Shown here one piece after another: positions 1 to 64,000 of a stretch of DNA of 64,000 nucleotides. Below the pieces are notes generated by a model that was given only the letters and a program-made list of their open reading frames with translations, made no database searches and was not told the DNA's origin. The position numbers were made by a program, and so were the translations under genes. Position 1 is the first letter of the stretch. Every line of letters begins with the position of its first letter. The DNA is from Anaeromassilibacillus senegalensis (GTDB lineage Bacteria; Bacillota; Clostridia; Oscillospirales; Acutalibacteraceae), in assembly GCF_021531715.1 (NCBI RefSeq), contig NZ_JAFBIT010000002.1, forward strand, positions 434,001 through 498,000. The letters are read 5' to 3'.

Positions 1-1
1 C

Positions 2-208
2 GCCGGTGTGGGCGTGGAGCTGAAGCTGTACTGCGGGCTGCTCGTCGCCGTGTGGCTGATTGTAAACGAGCTGATCTCGATTCTCGAGAACCTCGCCGCC
101 ATCGGCGTACCGGGCTTTCCGGCACTGAACCGCCTGCTGCGCAGACTGCGCACAGCGATCGAAACAGAGACCGAACCGACAGAAGGAGGAAAAACACATG
201 ACGCATGA
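2..208 (+). CDS. Phage holin family protein, 3' part only
   Basis: The reading frame is open to the left edge, so the gene starts before the window; the GTG at 8 is internal. The visible 68 codons give one hydrophobic helix (YCGLLVAVWLIVNELISI) followed by an amphipathic stretch ending in the Leu/Arg-rich tail LNRLLRRLRTAIE, which is the usual C-terminus of Cp-1/TcdE-like holins (Phage_holin_4 type). Holins form membrane lesions that let the endolysin reach the wall. The next phage gene starts inside its last codons (ATG at 198, 11-base overlap), typical of a late lysis/tail module. The chromosomal trk genes follow, so this is probably the right end of a prophage or its remnant. Confidence 0.7.
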   Translation, partial: AGVGVELKLYCGLLVAVWLIVNELISILENLAAIGVPGFPALNRLLRRLRTAIETETEPTEGGKTHDA

Positions 209-751
209 AATCACACTGACCGGCTATCAGGCACAGCCGACAGCTATGGCACCGAGACGCTGCACATCACGGCGGACGACGCGTGGGCAGGGCTGACCAT
301 CACGGCGACCTTCGTACGCGATCTCGACCGCACGCGCGTGCTCGCAGACCAGGACGGCTATATCGCCGTGCCGCAGGAGGCGACGTCGCTCGACGGCGGC
401 GGCTTTCTCGGCCGCATCGTGTTTGCGGGCGTTAAAAACGGCATGCAGCGCATTTCCACGGATCTGATGTACCGCATCACTCCGCATGCATCCGCCGAGG
501 GCAGCGAAAGCGCGCCGACGCCCGCCGCATGGGAGCAGTTTATCGCGGCGGTCAAGGCCAAAATGGGCGGCACAGCCACGAAACCGGCCAAACCCGCCGC
601 GCCGGCAGACACAAGCACCGCTGTGCAGTACACCGCGCAGGTCAACGCCCCGAGCGGTCTGAACGTCCGCAAGGGCCCCGGCTCCGCAAAAGGCTGGGGC
701 CGCCTCAAGGCCGGCGGCTGGGTCGCGATCGATTGGGTGAAAAAAGCATAA
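198..751 (+). pseudogene. Frameshifted prophage structural protein with C-terminal SH3 remnant
   Basis: ATG 198 is preceded by AGAAGGAGG and overlaps the holin stop. Frame 1 reads MTHEITLTGYQA and then hits TGA near 297, while the natural continuation (SYGTETLHITADDAWAG, then VLADQDGYIAVPQEATS) is in another frame from about 242 to 751, so one base has been lost (or two gained) around 230-242. The first 130 residues resemble clostridial prophage baseplate/tail-associated proteins. The end (QVNAPSGLNVRKGPG, then GWGRLKAGGWVAIDW) is a bacterial SH3 domain as found on endolysins, but about 20 residues between the two motifs are missing. Either a real double-hit pseudogene or a frameshift error on top of a deleted fusion; the family is inferred. 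Confidence 0.6.
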
Positions 752-760
752 GCAAAGCAA

Positions 761-812
761 AAGCCGTGGGAGGCGCCAAAGCATCTCTCACGGCTTGGTT
801 TGTTTGATTTTA
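761..812. terminator. Bidirectional terminator between prophage remnant and trkH
   Basis: Arms AAGCCGTG/CACGGCTT (761-768 and 789-796), extended by a wobble-containing GGAG/CTCT, are followed on the + side by a T-rich run (TTTGTTTGATTTT) and on the - side by TTTTGCTTTGCTT. It lies between two convergent genes. Confidence 0.7.
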
Positions 813-2267
813 CCGCTTTCTGCTCCAGGTGTCCGGGCTGAGGAGGACGAGGAGCGGGAAGATTTCGAGGCGGCCGAGGAGCATGTCCGCGGCGAGGACA
901 AGCTTGGAAAGGTCGCTGTAATGGCCGTAGTTGCCGGTCGCGCCAACGAGCTCGAAGCCCGGGCCAATGTTGTTGAAGCAGGCGGTGACGGCGGAGATAT
1001 TCGTGCCGATGGAGTAGCCGTCGAGCGAGATCACGATGAAGCTCAGGAGCAGGATCACGCAGTAAACCGCGAGGTAGGCGTTGACATTGTTCGAGGTTTC
1101 CTCGTCGACAACGCGGCCGTCCATGCGGACGATCTGCACACGGCGCGGATGCAGCGCCTTGCGGATGGTGCGGCGGATGCTCTTGAGCAGCAGAAGCACA
1201 CGCGATACCTTGAGGCCGCCGCCCGTGCTGCCCGCACACGCGCCGACGAACATCAGCGCGAAGAGGATCGACTTGGAAAAGGCCGGCCACTGCTCAAAAT
1301 CGACGGTGGCAAAGCCGGTGGTCGTCATGATGCTGCTCACCTGAAATGCCGCGTGGTGGAACGCTTCATACACGCTCTTATACATGCCGCTGATGTTGAG
1401 CGTGATCAGCAGGATAGAGCCGCCCGCAATGCCGATATACAGGCGAAGCTCCTCGCTTTTCAGGATGCTTTTAAACTGGCGGAGCAAAAGAAGGTAATAA
1501 AGGCTGAAGTTCACGCCGAACAGGAGCATAAAGACCGTGACGACGCTCTGCAGATAAAGACTGTATTCGCCCATGCTGCTGTTGCGGATCGCAAATCCGC
1601 CGGTACCGGCGGTGCCGAAGGCGATACAGAAGCTGTCAAAGACCGGCATACCGCCGAGCAAAAGGAACACGATGCACAGTGCAGTGAGCAAAATATACAG
1701 CCCGTATAAAATCATGGCCGTCTGCCGCAGATGCGGCGTCAGCTTGCCGACGCTCGGGCCGGGGCTTTCCGCGCGCATCAGATGGATGCCCGAGCCGGCC
1801 GTCTTGCGCGCCTCCGGCACAACCGCGAGCAGAAACACGAGCATGCCCATGCCGCCGAGCCAATGGCTGAAGCTGCGCCAATACAGGTTGCAGCGGGAAA
1901 GCGCTTCCACGTTGCTGAGAATGGACGCGCCGGTGGTGGTAAAGCCCGAGACGATCTCAAACAGCGCGTCGATATAGCGCGGGATCTCGCCGGAAAAATA
2001 AAAGGGCAGCGCGCCGAAGAGAGACATGACGATCCACGAGATGCCTGTAGCGGCAAAGCCCTCCTGCGCATAAAAGGTGCGGTCCCTGCTGCGGCTGAAA
2101 AAGAGCAAAAGCGCGCTGAACGCCGCCATCAGGGCAATGGTTCCCGCATACGAGAGCGCATTGGCGTCCTCCCCGTCGAGGACGGCGATCAGCATCGGCA
2201 CAAGCATAAACATGCCCGTCAGCAGAACCGTCAGGCCGGTAATCCGGCCAAGCAGCTTAACATTCAT
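810..2267 (-). CDS. trkH: Potassium uptake protein TrkH/KtrB, channel subunit
   Basis: 485-residue polytopic membrane protein that carries K+ (often with Na+ or H+) across the cytoplasmic membrane. The four P-loop selectivity-filter segments can be read in order: TTTGAS (about residue 110), GTAGTGGF (about 222), TTTGFAT (about 318) and FNNIGPG (about 434). Length is normal for the family. Start ATG 2267 follows AGGACGG. It lies 14 bases downstream of trkA, so the two subunits are made from one leftward transcript. TrkH versus KtrB cannot be separated with certainty from sequence alone, but the TrkA partner with two RCK halves favours Trk. The gene ends in the shared terminator facing the prophage remnant. 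Confidence 0.95.
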   Translation of the reverse strand: MNVKLLGRITGLTVLLTGMFMLVPMLIAVLDGEDANALSYAGTIALMAAFSALLLFFSRSRDRTFYAQEGFAATGISWIVMSLFGALPFYFSGEIPRYIDALFEIVSGFTTTGASILSNVEALSRCNLYWRSFSHWLGGMGMLVFLLAVVPEARKTAGSGIHLMRAESPGPSVGKLTPHLRQTAMILYGLYILLTALCIVFLLLGGMPVFDSFCIAFGTAGTGGFAIRNSSMGEYSLYLQSVVTVFMLLFGVNFSLYYLLLLRQFKSILKSEELRLYIGIAGGSILLITLNISGMYKSVYEAFHHAAFQVSSIMTTTGFATVDFEQWPAFSKSILFALMFVGACAGSTGGGLKVSRVLLLLKSIRRTIRKALHPRRVQIVRMDGRVVDEETSNNVNAYLAVYCVILLLSFIVISLDGYSIGTNISAVTACFNNIGPGFELVGATGNYGHYSDLSKLVLAADMLLGRLEIFPLLVLLSPDTWSRKR

Positions 2268-2281
2268 AGATCAGAACCGTC

Positions 2282-3640
2282 CTAAGCAAAGATGTCGTTG
2301 AACTGCAGGATGGGCGCCTCACGGTTCGTGACAACGATGACCGTGTCTCCCATCTGGAAGCAGGAATTGCCGTCCGGGATGGTGGTGCTGCCCTGATGCG
2401 TGATGCAGGAGATGAGCACGTTTCGCTTCAGATGCAGATTGCGCAGCGGCTCGCCGATATAGCGCGAGTGCTTGTTGATGACGAATTCCAGCGCCTCCGC
2501 GCGGCCGTCCGCAATGCGGTGCAGCGTGACGGCCGCACCGGTCTGGTGCTGCATGGCGCGCACGTACTGCACGACGTTCGCGCTGCAAAGCTCCTTCGGG
2601 CTGACCACGCTTCCGACCGGCAGGCTTTCGAGCATCCCGGTAAACTCCATGCGGTTGACCTTCGTGATGATGTGCGGCACGCCCTGCATGCTGCCGAACA
2701 TCGAGGTGATGACATTCTGTTCATCGAGGCCGGTCAGCGTGACAAGCGCATCGGTCTCCGCTATGCCCTCGCTCTCCAGCACGCTCTGGGAGGATCCGTC
2801 GCCCTCAATGATGGACGCTTCGGGCAGCATATGCGCGAGCTCCAGACACCGGTCTGCGTTCTGCTCGATGATTTTGACGCGCACGCCTGCGGCGATCAGA
2901 CTCTGCGCGAGGTAATAGCTGACACGCCCGCCGCCGATGAGCATGGCGTGGCGGATCTTCCTGCGCGTGACGCCGAGACGCTTCATCAAGTCGGACAGCA
3001 CCGCGACCGGCGCTGTGACGTAGATATGGTCGCCGCGGTACAGCATGGTGTCGCCGGTGGGAATGAACGCCTTGCCGTCGCGCACGACGGCGCAGACGAG
3101 CACCTTGCAGCCGAGCACGTGCAGCAGGTGGTTCAGAATGACATTTTCCAACAGGCTGTGCTCCGTAATCCGCAGTTCCACAATCTCGACGCGCCCCTTG
3201 GCAAAAGTCTCACGTTTCAAAAAGCCGGGCAGCTGGAGCAGACGGAAGATTTCCTTCGCCGCCTCGCGTTCCGGGTTAATCATCAGCGAAAGGCCGAATT
3301 CTTCGCGCATCATATAGAGCTGCTCGATGTATTCCGGGCTGCGCACCCGGGCAATCGTATGCAGCGAGGGGTTCAGTCTGCGGGCCGTCAGGCAGCAAAG
3401 CAGGTTGATCTCGTCCGCGCTGGTCGCGGCAATCAGCACATCCGCCTGCTGCACATTGGCCTCCTTGAGCGTTTCCATGCTCGCGCAGTTTCCCGCAATG
3501 GAAATCACATCGAACTGCTGCATGTCGCGCTCTATAATCTCCCGATTTGAATCAATAGTCACGAGATCGTGCCCCTCCTGCGAAAGCAGCCGCGTCAGGG
3601 CAAGGCCGACTTTTCCGTCGCCGGCAATAATGATCTTCAT
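2282..3640 (-). CDS. trkA: Trk system K+ uptake regulator TrkA
   Basis: 452 residues: two tandem RCK units, each a Rossmann NAD-binding half followed by a TrkA-C half. Unit 1 begins MKIIIAGDGKVGLAL; unit 2 has AMLIGGGRVSYYLA (around residue 233). It is a cytoplasmic ring that gates TrkH in response to nucleotide ligands. The ATG at 3640 is chosen over the GTG at 3658 because AGGGAAAGAGA sits just before it and the family starts at MKI. The last visible domain ends LQFNDIF. It is first in the trkAH operon, driven by the promoter at 3724-3752. Confidence 0.95.
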   Translation of the reverse strand: MKIIIAGDGKVGLALTRLLSQEGHDLVTIDSNREIIERDMQQFDVISIAGNCASMETLKEANVQQADVLIAATSADEINLLCCLTARRLNPSLHTIARVRSPEYIEQLYMMREEFGLSLMINPEREAAKEIFRLLQLPGFLKRETFAKGRVEIVELRITEHSLLENVILNHLLHVLGCKVLVCAVVRDGKAFIPTGDTMLYRGDHIYVTAPVAVLSDLMKRLGVTRRKIRHAMLIGGGRVSYYLAQSLIAAGVRVKIIEQNADRCLELAHMLPEASIIEGDGSSQSVLESEGIAETDALVTLTGLDEQNVITSMFGSMQGVPHIITKVNRMEFTGMLESLPVGSVVSPKELCSANVVQYVRAMQHQTGAAVTLHRIADGRAEALEFVINKHSRYIGEPLRNLHLKRNVLISCITHQGSTTIPDGNSCFQMGDTVIVVTNREAPILQFNDIFA

Positions 3641-3723
3641 TCTCTTTCCCTTTCCCACTCCGAAATCAAAACAAAACTGCCATTTGCCGCACGCTTCGCC
3701 CGACTCTGGCAGTATTCACGGAT

Positions 3724-3752
3724 AGTATACACCAACCGACGTGCGCTGTACA
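3724..3752 (-). promoter_or_regulatory. Predicted sigma-A promoter of trkAH
   Basis: On the - strand, TGTACA, 17 bases, TATACT. The leader that follows contains a dyad (ACTGCCA at 3676-3682 with TGGCAGT at 3707-3713) that could fold as a hairpin; its role is unknown. Confidence 0.55.
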
Positions 3753-3826
3753 GAGCTATCCCCGCTTTTTCTTTGGGAAAATTTATATTTCCACGGGCCA
3801 AGGGCGTCATGCCCCCTCATACAAAA

Positions 3827-3857
3827 TGGAACGCCGGATGTAAATTCCGGCGTTCCA
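3827..3857 (-). terminator. Rho-independent terminator of the VOC gene
   Basis: Twelve-base perfect arms TGGAACGCCGGA/TCCGGCGTTCCA, 7-base loop, then TTTTGTAT in the - direction, immediately after the stop of the VOC protein gene. Confidence 0.8.
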
Positions 3858-3861
3858 CGAA

Positions 3862-4245
3862 TTACAGAATCTGTTCCAGCTGGGGCCGCTCGTTGTCCGG
3901 CCCCCGAAACATGGCAAACTTTTCCCCGCGCGGGTACAGATCCGGATCCAAAAGGATATCCGTCTCAAACGAAACTCCGCGGGCCTCCAGCTCCGCCTTG
4001 CCCTTTTCTACATCGTCCACAAGGATGGAAAGGTGGTTGAGCGCGCCGTCCGGCAGCTTGCCCTCGCCTTCCATCAGCTCCACCACACAGCCGTTTTTTC
4101 CCATGACCAGCATGTGATAATCCGTATGGACATATTCCCAGACCACTTCAAAACCGAGCAGCTCGCCGTAAAACCGGCGGGAGCGTTCCAGATCCTGCAC
4201 CTGAACGCCCACATGCCCAAAGCCAAGCACCTTACAGGTTTCCAT
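3862..4245 (-). CDS. VOC / glyoxalase-bleomycin resistance family protein
   Basis: 127 residues forming one vicinal-oxygen-chelate module (two beta-alpha-beta-beta-beta repeats). Repeat 1 starts GFGHVGVQVQDLERS with RFYGELLGFEVV; repeat 2 has NHLSILVDDVEKGKAELEARGV and ends FMFRGPDNERPQLEQ-like (seen as FAMFRGPDNERPQLEQ). Candidate metal ligands are His in GHVGV, Glu in VVELME, His in NHLS and a late Glu. Start ATG 4245 follows GGGAGGAAGAGA; the longer frame to 4296 lacks a site. Members include lactoylglutathione lyases and small-molecule isomerases/dioxygenases; the substrate cannot be told here. A lone gene between terminator 3827 and the DUF2087 gene. Confidence 0.85.
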   Translation of the reverse strand: METCKVLGFGHVGVQVQDLERSRRFYGELLGFEVVWEYVHTDYHMLVMGKNGCVVELMEGEGKLPDGALNHLSILVDDVEKGKAELEARGVSFETDILLDPDLYPRGEKFAMFRGPDNERPQLEQIL

Positions 4246-4319
4246 TCTCTTCCTCCCACGCTCTGTTATTTTTTCGGCACGCCGCTTCGTCTTCACGGCA
4301 GCGCCTTTTCCTGTGCGCT

Positions 4320-5069
4320 TTACCCGCGCTTCCAGTAGCTGGAGCCGTCCGCCGCGCGGTCGAGATAGCCGTATTCCACGAGGTACCGGCGCATCGTCGC
4401 GAAGTCGTCCCAGATCGCCTTTAGAATTTCGTTGACCTCGCTCTCCGTGTAGGTGCGGCCGCTCTCAAACTGCGCCGCGACCTGCCGCAAAATCACGATT
4501 TTCTTCTTCTCTTTTTTCGAGAATACCTTGAGCCGCAGCGGCTCGAGGCTGTAAAACACATTCTCGAGGATTTTCTGATTTTCTTCCTCGGTGATCACAT
4601 ACCGTTCATCCACCATTTTCGCCCCCTCATGCGGCGCAAGGAGCGTTTCCTGCGCCGTTCTGTTTTGTTTTCCTTCCTCGGCGAGCGTCCAGACTGCGAG
4701 AAAAAGCTTCGCCGCCTTTGCGCGCTCGCGGAACACGAACCGCTGGTGCCGCACCGTAGACGGCGTGACGCCGAGCTGCTTTGCGATCTCCGCGTCGCGC
4801 AGACCGGACGCGAACAGCCGGAGCAGCGTCTGCTGGTTCTCCGTCAGCGAAAGCGCTTTCTCACCGGCTTGCATGAGCTGCTCGAGCTTATCCCCGTGCG
4901 TCGCGACGTGCAATTCGGCGGCGCGGCGCGCGTCAAAAAAGCGCCCGCCGATGGGGAACACCTCCCCCGCCTCAAACACTCTGCCGCAGTACACGCAGGT
5001 AAACGTGCCGTTTTCCTCCGAAAGCCCGCTGCAAAGCGACGCTGCCGAAAGCTTTTCCGTATCGATCAT
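4320..5069 (-). CDS. LuxR-type HTH regulator with DUF2087 domain
   Basis: 249 residues. N-terminus holds a CxxC pair (CVYCGRVFEAGEVFP, about residues 25-40) that looks like half of a zinc ribbon. The middle (about 75-125) is a LuxR/sigma-4-like helix-turn-helix: LTENQQTLLRLFASGL then EIAKQLGVTPSTVRHQRF. The C-terminal 65 residues (ILKAIWDDFATMRRYLVEYGYL, then SSYWK) match DUF2087. Start ATG 5069 has AAAGGAGGG nine bases upstream; it was preferred to 5102. Family members are cytoplasmic transcription factors of unknown signal in Clostridia. It is read from its own promoter at 5103-5131. Confidence 0.85.
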   Translation of the reverse strand: MIDTEKLSAASLCSGLSEENGTFTCVYCGRVFEAGEVFPIGGRFFDARRAAELHVATHGDKLEQLMQAGEKALSLTENQQTLLRLFASGLRDAEIAKQLGVTPSTVRHQRFVFRERAKAAKLFLAVWTLAEEGKQNRTAQETLLAPHEGAKMVDERYVITEEENQKILENVFYSLEPLRLKVFSKKEKKKIVILRQVAAQFESGRTYTESEVNEILKAIWDDFATMRRYLVEYGYLDRAADGSSYWKRG

Positions 5070-5102
5070 CCTTGCGCCCTCCTTTCTCAATTTGATAAAC
5101 AA

Positions 5103-5131
5103 ATCATATCATCGTTTACTGTATTTGTCAA
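5103..5131 (-). promoter_or_regulatory. Predicted promoter of the DUF2087 regulator
   Basis: - strand TTGACA, 17 bases, TATGAT; near-consensus sigma-A promoter in an AT-rich pocket. Confidence 0.75.
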
Positions 5132-5153
5132 CATATTTATTTAAGACAAAAAT

Positions 5154-5177
5154 AAATCCCCGTGCAGCCGGGGATTT
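5154..5177 (-). terminator. Terminator after the truncated Fpg/Nei gene
   Basis: Arms AAATCCCCG/CGGGGATTT with a 6-base loop, then ATTTTTGT in the - direction, just past the stop at 5182. Confidence 0.7.
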
Positions 5178-5181
5178 TGTC

Positions 5182-5676
5182 TTAAAGCTTCTGGCACGCC
5201 GGGCAATAATAGACCGAACCGCCAAGGTAGGCTTCCTTTGTAATCGTGCCGCCGCAGACCGGACAACCATGCGCCAACGTGTTTTTGGACATTTTTGTGT
5301 CATAGCCGCCTACGCGGCCAAAGAGGTCCTTTTCGGTGTCGCGCCCGCCCTGCGCGGTCATTTCGCCGAGAACGGAAACCACCGTCGAAAGCAGGCGCTC
5401 GCGCTCCGCTTCGGTCAGGTCCCGGAGTTTGCGCTTCGGATGGATGCGCGCCGCAAACAGGATGTCCTGCAAAACGCCGTTGCCAAGACCGGGAAAGCGC
5501 TGCTCCGTCGCGAGAAACGCCTTTGCGCTGAGCGTACCCGGGCTTTCGGCAAACACCTTTCGGAAGTGCGGCGCAAAGTCCGCGGAAAGCGGAGACACCG
5601 CCGCGTCCCCTTGCTCCGCCGGACGCACAAAGCCGTTTTCCGCCACAAAGCCGCCCCCTTTCGTACAGCTTAACAC
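5182..5676 (-). pseudogene. Fpg/Nei-family DNA glycosylase, C-terminal remnant
   Basis: 164 codons from a GTG. The helix-two-turn-helix domain is clear (TLSAKAFLATEQRFPGLGNGV continuing to QDILFAARIHPKR, about residues 48-85), as is the C-terminal zinc finger (CPVCGGTI, then YYCPACQ). The N-terminal catalytic domain with the Pro-Glu active site (about 110-120 residues in full-length 265-280 residue members) is absent: in frame upstream there is a TGA about 15 bases before the GTG, and the superoxide dismutase region begins at 5689. With no catalytic proline it should be inactive as a glycosylase, though it could still bind DNA. Best read as a 5'-deleted gene. Confidence 0.75.
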
Positions 5677-5739
5677 CGCCCAAAGGGAATGTCAAGCGGG
5701 GCGGAGCGCATATACTGGTGGGAAAGGAGCCTGATCGCT

Positions 5740-6369
5740 ATGCCGTTTGAAAACACCCCGCTGCCCTACGCGTTCGACGCGCTGGAGCCGTTCATCGATG
5801 CGCGGACGATGGAGCTGCACCACGACCGCCATTTACAGACCTACATCAACAATCTAAACGACGCGCTGACCGATTTCCCCGCGCTGCAGAACTGCACCGC
5901 CGCGCAGCTCGCCGTGATGAACACGCACACGGTATGGCGCTCAAACCTCGCGATCACGCGGAATGCGGGCGGTGTTTTCAACCACCGCTTTTACTTTGCG
6001 GGCATGACGCCGGACGGCGCGAGGCGCATCCCGTGCGGCGCGCTCGAGAGTGCGATTCTGCGGCGCTTCGGCACACAGGCGGCGTTTGAAAGCGCCTTTT
6101 CCGCCGCGGCGCTCTCTGTGTTCGGCTCGGGCTACGCGTGGCTCGCGAGCGACCGCAGCGGGCGGCTGCTGATCGTGACAACCGCGAATCAGGATACGCC
6201 GATGGCGCGCGGCCTGCGCCCGCTGATCTGCTGCGACGTGTGGGAGCACGCGTACTACCTAAAGCACCAGAACCGCCGCGCGGACTATCTCTCCGACTGG
6301 CTCCGCGTGGTGGACTGGACGCGCGCCGACGCGATTTTCACCGGGGCGGCTCCGCTCTGCGCGGTGTGA
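5740..6369 (+). CDS. Iron/manganese superoxide dismutase
   Basis: 209 residues. Converts superoxide to oxygen and hydrogen peroxide in the cytoplasm. Metal ligands are visible in family order: His in MELHHDRHLQTYI (about residue 26), His in VFNHRFYF (about 81), then Asp and His in CCDVWEHAYYL (about 164-168). The C-terminal block YLKHQNRRADYLSDWLRVVDW is typical. Start ATG 5740 follows GGAAAGGAG; the longer frame from 5689 is not supported. The metal cannot be decided from reading. Convergent with the FAD-Rieske remnant, whose stop overlaps its end by about 30 bases. Confidence 0.9.
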   Translation: MPFENTPLPYAFDALEPFIDARTMELHHDRHLQTYINNLNDALTDFPALQNCTAAQLAVMNTHTVWRSNLAITRNAGGVFNHRFYFAGMTPDGARRIPCGALESAILRRFGTQAAFESAFSAAALSVFGSGYAWLASDRSGRLLIVTTANQDTPMARGLRPLICCDVWEHAYYLKHQNRRADYLSDWLRVVDWTRADAIFTGAAPLCAV

Positions 6370-7226
6370 TCCCGTGCATCGCCGGGTTTTCGAGCGGCGC
6401 GCCATCCGCTGAGAAGCGCGAGCCGTGGCAGGCGCAGTCCCAGCTGTGCTCGCTCTTGTTCCAAATCAGCGCACAGCCGAGGTGCGCACAGCGCGGCGCG
6501 GTGGGCAGGAGCAGATGCCCCGCCGTCTCGAGCAGATTCAGGAAAAGCTGCGGGTGCAGCATGCTCCGCTGCGGCGTGAAGACCGGGTCCTCCGGCACAT
6601 CGTGCAGCACCTGCGCCGTGAGAAGCTCCGCCGCGAGCATAGAGGTCGTCATGCCCCATTCGTTGAATCCGGTCGCGACGAACAGATCGGGCGTCCACCG
6701 GCTGTACCGCCCGATGTACGGTACGCCGTCGAGCGGGGTGCAGTCCTGCGCCGCCCAGACAAAGCGCGCCTTGGCTTCGGGAAAAAGGCGCTGCGCCGAG
6801 CGCGCGCACGGTCTGCGCCTCGCGCCAGAGCGCTTCGGGGCTTTGCTCCCCCGGTGTGCCGCAGGTGTACATATAGGACGGTTTCGTCTCAAAATCGCAG
6901 GGAAATTCTTGTGCGAGTTCGGAAAACTGCTCCACCGCGCGCAGATTCGCGAGCAGATACCGCCGTGCCGTCGCCTCGCCCCGTTTTCGTACAAGGTCAC
7001 TGTACAGCGTGTCGTGCTGGACGGTGAGCACCGCCGTCGTGCCGCGCGTCGTGCCGTTTCCGGGCATATCGCCCTCGACGAGCACGCAGTCCGCGCCCGC
7101 CTGCGTCAGCCGGTACGCGCAAAGCACCCCCGCCATCCCGCCGCCGATGACGAGCACGCCCGTCTCCAGATCGCCGGGCAGCGCCGGGTAATCCGGTGTT
7201 TTTTCGTTTTCCCAAAGGTATCGCAT
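6338..7226 (-). pseudogene. FAD-dependent oxidoreductase with Rieske domain, internally deleted and frameshifted
   Basis: ATG 7226 follows GGAAGGAGACG. The first about 155 residues are a DadA-type FAD domain: GVLVIGGGMAGVLCAYRLTQAG, EGDMPGNGTTRGTTA, and on to WREAQTVRALGA. That frame then turns to nonsense; the continuation is in another frame (FPEAKARFVWAAQDC, TPLDGVPYIG, GFNEWGMTTSM) and ends with a Rieske [2Fe-2S] motif, CAHLGC and CACHGSRF. Compared with the intact family (about 480-510 residues) roughly 150 residues of the substrate/FAD middle and some of the linker are missing, and the join is out of frame. Nonfunctional as read unless the assembly is wrong. Confidence 0.8.
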
Positions 7227-7417
7227 TCTATCGTCTCCTTCCGGCAATAGTATGCGCAGAAAAAGATAAATCCCCCGTATGCCGCGAGCACACGGAGGAT
7301 CATATTTATGCACATATTTCAAGCTTGCTGAAAGAAAAACCGGAATTTATGCTCCCAAAGTTTCTGCAAGTACCGCCCGATACACGGTCGGTTCTTAAAA
7401 TGCAGGCTAAATCCGGC

Positions 7418-8938
7418 TCAGTTGCCCTCCTCGCGCAGCGCTTTTTCCTGTTCTGCCTGAATGTCCGCGAAGTGCGAAAGCAGCGGGCTCTCGTCGCTGC
7501 CGCCCTTTTTCAGGCGGCGATTGACGTAATTCTTCGTGATCGCCATGACCGTACCGGAAAGCGTGATCACACCGATCAGGTTCGGGATCGCCATCAGGCC
7601 GTTGAACGTATCGGAAAGGTCGATGACGAGGTCGGCGCTCAGCGTGGCGCCCGCGAGGATCACCGCGATGAAAACGACTTTATAGATCACCGTGGACTTT
7701 GTGCCGAACAGGAACTCCCACGCCTTCGTGCCGTAATAGCTCCAGCCGAGCACCGTGGAGAACGCGAACAGCGTAACCGCAATCGCAATGAAGATGCCGC
7801 CCACGACGCCGAAGCTGTTCGAGAACGCCTCGGCGGCGAGACCGAGCTTCGTCGCGCCGCTGAAGGACTGGCCGGTCTGCAGATCGACCACGCCGCTTGT
7901 GAGAATGACAAGCGCCGTCAGCGTGCAGACGATGATCGTATCGAAGAACACCTCAAAGATGCCCCAAAGGCCCTGCGTGACCGGCTCCTTGACGTTCGAT
8001 GCGGAGTGCACCATGACGGACGAGCCGAGGCCGGCCTCGTTCGAGAACACGCCGCGCTTGAAGCCCCAGGTGATTGCCTGCATGATGAGCGCGCCGCCGA
8101 CGCCGCCGGAGACCGCCTTGAAGCTGAACGCGTTGGTGAAGATCGAGGCGAACGCCGGACCGACCAGCTTGAAGTTCATGCCCACGATGATTACCGCGCC
8201 GATGATGTAGAAAACAGCCATGAACGGAACGAGCCGCTCATTCGCACGCGCGATGCGCTGGATGCCGCCGAGGATGACAAGCGCGGCGGCGACCATGATG
8301 ACAGCGCCGATGATGACGGCGTCCCATGTGGGATTGCCCGTGAAGGAGACGATGCTCTGCACGCTCTCACGGATCGACGTGACCTGACCCATGTTGCCGA
8401 TGCCGAACGACGCGACCACCGCGAAGATGGAGAACAGCACAGCCAGAACCTTGCCGATCCATTTGCAGTGCTTCTTCGCGCCGAGACCGTCGCGCAGATA
8501 ATACATCGCGCCGCCGCACCACTCGCCCTTTTCATTGCGGCGGCGGAAGAAGATGCCGAGCACGTTTTCCGAATAGTTCGTCATCATGCCGACAATCGCG
8601 GCGATCCACATCCAGAACACTGCGCCCGGGCCGCCCATCGTGATGGCGTACGCGATACCGGCGATGTTGCCGGTGCCGATCGTCGCGGAGAGCGCCGTGC
8701 AGAGCGCCTGAAACTGTGAGATCGAATTTTGGTCCTTGCTTTTTAAGATGTCCTTTTTGCGGAACAGCCCGCCGACCGTTTCGCGAATCATGTGTCCGAA
8801 GTGCGTGAACTGGAAGCCCTTCGTCAGAGTCGTCATCAGCACGCCGGTGCCGATCAGCAGAATGAGCGCGGGAACGCCCCATACCACGCTGTTGACCATG
8901 CCGTTGATTTTTTCGATCCATTCGATGAACCCATTCAT
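7418..8938 (-). CDS. Alanine/glycine:cation symporter (AGCS family)
   Basis: 506-residue membrane transporter with about ten helices that imports alanine or glycine with Na+ or H+. Family signatures: LSATIGTGNIAGIAYAI (about residue 70-90), and the consensus FSNEAGLGSSVMVH (about 300). Start: ATG 8938 (MNGFIEW) has AAGGGG about eight bases upstream; the alternative ATG 8944 is too close to it. A tandem glycine riboswitch lies immediately upstream on the same strand, so glycine is the most likely substrate and inducer. Confidence 0.95.
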   Translation of the reverse strand: MNGFIEWIEKINGMVNSVVWGVPALILLIGTGVLMTTLTKGFQFTHFGHMIRETVGGLFRKKDILKSKDQNSISQFQALCTALSATIGTGNIAGIAYAITMGGPGAVFWMWIAAIVGMMTNYSENVLGIFFRRRNEKGEWCGGAMYYLRDGLGAKKHCKWIGKVLAVLFSIFAVVASFGIGNMGQVTSIRESVQSIVSFTGNPTWDAVIIGAVIMVAAALVILGGIQRIARANERLVPFMAVFYIIGAVIIVGMNFKLVGPAFASIFTNAFSFKAVSGGVGGALIMQAITWGFKRGVFSNEAGLGSSVMVHSASNVKEPVTQGLWGIFEVFFDTIIVCTLTALVILTSGVVDLQTGQSFSGATKLGLAAEAFSNSFGVVGGIFIAIAVTLFAFSTVLGWSYYGTKAWEFLFGTKSTVIYKVVFIAVILAGATLSADLVIDLSDTFNGLMAIPNLIGVITLSGTVMAITKNYVNRRLKKGGSDESPLLSHFADIQAEQEKALREEGN

Positions 8939-9012
8939 TTGCATTACCCCTTTGCGAAAAATAAAAAGGAGAACATACCGTGCGGTACATTCTCCAAACT
9001 GAATCGAAAAGG

Positions 9013-9205
9013 CGCGAACCTTGCGGTTCGCTTTCCGTCTCCGTCCTTTTGCCTGAGAGATTCGACCCTGCGGGTCTTTGCACCTTCGGCACCGCAGCAT
9101 GCGGCTTCTCCGGAGCGCTATCCGCGTACAGTCCCGGCGGAAACCCGCCACCTGAGAGTGTTGCTCCTTCGGCGACCCAGTGGTCTTTTCCTGCGCGCTT
9201 CGCAT
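9013..9205 (-). promoter_or_regulatory. Tandem glycine riboswitch
   Basis: Read on the - strand, two consecutive aptamers each carry the conserved core: first, GGGTCGCCGAAGGAGCAA with ACTCTCAGG; second, GTGCCGAAGGTGCAAAG with ATCTCTCAGGCAAAAGGAC. A GC-rich hairpin (GCGAACC/GGTTCGC, 9013-9031) followed by GCCTTTTCG lies just after aptamer 2 and may be the expression platform (terminator). It precedes the AGCS transporter by about 75 bases, a well-known genetic context for this riboswitch. Confidence 0.9.
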
Positions 9206-9265
9206 AGCACAAGATGAATTATTTTTTAATGTTACAGGAATTTATGAATTTTGTCAAGACAAATC

Positions 9266-9294
9266 TTGCAAAAAGGAAGGGGACTTGCTATAAT
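9266..9294 (+). promoter_or_regulatory. Promoter of the riboswitch-MATE transcript
   Basis: TTGCAA, 17 bases, TATAAT; start of transcription expected near 9301, 18 bases before the structured leader. Confidence 0.8.
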
Positions 9295-9317
9295 ATTATG
9301 CAGAAAATTCATTTTGA

Positions 9318-9405
9318 ACACCGCCGCCTGCCACCGGGTAGGCGGAACGCGTGCCCACAGAAAGCCGTTAGGTCTCAGAAGGCTTTCTGCGGGCTCCTTT
9401 TTTTG
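9318..9405 (+). promoter_or_regulatory. Probable guanidine-IV (mepA motif) riboswitch with terminator
   Basis: A hairpin CCGCCT/AGGCGG (9324-9345) with loop GCCACCGGGT is followed by ACGCGTGCCC and then a terminator stem CAGAAAGCC/GGCTTTCTG (9358-9389) with seven T's. A short loop-loop contact (ACC 333-335 of the first loop with GGT 9371-9373) is possible. This matches my recollection of the mepA motif, later named guanidine-IV: CCGGGUAGG..ACGcGUGCCC before a terminator, upstream of Clostridia MATE genes. The genetic context (MATE directly downstream) agrees. The sequence consensus is from memory and unverified. Confidence 0.65.
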
Positions 9406-9419
9406 ACAGGAGGATTTTC

Positions 9420-10685
9420 ATGCGCACCTATTTTCGCTTCACCGCCCTGAGCGTGCTCGGGATGCTGGGGCTTTCCGTCTACATTCTGGCGGACACCTTT
9501 TTCATCGCCAATTTCATCGGCCCGGACGGTCTCGCCGCGCTGAACCTCGCGCTGCCGGTTTACGGCGTGATCAACGGCACGGGGCTGCTCATCGGCGTGG
9601 GCGGCGCGACGCGGTACATGATCTGCCGGACGCGGCGCGGGGAAAACGCAAACGCGCCGTTTGCGGCAAGTCTGTTTCTCGCCGCTGTCACCGCCGCCGT
9701 GTTCCTCACGGTCGGGCTGTTCTTCGCCGCGCCGCTCGCGCGGCTGCTCGGCGCGTCTGGCTCCGTACTGGAGCCGACGACCGTTTACCTGCGGGTCTGC
9801 TGTCTGTTCTCGCCGTTTTTTATTCTGAACAACATCCTCGTCGCGTTCACGCGCAACGACGGCGCGCCCGGGCGCGCGATGACCGCGATGCTGGTCGGCT
9901 CTCTCGCGAACATCGTGATGGACTGGTACCTTGTCTGCGTCGCGGGCTTCGGAATGCTCGGCGCAGTACTCGCCACCGGGATGGCGCCGCTCTTCGGCAT
10001 CGTGCTCTGCCTGTGCCGATGCCGGAGCTACCGCCTGCGTCGCTGCCGGTTCATGGCGGAACTGCCGCAGATTTTCGCTGCCGGCTTCTCGTCGTTCGTC
10101 GGCGAGCTGTCCTCCACGGTCGTGATTCTCGTCTTCAACTACCTGCTGCTCGGGCTTTCCGGCAGCACGGGCGTCGCGGCGTACGGCATCATCGCGAACG
10201 TCGCGCTCGTCGCCACCGCCATGCTGACCGGCGCGGCGCAGGGCGCGCAGCCGCTTTTCAGCCGCGCTTTCGCCGAAAACGACCGCGCGCAGCTTGTCCG
10301 CCTGACGCGCTGGAGTGCGTGCACGGCGCTGCTGCTCGGCGCGCTGTTTGCGCTCGGCGCGTTCCTGTTCCCCGGAGCCGTCGTCGCCGTATTCAGCCGC
10401 GGGGATCAGGCGCTGACCGCGCTCGCCGTACCCGGGCTGACACTCTTCTTTACGAACTACCTGTTCTCCGGCGTCAATTTGCAGCTCGCCGCGCGATTTG
10501 CTGCGGCGGGGCAGCCGAAGCGGGCGGCACTGCTCTCGCTGCTGCGGGGCGTTTTGCTCGTCGTGCCGTGCGCCCTGCTCGGCGCGGCGCTTTTCGGCGT
10601 CACCGGTCTCTGGCTCGCCGTCCCCGCCGCCGAACTGCTCACGCTCCTGTGCGCCGCCGGACTCACGCGGCGTAAAACTGCATAA
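9420..10685 (+). CDS. MATE family efflux transporter
   Basis: 421 residues, twelve hydrophobic segments in two halves; exports cationic compounds using an H+ or Na+ gradient. Motifs: ADTFFIANFIGPDGLAALN (residues 25-43), VAFTRNDGAPGRAMTAML (about 140) and YGIIANVALVATAMLTGAAQGAQP (about 255-278). It is slightly short at the N-terminus compared with 440-450 residue relatives. ATG 9420 follows GACAGGAGG. The riboswitch-like leader suggests guanidine or a similar guanidinium ligand as signal and perhaps substrate, in line with mepA-associated MATE pumps. It ends in a strong terminator shared with the lipoprotein gene. Confidence 0.9.
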   Translation: MRTYFRFTALSVLGMLGLSVYILADTFFIANFIGPDGLAALNLALPVYGVINGTGLLIGVGGATRYMICRTRRGENANAPFAASLFLAAVTAAVFLTVGLFFAAPLARLLGASGSVLEPTTVYLRVCCLFSPFFILNNILVAFTRNDGAPGRAMTAMLVGSLANIVMDWYLVCVAGFGMLGAVLATGMAPLFGIVLCLCRCRSYRLRRCRFMAELPQIFAAGFSSFVGELSSTVVILVFNYLLLGLSGSTGVAAYGIIANVALVATAMLTGAAQGAQPLFSRAFAENDRAQLVRLTRWSACTALLLGALFALGAFLFPGAVVAVFSRGDQALTALAVPGLTLFFTNYLFSGVNLQLAARFAAAGQPKRAALLSLLRGVLLVVPCALLGAALFGVTGLWLAVPAAELLTLLCAAGLTRRKTA

Positions 10686-10690
10686 ACGCA

Positions 10691-10730
10691 AAACCGGTCT
10701 GTCCCTGCGGACAGACCGGTTTCTGTTTGC
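10691..10730. terminator. Strong bidirectional terminator
   Basis: Perfect 14-base arms AAACCGGTCTGTCC/GGACAGACCGGTTT (10691-10704, 10709-10722) with loop CTGC, T-rich on the + side and TTTTGCG on the - side; separates convergent MATE and lipoprotein genes. Confidence 0.9.
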
Positions 10731-10746
10731 TTTGATTCGCGTTCGA

Positions 10747-11160
10747 TCAATAGCCGACGGTGAGGGTAAACTCAAACTTGTCGCCGTCTGCCACCGGGGT
10801 GGAATCCACACCGGTCATGACCGTCTCGCCGCCCTTTGTGAGGCACCACCATTCCTCATTGGCGCTGTCGGCCTCAATGCCGTCCACCTTCGTGACGAAC
10901 AGGCCGTACTCGCTCTCGCTGCCCTCGATGAGGCCCGCGCTGAGCAGCGCCGCGCCGAGCATTTCCTCATCGGTGGAAAGCTCGTGGACGGTTTCCTTGC
11001 CCTCAGCGTCGACAACCGTGAGGGTGTACGACTTCGCGCCTGCAGCTTCGTTCTTCGGCGCTGCATTGGAGCAGCCGACGAACAGACAGAGCACGGCGAG
11101 GACGATCGCCGCGATCACAAGCGGCTTTCTGAACTTCTTGCTTGTTGTTGCGTTTGGCAT
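10747..11160 (-). CDS. Transcobalamin-like (DUF4430) surface lipoprotein under B12 control
   Basis: 137 residues. N-terminal signal KPLVIAAIVLAVLCLFVGC with a lipobox-like LFVGC (Cys about 30), so it should be lipid-anchored outside the membrane. The remaining about 95 residues are one DUF4430 / transcobalamin-like C-terminal module: YTLTVVDAEGKE, LGAALLSAGLIEGSESEYG, FVTKVDGIEAD, WWCLTKGGE, GVDSTPVADGDKFEF. The riboswitch 11296-11461 lies upstream, so expression should fall when cobalamin is plentiful. Inference: it captures cobamides or their precursors at the surface. No BtuF/BtuCD genes are adjacent, so it would act with a transporter elsewhere. Confidence 0.85.
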   Translation of the reverse strand: MPNATTSKKFRKPLVIAAIVLAVLCLFVGCSNAAPKNEAAGAKSYTLTVVDAEGKETVHELSTDEEMLGAALLSAGLIEGSESEYGLFVTKVDGIEADSANEEWWCLTKGGETVMTGVDSTPVADGDKFEFTLTVGY

Positions 11161-11295
11161 AATACATACCCGCTTTCTTCAAATTTGGGCAGAGATCACG
11201 CGCGAAGAAAGCCTGAACCATCCGCCCGTGCGCTTTGGCCCGGAAACGGACGCCCAGAGGGTTTGCCCCTGTCGCCGGCGCTCGCGGCTGTGCAT

Positions 11296-11461
11296 GATCT
11301 TCTCAGGTAAGTCTTCCGGCTCCGGAGTTTCCGCCGCGCGCCGCCTTCCCGCTTGCGCAGTGGCCTTTGACGCGCGCCTCCCCCGTTACGGCGGCGTGCC
11401 CGCCGGGGCTTTGCACCCCGTTCCTTGTTCGGCTGTGCCCGTAGCACAGACACCCGAGATC
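11296..11461 (-). promoter_or_regulatory. Cobalamin (B12) riboswitch
   Basis: - strand reading gives the classic order: P1 arm GATCTCGGGT, GGAACGGGGTGCAAAGCCCC, CCGTAACGGGGGAGG, AAAGGCCACTGCGCAAGC, GGGAAGGCGG, then the B12 box GAGCCGGAAGACTTACCTG and the closing P1 arm ACCTGAGAAGATC. The remaining about 135 bases to the start codon (11161-11295) should hold the expression platform; I see no clear U-run terminator there, so translational control is possible. Confidence 0.92.
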
Positions 11462-11495
11462 CCGTCGACCATCATACGTCAAAAAACACGGTTTG

Positions 11496-12146
11496 TCAAT
11501 CCAATCGCGCGATAATTGCCTTGGTTTTTATGCCCTGCGCCGTGAACATTACCTCGTGCTCGGATTCGATGTTGTCCGGCGCGTTTTCGCTGTGCAGATC
11601 GTCGGTTTTGCAGAGGATCGTGAAGCCCGCCTCCTGGAGATACCGCTGCGTCGCGAGATACAGATCCATATTGTCGGTCTTGAACCACAGCTCGCCGCCG
11701 GGCGCGAGAATCTTCTTGTACGTCTCGAGCTGGCGCGTGTGCGTCAGGCGGCGCTTGTGGTCGCCCGCCTTCTGCCACGGGTTGCAGAAATTCACGTAGA
11801 TGCGCGCGGCTTTTTCGTTGGGGGCAAAGAGCGCGTCGAGCTTTTCGATGTTGAACGCGAGCAGCGCGACGTTTTCGACCGGCTCCTCGCCGAATTCGGC
11901 TTCGATGTTGCGCTTCGCGACGCCCAGAATGTCCTGACTGATGTCGACGCCGATGAAGTTTACAGCCGGCTCGCGGTGCGCGAGCTTCGCGAGAAACGTG
12001 CACTTGCCGCAGCCGAGGTCGAGGTGCAGCGGCTGCTCCTTCTCAAAATAAGTCTTCCAAGTTCCGGCGGCCTTTTCCGGCTCGCCGATATAAAACGGGC
12101 AGGCGGCAAGCTCCGGCCGCGCCCACTTTTTCTTGCGGATTCTCAA
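11496..12146 (-). CDS. trmB: tRNA (guanine-N7)-methyltransferase TrmB
   Basis: 216 residues, SAM-dependent class I methyltransferase that makes m7G46 in tRNA variable loops. SAM motif LHLDLGCGKCTFLAKLA (residues 40-56), NFIGVDIS acidic strand (about 65-71), VNFCNPWQKAGDHKRRL (about 115-131; the family usually has NFPDPWPKxxHxKRR), and the C-terminal FKTDNMDLY. The family's usual Pro-Asp in FPDPWP is Cys-Asn here (FCNPWQ), a mild departure. ATG 12146. The upstream gap to 12248 has no gene. Confidence 0.93.
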   Translation of the reverse strand: MRIRKKKWARPELAACPFYIGEPEKAAGTWKTYFEKEQPLHLDLGCGKCTFLAKLAHREPAVNFIGVDISQDILGVAKRNIEAEFGEEPVENVALLAFNIEKLDALFAPNEKAARIYVNFCNPWQKAGDHKRRLTHTRQLETYKKILAPGGELWFKTDNMDLYLATQRYLQEAGFTILCKTDDLHSENAPDNIESEHEVMFTAQGIKTKAIIARLD

Positions 12147-12247
12147 AGCAGATCCCCTTTTCTTTCCATAATGTCAATCATTGCCCGGATATTGTACCGC
12201 AGTTTCGCGCCGTATGCAAGGGCTTTGTGAAAATCCAAAAAACGGAC

Positions 12248-12306
12248 TTGACAGGTACAGTCTATTCATATAGAATATAGTTGAAGAGTGATTCTATCCA
12301 AATAGA
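12248..12306 (+). promoter_or_regulatory. blaI-blaR1 promoter with two identical dyad operators
   Basis: Promoter TTGACA (12248-12253), 17 bases, TAGAAT (12271-12276). Two copies of the dyad TCTAT-N4-ATAGA lie at 12261-12274, overlapping the -10 box, and 12293-12306, between the transcription start and the ribosome binding site. Centre-to-centre spacing is 32 bases, about three helical turns. This is the arrangement expected for a BlaI/MecI-type dimeric repressor controlling its own operon. Confidence 0.75.
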
Positions 12307-12326
12307 CTGTAAAGGTGGTTTTTCCG

Positions 12327-12686
12327 ATGAAGCTGTTCAACGGCGAATTGAATGTTATGGATGTGCTGTGGGACCGCGGCGACTGCTCCGCAAAGGAGAT
12401 CGCCGAGGTACTCGGCGAGACGATCGGCTGGAGCAAGACGACGACATACACGGTGATTCAGAAATGCGTGCAGAAGAGCGCGGTCGAGCGCCGCGACCCC
12501 GGCTATATCTGCCACGCGCTCGTGACGCGCGAGGAAATCGGGAACGAACAGACCGACGAGGTCATCGACCGGCTGTACGGCGGCGCGCCCGATCTGCTGG
12601 TGGCGTCGCTCATTGGGCGAAAGAAGCTCTCGAAAGAGGAGATTGACCGCCTGCGCAGCGTCATTGAGACGTACGAGGGAAAATGA
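12327..12686 (+). CDS. BlaI/MecI/CopY-family transcriptional repressor
   Basis: 119 residues. N-terminal winged helix: ELNVMDVLWDRGDCSAKEIAEVL, then WSKTTTYTVIQKCVQKSAVER (residues 6-50). The C-terminal half (LLVASLIGRKKLSKEEIDRLRSVIE) is the helical dimerisation part cut by BlaR1 in the known systems. Start ATG 12327 follows AAAGGTGG; the GTG at 12315 has no site. Stop overlaps the blaR1 start (ATGA). The twin dyads upstream suggest autorepression. The family controls beta-lactamase, PBP2a or copper genes, but none of these is next to it here. Confidence 0.92.
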   Translation: MKLFNGELNVMDVLWDRGDCSAKEIAEVLGETIGWSKTTTYTVIQKCVQKSAVERRDPGYICHALVTREEIGNEQTDEVIDRLYGGAPDLLVASLIGRKKLSKEEIDRLRSVIETYEGK

Positions 12687-14668
12687 TGAATACGCTGATT
12701 TTCATGACCGTTTCGGCTTCGCTGCTGCTTTTGGCGGCGTTTGCACTCCGGGCTCTCTTTGGGCGGGTTCTGCCGCGCCGGGCGTTTATGGCGCTCTGGT
12801 GCGCGGCAAGCGTGCGCCTGCTCGTTCCGCTGGAGATCGCGCTGCCGGTCAGCGTGTTTGCGCTGTTTGCACAGAGAACGCCGGCGGCGCAAACGGTGCA
12901 GATTCCCAGCGTCCCAGTTACGACAATCGCACCCATCGCGACGCCAGCTCCATCCTCCGCCGCACCGGTCACGACGGCGGCACCCGTAGTCGTTCCCGCT
13001 GCGGAGCCGCTGCAGTTTACCGACGTGCTCCCGTGGATCTGGGTGGCGGGCGCGGTGCTGATGGCTTCGGCGCTGCTCTTTGTGCACCTGCGCGAGCAGT
13101 ACCGCTGCCGCTTCATGATGCGGGATTTCGAGGCGGAGGCGCTCGTGCCGCACCGCGTGCGCGTGTACCGCTGTGCGGCGGTTTCCGCACCGTACGTCAC
13201 GGGGCTTCTCCGCCCGCAGATTCTGCTGCCCGCTGAATTTGACAAGGCGGATTTACAGCCGGTTTTGGCCCACGAGCTCGCGCACATCCGCGGGCTGGAC
13301 ATCCTCAAGAAAATGCTTTTCGCCGCGGCGCTCTGTGTCAACTGGTTCAACCCGCTCGTGTGGGTGATGGTGCGGCTCGCGGGACGCGACCTCGAGCTGC
13401 TCTGCGACGAGCGCGCGCTCCGGGAGCAAGACGCCCCCGCCCGCGCCGCCTATGCCCATGCGCTGCTCAACGCGGAGGAGCGCCGCAGCGTGTTCACCCT
13501 TGGCTTTAAAAGCGATACGGAGGTACGCATTATGAACGTATTGAAAGGCAAAAAACACAACCGCCTGACCGCGCTCCTTTCCGTCCTGCTCGTCCTTCTG
13601 ACGGTCGCCGCCTGCACCTCCACGCCGATGGCGCAGGAGACAACGCCCGAACCCCACAGCGACGCCACGATCGGCGGCGCGGATGCGCCGGAGACGGAGA
13701 ATCTGTCGGTTACAGGCGATGACCCGATTGTGGCATTATTCACCGAAAACGACAAGTTCCAGCTCGGCGATTACAAGTGGGGACTCAGTCAGGATGAAGT
13801 GATGGAAATTTCACAAAGAAAGCTGGTTTTCCGATTTGAAAACCCTGACACCGATCTTTGGTGCGGTTCGCTGCCCGCGGAGCTCTTCGGTTATTCCGGC
13901 ACGCTGGAATTCTCCTTCCGGCAGGACAGCCTGTTCCAGATCGACTTCTTATTTGATTCTGTCTACAATCGGCAGGAAGAAATTTTCGTTGCGGCATACA
14001 GTACGCTGAGCGCCGCGTTCGGCGATCCACGCACCATAAAAGTCCATGCGCCGGGCGTCCCGTCCGGTGAAGCACCCGCCATCAACGACTGGTACAAGGA
14101 TGGAACCAAAATCTGCCTGACCTGCGATCTCACGGAAATCCAAAACGGCAACTGGCAAAAGATACGTTTTGTGATACAGGATTCCGATTTTGTTGAGCAA
14201 TGGAATGCGGACCTGCGCGCCAACCCCACACCGACACCCAGTCCGGAAAAGGTGCTCGCTGAAGCGGAAGACTTCAAACAGGAAATTGATGCGCTCACAA
14301 CGCAAATTGAAGCTCTGGAGATGCAACGCGATCATTACGTGCAGCTGATGGAAGCCAGACTTGAAGAAGCCGCGCAGAAAGACGCCTATCGGGACGCGGC
14401 CGCCGAACAGCTCGGCGAAGGCGCCACCGACTACGCGCTCGAGCAGCAAGCAACCATTTTATATGGCTCGGATATTTTAAAAGCCATGCAGGAGCAGATT
14501 CCGAATACTGAGGGCGTCGTCTGCCGCCGCATCACGGTGAAGCGTACGAGTGATGATTCCGTTGTCGGCGAGCTGGTTGTTCCCGCCGACGCGTGGCAAG
14601 ATTACTACCAGAAGGTGCAGAGCGCCTTTTACTGGGACGGCATCTACTTCTCCGTCACCTACGCCTAA
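12683..14668 (+). CDS. BlaR1/MecR1-type M56 metalloprotease with unusual sensor domain
   Basis: 661 residues. Membrane helices at about 5-25, 33-50 and 112-130, with a Pro/Thr/Ala-rich spacer (about 70-110). The cytoplasmic zinc protease site is HELAH (about residue 194) with ELLCDERA (about 240) providing the second metal ligand. A last helix (TALLSVLLVLLTVAA, about 296-312) ends in a Cys. The remaining about 345 residues are outside: a domain from about 340 to 510 (YKWGLSQDEVMEI, ELFGYSGTLEFSF, AFGDP) and a coiled coil from about 520 to 575 (EDFKQEIDALTTQIEALEMQR). I see no penicillin-binding SxxK/SxN/KTG set, so the signal is probably not a beta-lactam. Expected to cut the BlaI protein encoded just before it. 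Confidence 0.9.
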   Translation: MMNTLIFMTVSASLLLLAAFALRALFGRVLPRRAFMALWCAASVRLLVPLEIALPVSVFALFAQRTPAAQTVQIPSVPVTTIAPIATPAPSSAAPVTTAAPVVVPAAEPLQFTDVLPWIWVAGAVLMASALLFVHLREQYRCRFMMRDFEAEALVPHRVRVYRCAAVSAPYVTGLLRPQILLPAEFDKADLQPVLAHELAHIRGLDILKKMLFAAALCVNWFNPLVWVMVRLAGRDLELLCDERALREQDAPARAAYAHALLNAEERRSVFTLGFKSDTEVRIMNVLKGKKHNRLTALLSVLLVLLTVAACTSTPMAQETTPEPHSDATIGGADAPETENLSVTGDDPIVALFTENDKFQLGDYKWGLSQDEVMEISQRKLVFRFENPDTDLWCGSLPAELFGYSGTLEFSFRQDSLFQIDFLFDSVYNRQEEIFVAAYSTLSAAFGDPRTIKVHAPGVPSGEAPAINDWYKDGTKICLTCDLTEIQNGNWQKIRFVIQDSDFVEQWNADLRANPTPTPSPEKVLAEAEDFKQEIDALTTQIEALEMQRDHYVQLMEARLEEAAQKDAYRDAAAEQLGEGATDYALEQQATILYGSDILKAMQEQIPNTEGVVCRRITVKRTSDDSVVGELVVPADAWQDYYQKVQSAFYWDGIYFSVTYA

Positions 14669-14677
14669 CCACCCACG

Positions 14678-14709
14678 CCGGGGAGGGCCTGACCCTCCCC
14701 GGTTTTGTT
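14678..14709 (+). terminator. Terminator of the blaI-blaR1 operon
   Basis: Arms CCGGGGAGGG/CCCTCCCCGG with a CCTGA loop followed by TTTTGTT. Confidence 0.88.
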
Positions 14710-14722
14710 CACAATCCGTGTC

Positions 14723-14751
14723 TTGAAAAAGGGGATTCGCCGTGCTAGAAT
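14723..14751 (+). promoter_or_regulatory. Promoter of the patatin-like gene
   Basis: TTGAAA, 17 bases, TAGAAT, 31 bases before the chosen start codon. Confidence 0.65.
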
Positions 14752-14782
14752 GACAGATAGGAAACGGGAAAGGATGATCCAA

Positions 14783-15637
14783 ATGGAAAAAGGCGCATTG
14801 ATTCTGGAGGGCGGCTCGCTGCGCTCCCTGTTCACGGCGGGCGTGCTCGACGTGTTTATGGAAAACGACCTGTATTTTTCGGACGTGACCGGCGTTTCGG
14901 CCGGCGCGCTGACCGGCGTGAGCTACGTCTCGAAGCAGCCGGGGCGCACCGCACAGATCAACATCGGCTACGTCAACGACAAGCGGTATCTCGGCGTGAA
15001 CAATCTGCTTCTGCACCACGAGATTTTCAACTTCGATTTTCTGTTCAACGAGCTGAGCCGTGAAATCCTGCCGTTTGACTTCAACACCTTTTTCAGCTCG
15101 CCGGTGCACTTCACGGCGGTGGCGACGAGTCTAGACACCGGCGAACCGGTCTACTTTGAAAAGAGCGCGTGCTCCGATATTCTGACCGCCGTACGCGCGA
15201 GCAGCAGCATGCCGGTCGTCTCGAAGGCCGTGACGATCGACGGCAAACGGTATCTTGACGGCGGCTGCTCGATGGCGATCCCGTACCAGAAGGCGATCGA
15301 CGACGGCTTCGAGAAAATCGTGCTCGTTTTGACGCGCCAGCAGGGCTACCGCAAGCTGTATACGCGCCGTCCCGTCCTGCGCGCCTATGCGAAATACTTC
15401 CGACACTACCCGAACTTTATCCGCGCGCTGTTCGCCGTGCCCACGCGGTACGACCGCCAGCAGCGCGAGATCGACGAGCTCGAAAAGGCGGGACGCATCT
15501 TCGTCATCCGCCCGCAGCAGCCGGTCAACGTCTCGCACACCGAACGCGATGTGGAAAAGCTGACTGCGCTCTACAACGACGGCCGTAAAGAAGCCGAACG
15601 GCAGCTCGAAGCGCTCCGCGCATACCTCGCAAAATAA
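14783..15637 (+). CDS. Patatin-like phospholipase family protein
   Basis: 284 residues of the RssA/YlbK bacterial patatin group. Oxyanion glycine loop LEGGSLRSLFTAGVLDVF (residues 8-25; the first glycine-rich stretch is GGSLR rather than GGGxR), nucleophile elbow GVSAGAL (about 41), and catalytic aspartate in YLDGGCSMAIP (about 158). A predicted serine-aspartate lipid acyl hydrolase, cytoplasmic or membrane-associated. Start ATG 14783 follows GGGAAAGGA; longer frames from 14705 would include the promoter. Its terminator is shared with the convergent TIM-barrel gene. Substrate unknown. Confidence 0.88.
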   Translation: MEKGALILEGGSLRSLFTAGVLDVFMENDLYFSDVTGVSAGALTGVSYVSKQPGRTAQINIGYVNDKRYLGVNNLLLHHEIFNFDFLFNELSREILPFDFNTFFSSPVHFTAVATSLDTGEPVYFEKSACSDILTAVRASSSMPVVSKAVTIDGKRYLDGGCSMAIPYQKAIDDGFEKIVLVLTRQQGYRKLYTRRPVLRAYAKYFRHYPNFIRALFAVPTRYDRQQREIDELEKAGRIFVIRPQQPVNVSHTERDVEKLTALYNDGRKEAERQLEALRAYLAK

Positions 15638-15641
15638 ACCG

Positions 15642-15673
15642 CCGCCCGCACAGCCGTTTCGCTGTACGGGCGG
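15642..15673. terminator. Bidirectional terminator, patatin/TIM barrel
   Basis: Arms CCGCCCG.ACAGC/GCTGT.CGGGCGG; T-rich on both sides (GGTTCGCTT on +, GGTTTATTTT on -). Confidence 0.75.
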
Positions 15674-15678
15674 TTCGC

Positions 15679-16440
15679 TTATGCGTTTTTCATGACTTCA
15701 AGCGCCAGGGGGAGCTGTGTCTTCGGGTCGGGCGCGCTGCCCTCGAAGCTCATGCGGGCATCGTAGCCGATGCGGCGCAGGGCAGCAAAAAATGATTTGT
15801 AGTCCGCGCGGTCATCCGGCGTCATCGCGGCGCGGTTCTCGGGGTTCGAGATGTGCGTGTGGACAAGCTGTCCCGCGCACGCTTCGACGTCCTCCATCGT
15901 ACCGCCCTCCACGATCAGGTGGTAATAGTCGCACAGGAGCTTGAAGTGCGGGTGCGCGACATCCTGCACGAGATGCACCCCCTCCAACTGCGTGTTGAGG
16001 ATGTTCGTCTCCGCGCGGCGCAGCGGCTCGAGCGCGACGGTTACGCCGTGCTTTTGAGCCGTCTCGCCGAGCATTCGGCCGACCTTCACAAGCTGCGCCC
16101 ACGCGCGCTCCTGCGGAAAGCCCTCCGGCACGCGGCGGCTGCCGCCGCTGCCGAACACGGCGACCGAAATGCCCGCCGCTTCCAGCCTCGCCATCGCGCG
16201 GTCGAGATAGCTCTGCACCGCGGCGAAATCCGCATCCTCGCCCGTCAGGCGCAGACTGCCCGGGAACATGCAGTTCGCGGCCTCGGCGTGGATCGGCGCG
16301 GCATCATTTTCCGCACAGAACGCCGCAAATTGTTCATCCGTCATTTCCGCGAGCGACGTGACGCTCACCTCGATATAGTCAAATCCGATTTCCGCCAGAT
16401 TCCGGGCCTCGGAAACCGGCGCACAAACGCCAAAACGCAT
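15679..16440 (-). CDS. Sugar phosphate isomerase/epimerase-like TIM barrel protein
   Basis: 253 residues, xylose-isomerase-like AP endonuclease 2 family barrel. Visible strands and likely metal ligands: GFDYIEVSVTSL (Glu about 23), VTVALEPLRRAETN (Glu about 141), KLLCDYYHLIVEGG (Asp/His about 176-179), VHTHISNPENR (His about 204) and ARMSFEGSAPDP (Glu about 236). These are the usual positions for the divalent metal. Members epimerise or isomerise sugars and inositols; the substrate is not identifiable. ATG 16440 has GGAAAGG ten bases upstream. Confidence 0.85.
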   Translation of the reverse strand: MRFGVCAPVSEARNLAEIGFDYIEVSVTSLAEMTDEQFAAFCAENDAAPIHAEAANCMFPGSLRLTGEDADFAAVQSYLDRAMARLEAAGISVAVFGSGGSRRVPEGFPQERAWAQLVKVGRMLGETAQKHGVTVALEPLRRAETNILNTQLEGVHLVQDVAHPHFKLLCDYYHLIVEGGTMEDVEACAGQLVHTHISNPENRAAMTPDDRADYKSFFAALRRIGYDARMSFEGSAPDPKTQLPLALEVMKNA

Positions 16441-16473
16441 TTTACAACAACCTTTCCAAAAGGATTTGTCTTT

Positions 16474-16502
16474 ATTGTAGCGCAGTTTTTTGCTCAGCGC
16501 AA
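16474..16502 (-). promoter_or_regulatory. Promoter of the TIM-barrel gene
   Basis: - strand TTGCGC, 17 bases, TACAAT; divergent to the aldo/keto reductase promoter at 16531. Confidence 0.7.
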
Positions 16503-16530
16503 GCGGCGCGGGAAATTTCGCGTTTCTCCC

Positions 16531-16559
16531 TTGCCGCGGCCTCCGTTTTGCTCTATAAT
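16531..16559 (+). promoter_or_regulatory. Promoter of the aldo/keto reductase-ogt operon
   Basis: TTGCCG, 17 bases, TATAAT, 38 bases before the ATG at 16598. Confidence 0.75.
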
Positions 16560-16597
16560 GGGTGTATAAACTCTTCAACAGGAAGGATTGTATTGCT

Positions 16598-17518
16598 ATG
16601 AAAACCATGAAACTCGGCAAAACCGGGCTCGACGTCCCTGTCATCGCGCTCGGCTGCATGCGTCTTGCAGGCGCAGAGCGGAAGCAGGCGGAGGAATTCC
16701 TGCGCACCGCGCTCGACCTCGGCCTGAATTTCTTTGACCACGCCGATATCTACGGCGGCGGCCAGTGCGAAACGGTCTTCGCGGATCTCATCGCTTCGGC
16801 GGGCATCAATCGCGAGGATTTGATTCTGCAGTCCAAATGCGCCATCGTCCCCGGCAAGATGTATGATTTCTCGAAAAAACACATTCTCGACTCCGTGGAC
16901 GGCATTTTAAAGCGTCTGAACACCGATTATCTCGACGTGCTGCTTCTGCACCGCCCCGACGCGCTGATGGAGCCGGAAGAGGTCGCCGAGGCGTTTGACG
17001 CGCTGGAGACATCCGGCAAGGTACGCCATTTCGGCGTTTCGAACCAGGATCCGTACACGATGGATCTTTTGCAGAAGTCCATCCGCCAGCCAATCGCCGC
17101 GAACCAGCTCCAGCTCAGCATCACGAACGCGACGATGATCTCCCAGCCGATGAACATGAACATCGCGGACGGCTGCGACCCCGTGCTCGACGGCGGCGTG
17201 CTGAACTACTGCCGCCTCCACGACATCACGATCCAGACGTGGTCGCCGTTCCAGTACGGCTTCTTCGAGGGCGCCTTCATCGGCAGCGAAAAGTATCCCG
17301 AGCTGAACCGCAAGCTGGACGAGATCGCCGCGCGCCACAACGTCACAAACACGACCGTCGCGCTCGCGTGGATCCTGCGCCACCCGGCGAAGATGCAGGC
17401 CGTCACCGGCACGATCAATCCGAAGCGCCTCGTCGAGTGCGCCAAGGCCGCAGAGCTCACACTCTCGCGCGAAGAGTGGTACGAGCTGTACCTCGCCGCA
17501 GGCCATCGCCTGCCGTAA
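16598..17518 (+). CDS. Aldo/keto reductase (YdhF-like)
   Basis: 306-residue TIM barrel, NADPH-dependent carbonyl reductase. The catalytic tetrad can be read: Asp and Tyr in FFDHADIYGGGQCE (about residues 48-53), Lys in LILQSKCAI (about 79) and His in VLLLHRPDAL (about 114). Cofactor end: AVTGTINPKRLVECAKA (about 270-286). Start ATG 16598 follows AGGAAGG; the frame from 16562 begins within the promoter. The methyltransferase gene starts three bases after the stop. Natural substrate unknown. Confidence 0.92.
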   Translation: MKTMKLGKTGLDVPVIALGCMRLAGAERKQAEEFLRTALDLGLNFFDHADIYGGGQCETVFADLIASAGINREDLILQSKCAIVPGKMYDFSKKHILDSVDGILKRLNTDYLDVLLLHRPDALMEPEEVAEAFDALETSGKVRHFGVSNQDPYTMDLLQKSIRQPIAANQLQLSITNATMISQPMNMNIADGCDPVLDGGVLNYCRLHDITIQTWSPFQYGFFEGAFIGSEKYPELNRKLDEIAARHNVTNTTVALAWILRHPAKMQAVTGTINPKRLVECAKAAELTLSREEWYELYLAAGHRLP

Positions 17519-17521
17519 GCC

Positions 17522-17977
17522 ATGCGCGCCTGCCGCCGTTTTGAGACGGCCATCGGCCCGCTCTGGCTGGAGGAAACCGACGGCGCGCTGACACACGTCA
17601 CAAGCCGTCCCCTGCCCGAAACGCCGGAGGAAACGCCGCTGCTCCGGGCCGCATACGCGGAGCTGACGGCGTATTTTGCGGGCGCGCGGAAGACCTTTTC
17701 TGTGCCCCTGAACCCGCAGGGCACGATGTTCCAAAAGGCCGTCTGGGCCGCGCTGCGCGCAATCCCCTACGGCGAAACGCGCAGCTACGGGGAGATCGCC
17801 GCGGCGATCGGCAAGCCGAAGGCCGCGCGCGCTGTGGGCAGCGCGAACAACCGCAACCCCATTCTGATCTTCACGCCGTGCCACCGCGTCATCGGCGCAA
17901 ACGGTGCGCTCGTCGGCTTTGCCGCGGGTCTCGCGATGAAGGAAGCCCTGCTCGCACTCGAAAAGAAATACCGATAG
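17522..17977 (+). CDS. ogt: Methylated-DNA-[protein]-cysteine S-methyltransferase
   Basis: 151 residues. Accepts the O6-alkyl group from guanine onto an active-site Cys in a one-time repair reaction. Active site TPCHRVIGANGAL (Cys about 119), preceded by RAVGSANNRNPILI (family: RAVGxAxxxNPxxI) and helix FQKAVWAALRAIPYGETRSYGEIA with the Tyr/Arg recognition part (about 70-93). ATG 17522 lies three bases after the aldo/keto reductase stop with no evident Shine-Dalgarno, so translation is probably coupled. An AlkD-like glycosylase gene is nearby on the other strand. Confidence 0.93.
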   Translation: MRACRRFETAIGPLWLEETDGALTHVTSRPLPETPEETPLLRAAYAELTAYFAGARKTFSVPLNPQGTMFQKAVWAALRAIPYGETRSYGEIAAAIGKPKAARAVGSANNRNPILIFTPCHRVIGANGALVGFAAGLAMKEALLALEKKYR

Positions 17978-17983
17978 ACTGTG

Positions 17984-18025
17984 AAAAGACTGAAGAGCCG
18001 CAGCCCTTCAGTCTTTTACTTTTCT
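17984..18025. terminator. Terminator between ogt and the convergent hypothetical gene
   Basis: Perfect 12-base arms AAAAGACTGAAG/CTTCAGTCTTTT, usable in both directions; overlaps the last codon of the - strand gene at 18016. Confidence 0.85.
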
Positions 18026-18618
18026 ATCTGCTCCGCCCGCGGGTTATGCTGGCGGATAAAATCCAGCAGGATCTCGACCTGCTGCTTTCTGAAACAGGTC
18101 AGCCGGCAATCCAAAAGCGGCCTGCCTGTGCGTTCAAAGGTAATCCACCGCTTGGAATCCGCCCTGCTCCAAGGCAAGTACGTGCGGCTTGGAAACAGCT
18201 CCTGCGTGTAGCCGAACTTCCGGATGTCCTGCGCGTAGAATTCTGCACGAACGGCGTTCAGCGCAACGCCCTTTCGCCCGCTTTTGTGGATCATTTGCCG
18301 AAACGGGCTTTCTCTGCCCGCATGGAACTGCTCCGCAGGATCAGCTTCCACTCTGTCCGAGCGCACCATGCGCAGTTCCCGGTAAAGGATCTTCCCGTCC
18401 GGCTCAAGGCGAATCTCTGCGCCGAAGAAAGCTCTGAGCGAAAACACATTGGACACCAACAGAATAAACATCATAAAAAACTTCGCTTTGTTATCCATCC
18501 AGAAGAAATCGGGATTTAGGCAGCACATTCCTGCCGCCATCAGCCACGGAAGCACTAGCCACAGAAGCAAAATCTCAAATCTCTTCGGTCGAAGAATGAT
18601 TTCACCGTTTTTTCGCAC
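18016..18618 (-). CDS. Hypothetical two-helix membrane protein
   Basis: 200 residues, not recognised. Two hydrophobic helices near the N-terminus (LLLWLVLPWLMAAGMCC and FFMMFILLVSNVFSLRAFF, about residues 17-62), then a soluble domain of about 135 residues with alternating short strands (GAEIRLEPDGKILYREL, KFGYTQELFPSRTYL), an outline that resembles bacterial PH-like domains. GTG start three bases after the stop of the AlkD-like gene, so co-translated with it. A reading frame with good codon use and a terminator at its end supports that it is real. Confidence 0.65.
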   Translation of the reverse strand: MRKNGEIILRPKRFEILLLWLVLPWLMAAGMCCLNPDFFWMDNKAKFFMMFILLVSNVFSLRAFFGAEIRLEPDGKILYRELRMVRSDRVEADPAEQFHAGRESPFRQMIHKSGRKGVALNAVRAEFYAQDIRKFGYTQELFPSRTYLPWSRADSKRWITFERTGRPLLDCRLTCFRKQQVEILLDFIRQHNPRAEQIEK

Positions 18619-18621
18619 GTT

Positions 18622-19317
18622 CTATACGCCCTTTCTCTTCATCGTCCGCAAAAGCGCTTTATCTGCGTCCGACACACGGTAGGATTCGAGCATTTTCTGA
18701 ATGGCTTTGTTGTACGTCCAGTCGTCGAGCGCGCAGGTTTCGAGGAACGCGAACGTCTTATCGCGGTACTTCGCCATCGCGGTGGCGACTGCCCACGCCG
18801 CGCCCATTTTGTAGTAGTACGCGTCACAGCGCGTCGTGTTCAGAATATCGAGCACGCGGTCGATGTACGCATCGGTAAGAAAATGGCTCATCAGCGTGAC
18901 GACAAGCACACGCAGCGTAAACGGCTCTTCGGACGCGCGGTAGCGCATCAGGAACGCCCACGTTTCTTCCGGGTATTTCTCCGCCTGCTTGAACGACTGG
19001 CAGAGCGTGTCGCAGTTTGACCAGTTGTCGATGTGCGGCACGGCGCGGTCGAAATACGCGAGCAGCTCGCCGATTGCCCCGCGCGTGCGCCCGAGGACGT
19101 AGGCGTAAAGCATCGTCATCTCGATACTCGAAAAATCGCACGCGTCGAGAAAACCGCGCGCGTCCTCCCGCGCGATTTCAGCCGCCATCTTGCGCAGCAC
19201 GGGCAGCCGTACGCCGAGCATCGGCAGTGCGGAATCCTTGTTGAGCGAAAAGGAAAATGCGCGGTATCTCTCGTCGCAGTTCAAAAGCAATTCCTCTTTG
19301 ATTGCATCCAAACGCAT
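18622..19317 (-). CDS. DNA alkylation repair protein, AlkD-like HEAT-repeat glycosylase
   Basis: 231 residues of short alpha-helical HEAT-like repeats. Typical segments: VRLPVLRKMAAEIAR (about 37-51), DNWSNCDTLCQSF (about 96-108), TLRVLVVTLMSHFLTD (about 132) and YYKMGAAWAVATAMAKY (about 167-183). Members excise N3- and N7-alkylpurines by holding the flipped base without a pocket, using conserved Trp and Asp; W in DNWSN and the AAWAVA Trp are the candidates. ATG 19317. Lies 14 bases downstream of the fliB-like gene. Confidence 0.88.
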   Translation of the reverse strand: MRLDAIKEELLLNCDERYRAFSFSLNKDSALPMLGVRLPVLRKMAAEIAREDARGFLDACDFSSIEMTMLYAYVLGRTRGAIGELLAYFDRAVPHIDNWSNCDTLCQSFKQAEKYPEETWAFLMRYRASEEPFTLRVLVVTLMSHFLTDAYIDRVLDILNTTRCDAYYYKMGAAWAVATAMAKYRDKTFAFLETCALDDWTYNKAIQKMLESYRVSDADKALLRTMKRKGV

Positions 19318-19331
19318 AAAAAGCGCTCCTT

Positions 19332-20369
19332 TCAGCCAAACAGCAGCTTGAGCCGTTCGGCGGCAAAGGCGGGATCGCTGTGGAGCGCATCGATCATGTC
19401 CTCCATGTTTTCCGCGCTGTATTCCACCTGCTTAGAGTAGTCCTTTGTGCAGACGATGCGGTCCCACGGCGTGAACGCGCCGGTGTCGCGCAGGCATTTC
19501 GTGTTCATCAGGCAGATAAACCAGACGCTCACCGCGCAGAAAAAGACGCGCGCCGCGAGGCGTCCGTCGAGCGCGCCGCGCGCAAAGTGGCGGTACAGGA
19601 AGTAGACGAGCAGATTCTCGTAGCCGCCGTCGATTTCGTCGAGGTTGACGGCGAGCGAAGCATCGTCGAGCAGATGGACGTAATCCGGCCACGTGTCGTC
19701 GTACGGCTCGAGCGTCTCCATCACCTGCAGAAGCGCCTCGCGCACATCGGGCAGCGGCTCGTCTGTCCCGCGCTCCGCCGGAGCAGGCGTGCCGAACAAC
19801 TCACGCTGGACGCGCACGCCAAAATCGATCAGCCGGTGCATCCGCACCCGCAGCGGCAGAGAGCGATCCTGCACAAGGCGGAACGCCTCGTCGCGCAGGC
19901 GGAAGATGCGCATACCGCTGTCCGGCACGACCAGCACATCCGGCAGCTCGCCAACCGTCGTCGTGATGAACGTGATCGGATCCTTTTCCTCAAACAGCAG
20001 GCGGCATGCTTCCTCACAGCAGAGGCCGACGCCCATCTCCATGCGGTCGCCGATCTGCTCGTAAAAGCGCGGATGCTCGCGGCAGATCTCGCACAGGGCG
20101 TCTTCGCCGAGCTCCAGAATGACCTCGCAGAGGTTGTCGTCGTTCAGGAACGGGCAGCGCTCCAGATCGCCGAGGCGGAAGCACGCGCCACCCTCGGGCA
20201 GCTCGTCGATCTGCTCGCGCAGACGGTCGCCAAAGGCGCCTTCAATCTCCTCGTAATACGCCCGGGTATCCGGATCGATATCGATCTCCCAGCCCGCGCA
20301 GCACGTGTCGCTGCATTGGGACGCCGTGCAGCGGAACCGGTCATAAAAATTCGGTTTAATAAATTTCAT
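19332..20369 (-). CDS. FliB family flagellin lysine-N-methylase-like protein
   Basis: 345 residues. The N-terminal third is rich in clustered cysteines as in the FliB/YkgJ group: FRCTASQCSDTCCAGWEI (12-29), RCPFLNDDNLCEV (about 71-83), ALCEICREHPRFY (about 91-103), GLCCEEACRLL (about 115-125). Such proteins methylate flagellin lysines in Salmonella and are proposed metal or Fe-S binders. No flagellar gene is in the window, so either flagella are encoded elsewhere or this paralogue has another target, which is common in non-motile Clostridia. Located between the LacI regulator and the AlkD-like gene, ten bases after the former. Confidence 0.82.
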   Translation of the reverse strand: MKFIKPNFYDRFRCTASQCSDTCCAGWEIDIDPDTRAYYEEIEGAFGDRLREQIDELPEGGACFRLGDLERCPFLNDDNLCEVILELGEDALCEICREHPRFYEQIGDRMEMGVGLCCEEACRLLFEEKDPITFITTTVGELPDVLVVPDSGMRIFRLRDEAFRLVQDRSLPLRVRMHRLIDFGVRVQRELFGTPAPAERGTDEPLPDVREALLQVMETLEPYDDTWPDYVHLLDDASLAVNLDEIDGGYENLLVYFLYRHFARGALDGRLAARVFFCAVSVWFICLMNTKCLRDTGAFTPWDRIVCTKDYSKQVEYSAENMEDMIDALHSDPAFAAERLKLLFG

Positions 20370-20378
20370 AATACTTTC

Positions 20379-21455
20379 TTATTTTAAGTCCATGGGTTTG
20401 ACGTCCGGCTCGGGCAAAACCGTGCCCCGCTGCAGGACGGATGTAAGGTGTGTGGTGAGCGCGGTGCGCACCGGTTCCGGTACGGGTTCATCCGCATGCA
20501 GGACGCGCTCCATCAGAAGGGTGGCCGCGACCGTCGCGACCTCCTCCGTGTTCGGGCGGTAGTCCGTATAGTAGCCGAAGCTGCGCAGCACATTGTCGTC
20601 GTCGAGGCCGGTGAGAAAAACGTCGTTCGGCACGCGCCTTCCCGTGGAGGTGACGGCGCGCAGCATCCCGTAATCCCAGCCCTTGGAAAAGTTGATGATC
20701 GCTTTCGGCGGCGTTTCGCGGTGCATGATCTCATAAAGGAAGCGCTCGCGTTTCTCGCTCGCTTCAATCGGCGCGAGCATCCGGTTTTCCGGCGGAACCG
20801 TGACGCCGAATTCTTGGCACGCCGCTTCAAAGGCCGCAAGGCGCTGGCGGCCGGGCGCATAGACCGGCGGATCGGCCAGATAGGCGATATTGCGGTAGCC
20901 GCGCATAAATACCTCGCGCGTCACCTCGTAGCAGGCGTTGTAGTTATCGATGTAGACGCCGTCGCAGGCGATGCCCGTAAGCTCCCGGTCCACACAGACG
21001 ACCGGCGTGCCGTTGAGCCGGATGCTGTTCAGGTAGGCAGCGTTGCTGCCCTCCTGCCCGTCGACCGGCGCGATGAACAGCGCGGCAATCTTATAGGAAA
21101 GCAGGTCGTCGATGAGCCTGCGCTCGCGCACGACGCTGGATTCCGAATTGCACAGCAGCAGGCGGTAATCGTATTTCTCCGCGATGCGGTCGGCAATATA
21201 AAAGAGCTGGCTGAAAAACGGCGCGAAAATCTGCGGTACAATGACGCCGATGATCCGCGACCGGCTTTTCGACAGGCTCACAGCGATGGCGCTCGGCGAA
21301 TAATCGAGCGCCTGAACCGCCTGCATCACGCGCTCGAGCGTTTCGGCACTGACATATCCGTTTTTATTCAGCACGCGGGAAACCGTGGACTGCGAAACAC
21401 CCGCCGCCCGCGCAACATCCCGAATGGTGGCTTTTGATAGCTTTTCTGTTCCCAT
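20379..21455 (-). CDS. LacI-family transcriptional regulator
   Basis: 358 residues. LacI HTH at the start: TIRDVARAAGVSQSTVSRVLNK (about 9-30) with hinge helix SPSAIAVSLSKSRS (about 54-67). Periplasmic-binding-protein-like effector domain from about 62 onward (IIGVIVPQIFAPFFSQL, VVCVDRELTG, VFLTGLDDDNVLR). Start ATG 21455 (MGTEKLSK) follows GAAGGG; upstream ATGs at 21476 and 21503 have poorer sites. Only ten bases precede the fliB-like gene, so they are co-transcribed, an odd pairing. Which sugar or operon it controls is not shown; the beta-galactosidase at 30228-32288 is a candidate. Confidence 0.9.
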   Translation of the reverse strand: MGTEKLSKATIRDVARAAGVSQSTVSRVLNKNGYVSAETLERVMQAVQALDYSPSAIAVSLSKSRSRIIGVIVPQIFAPFFSQLFYIADRIAEKYDYRLLLCNSESSVVRERRLIDDLLSYKIAALFIAPVDGQEGSNAAYLNSIRLNGTPVVCVDRELTGIACDGVYIDNYNACYEVTREVFMRGYRNIAYLADPPVYAPGRQRLAAFEAACQEFGVTVPPENRMLAPIEASEKRERFLYEIMHRETPPKAIINFSKGWDYGMLRAVTSTGRRVPNDVFLTGLDDDNVLRSFGYYTDYRPNTEEVATVAATLLMERVLHADEPVPEPVRTALTTHLTSVLQRGTVLPEPDVKPMDLK

Positions 21456-21518
21456 ATTTTTCCCTTCAAACTGCATTTTCACTTTACCAGCAAAACAGAA
21501 CATACTAACCTATTATAT

Positions 21519-21547
21519 AGAATAATCTTTTTTCGGCGTAATGTCAA
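21519..21547 (-). promoter_or_regulatory. Promoter of the LacI-fliB-AlkD operon
   Basis: - strand TTGACA, 17 bases, TATTCT (a TATAAT lies seven bases further). Confidence 0.65.
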
Positions 21548-21575
21548 GAAACTGCGCGGCGCCTGCGAAAAAGAT

Positions 21576-21604
21576 TTGACATTTCGCAGAAACTTGGGTA
21601 TGAT
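21576..21604 (+). promoter_or_regulatory. Near-consensus promoter of the small membrane protein
   Basis: TTGACA, 17 bases, TATGAT. The transcript would have an about 90-base leader before the ATG at 21701. Confidence 0.8.
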
Positions 21605-21700
21605 AAGTACAGATATACAAACTTGAAGGCCGAATCTGTTTTCACGGCTTTCAAAGCCGGAACCGCCGGCGCAAACCGCTCAGAAAGGATGGTTTATTTT

Positions 21701-21850
21701 ATGAAATGTCTGAACAAGGTGCTGACCATTATCGGCTGCATTACGGCCATTGTCGCCGTCGCCGCCGCGGTGTTTGCCGTCCTGTCGTATTTTGACAAAA
21801 AGAAGGAAGACGCCGAGCTTGAGGAATATCTCGAGGGAGCTATTCAGTAA
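21701..21850 (+). CDS. Small single-pass membrane protein
   Basis: 49 residues. One strongly hydrophobic helix VLTIIGCITAIVAVAAAVFAVL (7-28) followed by a charged tail YFDKKKEDAELEEYLEGAIQ. ATG 21701 has AGAAAGG 11 bases upstream; an in-frame ATG 12 bases earlier is too close to that site. The strong promoter and isolated position support a real, well expressed small protein. I recall similar 45-50 residue proteins in Oscillospiraceae but know no function. Confidence 0.7.
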   Translation: MKCLNKVLTIIGCITAIVAVAAAVFAVLSYFDKKKEDAELEEYLEGAIQ

Positions 21851-22054
21851 AGGCAAAGTGTGCCTTGGACGAACAGCCGTAAAGGGAGAACAGTAAGCCG
21901 TCACAGACAATGAAGTGACCCCGAAAAGTGCTTGCGGCGTATGCTCCTCGACAGAAAAGCCCGGCAGCTCATTTTTGAAAAACGGGAGAAACCGAGCGCA
22001 TTCATCAGTTTGCTGATCAGTCGGACAGCCGTTTGCCCTGCGAAGAATAAGTCA
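21851..22054. other. Non-coding gap
   Basis: Just over 200 bases with no gene, promoter or RNA that I recognise. A short + frame (RMLLDRKARQLIFEKREKPSAF) near 21932 has no homologue I know and no ribosome binding site. Confidence 0.5.
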
Positions 22055-22090
22055 AAAGCGCCCTGCGGTTTTTCCGCAGGGCGCTTTCTT
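22055..22090. terminator. Terminator after the MarR-ABC remnant
   Basis: Perfect 14-base arms AAAGCGCCCTGCGG/CCGCAGGGCGCTTT with loop TTTTT; works in both directions. Confidence 0.88.
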
Positions 22091-22099
22091 CATCGCGGC

Positions 22100-23115
22100 T
22101 CAGGTGGCGAAGCCTGCATACTGCGTCATATACAGGTCGTAGTATTTTCCTTTCTGTGCCAGCAGGTCGTCGTGGCTGCCGCTTTCGACGATCCGGCCCT
22201 GATCCATCACCACGATCAGGATTCTCGGGTCGGCCACAAAGGCCCGGGCAATGGCGAGAAGCTGCCGCTGCCCCTGACTGATGTTGGCACCGGCGGCCGA
22301 AAGGATCGTATCATACCCCTGCGGCAGCATGAAAATCATTTCCCCGCAGCGGCTCATGCGAACCGCCTCGTCCAGCTGCGCCTGCCCGGCTTCAGCATTG
22401 GCGTAAAGCAGATTGCTGCGGACGCTGTCGGAGAACAGCACCGTATCCTGCAGGACGATGGCGACATCGCCGCGAATACTGCTGCGCGCCACCTGCGCGA
22501 TATCCTGCCCGTCAATGCTGATTTTGCCGCTGTCGATGTCGTAGAACCGCATCAGAAGGTTGAGCAGCTGGGTCGTGTATGTGATCGCCGCCATGATGCT
22601 GCCGGGGGTAGTGCTCCCGCTCCCGACCTGCACGAAACCCGCAGCCAAAATGATCACCACGACCACGTACATCAAGGCGTTCATGATAGGATTCATGAAA
22701 GCAAAGATCGTCAGCACCTGGAACTGCGTCCGGATCAGCTCGTCGTTCGCCTTGCCGAAACGCGCACAGCACGATGATCCCGAACTGCCGGTTCAGCCGA
22801 AACATAAAAAACATACTGCCGAACATCAGCATGGCGGTGCGGATCATGCCGCGGACGAGCTGGGACACAAAATTCTGCACCTGCGTGATGTCGCTGGGGA
22901 CGCGCTGAATCAGACCGGCGCTTCCCAGCTTACCCACAACCTCGCTGGCAGAGCCGGGTTGGATCCCCAGCCGCTCCGTCAGCTCCCGCTGGGTCATACC
23001 CGGCATTTCCCGCAGAAGCATCAAAATACGCTTCTGACTGCCCTTTCCTTCGGAAATGCGGCGCATGGTGTGGCTGATGTCCCAAAAATTCCGGATCAGT
23101 CTGTTATTTGTATCG
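22100..23115 (-). pseudogene. Collapsed MarR regulator-ABC exporter locus
   Basis: A MarR-like winged helix (HTMRRISEGKGSQKRIL, MTQRELTERLGIQPGSAS, about 22905-23115) runs directly into an ABC exporter membrane domain (PSDITQVQNFVSQLVRGMIR). The frame shifts near 22757-22780; the next frame holds ANDELIRTQFQVLTIFAFMNP and TPGSIMAAITYTTQLLN. There it jumps in frame to LLMRFYDIDSGKI, skipping the Walker A part, keeps the signature-like ISQGQRQLLAIARAF, then jumps from DPRILI to VVMDQGRI, losing the Walker B aspartate-glutamate and H-loop. At least four blocks are gone, and no start codon precedes the MarR part. An ancestral MarR-ABC-ABC multidrug locus reduced to about 1 kb. Confidence 0.8.
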
Positions 23116-23202
23116 AGTGCATTGTAAGCTCATTCTGGAAACGCTCCTCGAAAAATGCCTGAAAAGCTGGGAGCCCCAGCACAAGGCTGAGCCTGAAGAC
23201 TG

Positions 23203-23256
23203 AAAAAACCGCCTGCACGGGATCCTTCGACACCGGCACAGGCGGTTTTTTCTTTT
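23203..23256. terminator. Terminator downstream of the XRE regulator
   Basis: Arms AAAAAACCGCCTG/CAGGCGGTTTTTT (23203-23215, 23239-23251) enclosing a 23-base loop; U-rich on both strands. Confidence 0.75.
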
Positions 23257-23280
23257 TATGCGGCCTTTGGCGCCCGCGCT

Positions 23281-23721
23281 TTACAGGCCGAGCAGGATAC
23301 CGACGGCCATCGCGGCGGTCAGGGCAACGGAAACCACCATGCCGAGCACCGTCAGCGCGGTCATCGCCTTGTTATGTACGCACCGGCGCTGGTGCACAAG
23401 CGAAAAAATGCCGACGATCCATCCAAACACCGGCGGAAACGAAAGATACGTCAAAATAACCGCCTTCGTCCAGTCCCGGTGCGCCTCCTCGCCCGCTGCG
23501 GCCAGCGTGACGTCCATCTGCTCGATTTCATCCTTGAGCAGATAATCGAGCGAGCAATGGAACGTCTTGCTGATGCGGATCAGCTTGTCGGTTTCCGGGT
23601 ATGCGCTGTTCAGCTCCCACTTGGAAACCGACTGCCGCGAAACCCGGAGCAGCTCGGCAAACTGCTCCTGCGTGAGGTTGTTGTCCTTGCGAATGCCTGC
23701 TAATTTTTCACCCAGTGTCAT
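23281..23721 (-). CDS. XRE-family regulator with two C-terminal membrane helices
   Basis: 146 residues. HTH_3 domain: MTLGEKLAGIRKDNNLTQEQF and LLRVSRQSVSKWELNSAYPETDKLI (residues 1-50). After a linker, two hydrophobic helices AVILTYLSFPPVFGWIVGIFSL (about 87-108) and AMTALTVLGMVVSVALTAAMAVGILLGL (about 118-145). This HTH-plus-membrane layout is common in Firmicutes and suggests a membrane-tethered regulator. Start ATG 23721 has AAGGAGG ten bases upstream; the longer frame reaching 23952 is unsupported. Sits directly upstream of the degraded MarR-ABC locus. Confidence 0.85.
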   Translation of the reverse strand: MTLGEKLAGIRKDNNLTQEQFAELLRVSRQSVSKWELNSAYPETDKLIRISKTFHCSLDYLLKDEIEQMDVTLAAAGEEAHRDWTKAVILTYLSFPPVFGWIVGIFSLVHQRRCVHNKAMTALTVLGMVVSVALTAAMAVGILLGL

Positions 23722-23830
23722 CGTGGATGACCTCCTTTTTCTTTGGTGAGAAAAGTATGGCAGAAAGGCCGCTTTTTTTCTACCAACCGTACGTTGCACG
23801 CTGCCAACCGCAGGGTGCGGGAGATACAAT

Positions 23831-23862
23831 AACGTCCCGCAGTCCAAAAACCGCAGGACGTT
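23831..23862 (-). terminator. Hairpin after the UroD-family gene
   Basis: 13-base arms with two wobble pairs (AACGTCCTGCGGT/ACTGCGGGACGTT), followed by ATTGTAT; a weak terminator. Confidence 0.5.
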
Positions 23863-23867
23863 TGGCG

Positions 23868-24809
23868 TTATCGGTAGGTCATGGCGAGCTTGATGCGCTC
23901 GTACGGCGTATCGGACTGAATGGAGCAATCCGCGCCGAGAATGAAGCCGCACCGTCCGGTTTTCGCGATCACGCGGCGGATCTCCGCCTGAATCTCGTCG
24001 TCCGTGCCCTTATAGAGCACTCCGGCGGGCGTATTGTCAAGACCGCCAAGCACGCACTTCACGTTCGGGAAGAAATCGCGCCCCTCACGCATGCTCATCT
24101 TTTCGACGTACACCGCCCAGTTCACCGCGGCGGCTTCGTAGTCCTGCCAGACCTCAATGTTGTTGCGGTCGCCTGCCCAGCCGCAGCAATGCAGGATGTT
24201 GAGGTCGCCGAGCGTATTCGCGTAGTCGAGCACCGCGCGGTCGGAGGGGGTGATCAGGCGGCGGTATTCCTCCACCGTGAAGCGGTTCTTTTCGCCGCCC
24301 TGCACGCTGTAATAGATGCCGTCCGCGCCCGCCTCAAACAGCGCCTTGACAAACTGCTTGTTGTCCTCGGCGATCACATCGAGCGCGTGGCACACCGCTT
24401 CCGGGTCCTCGTGGAGCGTCTGCATGACGAGCTCCTCGCCGTAGCCGAAGCGAATCGACGAAAACGGCGCGAACACCGTGTAGTACACGAGCGCATCTTT
24501 GCCGGCTGCCTCGACGATCGCCTTCGTGCGCTCCACCTGCTCCTTGAAGAACGGGTGCTCCGGGCCCATCGGCTCGAGCTTATACCAGTCCGCCGCCTTT
24601 TCGACCTTCAGGGGATTCGGGTAGTCGAAGTAGCTGTCGCACATGATTTTCATCATGTCGAGATCGCACTTTTTGAAGTAATCGATGTGCGCGTCGATTG
24701 CGCCCTGTCCCTTCGCGGCGTCGCCGCCGAAGTGGAACCAGAAGCCCGCCGGCACGCGGTCTGGCTCGCCGCCCTTGAGCGCTGTGATGACTCTTTCTCT
24801 TTTGTTCAT
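23868..24809 (-). CDS. Uroporphyrinogen decarboxylase-like (corrinoid methyltransferase group) protein
   Basis: 313 residues, UroD/MtaA-type TIM barrel. Rather than the haem pathway enzyme it resembles the methylcobamide methyltransferase branch: the zinc-site pattern His-x-Cys is seen in LNILHCCGWAGDR (about residue 204-208) and the later Cys in FILGADCSIQ (about 295). N-terminus MNKRERVITALKGGEPDRVPAGFW is typical of that branch. Start ATG 24809 follows AAGGAGAG. No corrinoid protein or methyltransferase partner is adjacent, so it is a lone gene with its own strong promoter; substrate unknown. Confidence 0.85.
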   Translation of the reverse strand: MNKRERVITALKGGEPDRVPAGFWFHFGGDAAKGQGAIDAHIDYFKKCDLDMMKIMCDSYFDYPNPLKVEKAADWYKLEPMGPEHPFFKEQVERTKAIVEAAGKDALVYYTVFAPFSSIRFGYGEELVMQTLHEDPEAVCHALDVIAEDNKQFVKALFEAGADGIYYSVQGGEKNRFTVEEYRRLITPSDRAVLDYANTLGDLNILHCCGWAGDRNNIEVWQDYEAAAVNWAVYVEKMSMREGRDFFPNVKCVLGGLDNTPAGVLYKGTDDEIQAEIRRVIAKTGRCGFILGADCSIQSDTPYERIKLAMTYR

Positions 24810-24862
24810 TTCAACACGTCCTCTCCTTCCCGCGAGCTTTGTGCACGGATTTAGATAAAACA

Positions 24863-24891
24863 ACTATACCGCACGGGAAAGCAGATGTCAA
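24863..24891 (-). promoter_or_regulatory. Promoter of the UroD-family gene
   Basis: - strand TTGACA, 17 bases, TATAGT. Confidence 0.8.
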
Positions 24892-25013
24892 CCACGGCTT
24901 TTCGCTTGCTTTTTGCGACGCACCGTGCGATACTGGAATAAACCGCGCAAGGCGGAACAGGATTTGGTGCAGGAAAACCTTTATACTAAAATTACCGAAA
25001 GGAGGCAAGAGAC

Positions 25014-25883
25014 ATGGAACTGATTCAAACGATACAGGGTGCAATCGATTATATGGAAGCGCACATCACGGAGTCCATCACCTACGCGGACGTCGCAAAA
25101 TCGCTGTACCTGTCCGGCTTTCATTTTCACCGGATGTTCAGCATGGTCGTCGGCATAACGCCTGCGGAATACCTGCGCAGGCGCCGCCTGTCGCTTGCGG
25201 GCGAAGCGCTTTCCGCCGAGGGCGGCAAGGTGCTCGACGTCGCGCTGCAATACGGCTACGATTCGCCCGAAAGCTTCACAAAGGCCTTTACGCGCTTTCA
25301 TGGCATAACCCCAAGCGCTGCGCGCCGATCCGGAGCGGTGCTCAGGCAGTTCAACCGCCTTTCGGTCAAAATACTGGTAGAAGGTGGAGACAGCATGCAG
25401 TACAGAATTGAAAAAAGAGATTCCTTCTCTCTGCTCGCGGCGGTGCGTTCCTTCCCGAACGCCGTGGCAGGCGACAACGACAACCACGAGATCCACAATT
25501 TCTGGATGGAGTGCGGCGAAAACGGAACCTTAAACGTCCTGAAAAGCCACGCGACAGACGGCGCGCTCTACGGCGTGTGTGAATCGATTTCAAACGACAG
25601 ACCTGATTTCCGCTACGGCATTGCCGTACAAAACGGCGACGATGCGCTTGTGCCGGACGGATTGGAGCGCTGGACGGTCGAAGCCGGCACATGGGCAGTC
25701 TTTCAGTGTATCGGGCGCGACGAGGACAATGTGATCGGCAAAACGTGGGAAAAAATCTTCCGCGAGTTTCTGCCGCAGTCCGGCTACGAAATGCTGGACC
25801 GCGCGGATCTGGAGGTCTATGGGGACGCGCTCGGCGAAGGCGTTTTCTGCGAAATCTGGATTCCGGTACGCAAAAAAGCATAA
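25014..25883 (+). CDS. AraC-family regulator with GyrI-like effector domain
   Basis: 289 residues. Two HTH motifs at the N-terminus: ITYADVAKSLYLSGFHFHRMF (about 22-42) and KVLDVALQYGYDSPESFTKAFTRF (about 72-95). From about 120 to the end is a GyrI/AraC effector-binding domain (MQYRIEKRDSFSLLAAVRSF, GTWAVFQCIGRDEDNVIGKTWEKIF, LEVYGDALGEGVFCEIWIPV), as in Rob/SoxS-like multidrug sensors. ATG 25014 follows GAAAGGAGG. Single gene with its own terminator; target unknown. Confidence 0.92.
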   Translation: MELIQTIQGAIDYMEAHITESITYADVAKSLYLSGFHFHRMFSMVVGITPAEYLRRRRLSLAGEALSAEGGKVLDVALQYGYDSPESFTKAFTRFHGITPSAARRSGAVLRQFNRLSVKILVEGGDSMQYRIEKRDSFSLLAAVRSFPNAVAGDNDNHEIHNFWMECGENGTLNVLKSHATDGALYGVCESISNDRPDFRYGIAVQNGDDALVPDGLERWTVEAGTWAVFQCIGRDEDNVIGKTWEKIFREFLPQSGYEMLDRADLEVYGDALGEGVFCEIWIPVRKKA

Positions 25884-25894
25884 AGTAGGAAAAA

Positions 25895-25930
25895 GCGGAG
25901 CACCCAAGCCGGGTGCTCCGCATCTTTGCT
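25895..25930. terminator. Terminator between the AraC gene and cysS
   Basis: Perfect arms GCGGAGCACCC/GGGTGCTCCGC, loop AAGCC, T-rich on the + side and TTTTTCC on the - side. Confidence 0.88.
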
Positions 25931-25940
25931 TTCTCTTGCT

Positions 25941-27383
25941 TTATTTCTCTTCAATGCGCCACGTGATGCCCTGCGGGGTATCGGTGACGACGATGTGGCG
26001 GGCGGCGAGCTCGTCGCGGATGGCATCCGCCGTGGCCCAGTCTTTTGCCTTGCGCGCCGCGCTGCGCTTTGCGATCAGCGCTTCGATCTCCGCGGCTTCC
26101 TCCGCCGTGACGCCCTCGGGGATCGCGTGCTTCGCCGCTTCCGCTTCCTTGTTCAGGCGGTCTGCAGCGTCGAGCAGGCCGAGGGACAGCACTGTGTCGA
26201 ACTCCGCGATCAAGGCGCGCTTGTCGCCGTCGGAGAGCTTCGCCTTGAGCACGCTGTACAGCGCGGTCAGCGCGAGCGAGGTGTTCAGGTCGTTCTCGAG
26301 CGCCTGACGGAACTCACCGCGCAGCGCTTCGCAGCCCGCTTCGTCGTGCTCGCCGCCGTCCTTCAGCGCCGCGATGCGCGCGACGAGCTTCTTATACGCC
26401 GTCGCGGTGTTGTCGAGGCTCTCAAACGAGAACGTCAGCGGCTTTCTGTAATGCGACTGCAGGCAGAACATGCGGTAGACAAGCGGATTATATCCCTTTT
26501 CCTCGAGGAGCGACACCGTGAGGAAATCGCCCTTCGACTTGCTCATCTTGCCGCGTGCGTCGTTGAGGTGCAGCACATGGAACCACGTTTTGCACCACGG
26601 ATGCCCGAGGTACGCCTCGCTCTGCGCGATCTCGTTCGTGTGGTGCGGGAACGCGTTGTCGATGCCACCGCAGTGGATATCGAGGTATTCGCCGAGATAC
26701 TTCACGCTGATGCCGCTGCACTCGATGTGCCAGCCCGGATAGCCGACGCCCCACGGGGAATCCCACTTGAGCTCCTGGTCGTCGAATTTCGACTTCGTGA
26801 ACCAGAGGACGAAGTCGCTCTTGTTGCGCTTGTTTTCGTCCTCCTCGACGCTGTCGCGCACGCCAACGGCAAGGCTTTCCTCCTCCATGTTGCCGAAAAC
26901 GTAGTACGTATCGAGCTTCGAGGTATCGAAATAGACGTTGCCGCCCGCGAGGTACGCATAGCCCTTTTCGATCAGCTTCTGCACCATCTCGATGAACGTA
27001 TCAATGCAGCTCGTGGCGGGCACGACAATCTCCGGACGCTTGATGCCGAGCTTCTCGCAGTCCTTGAAAAACGCGTCGGTGTAGAACTTTGCGATCTCCA
27101 TGACCGTCTTGTGCTCGCGGCGCGCGCCCTTGAGCATCTTATCCTCGCCGGTGTCCGCGTCGCTCGAGAGGTGGCCGACGTCGGTGATGTTCATCGCGCG
27201 GGTCACGTCAAAGCCGAGGTAGCCGAGGGCTTTCTCGAGCATGTCCTCCATGATATACGAGCGCAGGTTGCCGATGTGCGCAAAGTGGTAAACCGTCGGG
27301 CCGCAGGTGTACATCTTCACCTTGCCCGCCTCGTGGGGGATAAATTCTTCCTTCTTCTGCGTGAGTGTGTTATAGAGCTGCAT
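25941..27383 (-). CDS. cysS: Cysteine-tRNA ligase
   Basis: 480 residues, class I synthetase charging tRNA-Cys. Zinc and HIGH region: MYTCGPTVYHFAHIGNLRSY (about 24-43), KMSKS in DARGKMSKSKGDFLT (about 270), zinc ligands Cys in IECSGIS and His in FPHHTNEIAQSEA. The C-terminal anticodon helix ends ADAIRDELAARHIVVTDTPQGITWR, a standard CysRS ending. Start ATG 27383; the open frame continues upstream into the cysE coding region without a better site. Second gene of the T-box-controlled cysE-cysS operon. Confidence 0.97.
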   Translation of the reverse strand: MQLYNTLTQKKEEFIPHEAGKVKMYTCGPTVYHFAHIGNLRSYIMEDMLEKALGYLGFDVTRAMNITDVGHLSSDADTGEDKMLKGARREHKTVMEIAKFYTDAFFKDCEKLGIKRPEIVVPATSCIDTFIEMVQKLIEKGYAYLAGGNVYFDTSKLDTYYVFGNMEEESLAVGVRDSVEEDENKRNKSDFVLWFTKSKFDDQELKWDSPWGVGYPGWHIECSGISVKYLGEYLDIHCGGIDNAFPHHTNEIAQSEAYLGHPWCKTWFHVLHLNDARGKMSKSKGDFLTVSLLEEKGYNPLVYRMFCLQSHYRKPLTFSFESLDNTATAYKKLVARIAALKDGGEHDEAGCEALRGEFRQALENDLNTSLALTALYSVLKAKLSDGDKRALIAEFDTVLSLGLLDAADRLNKEAEAAKHAIPEGVTAEEAAEIEALIAKRSAARKAKDWATADAIRDELAARHIVVTDTPQGITWRIEEK

Positions 27384-27450
27384 AACGAATACCTGATCCT
27401 TTCTTCTATCTATTCTATATACCTTATATGGCTCCCTCCCCGAGGGAGGC

Positions 27451-28095
27451 TTAGTCGGTTTCGCTGCTTTCCGCAGCTTTTTTGAGCTTCTCGATCTCGA
27501 TGCGCATACGGCAGAGCTCCTGCGCAACCGGGTCGGCCACGTGAATCTGGTCGAGCGTGCTGTTATCGAAGATGCGCTTGCCGCCGACGCGGACGATCCG
27601 CGCGGGTACGCCGACGGCGGTGGCGTTATCCGGCACCTCATCGAGCACGACTGCGCCCGCCGCGACGCGTGCGTTGTCGCCGACGCGGAACGGGCCGAGC
27701 ACCTTTGCGCCCGCGCCGACGAGCACGTTGTCGCCGAGCGTCGGGTGGCGCTTGCCGTGATCCTTGCCGGTACCGCCGAGCGTCACGCCCTGATACAGCG
27801 TACAGTTGTCGCCGATCACGGTTGTCTCGCCGATGACGACGCCCATGCCGTGGTCGATGAAGAGATTTTTCCCGATCTGCGCGCCCGGGTGAATCTCAAT
27901 GCCTGTCCTGCGGCGCGCGCGCTGGGAAATGAATCGCGCAATGAATTTCATATCGTGGCGGAAAAACCAGTTCGCCCGGCGATACGCCCGAACCGCCTTG
28001 AAGCCGGAATACAGAAAGTATACCTCTGCCCGGCTGCGGGCGGCGGGGTCGCGCGCCATGACGGCGTCCAGCTCCGCTTTCAGCTTTGAAAACAT
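27451..28095 (-). CDS. cysE: Serine O-acetyltransferase
   Basis: 214 residues of the short EpsC/CysE type. Makes O-acetylserine for cysteine synthesis. Left-handed beta-helix hexapeptides: GIEIHPGAQIGKNLFIDHGMGVVIGETTVIGDNC (residues 65-98, key His in FIDHGMGVVIGE) and TLYQGVTLGGTGKDHGKRHPT (His about 113-117). Start ATG 28095 follows GGGAGACG. The T-box leader couples it to uncharged tRNA-Cys, so synthesis of the amino acid and of its synthetase respond together. Confidence 0.95.
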   Translation of the reverse strand: MFSKLKAELDAVMARDPAARSRAEVYFLYSGFKAVRAYRRANWFFRHDMKFIARFISQRARRRTGIEIHPGAQIGKNLFIDHGMGVVIGETTVIGDNCTLYQGVTLGGTGKDHGKRHPTLGDNVLVGAGAKVLGPFRVGDNARVAAGAVVLDEVPDNATAVGVPARIVRVGGKRIFDNSTLDQIHVADPVAQELCRMRIEIEKLKKAAESSETD

Positions 28096-28109
28096 ACCTA
28101 TCGTCTCCC

Positions 28110-28370
28110 TGAAAATAAAAAAGCCCCGAACACCCATCAGGCGCTCGGGGGCGAAATACGCATAGCGTGAATTCCGCGGTTCCACTCCGGTTTATCACTT
28201 AAAACGGCTTAACGTGCCGCTGCCGTACACCGCTTGCCCCCGGCTCACGGCGTCCGCTCACGAATGCACTTCGCCCGGCGCTCTCCTGCGGCGGCTTTCA
28301 GCCCACGACCACCGCTCTCTTTCGGACGCTCCCCGGATTACTCGTTCGGTCACAGCGTTTCTGTATCGCT
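28110..28370 (-). promoter_or_regulatory. T-box leader, cysteine specific
   Basis: Reading the - strand: AGAGAGCGGTGGTCGTGGGCTG and the GA/AG-bulge region of stem I, specifier segment GAAGTGCATTCGTGAG with TGC (Cys) at 28266-28268, the T-box GTGGAACCGCGGAA (28172-28187 area), and a terminator stem CCCCGAGCGCC/GGGTGTTCGGGG with seven T's (28121-28151). Placement directly before cysE-cysS confirms cysteine as the specificity. Confidence 0.95.
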
Positions 28371-28399
28371 ATTCTAGCACAACTCCGATTAAAACGCAA
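28371..28399 (-). promoter_or_regulatory. Promoter of the T-box-cysES transcript
   Basis: - strand TTGCGT, 17 bases, TAGAAT. Confidence 0.75.
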
Positions 28400-28504
28400 G
28401 CAATCCCCTGTAATATTTTATGAGGCGGCAGGGAAAAAGTGACTGCGCGCACATTTTCAGAATTCTACGACAGAAGACATTGGATAATTCACATCTCCTG
28501 TCCA

Positions 28505-28529
28505 CATTAGCTAACGCATACATTAGCTA
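28505..28529. repeat. Direct repeat CATTAGCTA upstream of an XRE gene
   Basis: CATTAGCTA occurs at 28505-28513 and 28521-28529, period 16. Each contains the palindrome TAGCTA. About 75 bases before the XRE start codon; possible autoregulatory sites. A TACAAT (-10-like, 28564-28569) follows without a good -35. Confidence 0.4.
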
Positions 28530-28601
28530 TCAGAATTGTCTACAGTTATACACAAGAATCTGCTACAATGGGCTTACAGTCACAGCCACGGAGGTTATAG
28601 C

Positions 28602-28847
28602 ATGATTCGCATTCTATTGTCGAAAAAGCTTGGCGAGCTTCGGATAACACAAGCCGGCTTAGCGCGCGCAACCGGCATCCGCCCAAATACAATCTGCGAG
28701 CTTTACAACGAGTTTTGCGATCGTGTAAGTCTTGAACAGCTCGATTTGATCTGCGAGGTACTGAACTGTGATTTATCCGAACTGCTCATACGAACGCCCG
28801 TTAAGCAGAAGACTTCCAAGTCAAAACACAAAACAATTCGCCGCTAG
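28602..28847 (+). CDS. Small Cro/C1 (YozG-type) regulator
   Basis: 81 residues, a single HTH: LGELRITQAGLARATGIRPNTICELYN (about 10-36), then RVSLEQLDLICEVLNCDLSELL, followed by a lysine-rich tail KQKTSKSKHKT. ATG 28602 follows CGGAGG. Base composition around it (28400-28850) is clearly lower in GC than neighbouring genes, consistent with a mobile or phage origin. Target unknown. Confidence 0.85.
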   Translation: MIRILLSKKLGELRITQAGLARATGIRPNTICELYNEFCDRVSLEQLDLICEVLNCDLSELLIRTPVKQKTSKSKHKTIRR

Positions 28848-28925
28848 ATTTTGGAGATAAAAGCCTGTTGTATAGAAAAATCCGCGCAAGACTTTCTGCT
28901 CTGCGCGGATTTTCTTGTTTTTCAT

Positions 28926-30104
28926 TTACAGCGAAAGCTGCTCGTCAATGTATTTCGCACGCTCAAGGGAACGCTTCTTGAGGAGCTGGTCAATCTTGCT
29001 GTGGGGGTCGAGCAGCGAGCTGATCGAAACGTCGTGGTTCAGCGCGGAAATGAAATACGCGATGTACTTCGAGACGTCGACCTCGTGGAACCACGGGCGG
29101 TTCTTGAGCTCCGGGTTCAGATACGTGAGGTTGCTGCCGAAGATGCCGTCGATGAGGCCCTGCTCGTACGCCTTGTCAAACTTCTCGAGGCCATTCGTAA
29201 AGATGGCGTACGTGCCGTAGGCGAAGAAGCGATTCGCGCGGCGCGCCTTGACGTTCTCCGCGATATCGAGCATGGATTCGCCGGAGGAGATGATATCGTC
29301 CGCGACGAAAACATCCTTGCCCTCGACCGATGCGCCGAGGTACTCGTGCGCGACGATCGGATTGCGGCCGTCGACGATACGGGAATAATCGCGGCGCTTG
29401 TAGAACATGCCCAGCTCCACGCCGAGCACGGAGGCGTAGTACATGTTGCGGTTCAGCGCGCCCTCATCCGGGCTGACGATCATGAAGTCGTTCTTGTCGG
29501 TGGAGAGATCCGGGAAGTCCTTAAAGAGCTTCTTGAGCACCTGATAGGTCGGCATCAGGTTGTCAAAGCCCATGACCGGCACGGCGTTCTGCACGCGCGG
29601 GTCGTGCGCGTCGAAGGTGAGCAGGTTCGAAACGCCCATCTGCTGCAGCTCCTGCAGCGCGTAGGCGCAGTCCAGAGACTCGCGGTAGCTGCGGCGGTGC
29701 TGGCGGCCGCCGTAAAGCAGCGGCATGACGACGTTGACGCGGTGCGCCTTGCCGCTCGCCGCCTGAATCAAACGCTTGAGGTCCTGGTAGTGGTCGTCCG
29801 GGGACATGTGGTTTTCCTGTCCGAAATAATTGTACGTCAGGCTGTAATTGCCCACGTCCACGATGAAGAACAGGTCGTAGCCGCGCACGGTCGACTTGAT
29901 CATGCCCTTGCCGTCGCCGGAGGCAAAACGCGGGCAGCTGCTCTCAATGATGAACGTGTCGTAGTCGAGACCGGCGCGCTTTGCCCAGCGAACCAGATGT
30001 GCCTCAACCTTTTCGGAAAGCTCTCTCGCACCGGCGAGCGGCACGATGCCGAGGGGTGCAACCCGATTCTCGGCACTGAAAAACGTCTGTGATTCCATTA
30101 CCAT
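28926..30104 (-). CDS. prs: Ribose-phosphate pyrophosphokinase
   Basis: 392 residues, the longer Clostridia form of PRPP synthetase, which makes PRPP from ribose 5-phosphate and ATP. PRPP-loop: DVFVADDIISSGESMLDIA (about 265-283); ATP/regulatory flexible part RQHRRSYRESLDCAYALQEL (about 133-152); Mg site in TFDAHDPRV (about 163-171) and IVSPDEGALNR (about 208). ATG 30104 follows GAAGGAG. Monocistronic as far as seen. Confidence 0.93.
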   Translation of the reverse strand: MVMESQTFFSAENRVAPLGIVPLAGARELSEKVEAHLVRWAKRAGLDYDTFIIESSCPRFASGDGKGMIKSTVRGYDLFFIVDVGNYSLTYNYFGQENHMSPDDHYQDLKRLIQAASGKAHRVNVVMPLLYGGRQHRRSYRESLDCAYALQELQQMGVSNLLTFDAHDPRVQNAVPVMGFDNLMPTYQVLKKLFKDFPDLSTDKNDFMIVSPDEGALNRNMYYASVLGVELGMFYKRRDYSRIVDGRNPIVAHEYLGASVEGKDVFVADDIISSGESMLDIAENVKARRANRFFAYGTYAIFTNGLEKFDKAYEQGLIDGIFGSNLTYLNPELKNRPWFHEVDVSKYIAYFISALNHDVSISSLLDPHSKIDQLLKKRSLERAKYIDEQLSL

Positions 30105-30227
30105 AAGATAACTCCTTCAAACTGCATTTTCCGTTATATTCCGTCCGCCCTCGGCGAACAATGTCGGCTTTTGTCAGTTCAAATATAGCACAATTTACCC
30201 GATATTTCTACAAGAACCTCGCAACTA

Positions 30228-32288
30228 TTAAATTTTTGTTAAATTGGATAACAGGACGAATCCAAACGGAGCGAGTTTAATGGAATTTACCGTTTGATCT
30301 GTACCGTACAACTTGTATTTTCGCGGCAAATCCACCGTTTTTTCGCTGCCCGAATAATTTTCAACGAAGATGATTTCGCCCGCTTCATTCTGCCGCGCGT
30401 GTGCCGTTACGCCCTCCGGCAAAGCGGTCTCCAGCGCGCGCGGGATCGCGAGCGCCGCGATCTGCTCCGCGTAAAAATCGCGCAGGAAATCCACGCCGGT
30501 GCGCGCCGCGATATAGTACGCCGCGCCCTTGCCGAATGCGTTTTTCGTCAGCGCAGGCTCGCCCGCGTAGAAGTCCTTCTCGTACGTGCCGAGCACTTCG
30601 GCCGTCAGCGGATGGATGCGCGCGCATAGCTCCATCGCCTTATAGCTTTTGCCGTTCGCGGCGATGCTATTCAGCATTCCGTCCGGCAGACCGTCGATTT
30701 CCTCATTCCACACGCCGAAAACGTCCATCATGTTGCCGGGCGCGCCGCCGAGGAAGCACAGATCGGTCTCATCCGCGATGCCGCTCCAGTAGGTTGTCAC
30801 CAGCGTGCCGCCGTTTTCCACAAACGCGCGCATCTTCTGTTCAAAACCGGCGCGGTACATATAGAGCATCGGCGCGATGACAAGCTTGTAGCCGGAGATG
30901 TCGCCGTCCATATCGACGATATCCACCTGCACGCCCTGCTCCCAGAACGGGCGGTAGTGGTTCACGAGCGTCTCGACATATTTCTTGCCGATGTTGCGCG
31001 GGCCGGCCGCCGCGTCGATCGCCCAGCGGTTCTCGACGTCGTAGACGATCGCGACTGCAGGCTTGACCTCGGTACTGTATACGTCGCCGCAGTCGTTCAT
31101 GGCCTTGAGCTGCGCGCCGACGGACTGCACATCCTGGAACACGCGCGTATTCTCGGTCTTGACAAAATCATACGGGCCGCTGTTGCCGACGTGGTCGACG
31201 ACCGCGCCGTGGAGCTTTTCGCAGGAGCCGCGGCTCTTGCGGAACTGGAAATACTGCACGGAATTCGAGCCGTGCGCGACCGCCTGCATCGAGGAAAGCA
31301 GGTGCATCCCCGGGCGCTTGAGCATGCTGACCGGCGACCAGTTCGTCATGCTCGGCGTGCTCTCCATCAAAAGGAAATTCTCGTGCTTGATCGAGCGCAT
31401 CACATCGTGCGAAAGCGCAGAAAAGACCGCGATATCGGTGTTGTCCGTCGTGTGCCACTGGGGGTAGTTGTCCCACGAGACGACGTCCAGCGCGGGGCCG
31501 AACTTGAAGTAATCGAGTCCGTCGTAGAAGCCCATCAGGTTCGCCGTGACCGGGATATCCGGGTTGACCGCCTTGACCGCGTCGCGCTCGAGCGTCATGA
31601 AATCGACGGTCTGGTGCGTGACGAAGCGCTTCCAGTCGAGCGTGAGGCCGTGAACGTTCATCTCGCCGTTCGGCACCGGCGCGTGAATCTGCGCCCAGTC
31701 GGTGTACGTGTGGCTCCAGAAATCCGTCCACCACGCGTGGTTCAGGTTGTCGAGCGTCTTGTACTTCGCCTTGAGCCAGCCGCGGAATGCTTCCTGGCAC
31801 AGCGGGCAGTAGCACTCGCCGCCGTATTCGTTCGAGAGGTGCCAGAGGATGACGCCCGGGTGGTCCGCAAAGCGCTCAGCGAGGCGGCGGTCGATCTCGC
31901 GCACCTTTTCGCGGTAAACAGGCGAGGTGTAGCAGTGGTTGTGCCGCGCGCCGGAGAGGTCGCGCACGCCGTTCGGCTGCACGCGGCGAATCTCCTCGTA
32001 CTTCTCGCTCATCCAGAGCGGCTTCGCGCCGGACGGCGTGGCGAGCACGGTATAGATGCCGTTTTCGTACAGGTTGTCGATGATCTCCGCAAGCCAGTCG
32101 AACTCGTAGACGCCCTCCTCGGGCTCAAGGTGCGCCCACGAGAAAATGCCGACGGACACGCAGTTGATGTCCGCCTTTTTCATCAGCTCGATATCCTGCT
32201 TCAAAACCTCCGGATAACGCAGCCACTGCTCGGGGTTGTAATCGCCGCCGTGCAGCAGTTTCGGGAATTTCGGTGTTAAGGGTTTCAT
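30228..32288 (-). CDS. GH42 beta-galactosidase
   Basis: 686 residues, three-domain glycoside hydrolase family 42 enzyme. Catalytic barrel with acid/base Glu in ILWHLSNEYGGECYC (about 155, followed by a CxxC zinc cluster CYCPLCQ) and nucleophile Glu in NFLLMESTPSMTNWSP (about 307). Then a trimerisation domain (about 400-600) and a small beta C-terminus (GEIIFVENYSGSEKTVDL). No signal peptide, so it acts on imported beta-galactosides inside the cell. ATG 32288 follows GGGAGG. Has its own promoter with an overlapping dyad (see 32321-32366). Confidence 0.93.
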   Translation of the reverse strand: MKPLTPKFPKLLHGGDYNPEQWLRYPEVLKQDIELMKKADINCVSVGIFSWAHLEPEEGVYEFDWLAEIIDNLYENGIYTVLATPSGAKPLWMSEKYEEIRRVQPNGVRDLSGARHNHCYTSPVYREKVREIDRRLAERFADHPGVILWHLSNEYGGECYCPLCQEAFRGWLKAKYKTLDNLNHAWWTDFWSHTYTDWAQIHAPVPNGEMNVHGLTLDWKRFVTHQTVDFMTLERDAVKAVNPDIPVTANLMGFYDGLDYFKFGPALDVVSWDNYPQWHTTDNTDIAVFSALSHDVMRSIKHENFLLMESTPSMTNWSPVSMLKRPGMHLLSSMQAVAHGSNSVQYFQFRKSRGSCEKLHGAVVDHVGNSGPYDFVKTENTRVFQDVQSVGAQLKAMNDCGDVYSTEVKPAVAIVYDVENRWAIDAAAGPRNIGKKYVETLVNHYRPFWEQGVQVDIVDMDGDISGYKLVIAPMLYMYRAGFEQKMRAFVENGGTLVTTYWSGIADETDLCFLGGAPGNMMDVFGVWNEEIDGLPDGMLNSIAANGKSYKAMELCARIHPLTAEVLGTYEKDFYAGEPALTKNAFGKGAAYYIAARTGVDFLRDFYAEQIAALAIPRALETALPEGVTAHARQNEAGEIIFVENYSGSEKTVDLPRKYKLYGTDQTVNSIKLAPFGFVLLSNLTKI

Positions 32289-32320
32289 AGATTGAATCCT
32301 CCCATGTGATTTCTGCCTCC

Positions 32321-32366
32321 AGTATAATCGTTGCGCGCACAGATTGCAAGCGTAAAAAACGCTTGC
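32321..32366 (-). promoter_or_regulatory. GH42 promoter with overlapping inverted repeat
   Basis: - strand TTGCAA (32344-32349), 17 bases, TATACT (32321-32326). A perfect 7-base dyad GCAAGCG/CGCTTGC (32346-32366, 7-base A/T spacer) overlaps the -35 box, as a repressor operator would. LacI-type operators often contain AAGCG/CGCTT halves; the LacI gene at 20379 is the nearest candidate. Confidence 0.65.
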
Positions 32367-32438
32367 GGCCGGCCCCGTCTGCACAGAGCCCTTTCCGCAC
32401 GCGTCACACACGATACACTTCTCATGCCGCAGGGCGGC

Positions 32439-32984
32439 TCATCCCAGGATCACGTCGTACAGCGCGGAGCCGGTCAGTCTGAAGGAGGAAATGCGCCCTT
32501 CCCCGTCCACCTGTGCCTTGCCCGTCTGCGTGACGGCAACCGTGCCGCCGTCCTTTTTCACCTCAAGCTCGGCCGTATACCGGTAGGTGCGCGAAGACGC
32601 GGACTCCAGCTCCACGGAAACGGATTTCGGCACAATCTCTATGCCGTCCATCGCGCAAACCGTCGGGAAAATCAAGCCCGAATAGAGATAGATATACAGG
32701 CCGTCGTACATCGCCTCCGTAAAATCCGCCGCGCTGTATTTTTCGCGCAGATAATTCCCGAGCGCTTCCTGCGCCATCAGCATTTCCTCCTGCGCGCTGT
32801 CGTCCCCAAAAGCCGACAGATTCTTTTGGATTACCGCCGTATACGCCAGCGTGCCCGCATCCGGGCAGGTGAAAATCTCCGTCATCACCCGCTCGATACG
32901 CTGCTCGGGCGTTTCCTCAGCCGCGCATGCAGCGAGAGAAACGAGCAGTGCCAAAGACAAGCATACGCATACCAGCTTTTTCAT
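32439..32984 (-). CDS. Putative lipoprotein, function unknown
   Basis: 181 residues. Signal peptide with lipobox: MKKLVCVCLSLALLVSLAAC (Cys 20). The mature part starts with a helical region (TPEQRIERVMTEIFTCPD, LSAFGDDSAQEEMLMAQEALGNYL) followed by beta-rich sequence (VPKSVSVELESASSRTYRYTAEL, GKAQVDGEGRISSFRL). Not a family I can name. ATG 32984 follows AAAGGGGAATTC; the open frame to 33032 lacks a site. Divergent from the PadR cluster across a shared control region. Confidence 0.75.
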   Translation of the reverse strand: MKKLVCVCLSLALLVSLAACAAEETPEQRIERVMTEIFTCPDAGTLAYTAVIQKNLSAFGDDSAQEEMLMAQEALGNYLREKYSAADFTEAMYDGLYIYLYSGLIFPTVCAMDGIEIVPKSVSVELESASSRTYRYTAELEVKKDGGTVAVTQTGKAQVDGEGRISSFRLTGSALYDVILG

Positions 32985-33036
32985 GAGAATTCCCCTTTCG
33001 CATATATCCACTTTTTCAAGCGGTTTATCCACAATT

Positions 33037-33126
33037 ACAATACCATACGGCTATATTTCTGTCAATAAGAAATACTTAATTTTTTAAGTAAAAATTCTTG
33101 CAAGTCTCGCCGGGATGTGATATGCT
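33037..33126. promoter_or_regulatory. Divergent promoters flanking a TACTTAA dyad
   Basis: - strand promoter for the lipoprotein: TTGACA (33060-33065), 17 bases, TATTGT (33037-33042). + strand promoter for the PadR operon: TTGCAA (33098-33103), 17 bases, TATGCT (33121-33126). Between them lies a perfect 7-base dyad TACTTAA-N4-TTAAGTA (33073-33090), partly flanked by AAGAA/TTCTT. A good candidate PadR operator acting on both genes. Confidence 0.65.
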
Positions 33127-33149
33127 GTAATTAGGAAAGGGGTGAGAGC

Positions 33150-33500
33150 ATGGCAGGAGAATCGACGAAACGGGCACCGGTGGATATGCTGTGTCTCGCC
33201 CTGCTCGGCGAGCGCGATATGTACGGCTACGAGATGGTGCAGGCGATTGCAGAGCGCAGCGGCGGCCGGCTGCAGCTTGCGGAGGCCGCGCTCTACATGG
33301 CGATGTACAAGCTCGTCCAGAAGGGATACGTGACCGACCGCCGCGAGCCGGAAAGCGGCAAGCGCGGCAAAACGCGCATCTATTACCACCTGAAGCCGGC
33401 AGGCAAGGCGTATCTCACCGCGCTGATCGACGACTACAACAACACCGCGCTGGGCGTGCAGAGCTTTATGGCGCATACGGAAGGGATGGGGAGGCCATGA
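33150..33500 (+). CDS. PadR-family transcriptional regulator
   Basis: 116 residues. PadR winged helix: PVDMLCLALLGERDMYGYEMVQAI (about 10-33), LAEAALYMAMYKLVQKGYVTDRR (about 43-65; the family usually reads GTLYPALxRLExxGLI), SGKRGKTRIYYHLKPAGKAYL (about 69-89). ATG 33150 follows GGAAAGGGGTGAG. Its stop overlaps the next start (ATGA). PadR genes are typically paired with a membrane protein of the DUF1700/HAAS kind, as here. Confidence 0.93.
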   Translation: MAGESTKRAPVDMLCLALLGERDMYGYEMVQAIAERSGGRLQLAEAALYMAMYKLVQKGYVTDRREPESGKRGKTRIYYHLKPAGKAYLTALIDDYNNTALGVQSFMAHTEGMGRP

Positions 33501-34222
33501 AACGATACGAGTACTTTGCGAATCTGCAGCGTGAGGCCGAGCGCGCGAAAGAGCGCACCCGCCGCCGTTATCTGCGGGACGTTTCCGCCGCGCTGCCGTG
33601 CGGCCCGCGGCGAAAGCGGGAGATTTTGCGCGGGCTGCGCGAGATGCTCGAGTGCGACGGCGCGCCCGAAAGCCGCGCCGAGCTGGAAGCAGAAATCGGC
33701 ACGCCGGAAAGTCTTGCGGCACTGTATGTTGGCGAGGACGCACTGCCGATCCTGCGCCGTATGACGCGCCGGAGGCGGATCGTTCTGACCGCTGTTATCG
33801 TGCTTCTGCTTGTGCAGACCGTCGTGCTCACGGCGATGCTTCTTTTCCCGATGGGGCACTACGAGGAGCATATCGAGTCGCTGGACAACGGCTTTGGGTT
33901 CGACGAGGTGACGTTCAACCTTGAACCAGAGATCGCGCACATCCGCAGTGCGAAAAAGACAGCCACATATTTTGACAGCCGCGGTGCGCGGGTGTGGTCG
34001 ATCACCGTGTACGGCACGTTCGGATACACCTACGGCTCGAAATCAAAGGCGACCGAAACATACACCGAGATCACGCTGTATAACCCCGACGCCGCTCTGT
34101 GCAGCGAGGACGGCTACGCCGCCGGCAACATGGCGTACGCCACCGCCACCGTCCGCTGCGGCGACCTGCTTTTGAGCCGCAACGTCTCCCTCACCTGCGA
34201 CGCCTACGGGCGCCTGCACTGA
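33497..34222 (+). CDS. HAAS/DUF1700-like membrane protein partner of PadR
   Basis: 241 residues. N-terminal cytoplasmic helical part (YFANLQREAERAKERT, REILRGLREMLECD, ESRAELEAEIGTPESLAALYV; about 5-80) resembles the HAAS domain. One membrane helix IVLTAVIVLLLVQTVVLTAMLLF (about 95-117). The extracytoplasmic remainder is beta-rich (ITVYGTFGYTYGSKSKATETY) and unrecognised. ATG 33497 overlaps the PadR stop by four bases. PadR-HAAS pairs are widespread in Firmicutes and thought to sense envelope state; the outer domain would be the sensor or effector here. Confidence 0.75.
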   Translation: MKRYEYFANLQREAERAKERTRRRYLRDVSAALPCGPRRKREILRGLREMLECDGAPESRAELEAEIGTPESLAALYVGEDALPILRRMTRRRRIVLTAVIVLLLVQTVVLTAMLLFPMGHYEEHIESLDNGFGFDEVTFNLEPEIAHIRSAKKTATYFDSRGARVWSITVYGTFGYTYGSKSKATETYTEITLYNPDAALCSEDGYAAGNMAYATATVRCGDLLLSRNVSLTCDAYGRLH

Positions 34223-34289
34223 GCCATCCGGAGGTGACGCCGATGCAGCCGTTTGTTCCGACCGTTGCTTCACGAGGAAAGGAGAGTAT

Positions 34290-34889
34290 ATGATAAAAAG
34301 AATCTTGATCGCGCTCTTGACCTTACTTTTCTTGCTTTGCGGATGTTCTGCGTCTGCGGAAACAGCGCTGACACCAGAGAACATATTGGAAAAGGCGTTT
34401 GCAAAGGACGAAGCATCGTTTACCGAAGCGTTCGGGATTGACCTTGAAAAAGACGCCGAACCTGACCCCAATGCCAACGGCGATGGCTGGTATTTATCCA
34501 ATGCCGCCGAACTGTTCGGGCGCACGGCAGATCGGCTTTACCTCAGCTTTCCGAACGATAAGCTGCTGAGCTTCACGTACGCCTTCTCCTTTGAGGCGTT
34601 TGATCCCGCCTTTGATTTTGCGCAGAAAGCCGCCAAAAACGCCGAAAAATCGTACGGCGCGTCCATCCTCGAGACAGAATACGGGCAACCCGAGGGTGTT
34701 CCACACCTCGCGACCCGTGACAGGACGGATCTCCGCCTCAAGTGGGAAAAGACCGACGAGCCAGTACAATCCACGACGGACGCCTTCGCCGTATCGGACG
34801 ACTGCGTGCTGGAGATCACGCTCACAGCCTTTACCGGCGAGGACGGTACGCGCTATCTCGTCACACTGACCTACAAGGCCAATCAATAG
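34290..34889 (+). CDS. Putative lipoprotein with a BlaR1-ectodomain-like fold
   Basis: 199 residues. Signal and lipobox: MIKRILIALLTLLFLLCGC (Cys 19). The mature protein has the order WYLSNAAELFGRTADRLYLSF, NDKLLSFTYAFSF, a helix (FDFAQKAAKNAEKSYGASI), YGQPEGVPH and a final beta strand. This parallels the ectodomain of the BlaR1-like protein at 12683-14668 (PAELFGYSGTLEFSF, AFGDP), which I infer to be a distant relative. ATG 34290 follows GAAAGGAG. Third gene of the PadR cluster. Confidence 0.7.
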   Translation: MIKRILIALLTLLFLLCGCSASAETALTPENILEKAFAKDEASFTEAFGIDLEKDAEPDPNANGDGWYLSNAAELFGRTADRLYLSFPNDKLLSFTYAFSFEAFDPAFDFAQKAAKNAEKSYGASILETEYGQPEGVPHLATRDRTDLRLKWEKTDEPVQSTTDAFAVSDDCVLEITLTAFTGEDGTRYLVTLTYKANQ

Positions 34890-34930
34890 CTCCGTTTAGG
34901 AAATAAACGATTGAATAAGGAGGTTTTTCC

Positions 34931-35200
34931 ATGATTTGTCCAAAATGCAATGCGATGATCCCCGACGGCTCGACGGCCTGTCCGGAGTGCGGCACGCAGT
35001 TTGAAACGCACATCGGCTCCTTCGCGGGCTCCGTCCACTGGGAGGACGAGGTCAAGCCCCCGAAAAGCGAACGCGCCAGAAAGCGGTCGATCCTGATCGG
35101 CTGCGCCGTCCTCGCGCTTGTCCTCTTGTTTGACCATCTGTGCCGTACCGGCACGCTGATGGAAATCATCTGGTTTTTCCGCCGGCTGCTCCGCTCATAA
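34931..35200 (+). CDS. Zinc-ribbon membrane protein
   Basis: 89 residues. N-terminal double CxxC zinc ribbon (MICPKCNAMIPDGSTACPECG), a linker, a basic patch SERARKR and one helix SILIGCAVLALVLLF (about 55-70), with a short basic tail. ATG 34931 follows AAGGAGG. This zinc-ribbon-plus-helix form is frequent in Clostridia; no function is established. Last gene before a strong terminator. Confidence 0.8.
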   Translation: MICPKCNAMIPDGSTACPECGTQFETHIGSFAGSVHWEDEVKPPKSERARKRSILIGCAVLALVLLFDHLCRTGTLMEIIWFFRRLLRS

Positions 35201-35215
35201 CACACACATACAAAT

Positions 35216-35254
35216 CCGCCCTGTCGGATCGTTTCCGACAGGGCGGCGATTTTT
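35216..35254. terminator. Bidirectional terminator, PadR cluster/MATE
   Basis: Perfect 13-base arms CCGCCCTGTCGGA/TCCGACAGGGCGG (35216-35246), then CGATTTTTTG; on the - strand TTTGTATGTG. Confidence 0.9.
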
Positions 35255-35256
35255 TG

Positions 35257-36621
35257 TTATTTTGCAGTGAGTTTCCGCGTCAGCTTTTTGATGCGCACGA
35301 AGTACGTCGTGACGAGCAGGACGGCGGCGCCGGCCCACGCGGCGACCTCCGCGTAGAAAATGCCCTCCTGCCCCATGAAAACCGGCAGGATCAGCGCGAC
35401 GCCGACACGCATCAGGAATTCCACGATGCCCGAGGCCATCGGCATAACCGTATCGCCGAGGCCCATCAGCGCGGCGCGGTAAATGTGCAGCATGTAAAGC
35501 ACCGCAAGGCAGACGCTCATGACGTTGAGATAGTGCACCGCAACCTGTGTGGAGAGTGCCACTTCCTCCGGCGAGCCGGAGATGAAGAGGCCCACGGCGT
35601 ACCGGCCAAAGATCAGCACGACAACCATGATGACGAGCGAGGTGACAAGGGCGATCCACGTCGCAGAGCGCATACCGCGCTTGATGCGATCCATCAGCCC
35701 GCCGCCGAGGTTCTGCCCGACGTACGTCGTGACCGCATAGCCAAACGAGGTTGCGGCGATCTCGAGGATGCCGTACAGCTTATTCGTCGCCGTAAAGCCC
35801 GCGACGACGAGCACACCGTAGCGGTTGACGACCGACTGCACCACCATGCCGCCGATGGAAATGATAAGGTTCTGCGCCGCAGCCGGCGAGCCGAGCCCCA
35901 GAAGGCGGCGCGCCATATACGGTTCCGGCAGGAGGTATTCCTTTTTCAGCCGGATCATCCGGATGCGCATCACCGCCCTGAGGCAGTACAGCGCCGCGAA
36001 AAGCTGGGCAATCAGCGTGGCAATGACCGCGCCCGCGATGCCCCAGTGCAGCAGCATAACGAAGACGAGGTCGAGCGCGATATTCAGAAGCGAGGCGCTC
36101 ACCATCGCGTAGAGCGGCGTTTTGCTGTCGCCGAGCGCGCGCAGGATGCTCGCCAGCACGTTGTATGCCATGATGACCGGGATGCCCGCGAACATGATGC
36201 GCAGGTATGTGAACGCACCGCCGATGACCTCCTCGGGCGTATTCATCAATCGAAGCACCGGCCCCATCGTGACCTGACTCAGGACAAGCATCACAACCGA
36301 GATCACGGCGGCGAGCGTAACCGTTCCGCCGATGGAACGGTTTAGTCCTTCCTGATCATTCGCGCCGAAGCGCTGCGCCATGTGGATGGAGAAGCCCTGC
36401 GCAAAGCCCTGAATCACGCCGAGCACAAGCCAGTTGAGCCAATCCGCCGCGCCGAGCGCCGCAAGCGCGCTGACGCCGAGCGCCTGCCCAACGATCGCGG
36501 TATCGACCACCGTGTAAAACTGCTGAAACGCGTTGCCGAGCATCAGCGGGATCGCAAAAGAGAAAATCAACCGCGCCGGGCTGCCCTGTGTCATATTCTG
36601 AATGCGTTCTTTTCTTGCCAT
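35257..36621 (-). CDS. MATE family efflux transporter (downstream member of a tandem pair)
   Basis: 454 residues, twelve helices. Conserved pieces: GSPARLIFSFAIPLMLGNAFQQFYTVVDTAIVGQALG (12-48), LASILRALGDSKTPLYAMV (about 145-163) and IYRAALMGLGDTVMPM (about 375-390). NorM/DinF-type group. Starts five bases after the stop of the upstream MATE gene with an AAAAGG site inside that gene's end, so the two are one operon. Sequence identity between the two looks moderate, so an old duplication or two partners rather than a recent copy. Confidence 0.93.
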   Translation of the reverse strand: MARKERIQNMTQGSPARLIFSFAIPLMLGNAFQQFYTVVDTAIVGQALGVSALAALGAADWLNWLVLGVIQGFAQGFSIHMAQRFGANDQEGLNRSIGGTVTLAAVISVVMLVLSQVTMGPVLRLMNTPEEVIGGAFTYLRIMFAGIPVIMAYNVLASILRALGDSKTPLYAMVSASLLNIALDLVFVMLLHWGIAGAVIATLIAQLFAALYCLRAVMRIRMIRLKKEYLLPEPYMARRLLGLGSPAAAQNLIISIGGMVVQSVVNRYGVLVVAGFTATNKLYGILEIAATSFGYAVTTYVGQNLGGGLMDRIKRGMRSATWIALVTSLVIMVVVLIFGRYAVGLFISGSPEEVALSTQVAVHYLNVMSVCLAVLYMLHIYRAALMGLGDTVMPMASGIVEFLMRVGVALILPVFMGQEGIFYAEVAAWAGAAVLLVTTYFVRIKKLTRKLTAK

Positions 36622-36626
36622 ACAAA

Positions 36627-37973
36627 CTACCTTTTCAATACATTTTGTTTTGTCTTTTTAATACGGATATAATAGGTTGCGCACAGCAGCGCCGCCGCCC
36701 CGAACCAGGCGGAGACCTCCGCAATGCAGATGGAGAGGAAGCCAAGGTCAAACACCCGCGAGAGCACGAGTACCATCGAGATGCGCAGCACAAGCTCCAG
36801 CGCGCCGGAAATCATCGGCACCACGGTGTCTCCCATGCTCTGCAACGAGAAGCGGTAGACAAACAGCAGGCCGAGCACCCACATCATCACACCGATGGCG
36901 AAGAGATACGGGTATGACGCTTCGATAACCGCCCGCTCTGTGCCGGAGACGAAGACCGCGACCAGCTCGCGCCCGAAGAAAACGAGCGCCGAACCGATGA
37001 CGGCATTGACGGCGAGCGACATCCCGATCGCCCGGCGCACGCCGAGACGGATGCGGTCCACACGTCCCGCGCCAAGGTTCTGCCCCACATACGTGCCGAG
37101 CGAAAGGCCGATGATATTGCCCGGCTGCTCGGCAAGGCCCATAATCTTGGAGCCCGCCGTATACGCCGCAACCGTGACCGAGCCGAAGCCGTTGACGACA
37201 CCCTGCAGGATCATACCGCCGACGGCAGTGACGGAATTCATCACGCCGACCGGCACGCCGAGGCGCAGCAGCTCAAGCAGCATCGCGCCGTCCGGTCTGG
37301 CGTCTCCCTTTTCAAAGCGCATCAGCTCCATGCGGCTGAGCACAAAGAGACACATGCAGCCGGAAAGCACCTGCGCGAGCACCGTCGCCCACGCCGCGCC
37401 CGCCACGCCCCAGCGGAGCACCATGACAAACAGCACATCGAGCCCGACATTTACGACCGAGCTGACGACGATCACAACGAGCGGCGAAATGCTGTCGCCG
37501 AGCGCGCGCAGAACGGACGCGAGCACATTGTAAAACACCGTGGCGAAAATGCCGATGAAGATGATGCGGATATACAGCAGCGCATCCTCGAAGATATCCT
37601 CGGGCGTGTGCATCAAGGCCATCAGCGCGCGGGAAAAGATCAGGCTCAGCGCCGTGATGACCGCCGAGGAAAGCACGGCGAGATACGCCGAATTCGCAAC
37701 GGCACGCCGCACACCAGCAGGATTGCCCGCGCCGAACTTCTGCGAGATCAAAATCGAATAGCCGTGCGTGAGACCAGTGATGAAGCCAAACACAAAGAAA
37801 TGCACCGAGCCGGTGGAGCCCACCGCCGCAAGCGCGCTGACACCCACGCCGCGCCCGAGCACCATGGCGTCCACCACCGAATAAAGCTGCTGGAAAATGT
37901 TGCCCAGCAAAAGCGGCGCGGCAAACGCCAGAAGCAGCCTGACCGGGCTGCCTTTCGTCATATCCCTGACCAT
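36627..37973 (-). CDS. MATE family efflux transporter (upstream member of a tandem pair)
   Basis: 448 residues, twelve helices. Conserved pieces: GSPVRLLLAFAAPLLLGNIFQQLYSVVDAMVLG (8-40), VLASVLRALGDSISPLVVIV (about 140-159) and SLQSMGDTVVPMISG (about 378). Start ATG 37973 has GGGGAG eight bases upstream; the GTG nine bases earlier is too close to it. First gene of the pair with 35257-36621; a TATAAT on the - strand lies upstream near 38010 without a clear -35. Substrate unknown. Confidence 0.93.
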   Translation of the reverse strand: MVRDMTKGSPVRLLLAFAAPLLLGNIFQQLYSVVDAMVLGRGVGVSALAAVGSTGSVHFFVFGFITGLTHGYSILISQKFGAGNPAGVRRAVANSAYLAVLSSAVITALSLIFSRALMALMHTPEDIFEDALLYIRIIFIGIFATVFYNVLASVLRALGDSISPLVVIVVSSVVNVGLDVLFVMVLRWGVAGAAWATVLAQVLSGCMCLFVLSRMELMRFEKGDARPDGAMLLELLRLGVPVGVMNSVTAVGGMILQGVVNGFGSVTVAAYTAGSKIMGLAEQPGNIIGLSLGTYVGQNLGAGRVDRIRLGVRRAIGMSLAVNAVIGSALVFFGRELVAVFVSGTERAVIEASYPYLFAIGVMMWVLGLLFVYRFSLQSMGDTVVPMISGALELVLRISMVLVLSRVFDLGFLSICIAEVSAWFGAAALLCATYYIRIKKTKQNVLKR

Positions 37974-38125
37974 GTTTCCCACTCCCCAAAAAGAATATTC
38001 TATTTATTATACCGCATCATCACGGTAAAATCTATCCCGATTTTGACGAGAAATCCAACAATTCCAGCGCGCAAAACGCGCCGAGCCCAAAAGCAGGCGC
38101 GGCGCGCTTCCCTCTCGCGTATGCG

Positions 38126-38416
38126 TCAGACGATGTAATCGACCGCAACGGCCTTTTCACGCACGGTCGCGACGTATGTCTTGACAACCTCGCAGTGATA
38201 CGGATCCTGCTGGTACGCGTCGAGCGCCTCGGGGCTCTCAAGCGTGACGTACAGGCAGACGTCGAACGAGCGCTCGGAGTGCAGGAAATCTGCGCCGGCC
38301 TCCACATCGAGCACCTGCGGCACGCGTCCCTTCATCGTGAGGAACAGATCGCGCAACTTCTCACACTGCTCCTTCGAGTTATCCTTCAGCTTAATCATCA
38401 GTACATGCTTGACCAT
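38126..38416 (-). CDS. Dabb (stress-responsive A/B barrel) domain protein
   Basis: 96 residues, one dimeric alpha/beta barrel: VKHVLMIKLKDNSKEQCEKL (about 2-21), LDVEAGADFLHSERSFDVCLYVTL (about 36-60), EALDAYQQDPYHCEVVKTYV (about 63-82). ATG 38416 has AAAGG eight bases upstream and is preferred to the in-frame ATG 38422. Function of bacterial Dabb proteins is mostly unknown. Last gene of the long leftward run from 43892. Confidence 0.88.
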   Translation of the reverse strand: MVKHVLMIKLKDNSKEQCEKLRDLFLTMKGRVPQVLDVEAGADFLHSERSFDVCLYVTLESPEALDAYQQDPYHCEVVKTYVATVREKAVAVDYIV

Positions 38417-38436
38417 TTTCATTTTCCTTTCATGTT

Positions 38437-39279
38437 TTATCGAACAGCGGACACCGCACGGTCGAGCCCCGCCATGTCCCTGTGTATACGAATATCGGAA
38501 AGCCCGGCGTTTTGAAAGAGCGTCGCCACTGCCGCGCTTTGCGTCTCACCGATTTCCACCGCGAGCACGCCGCCTGAGCGCAGCTTATCCACCCAAAGCG
38601 CGCAGATCGCGCGGTAAAACACAAGCCCGTCCGCGCCGCCGTCGAGCGCCGTCTGCGGCTCGCGCCGCACTTCTCTTTGCAGACCGGGCAGCTCCGCCGT
38701 CTCGATGTACGGCGGATTGGACGCGATAAAGTCGATTGGGCCGTTTATTGCTTCAGCAACCGACGCGCTGAGCACATCGCCCTGCACCGCCCGCACGGGG
38801 AGCGCAGGATAGCGCGCGAGGTTTGCTTTCAGATATGCGAGCGCCGCGTCGTATTTCTCAACGGCTGTGACCGCCGCGCCCGTCTCCCGGGCAATTGCCA
38901 GTCCCACCGCGCCGGTTCCGGCACAGAGATCGAGCCCACGCAGATCTCTGGCTTTGCCGAGCCGTGCGCAGACCGCTTCCACAAGCACGGCGGTGTCGTC
39001 GCGCGGGATGAGCACGCCCGCGCCGCAGGACAGCTCGAGCCCCATGAAATCCCACGTGCCGAGGATATACTGCAGCGGCTCGCCGTTTTCCCTTTTCTCC
39101 ACCGCTTCAAAGAACGCCCGCTCCGCCTCCGGCTCCGCCGTGCGGCCGCCGTGCGTCAGAAGCGCGGCGCGCGCCATGCCGAAATATTTTTCGGTCAGGC
39201 ACACGGCTTCAAACGCGGGATCCTCCGTCACCGGCGTCAGGCGCTTTTTCGCCCGATCATACGCTTCGCGAACCGTCAT
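38437..39279 (-). CDS. prmC: Peptide chain release factor N5-glutamine methyltransferase
   Basis: 280 residues. Methylates the GGQ glutamine of release factors. N-terminal helical domain, then SAM motif LRGLDLCAGTGAVGLAIA (about 113-130) and the catalytic NPPY in IDFIASNPPYIETAEL (about 183). VRREPQTALDGGADGLVFYR (about 200-220) is a family signature. ATG 39279 overlaps the DUF1385 stop by four bases, a conserved Clostridia gene pair. Confidence 0.95.
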   Translation of the reverse strand: MTVREAYDRAKKRLTPVTEDPAFEAVCLTEKYFGMARAALLTHGGRTAEPEAERAFFEAVEKRENGEPLQYILGTWDFMGLELSCGAGVLIPRDDTAVLVEAVCARLGKARDLRGLDLCAGTGAVGLAIARETGAAVTAVEKYDAALAYLKANLARYPALPVRAVQGDVLSASVAEAINGPIDFIASNPPYIETAELPGLQREVRREPQTALDGGADGLVFYRAICALWVDKLRSGGVLAVEIGETQSAAVATLFQNAGLSDIRIHRDMAGLDRAVSAVR

Positions 39280-40214
39280 TGCACGAGATCCTCGCCGTTT
39301 TCGGGAATGACAGCCTCCATCGCGGCGATCGCCGCTTCGATCATCTTGTCGTCCGGCTCCTTGACCGTCAGCCGCTGGAGCCAGAGCCCCGGCGCGGCGA
39401 TGATTTTTGTCAGAACATTGTCGTGCCGGCCGCAGAGCTTGATGAGCTCATAGCCGATGCTGACGATGACCGGCAGGCACAAAAGCTTACAGGCCGTGCG
39501 CAGGAACGGATTCTCAAACGGGATGAAAAAGCCGATGATAATGCCCAGCAGCAGCATGATAATCATAAAGCTCGAGCCGCAGCGCGGGTGAAAGCGCCGC
39601 TGCTTTCTCACGTTTTCCACCGTGAGCGCAAGCTCGTTTTCGTAGCAGAAAATCGTCTTGTGCTCCGCGCCGTGATAGCGGAACGTGCGGTCGATATCCG
39701 GCATGCGGGAAACGAGCAGAATATACCCGACGAAGATCAGAATGCGCAGCACGCCCTCAAAAACCGAGCGCCACCCGCTGAACCAATCGCCCGCAACCGT
39801 GTCGATCCAGTTGAACAGCACGGTCGGCAGCAGGAAGAACAGCACAACCGCGAGCGCCACGCCGAGCACGCCGCCGACGGCGACGACCACGTTCATGATT
39901 TTGTCGCCGAAGGTCTTATCGAGCCACTTTTCAAACTTGGAGGGTTCCTCCGTCTCGTCCTCCAGACCCGCCTTGTCCGCCGAAAGCGTCAGCGCCTTCA
40001 TGCCGAGGCGCATCGTGTCGATCAGCGCAAAAACGCCGCGCAGGAACGGCTTTTTCAGAATCGGGTACTTCTCCCGCAGAGAGGGCGCGGTGATATCCTC
40101 CGTCGTGATCCTGCCCTCGGCATCGCAGAATGCCGCCGTATTCTTTTTCGGTCCCACCATCATGATGCCTTCAAGCAGCGCCTGTCCGCCGATGGAGGTT
40201 ACGCGTTTTGTCAT
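39276..40214 (-). CDS. DUF1385 (YqhQ-like) membrane protein
   Basis: 312 residues. Starts with the signature MTKRVTSIGGQALLEGIMMVGP and has SLREKYPILKKPFLRGVFAL (about 45-64), then five or so helices (VVVAVGGVLGVALAVVLFFLL, LRILIFVGYILLVSRM) and the histidine-rich YHGAEHKTIFCYEN (about 178-191) and RFHPRCGSSFMIIM (about 205-218). The conserved His/Cys pattern suggests a metal site. Regularly linked to prmC and prfA in Firmicutes; molecular role unknown. Confidence 0.93.
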   Translation of the reverse strand: MTKRVTSIGGQALLEGIMMVGPKKNTAAFCDAEGRITTEDITAPSLREKYPILKKPFLRGVFALIDTMRLGMKALTLSADKAGLEDETEEPSKFEKWLDKTFGDKIMNVVVAVGGVLGVALAVVLFFLLPTVLFNWIDTVAGDWFSGWRSVFEGVLRILIFVGYILLVSRMPDIDRTFRYHGAEHKTIFCYENELALTVENVRKQRRFHPRCGSSFMIIMLLLGIIIGFFIPFENPFLRTACKLLCLPVIVSIGYELIKLCGRHDNVLTKIIAAPGLWLQRLTVKEPDDKMIEAAIAAMEAVIPENGEDLVQ

Positions 40215-40242
40215 ATCTTTTGTCCTTTCTTTTCTGCCGGGC

Positions 40243-41736
40243 TCAGTCGCTCTGCTTCCGCTCGACCACCTGCACGCGGCCGGTCGCCGTCGGGATCTGC
40301 GTCGTGTTGGACAGCTCGGGATTCATTTCGAGTTTCTTCATTGTCGGGATCGTGATGATCACCGTCGTGCCCATGCCCTCCTGGCTGTCGATGTCGAGCG
40401 AACCGGAATGCAGCTCCATGATCTCGTTCGCGACGGCGAGCCCAATGCCGTTGCCGCGCACGTTCTGGTTGGCCTTATAAAATTTCTTCTTGACGTTCGG
40501 CAGGTGCTCCGCGGGGATTCCGCAGCCGCTGTCCTTGATGATGACGCGGATAAAGCCGTCGTCCTCATATGCAGAGACGCGCACCGTGCCGCCGGGATTT
40601 GTGTACTTGAGCGCGTTGTCGAGTATGTTGATGAAAACCTGCCGCAGGCGGTTGACGTCGCCGAGAATCGGGGAAAGCATCGTATCGTCCTCGTCGTAGA
40701 TCAGCGTCTTGTGCTCGGTGCGCGCGCGGTCGGTGAACATATACACCGCCTCGTCCAGCTCGGCGAGCAGGTCGATCTTATTGAGAATCAGCCGCATGCG
40801 GCCGCTTTGGATGCGGGAGAAATCGAGCAGCTCCTCAACGATGCCGGACAGCCGCTCCGATTCGCGGATGATGACGCTCATGCCCTTTTCGTACGTTTCG
40901 CGCCCGATGCCGCCGCTCTGGATCGTCTCTGCCCAGCCCTTGATGGCCGTCAGAGGCGTGCGCAGCTCATGCGATACCGACGAAATAAAATCGTTTTTCA
41001 TCTTTTCCGCCGCGCCCAGCTCTGCCGCCATGTCGTTGATCGATTCGCACAGCGCGCCGATCTCGTCGTCCTTATCCTTTTTGACGCGCACCTCGAAATC
41101 GCCCTTCGCGATCTTCTCCGCCGTGGCATTCAGCTCGCGGATCGGCCCAACGATCGAGCGCACGAAATACATGCCGGAAAGCGTGACGAGCAGAATGATG
41201 AGCACGCCGACGCCGATCAGCGACAGGATGATGTATGTAATCTGCCGGTCGGTGCGCTCCATGGAAACGACGTAGCGCACCGCGCCGAGCACCGCGCCGT
41301 TTGTGCTGCGCACCACGCGCGAAATCGCCATAACCTTCTCGCCGGTTGAGATTTTGCCGATCCAGTAGCCGTAGCCGGAATCGTTGTGCAGCGCGCTCTC
41401 GAAATCCGGCATGGCCTGCGTCTGATCCGGCGCAAAGCCGGTGGAGGTGGACAGGATGCTGCCGGAACGGCTCACCGCCATAACCTCCATCAAATCCTTA
41501 TCCGGGAAATTCTCGGTGTAGCTGCGCGCGGCGGCATTGAACTCGCCGACGGTCTTCATGCCGTACGACAGCACGGTGGGCAGCTCGTCGCTGCGGCCCA
41601 CGAGCGTCATCTGGATGCCGTTGTACGCGTAGCTCTGCACGACGAAGGACAGCGCCGTGATGCACGCGGCAAGCAGCAGAATCATAACGCCGAGGCTGTT
41701 GATGAGCCAGCGGCGGGCAATACCTTTTCGGAACAC
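40243..41736 (-). CDS. Sensor histidine kinase
   Basis: 497 residues. Helix about 12-34, extracytoplasmic sensor about 35-165, second helix TYIILSLIGVGVLIILLVTLSG (about 167-188), HAMP (IVGPIRELNATAEKIAKGDFEVRVK, about 195-220), HisKA with phosphoacceptor in SSVSHELRTPLTAIKGWAE (His about 256), HATPase N-box FINILDNALKYTNPGG, G1 KDSGCGIPAEH, G2 GNGIGLAVA. GTG start with AAAGGGGGG eight bases upstream. Lies 37 bases after its response regulator and downstream of a beta-propeller lipoprotein that may serve as accessory sensor. Confidence 0.95.
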   Translation of the reverse strand: MFRKGIARRWLINSLGVMILLLAACITALSFVVQSYAYNGIQMTLVGRSDELPTVLSYGMKTVGEFNAAARSYTENFPDKDLMEVMAVSRSGSILSTSTGFAPDQTQAMPDFESALHNDSGYGYWIGKISTGEKVMAISRVVRSTNGAVLGAVRYVVSMERTDRQITYIILSLIGVGVLIILLVTLSGMYFVRSIVGPIRELNATAEKIAKGDFEVRVKKDKDDEIGALCESINDMAAELGAAEKMKNDFISSVSHELRTPLTAIKGWAETIQSGGIGRETYEKGMSVIIRESERLSGIVEELLDFSRIQSGRMRLILNKIDLLAELDEAVYMFTDRARTEHKTLIYDEDDTMLSPILGDVNRLRQVFINILDNALKYTNPGGTVRVSAYEDDGFIRVIIKDSGCGIPAEHLPNVKKKFYKANQNVRGNGIGLAVANEIMELHSGSLDIDSQEGMGTTVIITIPTMKKLEMNPELSNTTQIPTATGRVQVVERKQSD

Positions 41737-41773
41737 AGCGCGTCCCCCCTTTCCCGTTTTCTTTCCGTTTTGT

Positions 41774-42478
41774 TTATTCGTCCCAGCGGTAGCCGAGACC
41801 CCACACCGTCACGATGTGGCGCGGACTCGAGGGCTCGTCCTCGATCTTCATGCGCAGGCGGCGGATGTTGACATCCACGATCTTTTCCTCGCCGACATAG
41901 CCGCTGCCCCAGACATGCTTCAAAATATCAGCGCGCTTGAGCGCCTTGCCCGCGTTCGAGATAAAATACTCCATGATCTGGAACTCCACCTGTGTCAACT
42001 CCACCGGGCGGCCGTCCTTCGTGAAGGAACGGTTCCTGAGGTTCAACACAAAGCCGCCGGAGCGCAGCTCTTCAGAGAAATTCGGCTCGGCTGCGCGCGA
42101 ATACTGCGCCACGCGGCGGTATACCGCATCGACGCGCGCGACCAGCTCCGACGGGCTGAACGGCTTCGTCACGTAGTCGTCTGCGCCCATCATCAGGCCT
42201 GTCACCTTGTCCATCTCCTGTGTCTTTGCCGTCAGCAGGATGATACCGACCGTGCTGCTGACGCGCCGCAGCTCCCGACAGACCTCGAGGCCGTCGAGCA
42301 TGCCGGGCATCATGATATCGAGAATGACAACGTCAAAATCGCCGCCCGACAGGTCGTACAGGCGCAGCGCTTCCTCGCCGTTCGAGGCCTCCACCGCCTC
42401 ATACCCGGCGCGCTTCAGATTGATAACCACGAACTCGCGGATGTTCTGCTCGTCCTCGGCAACCAGAATTTTTCTCAT
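41774..42478 (-). CDS. OmpR/PhoB-family response regulator
   Basis: 234 residues. Receiver: MRKILVAEDEQNIREFVV (acidic pocket EDE), phosphoacceptor Asp in DVVILDIMMPG (about 54), Thr/Lys in ILLTAKT and DDYVTKPFSP (Lys about 108). Winged helix from about 135: ELTQVEFQIMEYFISNAGKAL and VDVNIRRLRMKIEDEPSSPRHI, ending WGLGYRWDE. Cognate of the kinase encoded next. The operon order lipoprotein-regulator-kinase suggests an envelope stimulus. Confidence 0.96.
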   Translation of the reverse strand: MRKILVAEDEQNIREFVVINLKRAGYEAVEASNGEEALRLYDLSGGDFDVVILDIMMPGMLDGLEVCRELRRVSSTVGIILLTAKTQEMDKVTGLMMGADDYVTKPFSPSELVARVDAVYRRVAQYSRAAEPNFSEELRSGGFVLNLRNRSFTKDGRPVELTQVEFQIMEYFISNAGKALKRADILKHVWGSGYVGEEKIVDVNIRRLRMKIEDEPSSPRHIVTVWGLGYRWDE

Positions 42479-42500
42479 ATGATCCTCTCCTTCCGGAATC

Positions 42501-43892
42501 TTACTCGTTCAACACCCTGAAGCCCTCCTGCACCGTGCGCAGCAGGTCTTCGTCTGCGGGATAACCGCCCAGCGGCACCGTGAGCACATAGACGCGGCCG
42601 GCTACGCTGCTGAGCTCCACCCCCGTCGTTTCCTTTGCTTCCCCGCTCAGCGCGCTCCACTCCTCCTCGGAGTAGACCGTAATCGCAAAGGCCATCTTCT
42701 GCCCGAGGAATTCCCCGCCGTAGCCCTTCTGTGTGTAGCGGAAGAACGTCGCCGTGCGCGTAACGGAGTCGTTCGTACAGCCGAAATTTTCCGTTCCCTG
42801 CGGCAACATCACGACATAGTTTTCCGCCGTGTTGAGAATACTCCGGGCGACGGGCGTGAGCGTATTGTCCGCAAAGCTGTATGTATTCCACGTCACGACA
42901 TAATTCGTCGAATCCGCCGTGCCGCCCTCACCCGGATCCACGACAAGCTCCGCCGTCGGGATCTCCAGGACGCCGTCGCCGTTGATGTCGCGCGCCGTCA
43001 CGGCTACGGCCGTCGCGCGGTCCGTCGGGTTCGCGCCCTCGCCTCCGGCGTCCGAAAGCGGCGAGGAGAGAAGCTGCGTGATCTCATCATAGCCGATAAC
43101 CTGCGTCACCATGCGGCCGTCCGCCTTGTAGCCGTCCAGCACGACGGCCCAGCGCCACGAATTGATCTGCGAGAACGAAGCCGCCGCATACCGCGCAACC
43201 GCCGCATCGAGCGGCACGGTCTGCGAGACGTACGGCTGCTGCTCGCCGTCAAACCGGTACAATCTGCCCAGCGGCGCACTCACGGCGTTTTCCTCTCCGG
43301 ACGTCTGCCCGGCGTCCACCACAAAAAGCTCCTGCACCGCGTCGTCGTCAAAATCCGTCAGCAGCATCTCGCTGTACACGACGGTGCTCATCGAAAATTC
43401 GCGGATGGATCCGTCCGCGAGGCGGTAAACGGAGACGCTCGCCGTCGCCGTCTGCGGGTCGCCCCAGCCGACGATAATTTCCTCCGCGCCGTCGCCCGTC
43501 AAGTCGCCGAAAAACACCCGGTCCACCTGATTCGCCGCCGCGGAAAACCGCGCGAGCGAGCGCCACGCGCCGTCGTCATCCTTTAAAAAGAACTCGACCC
43601 GCACACCGCCCGCATCGCCGTTCGCGCAGAAGCTGACAACCTCGGTGCGGCCGTCCGCATTCAGGTCGCGCGTGATGATTGCCGAGCGATGCTCACCGTT
43701 TTTCGGATATACCAGCTTCACGTCATCGTCGCTGCCGCGCATCAGCGCGTAAATCGCCTGCCTGTCCGCCGTCGTTTTCGGCGGAGACATCAGCGCCTGC
43801 GCATCAAGCCCCGTGAATCCACAGCCGGTCACAGACAGCGCGAGCACCGCCGCAAGACAGAACGCCGCTATTTTTTTCAGCGCGGAACGCAT
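42501..43892 (-). CDS. Beta-propeller-like (FG-GAP/VCBS) lipoprotein heading a two-component operon
   Basis: 463 residues. Signal peptide with lipobox LAAVLALSVTGCG (Cys about 24). The mature region carries repeated Asp-rich loops typical of FG-GAP/VCBS blades: IITRDLNADGRTEVVSF (about 72-88), VFFGDLTGDGAEEIIVGWG (about 127-145), LLTDFDDDAVQELFVVDAG (about 177-195), VTARDINGDGVLEIPTAEL (about 300-318). These loops often bind Ca2+. The last third is unrecognised. It precedes the response regulator by 22 bases. Inference: an extracytoplasmic accessory sensor or a target whose level the system monitors. Confidence 0.82.
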   Translation of the reverse strand: MRSALKKIAAFCLAAVLALSVTGCGFTGLDAQALMSPPKTTADRQAIYALMRGSDDDVKLVYPKNGEHRSAIITRDLNADGRTEVVSFCANGDAGGVRVEFFLKDDDGAWRSLARFSAAANQVDRVFFGDLTGDGAEEIIVGWGDPQTATASVSVYRLADGSIREFSMSTVVYSEMLLTDFDDDAVQELFVVDAGQTSGEENAVSAPLGRLYRFDGEQQPYVSQTVPLDAAVARYAAASFSQINSWRWAVVLDGYKADGRMVTQVIGYDEITQLLSSPLSDAGGEGANPTDRATAVAVTARDINGDGVLEIPTAELVVDPGEGGTADSTNYVVTWNTYSFADNTLTPVARSILNTAENYVVMLPQGTENFGCTNDSVTRTATFFRYTQKGYGGEFLGQKMAFAITVYSEEEWSALSGEAKETTGVELSSVAGRVYVLTVPLGGYPADEDLLRTVQEGFRVLNE

Positions 43893-43928
43893 CGCCGCCG
43901 CCTCCTTTGCGAAAATTCAGATACAGTC

Positions 43929-43957
43929 AGTATACCATATCCGGCGCACCGCCGCAA
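43929..43957 (-). promoter_or_regulatory. Promoter of the lipoprotein-two-component-prmC operon
   Basis: - strand TTGCGG, 17 bases, TATACT, 37 bases before the lipoprotein start. Confidence 0.7.
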
Positions 43958-44020
43958 GCATTCCGCAGCGGATTTCTTTGCGGGACAGGCGCGTGAATTT
44001 ATTAAATTTCTGTAACGCCA

Positions 44021-44049
44021 TTGTGCGGAGAACCCGCGCGTGGTAAAAT
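44021..44049 (+). promoter_or_regulatory. Promoter of the VanZ-lipoprotein pair
   Basis: TTGTGC, 17 bases, TAAAAT; divergent to the promoter at 43929. Confidence 0.6.
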
Positions 44050-44090
44050 TTCAGTAAGACCGCATGCGGCCCACGGAAAGGACGGTTGAA

Positions 44091-44582
44091 ATGGCTGAGG
44101 ACAGACGAATACGGCACAATTTCCGCATCCGCTGCACGTTCGGCGTTCTCATCGCCCTGACGCTCGCCTTCATCTGGGGCAACTCGATGCAGAGCGGCGC
44201 GGCCTCCGGCGAGATGAGCGGCTCCCTCAAGGCGCTCCTGGACGAACTGCTCGGCACGCAGATTGACGAATTTCTCCTGCGCAAGGCGGCGCATTTTTCG
44301 GAATATGCTTTGCTCGGCTTCGAATGCGCCGCACTTTTGAGTTTGCTCCGGGATGCGGACGGCCGCTCCCCCGCGCATGGGCGCAATCTGTTCGACTGCC
44401 CGGCGCTTGGCCTGCTTGCCGCCGTCATCGACGAAACCATCCAGATCTTCTCCGGGCGCAGCTCGATGGTGGCGGACGTCTGGATCGACACCGCAGGCTT
44501 TGTCACGGGCTTTTTCCTCACGATATTCATTTTCCGGCTCTGCCGGAGACGCACACACAAAGAAAGGACGAACCATCCATGA
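44091..44582 (+). CDS. VanZ-like family protein
   Basis: 163 residues with about four membrane helices. VanZ signatures: IALTLAFIWGNSMQSG (about 22-37), FLLRKAAHFSEYALLGF (about 68-84) and AAVIDETIQIFSGRSSMVADVWIDTAGFVTG (about 117-147). The conserved RKxAHFxEY and DExxQxF..R..xxxDxxxDTxG residues are all present. Start ATG 44091 follows GGAAAGGACGG; the frame from 44064 is less supported. VanZ-like proteins modulate sensitivity to teicoplanin and lipoglycopeptides in some hosts, but most are uncharacterised. Stop overlaps the next start (ATGA). Confidence 0.9.
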   Translation: MAEDRRIRHNFRIRCTFGVLIALTLAFIWGNSMQSGAASGEMSGSLKALLDELLGTQIDEFLLRKAAHFSEYALLGFECAALLSLLRDADGRSPAHGRNLFDCPALGLLAAVIDETIQIFSGRSSMVADVWIDTAGFVTGFFLTIFIFRLCRRRTHKERTNHP

Positions 44583-45037
44583 AGCAAATCCTTCTGAAAA
44601 AATGTACGCTGCTCCTCGTTTCCCTGCTGTTCCTGCTCTGCATTTTGCTTTCCGGCTGCGCGGGACGCCATGTGCCGACCGCCGGGGATTTCACCGCAGC
44701 CTGCGAAGCCGTAGGCTACACCGTAACGGACAATACGGAGAACTTTGACCCCTCCTCTCTCACAACCGCGCTGACCGTCACCGAGGACGAGACGAGCATC
44801 GGCTTCTTCGTGTTTACCGCGCCGGACGCCGCCAAGTCGAACTACGCGCAGATGCTCAGCAGCATGAAAACCGGCGCGAGCGACGAAAAATCCATCGATT
44901 CCAGCGAGTACAACCGCTTCTACGTCTCCACGGAGACCGGCACCACGCTGCTCTACCGCAACGGCTCCACCCTCCTGTTTGCGACCAGCAGCGACAACGC
45001 GAAACTCGCCGCGTTCATCGACGCCCTCGGCGTCTAA
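44579..45037 (+). CDS. Putative small lipoprotein
   Basis: 152 residues. Signal and lipobox CTLLLVSLLFLLCILLSGC (Cys about 27). The mature part begins PTAGDFTAACEAVGYTVTDN and has TVTEDETSIGFFVFTAPDAAKSNYAQMLSSMK, a short alpha/beta domain I do not recognise. Translationally coupled to the VanZ-like protein. Ends in its own terminator. Confidence 0.8.
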   Translation: MKQILLKKCTLLLVSLLFLLCILLSGCAGRHVPTAGDFTAACEAVGYTVTDNTENFDPSSLTTALTVTEDETSIGFFVFTAPDAAKSNYAQMLSSMKTGASDEKSIDSSEYNRFYVSTETGTTLLYRNGSTLLFATSSDNAKLAAFIDALGV

Positions 45038-45056
45038 CCCCAAAGACTGCAAAAAA

Positions 45057-45100
45057 AGGTGACCGCAGCCGGAAACTCCGGGTGGTCACCTTATTAAATA
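45057..45100. terminator. Terminator after the VanZ-lipoprotein pair
   Basis: Arms AAGGTGACC/GGTCACCTT (within 45057-45092) followed by ATTAAAT; partly overlaps the end of the convergent MecA-like fragment. On the - strand a run of seven T's follows the stem. Confidence 0.7.
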
Positions 45101-45463
45101 TCTGCCCATACGCGCGACGGCGTCGGGAATGAAGCTTTCGGCGTGCTCGGCGATGCAGGCCGAAAGGTACCGGCCTGCGCCGACATACTGCCCGTATTCG
45201 GAAAACAGGCTGCGCGCCGCGATCCGTTCCGAATAGCGCACCGTCACGCAGAGATAAAACCGGCTGCCGATCCGCCCCAGTGCGGAGGACAGCACGTGCA
45301 GCGTATGCACCGCGCGGCTGACCGCGTCCATCAGATGCCCGAGCGATTCAAAGCAGAACGCGAGCGGCACGGGCGAAGAAAGAATCCGGATGCGATCACC
45401 CCACTTCCACAGCTCTGCCCTATGCCATTTTACGCGATGATGCACCGCAGGGTGCAAGAACAA
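45086..45463 (-). pseudogene. MecA adaptor-like C-terminal fragment
   Basis: About 110 meaningful residues: AFCFESLGHLMDAVSRA, SRFYLCVTVRYSERIAARSLFSEYGQYVG and SACIAEHAESFIPDAVARMGRYL. This follows the C-terminal domain of MecA, the adaptor that delivers substrates to ClpC (pattern: F.SLd..I..., RYYL.L, EYG, EHGe.i...dAv..L). Intact MecA has about 210-240 residues with an N-terminal substrate-binding half; here the only start is a TTG at 45463 with no site, and the GNAT gene starts 23 bases beyond on the other strand. So the 5' half is missing. The assignment is by pattern only. Confidence 0.5.
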
Positions 45464-45485
45464 TAATAAGAAAGGAACAAGATTT

Positions 45486-45965
45486 ATGAAAATTCAAAAA
45501 GCCACACCGGCCGATACAGACGGCGTCCTTTGCCTGATTCAGGACCGTATCCGCTGGATGGACGAGCAGGGACTCGCACAGTGGAACAAATTCGACTACC
45601 TCGAGGTCTTTCCCCCGGCGTATTTTCTGGAGAGCATCGAGGACGGCAACGTGTACGTCGCGGTAGAGGACGGAAAGATCATCGGCGCAGTCGTGCTGCC
45701 CGAAACGGACGCTTTCTGGTCGGACGATACCCCGGCGCTCTACATTCACCATCTCGTCGGCGCCCGCGATGCCCGGGGCGTCGGGCGGGCGCTGCTCGAC
45801 TTTGCGGAATGCCTTGCCCGGAGCCGTAACATTCACGTTCTGCGGCTCGACTGCCAGAGCACCAACAGCGGGCTGAACGACTACTACGCGCGCCTCGGCT
45901 TTGAACCCAAAGGCTTCTGCGCAGACGGACCCTACACCGGAATCAAGCGCGAAAAGCGCCTTTAA
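45486..45965 (+). CDS. GNAT family N-acetyltransferase
   Basis: 159 residues, acetyl-CoA-dependent transferase of unknown substrate. N-terminus MKIQKATPADTDGVLCLIQ, helix RIRWMDEQGLAQWNKFDY (typical of a Clostridia subgroup), core strand VYVAVEDGKIIGAVVL (about 57-72), CoA loop VGARDARGVGRALLDFAE (about 91-108) and the final DYYARLGFEPKG (about 137-148). ATG 45486 follows AAGAAAGGAAC. Single gene with a strong terminator. Confidence 0.92.
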   Translation: MKIQKATPADTDGVLCLIQDRIRWMDEQGLAQWNKFDYLEVFPPAYFLESIEDGNVYVAVEDGKIIGAVVLPETDAFWSDDTPALYIHHLVGARDARGVGRALLDFAECLARSRNIHVLRLDCQSTNSGLNDYYARLGFEPKGFCADGPYTGIKREKRL

Positions 45966-45986
45966 GCCCGATAAACGCAGAAAAAC

Positions 45987-46030
45987 GGCGGACAGGTTTT
46001 CCACAAGGATGACCTGTCCGCCTGCTTTTT
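45987..46030. terminator. Bidirectional terminator, GNAT/nitroreductase
   Basis: Arms GGCGGACAGGT/ACCTGTCCGCC (45987-46022), then TGCTTTTTATT on the +; TTTTTCTGCG on the -. Confidence 0.88.
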
Positions 46031-46042
46031 ATTCTTTTGAAT

Positions 46043-46591
46043 TTATTCTTCCGTAAACGGAACCGGCTCTCCGAAGCCGTTGAGCCATGCGCGCTGCGCA
46101 TAGGGCAGCTTTTTTACGCGCTTCGGTTCCTCCGCCGCGATACCGATCGGCAGGAAGCACACAAGCTCGTATTCCTCCGGCACGCCGAGAATATCCGCCA
46201 TTTGCCGACCGATCTGGTCGTCGTCCGTGATATGCCCCTCGATCCAGCAGCTCTGATAGCCCAGTGCTGTGATGGCAAGCAGCATATTTTCGATCGCCGC
46301 GGCATAGTCCTGCGTTGCAAAACACTTGTCCCGGTAAGCGAAAATCCGTTTTGTCAGCACGCAAATCATAGCGGGCGCGGTTTCGCCGATCGGCGGCGTG
46401 ATCACGTTGTGCAGCTTCCCGAGCACAGCGGGGTCATCCACCGCGATCAGACTGGTGGTCTGCTTATTGCAGCCTGACGGCGCCGCAAGTCCTGCCTCCA
46501 GAATCCGGGTCAGATCCGCACGCGGAACCGGCGTATTTTTGTATTTTCCCCGGTAGCTGCACCGCAACCGGATGGCATCCAATGTAACCAT
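46043..46591 (-). CDS. Nitroreductase family protein
   Basis: 182 residues, FMN-dependent flavoenzyme. FMN phosphate contact RLRCSYRGKYKNTPVP (about 8-23, the R-SxR-pattern near the start), LEAGLAAPSGCNKQTTSLIAV (about 31-51), dimer helix ATQDYAAAIENMLLAITALGYQSCWIEG (about 92-119), and a KRVKKLPYAQ tail. ATG 46591 follows GGAAAGGGAG. Reduces quinones or nitro compounds with NAD(P)H, electron acceptor unknown. Confidence 0.9.
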   Translation of the reverse strand: MVTLDAIRLRCSYRGKYKNTPVPRADLTRILEAGLAAPSGCNKQTTSLIAVDDPAVLGKLHNVITPPIGETAPAMICVLTKRIFAYRDKCFATQDYAAAIENMLLAITALGYQSCWIEGHITDDDQIGRQMADILGVPEEYELVCFLPIGIAAEEPKRVKKLPYAQRAWLNGFGEPVPFTEE

Positions 46592-46666
46592 AAATCATCT
46601 CCCTTTCCAAATGAATCGATCCCCCTCCGCCACGCTTCACACAGCCGACGGAGGGGGTAAACCGTT

Positions 46667-49600
46667 TTATTTCACCTTATTCTTAAACTTCGGCAGAATC
46701 ACGGCGGCGGCGATCCAGAACAGCTCGTAGATGCAGAGCGTGAACGTGGAAATCTGGCTGACGCCCGCGATGAAGGTCAGGAACGCGACGAGCACGAAGC
46801 CGATGACAACCGCGGCGTTCTGCATGGCGACGATGAAGCTGATGTTCTTCTTCTCGTCGATGCACGCGGAGACGATGCTCATCATCGATTCCACGCGGCC
46901 CTTCGTGGCGGCATACGCATCCGCGCGGCCGGTCGTACCGGTCACAAGGCGGTCGCACGCGCCGTCCGTCGAAGCGCCGATCACGTTGATCGCCGAAGCG
47001 TCGATGCCGAACAGCCGGGCGAGGAACTGCGGCGTGAGGTTCGCGTCCGTGGAGCGGACGAGCAGCGAGACGCCGTTCATCTCCAGCTCCTGAATCTCGG
47101 CCTTCTTCTTGCGGTCGGCGTTGTACGTCAGGATGAACATCGCGCAGAGCACGCCGTCTGCCGCAACGTAAAGGATCTGGCGATTGCCGGTCGTATACTT
47201 GCTTTCGAGCGACTGCTCGGGCGCTTCGATGTTGTGCGCCTTGAGCAGCGTACGCGAGCCGATGAGGATTTCGCGGCCGTCCACGACGCCCACGACGCCG
47301 CCTCCGGCCTCATAGTGCGCCTTCTCAACCTCGGGCAGCTCGCCCTCGTGCTCGCTGAAGACCTGCTCGAACACGCCGCAGAGCGGGCCGCCGAGCGCCT
47401 GCATCAGCGTTCCGGCCGCGAGCACCGCGTCCTCGAGGCCCTCCTCGACGAACGGCTTTACGCCGTTCAGAACGACGGTGCCGCGCGGGAAGAGGTCTGC
47501 GGAATCGACGAGCACGGCATTGGCCGCGCTCATGCGCTTGATGCCCTCATAGCCCGAGACCATCGCGCCCGACCGGCGCAGACGGTGGCTCAGGCGGCTG
47601 ACCGGCAGATTCACGGCCAGCATATTCGTCATGGCGACGCATACGCAGCAGGAAGCCGCAAGCGCCGTGATCGCGAGCGCGGCGTCCTTCGTGATAATCA
47701 GTGCGACGACGCACAGGAGCAGAGACGAGACAAGCCCGACCGGCGCGAGCGCCTGCGAAGCAGTCTCCGCCGGATCCGGCTCATAGGAGATCTGCAGGAA
47801 ACGCTTTAAGAAGCCGGTCTTCTGCTGGTAGGCGATCGCCGGCTGGGAAACAACCGAGGAACCCGCGAGCTTCAAAGACGTGTTGTAGTCGTCAAAAATG
47901 CGCACCGCGTACTTCTGCTCGCGCGAGGCGACGAAGCGGAAATTCGAGTGGATGCGGCGCACCATCGTCAGCTTGCCGAGCGTATTCAGGAACAGGATAC
48001 CCGCGGCAATGCCGGCATACAGGTGGATTTTTCCGGTTGCGAGCAAATCGGAGAAGAACAGCGTGCAAATGGTCTGCACCAGCACGGCGACCGAAGCCAC
48101 CGCCGCGGCGCTGTCGGAATTTGCGCGGAACTCGATGAGGGCGCGCAGGCCGTTCAGAATTGTCTTGGCACAGAAGCCGATGGCGACCAGAAGGAAGATC
48201 AGCGAAACAATCGTGTAGCCGATCGCGCTGCCCGCCACGGTGTTGTCCGGGCCGAAGCCCGCTTCGCCGATCAGCGACGCGAGAATCAGGACGCCCGCGC
48301 TTACGCCGGTCGCGAGCATGCGGATCGTCAGCTCGCGCATCGTGGCGCGCAGGTCGTGCGAGACGCTCTTGGCGTCTGCGGGGCCGGTGTAATCGTCGAT
48401 CAGCTCGTCCTCATTCTCCGGCTCCTCCGTCGTTTCGGGCGCTTCCCCGCGCTCCGGGTCATCGCCGAAGCGGATCTTCAGGCGGCGCACGCCGGCCGCG
48501 GCGCTCGTGTTGCTGTCCTCGGAATAAATGCGCGCTTCGCTGAGCAGCGCGCTCTGAAGCACGTCCGCGTTGATGATATGCACCGGCAGATCGCGCTTTC
48601 TGTACTGAGTGACGTCTGTGACCGGTGTGGAGATCCGGGCCGGCACTTCTTCCGGCGCAGGCGCTTCTGTCTTTGTCTCTTCTTCGGGCCGCTCCTGTTC
48701 AGCTTTAGGCGCTTCCGGCTCTTTGACTTCCGTTTCGGGTTTTTCCTCTTCGGAGAAGCTCGAGACGTCCGTAAATTCCCGCACGGGCGCGGTCTTCGGC
48801 TTCTGCGGCACGATGTGCACGGACGGGACTTCCACCGGCTCCTCCGCGGCCGGTTCCTGCGCCGCAGGCTTATCCTGCACGGTTTCCAGGATGCGGCGCA
48901 CCGAGTCCTCGCTGACCTCCGGCACAACCTTTGCCTGCTGCACGCCGAACGTCTCGTTTTCGAGGTCGAGCTTGATCTCCATCGTGCGCGTCTGCGCGTC
49001 CTGCAGCATGGCCTTCTGGAAGCCCGGCAGATTATCGCCGTCTGCATCCTTCTCAATATCGATGCCGTGCTGCTTCGCGTACGGATCACCCGCAAAGGCC
49101 GAAACCGGCACCGGTGCGACGATGCCCAGTTCGTTTTCAACCTCGTCGATATCGACGCCCGCGTTTTCGACCGCCTCGGCCACACGGCGGCGGCGCTCCT
49201 TCTGCAGGCGGTCAAAGTTCTTCGCAACCTCGTCGTCCAGCTCCGCGGTGTTCTCATCGAACAGCTTCTTGAAGCCCTCGGCCTGAAGCGAGATCTCGCC
49301 CGTGGCGTCGAAGCCGCGCGTATATTCGTCAATCGGCTTCAACTGGATGCCGTAGTACATGTCCTCGGCCGCGTCGAAGTCGTCCTTCTGTTTCTTCTCT
49401 TTCCGGCGCGCAAAGAAGCCGCGCTTTTCCTTTTTCTCTTTTCTGCCGCGTTTCGGCTCCTCCTCGCGCTCAGCTTCGGTGTAATGCTCTTCGACGGTCT
49501 CCACCGGCACCGGCTCGGCTTCCAGCTTCAGATCCGGCAGTTCCTCCGTTTCGGTGGAAATGCGCGGTTTGCCCGCCGGAGTCGGCACGTATTCCGTTTC

Positions 49601-49681
49601 GGCCCCGTCCTCTGCGCCCATCTTGGCGCGGCGCTCCGCCTCCAGAATCTCCTCCAGTGAAAATCTGTTGTCTGCGCTCAT
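46667..49681 (-). CDS. P-type ATPase-like membrane protein lacking the catalytic motif, with long disordered N-terminus
   Basis: 1004 residues. Residues 1 to about 445 are cytoplasmic, highly charged and Pro/Glu/Lys rich (KRGRKEKKEKRGFFARRKEKK; many VPEVSEDS-like stretches). Then about four helices (LATGVSAGVLILASLIG, IGYTIVSLIFLLVAIGFC, VASVAVLVQTICTLFF, LYAGIAAGILFLNTLG), a soluble part, two more helices, and a region aligned by pattern to a P1B-ATPase: where DKTGTLT is expected there is VLVDSADLFPRGTV (about 720-733). The N domain is kept (GGGVVGVVDGREILIGSRTLL, about 790-810; GNRQILYVAADG), but TGDN is replaced by VRSTDAN and GDGxND is absent. Two C-terminal helices close it. ATG 49681, downstream of rlmB. 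Probably a non-pumping scaffold or regulator. Confidence 0.8.
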   Translation of the reverse strand: MSADNRFSLEEILEAERRAKMGAEDGAETEYVPTPAGKPRISTETEELPDLKLEAEPVPVETVEEHYTEAEREEEPKRGRKEKKEKRGFFARRKEKKQKDDFDAAEDMYYGIQLKPIDEYTRGFDATGEISLQAEGFKKLFDENTAELDDEVAKNFDRLQKERRRRVAEAVENAGVDIDEVENELGIVAPVPVSAFAGDPYAKQHGIDIEKDADGDNLPGFQKAMLQDAQTRTMEIKLDLENETFGVQQAKVVPEVSEDSVRRILETVQDKPAAQEPAAEEPVEVPSVHIVPQKPKTAPVREFTDVSSFSEEEKPETEVKEPEAPKAEQERPEEETKTEAPAPEEVPARISTPVTDVTQYRKRDLPVHIINADVLQSALLSEARIYSEDSNTSAAAGVRRLKIRFGDDPERGEAPETTEEPENEDELIDDYTGPADAKSVSHDLRATMRELTIRMLATGVSAGVLILASLIGEAGFGPDNTVAGSAIGYTIVSLIFLLVAIGFCAKTILNGLRALIEFRANSDSAAAVASVAVLVQTICTLFFSDLLATGKIHLYAGIAAGILFLNTLGKLTMVRRIHSNFRFVASREQKYAVRIFDDYNTSLKLAGSSVVSQPAIAYQQKTGFLKRFLQISYEPDPAETASQALAPVGLVSSLLLCVVALIITKDAALAITALAASCCVCVAMTNMLAVNLPVSRLSHRLRRSGAMVSGYEGIKRMSAANAVLVDSADLFPRGTVVLNGVKPFVEEGLEDAVLAAGTLMQALGGPLCGVFEQVFSEHEGELPEVEKAHYEAGGGVVGVVDGREILIGSRTLLKAHNIEAPEQSLESKYTTGNRQILYVAADGVLCAMFILTYNADRKKKAEIQELEMNGVSLLVRSTDANLTPQFLARLFGIDASAINVIGASTDGACDRLVTGTTGRADAYAATKGRVESMMSIVSACIDEKKNISFIVAMQNAAVVIGFVLVAFLTFIAGVSQISTFTLCIYELFWIAAAVILPKFKNKVK

Positions 49682-49732
49682 ATCTTCGACCACTTTCCTT
49701 TCTTTCGACAGCTTGTGGTTCCTGCTTGCTCT

Positions 49733-50503
49733 TTATGCTTTTCCGTTTTTCGCCGGGATGCCTGCCCGCTGCCGCGCGATTTCATAGCAAAGAATGCCGC
49801 AGGCAACCGAGGCGTTCAGCGAATTGATTTTCCCCTTCATCGGCAGGGAAACGATAAAATCGGATTTCTCCTTTACAAGGCGCGAGACGCCGAAGCCCTC
49901 CGAGCCGACAACGAGCGCCGCCGGGCCGCTGAAATCGGTCTGGCACCAGTCGGCGCCGTCCATATCCGCCGTATAGACCCACACGCCGCGCGCCTTGATC
50001 TCATCGAGAAACGCGGCGATGTTCGGCACGCGCGCGACCGGCAGATACTCCACCGCGCCCGCCGAGGCCTTGCCGACCGCGGCCGTCAGCCCGACGCTGC
50101 GGCGCTTCGGAATCACGACGCCGTGCGCGCCCGCGCATTCTGCCGTGCGGAGGATCGCGCCGAGGTTATGCGGATCCGCGATCTCGTCGCAGACGATGAT
50201 AAACGGCGCTTCACCGCGGCTTTCGGCCAACGCGAAGATGTCCTCGACCTCGGAGAAAGCATGCACCGCCGCCACCGCCGCGACGCCCTGGTGGTTTGCG
50301 CCGCCGCACATGGCGTCCAGCTTTTTCGGATCGGCTTCCTTCACCGTGACGCCCGCCTGCTTCGCCATGCGGAGAATCGCGCTGATCGAGCCGGTCTTAT
50401 CGCCGCGCCGCACATAGAGGCTGTCGATCGGCCTGCCCGCGCGCAGGGCCTCCGTGACGGCGTTGCGGCCCGCGATGACATCTTTTTCTCTTTCGTTTTC
50501 CAT
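49733..50503 (-). CDS. rlmB: 23S rRNA (guanosine-2'-O)-methyltransferase RlmB (TrmH family)
   Basis: 256 residues, SPOUT methyltransferase. N-terminal substrate-binding domain (DVIAGRNAVTEALRAGRPID), then the knot motifs: DEIADPHNLGAILRTAECAGAHG (about 106-128), LVVGSEGFGVSRLVKEKSDF (about 195-214), VSLPMKGKINSLNASVACGI (about 216-235). ATG 50503 follows AAAGGGAAAAAGG. Promoter predicted at 50566-50595. The P-type-ATPase-like gene follows by about 50 bases on the same strand. Confidence 0.93.
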   Translation of the reverse strand: MENEREKDVIAGRNAVTEALRAGRPIDSLYVRRGDKTGSISAILRMAKQAGVTVKEADPKKLDAMCGGANHQGVAAVAAVHAFSEVEDIFALAESRGEAPFIIVCDEIADPHNLGAILRTAECAGAHGVVIPKRRSVGLTAAVGKASAGAVEYLPVARVPNIAAFLDEIKARGVWVYTADMDGADWCQTDFSGPAALVVGSEGFGVSRLVKEKSDFIVSLPMKGKINSLNASVACGILCYEIARQRAGIPAKNGKA

Positions 50504-50792
50504 GAAGATGACCTTTTTCCCTTTCCGAAACGCGCCTTTTGCGCATACTTTCGCAATATAAGCTGATTATAGCATATTTCGGCCCCATATTGCAACTCAT
50601 CCGCGGAATTTGATGACTTTTCCGCCGGACAAAAATCGCCCGGCTTCGCCGCAAATTTGCTTTTTCAGGTTGAGTTCGCATAAATATGCATCATTTGTGT
50701 ATTTTTCTCCGATGGACGGCACTATACGCTCTGTAATACGGTGTAGGACGCGCCGGTTGACATAACGGCTGTTCAAAGTTTTCCCAGCCGGC

Positions 50793-50930
50793 TGTGGAAA
50801 ACTCTGTGGAAAGTGTTAAAAACCCGCTTTGCGGGCCGATTTCGATTTCCACAGCTTTTCACAACGCCGATTTTTATGTAAACGCATGGCGGATAATCGC
50901 GTTTTTTCTCCGATTTTGCTCTGTGGACAA
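50793..50930. promoter_or_regulatory. Cluster of DnaA-box-like 9-mers
   Basis: TGTGGAAAA (50793-50801), TGTGGAAAG (50805-50813), ATTTCCACA (50845-50853), CTTTTCACA (50855-50863) and TGTGGACAA (50922-50930). Against TGTGGATAA/TTATCCACA the first, third and fifth differ at one or two positions, the others at two. Five in 138 bases, in both orientations, next to AT-rich DNA. Confidence 0.35.
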
Positions 50931-51082
50931 ATTGTAAACGCCGTGTAAAATCAGGCCAAAAAGCCTTGTAGATGCAAAAATTCCCGCACCTACATCTGGT
51001 GTTTTTTAAAGAAAAACGGTTTTAATTCCCGTGGGGAATCAATTCTGTTTTTGCCTCTGCGCGTGGATTGCGCCCTGTAAAA

Positions 51083-51140
51083 AATTGCGCGGCGCAATTC
51101 GGGAAAAGCGGTTGTATTTTCCCCGGGAATCGTGTAGAAT
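51083..51140 (+). promoter_or_regulatory. DUF6062-ogg promoter with adjacent palindrome
   Basis: TTGTAT (51112-51117), 17 bases, TAGAAT (51135-51140). A perfect palindrome AATTGCGC-G-GCGCAATT (51083-51099) lies 12 bases upstream of the -35 box, a position suited to an activator or a repressor site. The 5' leader is about 150 bases. Confidence 0.6.
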
Positions 51141-51297
51141 GGAAAAAGAGCGTAGAAAGTTCGGCTCCCGCCGGTTGATTTTGGTTGTGCCTCACAAAAT
51201 TTCCCACTTGGGTGCAGCACAGACCGCCGAAAACCGCGACGCGGCGCCGGCCGAATAAAAATCCGGAATATGCACAGTTTTGAAAGGATGAAACACG

Positions 51298-52008
51298 ATG
51301 CGTGAAGATATTTGCTCGATCCCGATCAGTGAAATTTTTGAGCCGAAGGACGGCTGCCCGTTCTGCCGGATGCGCGACATGCTGGAGGACCGCATGGCGA
51401 CGTACATCACCGGCGCGGCGATGATGGAGCCGGACGTGCGCGTGGAAACGAACCGCCTCGGCTTCTGCAAGGACCACTTTGAGATGATTCTGCAGCGCGG
51501 CAGCCGCCTCTCCGTGGCGCTGATCCTCGAGAGCCTGCTCGCGGAGATCGGAACCGATATTTTCCCGGACGAGCCGAAAACGCCGCTTAAAAAGGTACTC
51601 GCCGCCGCGGACCGCCGCCGGCACTCCTGCTTTGTCTGCGAAAACGTGAACAAAAACATGGAACATCTAAGCGCGACGGTCATCAAGCTCTGGCAGAACG
51701 AGCCGGAGTTCCGCGCGCTGTACGCTGACCAGACGCACATCTGCCTCGACCATTACAGCTTCATTTTAAGCGCCGCGCAAAAGATGCCGAAGAAGAATTT
51801 CATCCCGTTCGCGGCGGAGACGAAGCGCCTTGCGAAGAACTATCTCGACACCGTGAAGGCCGACACGACGCATTTCTGCCGGATGTTTGACTACCGCAAC
51901 AAGGACGGCGACTGGGGCAACTCGCGCGACGCGATCGAGCGCTCCATCACGTACATCACGGGGCGCGTGCCGAGCGTGACGACGAAAACCGAGGGCAAGA
52001 ACCGGTGA
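51298..52008 (+). CDS. DUF6062 family protein
   Basis: 236 residues. Two similar metal-binding modules: GCPFCRMRDMLEDR with GFCKDHFEMIL (about 17-64), and SCFVCENVNKNM with HICLDHYSFIL (about 112-160). Each gives CxxC plus CxxH, so two zinc or Fe-S sites are likely. Otherwise helical. ATG 51298 follows GAAAGGATG. Widespread in gut Clostridia; function unknown. The OGG-type glycosylase gene overlaps its stop (GTGA), linking the two. Confidence 0.88.
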   Translation: MREDICSIPISEIFEPKDGCPFCRMRDMLEDRMATYITGAAMMEPDVRVETNRLGFCKDHFEMILQRGSRLSVALILESLLAEIGTDIFPDEPKTPLKKVLAAADRRRHSCFVCENVNKNMEHLSATVIKLWQNEPEFRALYADQTHICLDHYSFILSAAQKMPKKNFIPFAAETKRLAKNYLDTVKADTTHFCRMFDYRNKDGDWGNSRDAIERSITYITGRVPSVTTKTEGKNR

Positions 52009-52835
52009 TCCGCTTCACCCCGCCCGACGGCTCGCTCGACCTTGCCCAGACGCTCGACTGCGGGCAGGCGTTCCGATGGCGTCCCGTTTTACGCCCGAAC
52101 AGCGTTGATGCGTGGCGCGGCGTCGCGTTTTCCCGCGTGCTCGAAGTCTGGACGGACGGGGACACGCTGTGCCTCGACTGCACGCAGGCAGAATTTGACG
52201 AAATCTGGTTCTCCTATTTTGATTTTCAGACCGACTATGCCGAAATGCGCGCGTCGCTCGCCGGGCTACACCCCGTTTTGCGCGACGCGGTGCGGTTTGC
52301 ACCAGGTATCCGCGTCCTGCGGCAGGAGCCGTGGGAGGCGCTGTGCGCGTTTATTATCTCCCAGAACAACAACATTCCGCGCATCAAGGGCATTCTGGAG
52401 CGCCTGTGCATGCTGCTCGGTGAGCCGATTGCCGCGAACGGCGAAACGCTTTATGCCTTTCCCACCGCCGAGCGCCTTGCCGCCTGCACCTTAGAGACAC
52501 TGCAGCCGCTGCGCGCGGGCTTTCGCGCCAAATATCTGCTCGACGCCGCCCGCCGCGTCTCAAGCGGTGAAATTGACCTCGAAGCCGTGCGCCGCATGCC
52601 GGTTTGCGACGCGCGCGCCGTTTTGCAGACGATTCTCGGCGTCGGGCCGAAGGTCGCCGACTGCGCGCTGCTCTACGGCCTGCACCGCACCGAATGCTTT
52701 CCGATGGATGTCTGGATGAAGCGCGCCATGACGCTGCTGCCCGGCGTCACGCCCGAAGCGCTCGGCGACGCCGCCGGTATCGCCCAACAGTACATTTTCC
52801 ACTATGCCCGCCTCCATCCGGAGCTGTTCGGGTGA
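52005..52835 (+). CDS. 8-oxoguanine DNA glycosylase (OGG1 type)
   Basis: 276 residues. Bifunctional glycosylase/lyase of the HhH-GPD superfamily, removing oxidised guanine. N-terminal beta domain (LDLAQTLDCGQAFRWRPV), helical core (EPWEALCAFIISQNNNIPRIKGILERLC, about 108-135), HhH hairpin TILGVGPKVADCALLYG (about 208-224) with the expected catalytic Lys in GPK and Asp in FPMDVWMKRAM (about 235). GTG start inside the DUF6062 stop. Ends one base before the stop of the convergent TetR gene. Confidence 0.93.
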   Translation: MIRFTPPDGSLDLAQTLDCGQAFRWRPVLRPNSVDAWRGVAFSRVLEVWTDGDTLCLDCTQAEFDEIWFSYFDFQTDYAEMRASLAGLHPVLRDAVRFAPGIRVLRQEPWEALCAFIISQNNNIPRIKGILERLCMLLGEPIAANGETLYAFPTAERLAACTLETLQPLRAGFRAKYLLDAARRVSSGEIDLEAVRRMPVCDARAVLQTILGVGPKVADCALLYGLHRTECFPMDVWMKRAMTLLPGVTPEALGDAAGIAQQYIFHYARLHPELFG

Positions 52836-52836
52836 C

Positions 52837-53427
52837 TCACCACCTGTCATACTGTGGGACGGGGAGGTTTTCGGGGATCGCAGGCAGGCTATGCATGAGG
52901 ATTTCCACGAGCGCCTCGGGCGTTTCGGCACAGTCATACTCGAGCCACCGGCGCACCACCGCCAGAAATCCCGATTTGACAAAATCAAAATGGTAGACCA
53001 TCTGATGCTCGGATTCCACGCCGAGCTGCCGGAAGTAAGGCTTGAAGACCGTCTCAAAAACGGTCTGAAAGTCTTTTTCTGTTTTTGCCATCCCCACGCT
53101 GGAAAGATAGGCGCGGTAAAAGACGGCATTTTCCCGCACGTGGCGCAGGGTGACAAGCGCATACTCCTCCGAAAAGAAGTAGGGCGATTGGATCTGCGCC
53201 CTCTCGATATCCTGCAAAGCGGCTTGACGCACCTCATAGCTCATCGCGTCAAGCAGGTCGTAGACATCCTTATAGTGCAGGTAAAACGACGAGCGGTTGA
53301 TACCGACGTGCGCACAGATCTCCTGCACTGTAATCTTGGTGATCTCCCGCTCAGACAGCGCCGAAAGAAAGTATTCCCGTATTCTCCTGTCGGTTTCCTG
53401 AAACCGCTGGTTGTTTTTCTGATTCAT
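52837..53427 (-). CDS. TetR/AcrR-family regulator
   Basis: 196 residues. HTH: RRIREYFLSALSEREITKITVQEICAHVGINRSSFYLHYKDVYDLLDAM (about 14-62), with the family's typical IT.xxIc..agv..stFY.hy. The ligand domain (TLRHVRENAVFYRAYLS, FVKSGFLAVVRRWLEYDC) resembles the TetR C_11/DhaS-like group. Divergent from a MATE gene, so it most likely represses that pump via the operators at 53451-53525. Confidence 0.93.
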   Translation of the reverse strand: MNQKNNQRFQETDRRIREYFLSALSEREITKITVQEICAHVGINRSSFYLHYKDVYDLLDAMSYEVRQAALQDIERAQIQSPYFFSEEYALVTLRHVRENAVFYRAYLSSVGMAKTEKDFQTVFETVFKPYFRQLGVESEHQMVYHFDFVKSGFLAVVRRWLEYDCAETPEALVEILMHSLPAIPENLPVPQYDRW

Positions 53428-53450
53428 CCGCTTCTCCTTTCTCGATTAAC

Positions 53451-53525
53451 ACAACATATGTATTGTAATTGATGGTTGAACCCGGTTTATTCCCATGCTA
53501 TGCTTTAAATAAACAATCGTTGTTT
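53451..53525. promoter_or_regulatory. TetR-MATE intergenic promoter and operators
   Basis: MATE promoter TTGAAC (53476-53481), 17 bases, TATGCT (53499-53504). Perfect dyad AAACAA-TCG-TTGTTT at 53511-53525 covers the expected transcription start, ideal for repression. A second dyad ACAA-N8-TTGT at 53451-53466 lies nearer the TetR gene and may serve autoregulation. Confidence 0.7.
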
Positions 53526-53574
53526 TAATCATAGCACCAACCGCACTGAAAAGCAACAGGAAGGAAGAAACCGT

Positions 53575-54915
53575 ATGAAAAGCACCGTATTCTTTGAAAA
53601 AGGCTCTGTGTGGAAGGCGATCTTCAAAATGAGTCTTCCCACCATCGCCGTCATGCTCGTCACGATCGTCTACAACATGGCGGATCTGATCTTCGTCGGG
53701 CAGACCGGCGACGCTGCGCAGGTGGCGGCCGTTTCGCTGGCTTCGCCGTTCTTTCTGCTGCAAATGACGCTCGGCACGCTGATCGGCGGCGGTGGCTGCA
53801 CCGCGATCTCCACGGCGCTCGGCGCAAAGGACACAGACCGCGTCAAAGCGTGCTCCGGCGCGTGCGCGGCGCTCTGTCTTATGAGCGGCGTGCTGCTCGG
53901 CAGCGCGATGCTGCTTTTCCCCGACGCTTTCCTGCGTCTTTTCGGCGCGGACAGTGCAACCTGGCAGTTTACGAAGGACTATCTGCTCGTGCTTGCGGTC
54001 GGCACACCGACCGTCGTGTTCTCAAGCGCCTTTGCAAACCTCGTGCGCGCCGAAGGCGCTGTCAAGGAAGCGGTGCTGTTCAACGGCCTCGGCACGGTCA
54101 CGAACATCGTCCTCGATCCGATTCTGATCTCCGGCTGCAAGATGGGCGTGCAGGGCGCGGCCGTCGCGACGGTGCTCGGCAACCTTTTTTCCGCCGCTGC
54201 GCTGCTCTGTTACCTGCGCCGCGGACGCACTATGCTGACGCTGAACCCGAAGCACGCGTTCCGCCGCAAGCAGGTATTCTGGCAGGTGCTGGGGCTCGGC
54301 GTACCCGGTTCCATCAGCAACCTGCTGATGGGCATGACCAACACGATCACCAACAACCTCGCGATTACCTACGGCGCGGGCGTTGTGGCGGCGATGGGCG
54401 TCGGCGGCAAGGCGGGCATGATCGTCGCGATGATCGAGATGGCATTCTGTCTCGGCGTGCAGCCGATGATTGCCTATAATTACGGCGCGGGCAACACGGC
54501 GCGCACACGGGAAATCATCCGGAAAACCGGCGTGCTCGTCGTGCTCTCCGGCACGGTACTGACCGCCGCCTGCTTTTGGCTCCGGTTGCCGATCGCCCGG
54601 CTGTTCCTGCAGGACGAGACGCTGCTCGCGCAGAGCGCGCACATCATGACGATCGGGCTGATCGGGATGCCGCTGCTCGGGGTGTATTATCTTGGCGTGA
54701 ATGTGCTGCAATCCGTGGGACAGGCGCTGCAGGCGACGGTGCTTTCCGTCTTCCGGCAGGGGCTGTGCTTTGTGCCGATGCTTCTTTTGCTGCACGCGCT
54801 CTTCGGCATGGAGGGACTGTTCTGGGCGGCACCCGTTACGGATCTGCTCGCCGTCGTGCTTGCCGTCGTGTGGTTGTTTCAAGCAAAAAAACGGCTGGCT
54901 GCGCCTGCCCCGTAA
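53575..54915 (+). CDS. MATE family efflux transporter controlled by TetR
   Basis: 446 residues, twelve helices. Conserved: MSLPTIAVMLVTIVYNMADLIFVGQTGD (about 19-46), LGTLIGGGGCTAISTALG (about 66-83), NLVRAEGAVKEAVLFNGLG (about 155-173) and GVQPMIAYNYGAGNT (about 292-306). Belongs to the DinF/MepA-like group. ATG 53575 follows AGGAAGG. Probably exports the compound sensed by the divergent TetR. Confidence 0.94.
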   Translation: MKSTVFFEKGSVWKAIFKMSLPTIAVMLVTIVYNMADLIFVGQTGDAAQVAAVSLASPFFLLQMTLGTLIGGGGCTAISTALGAKDTDRVKACSGACAALCLMSGVLLGSAMLLFPDAFLRLFGADSATWQFTKDYLLVLAVGTPTVVFSSAFANLVRAEGAVKEAVLFNGLGTVTNIVLDPILISGCKMGVQGAAVATVLGNLFSAAALLCYLRRGRTMLTLNPKHAFRRKQVFWQVLGLGVPGSISNLLMGMTNTITNNLAITYGAGVVAAMGVGGKAGMIVAMIEMAFCLGVQPMIAYNYGAGNTARTREIIRKTGVLVVLSGTVLTAACFWLRLPIARLFLQDETLLAQSAHIMTIGLIGMPLLGVYYLGVNVLQSVGQALQATVLSVFRQGLCFVPMLLLLHALFGMEGLFWAAPVTDLLAVVLAVVWLFQAKKRLAAPAP

Positions 54916-55033
54916 AATAAATTTCCTTCCGTATTCACAGTCTGTTTACTGTTTTGCGCTTTGAATCTGCTATACTGAAGCCGGGAGAAAAGATAACGAA
55001 GAGAGACAACCGGAGAAATGTGAGGGACAGAAC

Positions 55034-55738
55034 GTGAGTGCATTCGTACATTTTGAAGACGTGACCAAGATTTATAGGACCGGCGACGTGGAGGTTCGGG
55101 CGTTGTCCGGCGCGAGCTTTGAGATCGAAAAAGGCGAATTCTGCGTGATCGTCGGCGAATCCGGCGCGGGCAAGACAACGCTTCTGAACATTCTGGGCGG
55201 CATGGACACGCTGACGAGCGGCCGCGTGCTGATGGACGGCGTGGAAATCAGCAGCTTTAATCGCACGAAGCTCGAGAACTACCGCCGGTTCGACATCGGC
55301 TTTGTGTTCCAGTTTTACAATCTGATTCCGAATCTGACCGCGCTCGAGAACGTCGAAATCGCGGCGCAGCTCTGCCCGGAACACATCCCGGCCGACGAGG
55401 TGCTCCGCGCCGTGGGGCTCGGGCACCGCATGGATAACTTCCCGGCGCAGCTTTCCGGCGGCGAGCAGCAGCGCGTTTCCATCGCCCGCGCGCTCGCGAA
55501 GAAGCCGAAGCTGCTTTTGTGCGACGAGCCGACCGGCGCGCTCGATTACGAGACGGGCAAATCGATTTTAAAACTTCTTCAGGACACCTGCCGCCGCGAC
55601 GGCATGACCGTCGTTATCATCACGCACAACGCCGCGCTTTCCGCGATGGCGGACCGCATCATCCGCGTCAAGAGCGGACAGATCCATTCCGTGCGCCTGA
55701 ACGACCATATCGTGCCGGTCGAGCAGATCGAATGGTAA
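55034..55738 (+). CDS. ABC transporter ATP-binding protein (MacB/LolD type)
   Basis: 234 residues. Walker [17 protein letters not shown] (about 42-57), Q-loop [18 protein letters not shown] (about 93), signature [17 protein letters not shown] (about 139-155), Walker [13 protein letters not shown] (about 161-172), H-loop [10 protein letters not shown] (about 195). GTG start with GAGGG eight bases upstream; [14 protein letters not shown] is the normal N-terminus. Paired with the FtsX-like permease gene 22 bases downstream; together they form a mechanotransmission-type ABC system rather than a classic importer. Confidence 0.95.
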
Positions 55739-55760
55739 CGCGGGAGGGCGGTGAATACGC

Positions 55761-58700
55761 ATGACAAAAACCTTAAAAAAGAACATCCGGCGCAGCATCA
55801 CCGGCAGCCTCGGACGCTATGTGGCGATTCTGCTCATCATCATGCTGGGCGTGGCGTTTCTGACCGGCCTGCGGCAGACCCGCCCCATCATGACCGCGAC
55901 CGAGACGGACTACATACGCCGCACGGCGCTTTATGACCTGCGCCTGCTCTCAACCATCGGCTTTGACGAGGACGACGTGGCCGCCGTCGCAAAAAGCGAG
56001 GGCGTGACCGCCGCGGAGGGCAGCATCAACGCGGATTTCCTCCTGCTGCGCGACGATGAAGAATTCGTTTACCGCGCGCACATGCTGACCGGAAAAATCA
56101 ACACACCGGAGCTTGCGGCCGGAAACATGCCCGCAAGCGGAGACGAGTGTCTGGCCGACGCCGGGCAGTTTTCCGAGGACATGATCGGCCAGAAAATCAC
56201 GATTGCGGAGATCAACGACGCCGATACGCTCGATCTGTTCGCCTACCGGGAGTACACGATTACGGGCCTTGCCTACTCTCCGCTCTACCTCAGCGTGGAG
56301 CGCGGCACCACCTCGCTCGGCAACGGCAGCCTTTCCGGCTTTGTGCTGATTCCGCCGGAGGGCTTTGACAGCGAATATTTCACCGAGCTGTACGTCAAAT
56401 GCACGGATGATTTCGCGCCGTACAGCGACGAATACGACGATTTCATCGAGACGCTCTCCGACACGGTGGAGGCCGACGCGACGCTTTCTGTGCGCACACG
56501 CTTTGACGACCTCGTTGCGGACGGCGAACAGGAGATCGCCGACGCGGAGCAGGAGCTTGCCGACAAGGAAGCGGAAGCCAAAGCGGAGCTGGACGACGCC
56601 AAGCGCCAGCTCGACGACGCCGAAGCGGAAATTGCGGACGGCGAAACGGAACTGCGCGACGCCAAGGCGGAGCTCGACGACGCCAAGCGCCAGCTCGATG
56701 ACGGCGCGGCGCAATTACAGCCGGGCTTTACCTCGTGGCAGGGCGCGCTCGACGCGGGCTGGGTCGCCTATTACGACGGACAAAATACGCTGAACAGCGC
56801 CATCGCCGAGGGCAGGCAGCAGCTTGCGGACAGCCTGACGCAGCTCGAGGAAAACGAAGCGCTCTACAAAGCCGGCAAGGCGGAATTCGACGCGGGGCTG
56901 CAGCAGTACAACGAATACAGCGCGCTCTGGGAACAGGGCTATGCGCAGTACAGCGCGGGGCTCGAGGAATACGAGCAGAATTACGCCGCGTATGAAGCCG
57001 GCCTCGCCCAGTACGAAGCCGCGCTCGAACAGTTCAACGCCATAAAAGACACGCTGCCGCCGGAAATGGCCGCAGCGCAGGAGGCACAGCTCGAGGAAAC
57101 GCGCCAAACGCTCGAGCTGACCGCCGCCGCGCTGGAAGCCGCCAAGGCGCAGCTCGATGAATCCGGCGCAGAGCTGGACGCGCAGAAAGCCCAGCTTGAC
57201 GCGACAAAGGCGCAGCTCGACGAATCCGAGATTCAGCTCTCCCAGACGCGCACACTGCTCGACGTGGGCTGGAACGACTATTACGACGGCACGGCGCTGC
57301 TCGATCGCCAGCAGGCCGAGCAGCAGGCAAAGCTCGACGCGGCGTATGCCTCGCTCATCGAATTCCAGAACGGCATCGATTCGTACAACGACGGCCTGAA
57401 AGCCTACAACGAAGGCGTGGAGAGCCTTGCGGACGGCCGCGCGGAGTACGAAGACGGCCTGCAGGACTATGAGGACGGCCGCGCGGAGTTTGACACGGAA
57501 ATCGCCGACGCGAAGGAAAAAATTGCCGACGCAAAGCAGGAGCTTGCCGACCTGAGCGATCCGGAGCTTTTCGTGCTCACGCGCGATGCAAACACCGGCT
57601 ACGTCACCTTTGAAAACGACTCGCAGATCGTCGATCGGCTCGCCTCGTTCTTCCCGATCTTCTTCTTCCTGATCGCGGCGCTCGTCTGCTCCACAACGAT
57701 GACCCGCATGGTGGACGACGACCGCACGCAGATCGGCACGCTGCGCGCGCTCGGCTACAGCCGCGCCTCCATCCTGACAAAATATCTGCTGTATGCGGGC
57801 AGCGCCGCATCCCTCGGCTGCCTGATCGGCTATCTCGGCGGCGGCTATCTCTTCCCGCTCGTCATCTGGACGGCTTACGGCATGCTGTATAAAATTCCGG
57901 GCTTCATCAGCCTTTACGACCCGGTGCTGTTTGTCATCGCGCTCCTGGCGTCGCTCCTGTGCTCGGCGGGTACCACATACCTTGCCTGCCGTCACGAAAT
58001 GCAGAGCACCCCCGCGGATCTCATCCGCCCGAAGGCGCCCGAGCCGGGCAAGCGCATCCTGCTCGAGCGCGTGACGCCGCTTTGGAAACGCCTGAAATTC
58101 CTGCACAAGGTCACGCTGCGCAATATCTTCCGCTTCAAAAAGCGCATGTTCATGATGATTCTCGGCATCGCAGGCTGCACGGCGCTCGTGCTCACGGGCT
58201 TCGGCATCCACGATTCCGTCGCGAACATCGCGAATTTCCAGTTTGACGACATTCAGAAGTACGATATCAGCGTCAATCTGTCCGACGCGATTACGGACGA
58301 TTGGACCGGAGAGCTGGAGGAGGCGCACGGCGCGGAAATGGACGCACGGGCCGTCACGCTGATGGCTTCCGGCGAGCTGACCGGCAGCACGGCGGCAAAA
58401 TCGGTATATCTTCTCGCGTCCGACGACTCGGACATCACATCGATCATTGACCTGCACCTGAACAAAACGCCCGTTTCGTACCCCGGAGACGGCGAGATCG
58501 TCATCACGGAAAAACTCGCGAGCATCACGGGCGCGCGGCTCGGCGACACCGTGACCGTCTCGGTCTCCGACACGGATAAGGCCGCATTCCGGGTGGCCGG
58601 TATCACGGAAAATTACGTGTACAACTACGTGTACATGACCGGCAAAACGTACGGCCGCGCCTTCAAGCAGGCGTTTGAGCCGAAGACGCTCCTGCTGCGC

Positions 58701-59219
58701 ACCGCGGAGGACGTCGATGAGTACAGTCTTGCCGCCTCGCTCTCGAACATGGACGACGTCGTTTCCGTCTCCGTCGTGTCCGACACGCGCCGCACCATCG
58801 ACAAAATGATGATCAGCCTGAATTACGTCGTGGCGCTGGTGCTTGCCTGCGCGGGCGCGCTCGCCTTCATCGTGCTGTTCAATCTCGGCAACATCAACAT
58901 CTCCGAGCGTGTGCGCGAGATCGCGACGATCAAGGTGCTCGGCTTCCACAGCCGCGAAACCGGCGCGTACGTTTTCCGCGAGAACATCATCCTCTCGATG
59001 ATGGGCATTCTCTGCGGCCTGCCGCTCGGCGTTGGGCTGCACGCATTTGTGGTCGCACAGATTCAGGTGGATATGATCTCTCTCAAGTACGTCATCGAGC
59101 CGACGAGTTACCTGTTGACCGTGTTCATGGTCGTGCTGTTCACCGTGATCACCGATATCATCCTGCGCCGCAAGATCGCGCGTATCGATATGGCGGAATC
59201 GCTCAAATCCATCGAATAA
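55761..59219 (+). CDS. Giant FtsX-like permease with long periplasm-side coiled coil
   Basis: 1152 residues. First helix YVAILLIIMLGVAFLTGL (about 21-38), an extracytoplasmic MacB-like domain, then a long helical insert (about 240-620) with heptads and a near-repeat AELDDAKRQLDD twice (about 272-315), a Tyr/Ala/Glu-rich middle (QYSAGLEEYEQNYAAYEAGLA) and AQLDATKAQLDESEIQL. First FtsX core helices at about 630-655, 674-705 and 719-742; a second unit has a helix at about 795-815, an outer domain, and three helices from about 1017 to 1135, ending MAESLKSIE. ATG 55761. With the ATPase it probably transmits force to, or lifts substrates at, the cell envelope. Confidence 0.93.
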   Translation: MTKTLKKNIRRSITGSLGRYVAILLIIMLGVAFLTGLRQTRPIMTATETDYIRRTALYDLRLLSTIGFDEDDVAAVAKSEGVTAAEGSINADFLLLRDDEEFVYRAHMLTGKINTPELAAGNMPASGDECLADAGQFSEDMIGQKITIAEINDADTLDLFAYREYTITGLAYSPLYLSVERGTTSLGNGSLSGFVLIPPEGFDSEYFTELYVKCTDDFAPYSDEYDDFIETLSDTVEADATLSVRTRFDDLVADGEQEIADAEQELADKEAEAKAELDDAKRQLDDAEAEIADGETELRDAKAELDDAKRQLDDGAAQLQPGFTSWQGALDAGWVAYYDGQNTLNSAIAEGRQQLADSLTQLEENEALYKAGKAEFDAGLQQYNEYSALWEQGYAQYSAGLEEYEQNYAAYEAGLAQYEAALEQFNAIKDTLPPEMAAAQEAQLEETRQTLELTAAALEAAKAQLDESGAELDAQKAQLDATKAQLDESEIQLSQTRTLLDVGWNDYYDGTALLDRQQAEQQAKLDAAYASLIEFQNGIDSYNDGLKAYNEGVESLADGRAEYEDGLQDYEDGRAEFDTEIADAKEKIADAKQELADLSDPELFVLTRDANTGYVTFENDSQIVDRLASFFPIFFFLIAALVCSTTMTRMVDDDRTQIGTLRALGYSRASILTKYLLYAGSAASLGCLIGYLGGGYLFPLVIWTAYGMLYKIPGFISLYDPVLFVIALLASLLCSAGTTYLACRHEMQSTPADLIRPKAPEPGKRILLERVTPLWKRLKFLHKVTLRNIFRFKKRMFMMILGIAGCTALVLTGFGIHDSVANIANFQFDDIQKYDISVNLSDAITDDWTGELEEAHGAEMDARAVTLMASGELTGSTAAKSVYLLASDDSDITSIIDLHLNKTPVSYPGDGEIVITEKLASITGARLGDTVTVSVSDTDKAAFRVAGITENYVYNYVYMTGKTYGRAFKQAFEPKTLLLRTAEDVDEYSLAASLSNMDDVVSVSVVSDTRRTIDKMMISLNYVVALVLACAGALAFIVLFNLGNINISERVREIATIKVLGFHSRETGAYVFRENIILSMMGILCGLPLGVGLHAFVVAQIQVDMISLKYVIEPTSYLLTVFMVVLFTVITDIILRRKIARIDMAESLKSIE

Positions 59220-59230
59220 ACCAAAAGCAC

Positions 59231-59272
59231 AGCCCGAACGAAACGGCATCATGCCGATCGTTCGGGCTTTTA
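59231..59272 (+). terminator. Terminator of the ABC-FtsX operon
   Basis: Arms AGCCCGAACGA/TCGTTCGGGCT with inner CGGCAT/ATGCCG, followed by TTTTAT. Confidence 0.85.
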
Positions 59273-59350
59273 TCATACCTGTTCGCCATTTTATATGGTG
59301 CGGGAACCGTGATGCGCGCAGGACATCCCGAGAAATTCCCCTGCAACCCC

Positions 59351-59381
59351 TTGACTTAAACCCGGGTTTAACGTGTACAAT
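59351..59381 (+). promoter_or_regulatory. MerR-type promoter with 19-base spacer and palindrome
   Basis: TTGACT (59351-59356) and TACAAT (59376-59381) are separated by 19 bases instead of 17, and the spacer carries a perfect 16-base palindrome TTAAACCCGGGTTTAA (59356-59371). A long spacer with a central dyad is the hallmark of promoters activated by MerR-family proteins. No MerR gene is in the window. Confidence 0.75.
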
Positions 59382-59730
59382 GAAGTTAAAGTACATGAAA
59401 GACTTTCAGCCCCTGAGCGACGCAGAGCGTGCAGCGGTCGACAAGGTCTGCGCCATCTTCCGCACGCAGGACCTGATCCCCTGCACCGCCTGCCGCTACT
59501 GCATGGAGCGCTGCCCGCAGAACATCGCGATTTCCGACCTCTTCGCGTGCCTGAACGCCCTAAAGCAGTTCCACAACTGGAACTCCGCCTATTACTACAA
59601 CAACATCCACACGAAGAACGGCGGCAAGGCGAGCGACTGCATCAAGTGCGGCAAGTGCGAGGCGATCTGTCCGCAGCACCTGCCCATCCGCGCGCTGCTT
59701 GAGGACGTCTCCAAAGAATTCGACAAATAA
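59380..59730 (+). pseudogene. Fe-S aldo/keto reductase, C-terminal remnant
   Basis: The last about 110 residues of a ferredoxin-containing aldo/keto reductase: LSDAERAAVDKVCAIF, DLIPCTACRYCMERCPQNIAI, ASDCIKCGKCEAICPQHLPIRALLEDV. Two [4Fe-4S] motifs are intact (CxxCxxCxxxCP and CxxCxxxCP patterns). Intact enzymes have about 370-380 residues; the whole TIM barrel (about 260 residues) is missing. Codons before KDFQPLS derive from the promoter region (TACAATGAAG), and there is no ribosome binding site, so a deletion has fused the promoter to the 3' end. Confidence 0.8.
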
Positions 59731-59741
59731 ACGAGCACAGC

Positions 59742-59784
59742 AAAGCCGCCCGAAACTCCAAACCGGAGCCGGGCGGCTTTTGTA
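59742..59784 (+). terminator. Terminator after the aldo/keto reductase remnant
   Basis: Arms AAAGCCGCCCG/CGGGCGGCTTT with a small inner stem CTCC/GGAG, then TTTTG. Confidence 0.88.
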
Positions 59785-59800
59785 CTCTCCAATGCGTAGG

Positions 59801-59829
59801 TTGCGTTTTCGCGGCGCTTCGGGTATGCT
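59801..59829 (+). promoter_or_regulatory. Promoter of the HTH-SOR-like gene
   Basis: TTGCGT, 17 bases, TATGCT. Confidence 0.65.
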
Positions 59830-59861
59830 TTAGATAGAACAAATTTTGAAAAAGGAAAGTG

Positions 59862-60449
59862 ATGATTATGCCATACGTTTCGGGTGAAGCCCTTCGCCGC
59901 CTGCGCACAGAACGCGGCCTGACCCAGCGCGCGCTCGCCGACCGGCTGTGCATCAGCGACAAGACCGTCTCGAAGTGGGAGACGGAACGCGGCCTGCCGG
60001 ATATCACGATCCTGCCGGAGCTCGCCGCTGCGCTGCGCGTCTCCGTCGCAGAGCTGTTCACCGGCGGGCACGCCGAAAACCGGAACCGCGCCGCCAACAT
60101 GCTGCGCAGTGTATTTTATGTCTGCCCCGTCTGCGGCAACGTGATCGTCTCCGCCGGGCAGGGCGCGTTTAGCTGCTGCGGCATTCTGCTGCCGGAGGCC
60201 GAGCCGCAGGACGATGACGCCGCGCACGAAATCGAGGTTGAGACCGACGGGAACGAGCTGTATGTCCACCTCAACCACGCGATGGAAAAGACGCACTCCG
60301 TCTCGTTTTTCGCGTATGTGACGGGCGGCAGCGCGGAGCTTGTGAAACTCTACCCCGAGCAGGGCGCCGAAGCGCGCTTTCTGCGCCGCGGACACGGTAC
60401 GCTCTACGCCTACTGCACACGCCACGGGCTGTTTAAAAAGAGAGTCTAA
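59862..60449 (+). CDS. XRE HTH fused to a desulfoferrodoxin/superoxide-reductase-like domain
   Basis: 195 residues. N-terminal HTH_3: LRRLRTERGLTQRALADRLCISDKTVSKWETERGLPD (about 11-47). From about 80 it follows desulfoferrodoxin: FYVCPVCGNVIVSAGQGAFSCCG (about 84-106; rubredoxin-like CxxC and CC), ELYVHLNHAMEKTHSVSFFAYV (about 128-150; the HxMxxxHxIxxI pattern holding iron ligands) and LYAYCTRHGLFK (about 183-194; CxxHGLW). Equatorial and axial ligands (two His, then Cys and His) look kept. Start ATG 59862 or 59868, both near AAAGGAAAG. Suggests a redox- or iron-sensing regulator. Confidence 0.8.
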   Translation: MIMPYVSGEALRRLRTERGLTQRALADRLCISDKTVSKWETERGLPDITILPELAAALRVSVAELFTGGHAENRNRAANMLRSVFYVCPVCGNVIVSAGQGAFSCCGILLPEAEPQDDDAAHEIEVETDGNELYVHLNHAMEKTHSVSFFAYVTGGSAELVKLYPEQGAEARFLRRGHGTLYAYCTRHGLFKKRV

Positions 60450-61558
60450 GGCAAAATCTCTGCGAGAATCGCGTTGGAGACGAGAAAGCCCTCGTCGGTC
60501 AGCGCGATTTTTTCATTTTCGACTGTGAGCAGATTCCTCGGCAGACGCGCCGCCGCGGCGCGCACCGTGTCAAACTGCACTGCGCCGTCCGGGAATCGCC
60601 GGGCGCAGTCTGCGCGGGAAAGCCCTTCGGAAAGCCGCAGGGCGAGCATCGCGTATTCGGAAAACGCCCCGCCCGGGCCGTCGTCGACCGGCTCGTCCCC
60701 CCAGAGAAAAGCCGCGAGGTCACGCGGGTAGTAGAACCTGCGCCCCGCAACGAACGAATGCGCCGCCGGGCCGACGCCGAGGTACTCGCCGCAGCGCCAG
60801 TACTGCAGATTGTGGCGGCTCTCTCTGCCTGGGCGCGCGAAGTTGCTGATCTCGTACTGGGCGTAGCCGAGTGCCTTCAGCCGGCGTGCGGCGAAGAGGT
60901 ACTGATCCGCTGCGCTGTCCTCGTCGGGCAGCGCGAGCATCTCCGCGATGGATGCAAACCGCGTGCCCGGCTCAATCTTCAAAATGTACGCCGAGACGTG
61001 ATCCGCGCCGAGCGAGGCGCAGAAATCGACCGACCGCGCGAGCGTATCGCAGCTCGAGTGCGGCAGGGCGAGCATCAGGTCGACCGAGACGTTGTCAAAG
61101 CCCGCCGCACGCGCCGCCTGCATGGCGCGCTGTACGTCCTGCGCCGTGTGGCGGCGGCCGAGCACGCGCAGCTCGTCCGCGTTTGCGGACTGCATCCCCA
61201 TCGAGATGCGGTTAAAGCCGCCCGCGCGGAGCGTCTCGAAGAACGCGAGGTCGACGTCGGCGGGGTTGCACTCGGCGGTGATCTCCGCATCGGGCTGCAC
61301 GTCAAACGACGCTTTCACCGCGCCGAGCACCGCACAGAGACGCTTCGCGCCGAAGACGCTCGGCGTGCCGCCGCCGAAATACACCGTCCCCACCGCGCGG
61401 TGACCGTATTTTTCTCCATACGAAAAAAGCCGTGCGCAGACGGCTTCTTTGTACTGCTCCAGCGCGCTTTCCTCACGCGGCGAAGCGGAATAAAAATCGC
61501 AGTAGGGGCATTTGGATTTGCAGAATGGGATGTGGATATAAATCGATAACATTATCAT
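60446..61558 (-). CDS. hemW: Heme chaperone HemW (radical SAM)
   Basis: 370 residues. Radical SAM cluster CKSKCPYCDFYS (about 13-24), SAM contact GGGTPSVF (about 62-69), CNPADVD (about 95-101), GMQSAN (about 120-125) and VDLMLALPHSS (about 157-167; family: DLIxGLPGQT). The HNLQYWRCGEYLGVGPAAHSF motif (about 248-268) separates HemW from coproporphyrinogen dehydrogenase HemN. Long misnamed as HemN; HemW transfers haem. ATG 61558 lacks a visible ribosome binding site. Convergent with the HTH-SOR gene (4-base overlap of stops). Confidence 0.92.
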   Translation of the reverse strand: MIMLSIYIHIPFCKSKCPYCDFYSASPREESALEQYKEAVCARLFSYGEKYGHRAVGTVYFGGGTPSVFGAKRLCAVLGAVKASFDVQPDAEITAECNPADVDLAFFETLRAGGFNRISMGMQSANADELRVLGRRHTAQDVQRAMQAARAAGFDNVSVDLMLALPHSSCDTLARSVDFCASLGADHVSAYILKIEPGTRFASIAEMLALPDEDSAADQYLFAARRLKALGYAQYEISNFARPGRESRHNLQYWRCGEYLGVGPAAHSFVAGRRFYYPRDLAAFLWGDEPVDDGPGGAFSEYAMLALRLSEGLSRADCARRFPDGAVQFDTVRAAAARLPRNLLTVENEKIALTDEGFLVSNAILAEILP

Positions 61559-61768
61559 AAATTCAAAATCGGGAGCGTCCTGAGATCGCGAGCACAGCAG
61601 TTGCGCCTACCCTATACGAGTGAGTGAAACAAACGCATGCGATACTGCGTGTCGCAGCTGCGGGCGTTCGCCGCGGGGCGCCCCCGTCCGCGTTTGCTCG
61701 CTGATTTCTTACACCGGCGAAGTGAGGCTCGCCGAACGATTCCGCGACCTCGCCGTCCGTCGTACGGA
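61559..61768. other. Non-coding gap between lepA and hemW
   Basis: About 210 bases of GC-rich sequence without a frame I can support. It contains a dyad GTCCGT-N3-ACGGAC at 61757-61771 just after the lepA stop, without a U-run. Confidence 0.5.
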
Positions 61769-63571
<1,803 letters not shown>

Positions 63572-63604
63572 AGCGATCCATCCTCTTTGCAAGTATACAT
63601 AGTC

Positions 63605-63633
63605 AGTATACCATTTTTTCCGCCGGTGCGCAA
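63605..63633 (-). promoter_or_regulatory. Promoter of lepA
   Basis: - strand TTGCGC, 17 bases, TATACT, 33 bases before the TTG start. Confidence 0.75.
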
Positions 63634-63672
63634 TATTCGTTTTCATCTCCGTTCGGCGCGCATAAAAAAGGA

Positions 63673-63702
63673 TTGCGCTTTACCGCCAAAACGTGGTATC
63701 AT
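63673..63702 (+). promoter_or_regulatory. Promoter of rsmE
   Basis: TTGCGC, 18 bases, TATCAT. Confidence 0.5.
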
Positions 63703-63736
63703 AAGGAACAGAAATGATTTGCAGCGGAGGGATACT

Positions 63737-64000
63737 ATGCCGAGATTTTTTACGGACGCGGTGCGGTTTGACGACGCGTCACAAACCGGCGCGGCGGTGG
63801 TCGACGGCGAGGACGGGCGCCACATTGCGCGGTCGCTGAGGATGCGCCCCGGCGAGGCGCTGACGCTCTCGGACGGCGTCGGCTTCGACTACGACGGGGA
63901 AATCGAGGAAATTCTGGGTGACACGGTGACAGTGCGCCTCACGCGCAAATCCCGCAACAAAAGCGAGCCCACACTCCGCGTCACGCTGTATCCGGGCATG
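63737..64000 (+). CDS. rsmE: 16S rRNA (uracil-1498-N3)-methyltransferase RsmE, 5' part
   Basis: 88 codons run open to the window edge. MPRFFTDAVRFDD, then EDGRHIARSLRMRPGEALTLSDG and RKSRNKSEPTLRVTLYPGM match the PUA-like N-terminal domain of RsmE (family: H....vLR...Gd.i.l.dG). The catalytic SPOUT part lies outside the window. ATG 63737 follows CGGAGGG. RsmE is commonly downstream of prmA or near lepA in Firmicutes. Confidence 0.9.
   Translation, partial: MPRFFTDAVRFDDASQTGAAVVDGEDGRHIARSLRMRPGEALTLSDGVGFDYDGEIEEILGDTVTVRLTRKSRNKSEPTLRVTLYPGM

Follow-up and report, generated by a model that had tools for sequence, protein, structure and literature searches.

Does a gene that keeps the fold of a copper pump, and discards the residues by which such pumps work, still encode a pump, or has it been turned to another purpose? 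This question is raised by an open reading frame at positions 46667..49681 on the minus strand of the window (the whole stretch of 64,000 nucleotides that was analysed), here termed the pseudo-P1B-ATPase gene; all features given below lie on the same strand. The frame runs from an ATG at 49681 to a TAA at 46669-46667 with no internal stops and, from its reading and homology, encodes a protein of 1004 aa, in which an acidic arm of about 439 residues precedes a core of 565 residues with homology to copper P1B-ATPases. P-type ATPases in general are classical pumps, and their catalytic motifs show very little variation. The explanation that we favour, with a little less than even confidence, is that of an order-specific P1B pseudo-pump which now acts as a non-pumping membrane scaffold with a docking arm.

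Homology of the protein to P1B-ATPases exceeds chance at the sequence level, with matches to the NCBIfam models for CopA (3e-12) and heavy-metal ATPases (7.3e-12) and to LpCopA 3rfu (9.5e-13). A search against Pfam gave a best E value of only 0.15, the TIGR01525 score of 44.9 bits lay below the curated family cut-off of 346.25, and no HMA metal-binding domain was identified with Pfam or NCBIfam. The same genome encodes two canonical P1B pumps scoring above the family cut-off. The core (46670..48364, residues 440-1004) was predicted to possess eight membrane helices, a shortened A-like segment and a P/N-like head. Of the 565 residues in its AlphaFold2 model (pLDDT 88), 494 could be aligned with LpCopA (Z 24.1), and the N-like domain superimposed on 2voy_J at an rmsd of 2.2 across 115 residues. 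With its predicted fold shared and its homology detectable, the modelled core is a member of the P1B fold superfamily, as the initial annotation had proposed from the letters alone.

The catalytic motifs were found to be altered as that annotation had described, with DKTGTLT reading VDSADLF, TGDN reading RSTDAN and GDGxND absent. These changes are shared by its relatives, as neither DKTG nor GDG.ND occurred in any of 46 orthologues from distinct genomes; the two canonical pumps of this genome, used as a positive control, contain both. Neither of the outcomes named in the initial annotation as overturning it, orthologues with an intact DKTG or a predicted structure unlike that of P-type ATPases, was observed. 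In the alignment with the zinc-type pump of this genome, approximately 30 residues around the Mg/hinge motif GDGxND are missing. TGE, the dephosphorylation motif of the A domain, is also absent from the focal core; the tripeptide was found somewhere in the core of 5/46 relatives. The Lys of HAD motif III and the acidic pair of motif IV are absent as well.

One claim of the initial annotation, that the phosphorylatable Asp had been lost, was found to be incorrect. Alignments place D726 (47504..47506) at the phosphorylated Asp of DKTGT, with K, T and G lost around it, and position 726 is D in 46/50 near orthologues (the focal copy plus 49 of 53 named loci). Among 24 distant sequences (L093 left out; L114, from the focal copy's own family, and near-identical pairs such as L105/L110 included) it is D in 9 and S, R, N, A, P or T in the other 15. 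As the Asp is kept, the case against phosphoenzyme formation has to be made from the lost Lys and Thr of DKTGT, the motif III Lys and GDGxND. From the motif losses taken together, loss of pumping is strongly inferred. That the gene encodes an ordinary active pump, as its homology to CopA might suggest, or is a decaying lone copy has a negligible probability, with both motifs lacking in 46/46 distinct orthologues and dN/dS at about 0.12; as far as sequence goes, this reading is refuted.

The remodelled site retains acidic residues in an altered register. Near orthologues read D-A-x-[DE]-L-F at motif I, and the distant sequences carry D at 727 in 16/24 and D or E at 729 in 19/24. The Asp of TGD, D879 (47045..47047), is D in 29/29 sequences, in 49/50 of the near set and in 24/24 of the distant set. 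Such residues could be taken to support a new HAD-type chemistry at D726/D727, D729 and D879. We give this reading little weight, since motif III Lys and the motif IV acidic pair are absent and position 726 is so often non-D in the distant sequences.

In the nucleotide pocket, G795 and G808, which lie at the glycine turns of P1B N-domains, are invariant (29/29, 50/50 and 24/24). In P1B N-domains a Glu and a His hold ATP and are critical to ATP binding in ATP7B. In the focal protein the SEHP nucleotide motif is lacking, with GGPL in place of EHPL; the His position of the HP motif is Gly in 47/50 near orthologues, the Glu position is Met or another residue, and S.HP occurs somewhere in the core of only 2/46 orthologues. 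The suggestion of that annotation that the protein had become a nucleotide sensor is weakened by replacement of this Glu and His, and keeps the two invariant glycine turns in its favour. A pseudoenzyme whose N-like domain binds a nucleotide or small molecule without hydrolysis, altering the arm or the membrane part, is a possible but improbable alternative: the glycines, the nearly invariant D879 and the closeness of the N-domain to solved structures speak for it, while the HP-motif replacements speak against it and the glycines may serve the fold only.

In the membrane part, M4 of the focal protein reads CVCVAMTN in place of a CPC/CPx metal site, and most relatives have a Pro there with no Cys on either side of it; 5/46 orthologues match a loose [CS]P[CH] or CPx pattern somewhere in the core. 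All eight helices are kept, most relatives have a proline at the M4 kink, the region of Asn691/Pro693 is retained, and Q954, which lies close to where M5 carries its metal-site residue, is conserved in 50/50 near orthologues. These features would suit a passive carrier or channel that reuses the membrane path without ATP following loss of the ATPase. We consider this unlikely, as distant sequences differ at polar positions of the membrane part (Q954 in 5/24, D at 523 in 14/24) and the focal copy has lost the CPC site. Conservation of membrane residues among near relatives, Q954 included, is not obviously needed by a pure scaffold.

Distribution was examined by profile searches. The gene was identified in 273/300 genomes of its family (E<=1e-20), ruling out a lone mutant or sequencing error, and in 250/295 genomes of its order at E<=1e-30, that is, 275 matches at 1e-15 minus 25 weaker than 1e-30. 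The stricter count is used because the true CopA of this genome itself scores 3.4e-21 on the family profile, so that the 275/295 found at 1e-15 may include real pumps; weak matches were accordingly rejected as evidence. The weak members L112 and L115 possess neither DKTG nor GDG.ND. No match at all was obtained in 27/300 family genomes and 20/295 order genomes, some of them near-complete assemblies. Draws from the phylum and the class, which overlap, gave matches at 1e-30 in 3/299 and 9/245 genomes, all inside the order, and no clear member outside it (0/296 and 0/236). The non-matching genomes inspected were outside the order, and a further 276 and 216 were taken to be so since the list runs by kinship. 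From the names of the relatives, the order was judged to be the clostridial Oscillospirales. Rates of substitution place the gene under purifying selection, with dN/dS of 0.11-0.12 for the core and 0.17-0.19 for the arm, ratios that are rough because dS (0.8-1.9) nears saturation, the arm boundary of the third pair being approximate. Decay of the copy is ruled out by the value for the core, and the view of the initial annotation that the gene is under selection stands.

That annotation had also described a disordered cytoplasmic arm of 445 residues. The arm (48365..49681, residues 1-439, net charge -47) is indeed long and mostly of low confidence in the AlphaFold2 model; its length is nearer 439 residues, and it is not featureless, because short helices at residues 9-21 and 146-173 reach pLDDT of approximately 72-74. 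A total of 333 residues fall below pLDDT 50, with every such segment of at least 3 residues inside the arm, which suggests disorder. Within the first predicted helix lies a candidate docking motif, FSLEEILEAE (49634..49663, residues 7-16), in which I12 and L13 are invariant across 24 full-length sequences, most of them picked for showing the motif. A second arm motif, around YYGIQLKPIDEY (49319..49357, residues 109-121), has a YYGLQLKP-like pattern found in 24/53 named orthologues and 0/30 more distant ones.

The N-terminal motif can be written as a [FY]S[LV][DE][DE]IL-x-E helix. A motif pattern, written after inspection of the sequences, matched 23/40 sampled sequences. It matched 26/43 when L112, L113 and L115 were included, having been added after their motif had been seen, compared to 0.7 in shuffles of the 43; this set comprised the focal copy, 39 of the 40 fetched regions (without L093) and those three, with L111 and L114 excluded. 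The other 17/43, the focal copy among them, do not fit the pattern, and a looser form was found within the first 70 residues of 42/53 named orthologues. At the DNA level, a pattern gave 9 sites in ten genomes, 7 of them in the pseudo-P1B-ATPase gene and the other two an orthologous pair resembling a surface protein; the control gave 0, and 3/10 genomes, the focal one included, were without a match. In 825 kb of fetched loci, 13/14 matches fell in this gene, one of them in an initial fragment of the split L093 copy that we assigned to it, with 0 in reversed and permuted controls. Docking by the arm cannot be the whole function, because one family (locus L091 and the short open frames of f10) lacks the arm and retains the core and rlmB.

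A resemblance of the motif to the N-terminal CheY-binding peptide of FliM/FliY, with its EIDALL motif (PMC9126983), was identified. Both are short N-terminal motifs, and L048 and L049 read WSIDEIDALL and WSMEEIDALL, respectively. This is a resemblance only, as most motif-bearing orthologues show DEIL-x-E and not EIDALL; EID.LL was found in the arms of these 2 sequences among the 43 + 53 examined, and not in the focal copy.

Directly upstream of the pseudo-P1B-ATPase gene, across a gap of 51 nt, lies rlmB (49733..50503), the gene for the 23S rRNA Gm2251 methyltransferase. Its product exceeds the equivalog cut-off of TIGR00186 (243.9 bits versus 160.15) and falls below that of a second RlmB model, NF008386 (188.4 versus 366). 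The initial annotation had noted that the two genes are co-directional, and the link proved far stronger than claimed, with an rlmB homologue lying upstream in each of the 41 genomes sampled, which span 15 families, and at 52/53 named loci. The short-flank duplicates L052-L081 were omitted from the wider count. The adjacency rule missed L093, L096 and L119, whose frames are split, over-extended or late-starting; rlmB is upstream at these loci too. New here are this adjacency across the 41 genomes and the short helical motif that opens many of the arms.

The spacing of the two genes suggests that they are co-transcribed, and their order may reflect only shared expression. A promoter-like TTGCAA-18-TATAAT upstream of rlmB (50566..50595) is a candidate operon promoter, a weak one because the region holds 3 such sites compared to 1.3 in shuffles. 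Just past the stop codon, a 9-bp perfect inverted repeat without a T run (46621..46657), read from the sequence and not reported by a terminator scan, marks a possible operon end. An EF-G-like gene was observed downstream at 18/86 loci, from overlapping collections and so from fewer genomes.

No cluster of metal genes recurring in at least 5 loci was found around the gene in the 41 sampled genomes. This bears on the idea that the protein regulates the canonical P1B pumps as a partner, for instance through pairing with CopA. Pseudoenzymes often regulate active relatives, and two canonical pumps are encoded in this genome. On the other side, the gene adjoins rlmB and not metal genes, and most descriptions of P1B pumps present them as monomers, making such a partnership very improbable.

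With the fold kept without the parts of a pump, and the gene widely retained beside one that modifies the ribosome, a new, non-pumping job is probable. Under the favoured scaffold explanation, the ancestor would have been a CopA-like P1B copper pump early in one clostridial order, which would have given up phosphorylation, the handling of Mg/ATP and its metal-thiolate site to become a single-copy membrane pseudoenzyme encoded directly behind rlmB. The eight membrane helices would anchor the scaffold and the pseudo-P/N head would offer a conserved binding surface, while the long disordered arm would reach into the cytoplasm and dock a soluble partner via its short helices, with the [FY]S[LV][DE][DE]IL-x-E helix as the main docking element. 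The link to rlmB suggests that the partner or purpose has to do with translation at the membrane or with the maturation of ribosomes. It is conjecture that the protein is a scaffold, that its arm motif serves in docking and that it is connected to the ribosome. A more specific version, in which a pseudo-P-type ATPase of the rlmB operon tethers or senses part of the translation machinery at the membrane and its disordered arm uses the N-terminal helix to bind a soluble protein, which might be RlmB itself or a CheY-like receiver domain, is put forward as speculative and rather improbable.

A literature search, judged mainly from titles and the openings of abstracts, found no description of this family. 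A single-copy, order-wide family that kept the fold and discarded the catalytic and metal motifs suggests reuse of this fold in bacteria, and the rlmB link offers a direct handle on a gene that most sampled members of a common gut order possess and for which the search showed no described function. Such genes are likely misnamed copper exporters by automatic annotation. Should the specific version with tethering or sensing of the translation machinery be true, no earlier bacterial P-type pseudo-pump with a role in signalling or linked to the ribosome would be known, as far as the literature was searched.

Compared with copper P1B-ATPases (CopA, LpCopA 3rfu/4bbj, ATP7B), the protein shares the predicted fold, the eight-helix layout, the N-domain glycine turns and the TGD Asp, and differs in that no HMA domain was identified, that DKTGT, TGE, CPC, HP, motif III Lys and GDGxND are lost in the focal copy and that the A-like segment is shortened. 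Human TMEM94 (ERMA) is described as having a P-type-like architecture with disputed status as a working pump (PMC12134183), and a 2026 study argues that it does transport magnesium (PMC13322241). It differs from the pseudo-P1B-ATPase in being eukaryotic, with ten membrane helices, and closest to SPCA, not P1B. A P-type fold within a signalling protein is found in apicomplexans, whose guanylate cyclases carry P4-ATPase-like domains as fusions (PMC6592433 and others); these differ from the present protein in the cyclase fusion and in being of P4 type, and their ATPase domain is reported to have an essential activity (PMC7858053).

The pseudo-pump gene (46667-49681, minus strand; ATG at 49681, TAA at 46669-46667) encodes a protein of 1004 residues, in which an N-terminal arm (residues 1-439) precedes a core (residues 440-1004) identified by profile and sequence searches as homologous to copper-type P1B-ATPases. 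The NCBIfam models for CopA and ATPase-IB matched at 3e-12 and 7.3e-12, both far below curated cut-offs, the sequence of LpCopA matched residues 638-897 (9.5e-13), and the best Pfam E-value for the protein was only 0.15. Comparison of profiles gave an E-value of 5.6e-10 for the core against CopA of the same genome (450 columns, core columns 12-474) and of 6.2e-7 against its zinc-type pump, the latter match extending into the last helices; when aligned to this zinc-type pump, the core was found to lack the GDGxND stretch.

An AlphaFold2 model of the core (50 sequences) reached a mean pLDDT of 88.1 and a pTM of 0.81, and its top Foldseek match was the E2P structure of LpCopA (E 2.9e-18). VIA-align with LpCopA (3rfu) gave a Z of 24.1 over 494 of 565 residues with an rmsd of 8.8, which is probably due to the domains being posed differently, and the CopA N domain (2voy_J) was matched at an rmsd of 2.2 over 115 residues. 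The structure prediction called for in the initial annotation thus returned the P1B pump fold. Eight membrane helices, as in P1B pumps, were read off the predicted secondary structure, while the A-domain part appears in the model to be shrunk to two strands and short helices. Judging from sequence and model, the pseudo-pump is a P1B-ATPase homologue with the same predicted fold, yet in the window it does not have the functional signatures looked for.

Motifs were counted in 46 sequences from distinct genomes (the window, 40 fetched regions and five further loci). Pattern searches found neither DKTG nor GDG.ND in any of the 46, and the few matches of looser short patterns anywhere in the core (TGE in 5, TGD in 3, CPx-like in 5, S.HP in 2) are as chance would give. 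Both canonical P1B pumps of the window's genome, serving as positive control, carry every motif tested. The CPC position reads CVCVAM in the window copy, and 47 of 50 near orthologues have a Gly in place of the HP-motif His.

The initial annotation had the phosphorylated Asp as lost, a claim that was not upheld: alignments place D726 (of VDSADLF) onto that residue, and the position is D in 27/29 and 46/50 sequences of two overlapping near sets. Among 24 distant sequences, 23 of them from families other than the window's, it is D in only nine and otherwise S, R, N, A, P or T (with an Asp one position later in 16), while the N-domain glycines G795 and G808 and D879 (of TGD) are each present in 24/24. 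Loss of the Asp, which the initial annotation proposed to check for fixation alongside conserved N-domain glycines, is therefore not fixed in the near group. Since the Asp varies where these three residues stay, catalysis is evidently not what conservation of this sequence preserves. With Lys and Thr of DKTGT, Lys of motif III and GDGxND all missing from the aligned sequences, a normal phosphoenzyme cycle would presumably be impossible, and it is on these residues, not on the Asp, that the earlier proposal of no phosphoenzyme may stand.

The most economical reading is that the pseudo-pump is a putative membrane scaffold, in which a catalytically dead pump fold would serve as membrane anchor and surface and the arm would catch a soluble partner through short helices. 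Its main rival, a ligand-sensing head, is favoured by the two N-domain glycines, invariant in the sets examined, although the two residues by which ATP is gripped, a Glu and a His, are lost, which speaks against ATP as the ligand. Passive transport, a pairing with true P1B pumps and new HAD chemistry were given lower odds. The nearest precedent is TMEM94 in humans, a protein disputed as a pump on structural grounds (PMC12134183); no bacterial P-type pseudo-ATPase was described in the titles or abstract openings of the literature matches listed.

The arm is acidic (net charge -47) and without Cys or Trp. In the full-length AlphaFold2 model, 333 residues have a pLDDT below 50, all such segments of three or more residues lying within the arm, and helices 9-21 and 146-173 reach about 72-74. 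Arm length ranges from more than 1000 residues (L044, 1652 aa in total) to none in L091 of family f10, a protein of 548 aa that retains the core and the adjacent rlmB; retention of the core in this family, whose proteins have only about 550 residues, shows it to be important in its own right. A pattern written only after inspection of the sequences, [FY]S[LV][DE][DE]IL-x-E, was found at the arm start in 23/40 sampled sequences (26/43 with three added, 0.7 in shuffles of the 43) and is almost private to this gene. A looser form matched 42/53 named sequences; FSLEEILEAE of the window narrowly fails the stricter one. Two relatives (L048, L049) carry WSIDEIDALL and WSMEEIDALL at about residues 24-40, close to the EIDALL peptide by which FliM and FliY bind CheY-P (PMC9126983), a likeness that is only a lead.

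The core was present in 273/300 genomes of the window's family (125/135 genera), in single copy barring G105 and G268, each listed with two matches. Against the two nearest relatives the core gave a dN/dS of 0.12 and the arm one of 0.17-0.19, bearing out the view of a gene under selection without decay. Across the order, the profile matched 275/295 genomes at 1e-15 and 250/295 at 1e-30, the latter being the count adopted because a true CopA can score 3e-21; 20 genomes, near-complete assemblies among them, had no match. At 1e-30, matches in the phylum draw (3/299) and class draw (9/245) all lay inside the order, with 0/296 and 0/236 outside it. The 53 named loci include Anaeromassilibacillus, Caproiciproducens, Faecalispora, Acutalibacter, Clostridium sporosphaeroides and Anaerotruncus colihominis, from which names we take the order to be GTDB Oscillospirales; closest among these loci in core identity are UBA1417 (85%) and Oscillospiraceae bacterium MH27-2 (82%).

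The co-direction with rlmB remarked on in the initial annotation proved general: all 41 sampled genomes, from 15 families, have a homologue of this rlmB upstream in the same orientation, at 133 nt or less in 40. The exception is L093, where the pseudo-pump frame, as assembled, falls into two parts and rlmB precedes its presumed first piece. In the named set this holds for 52/53 loci, 51 of them within about 215 nt; L129 is cut off by the end of its contig, and in L119 a late start of the open frame, as assembled, leaves about 1 kb between the two genes. The window's rlmB scores above the cut-off of one RlmB model and below that of another, and is preceded by a weak promoter-like site. In the window the two genes are 51 nt apart; this gap contains AGGAAAG, which resembles a Shine-Dalgarno sequence, and a scan of it showed no terminator. 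The conserved unit thus consists of rlmB and the pseudo-pump, which we infer to be an operon. This neighbour points to a role in ribosome maturation or translation, although shared expression with rlmB could suffice as explanation.

In 18/86 loci the pseudo-pump is followed, in the same direction, by a gene resembling that of elongation factor G (EF-G), giving a row of rlmB, pseudo-pump and EF-G; that of L047 (11132-13276) scores 885.3 bits with NCBIfam NF009381 (cut-off 583) but falls short of the threshold for TIGR00484, the EF-G equivalog. At 51298-52835 of the window, a DUF6062 protein gene adjoins an OGG-type DNA glycosylase gene, and these two clusters recur near rlmB in several relatives (8 and 13 loci). 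Histidine kinase and response regulator genes lie downstream of the pseudo-pump at 40246-42478 and were also found in L032, L033, L102 and L105.
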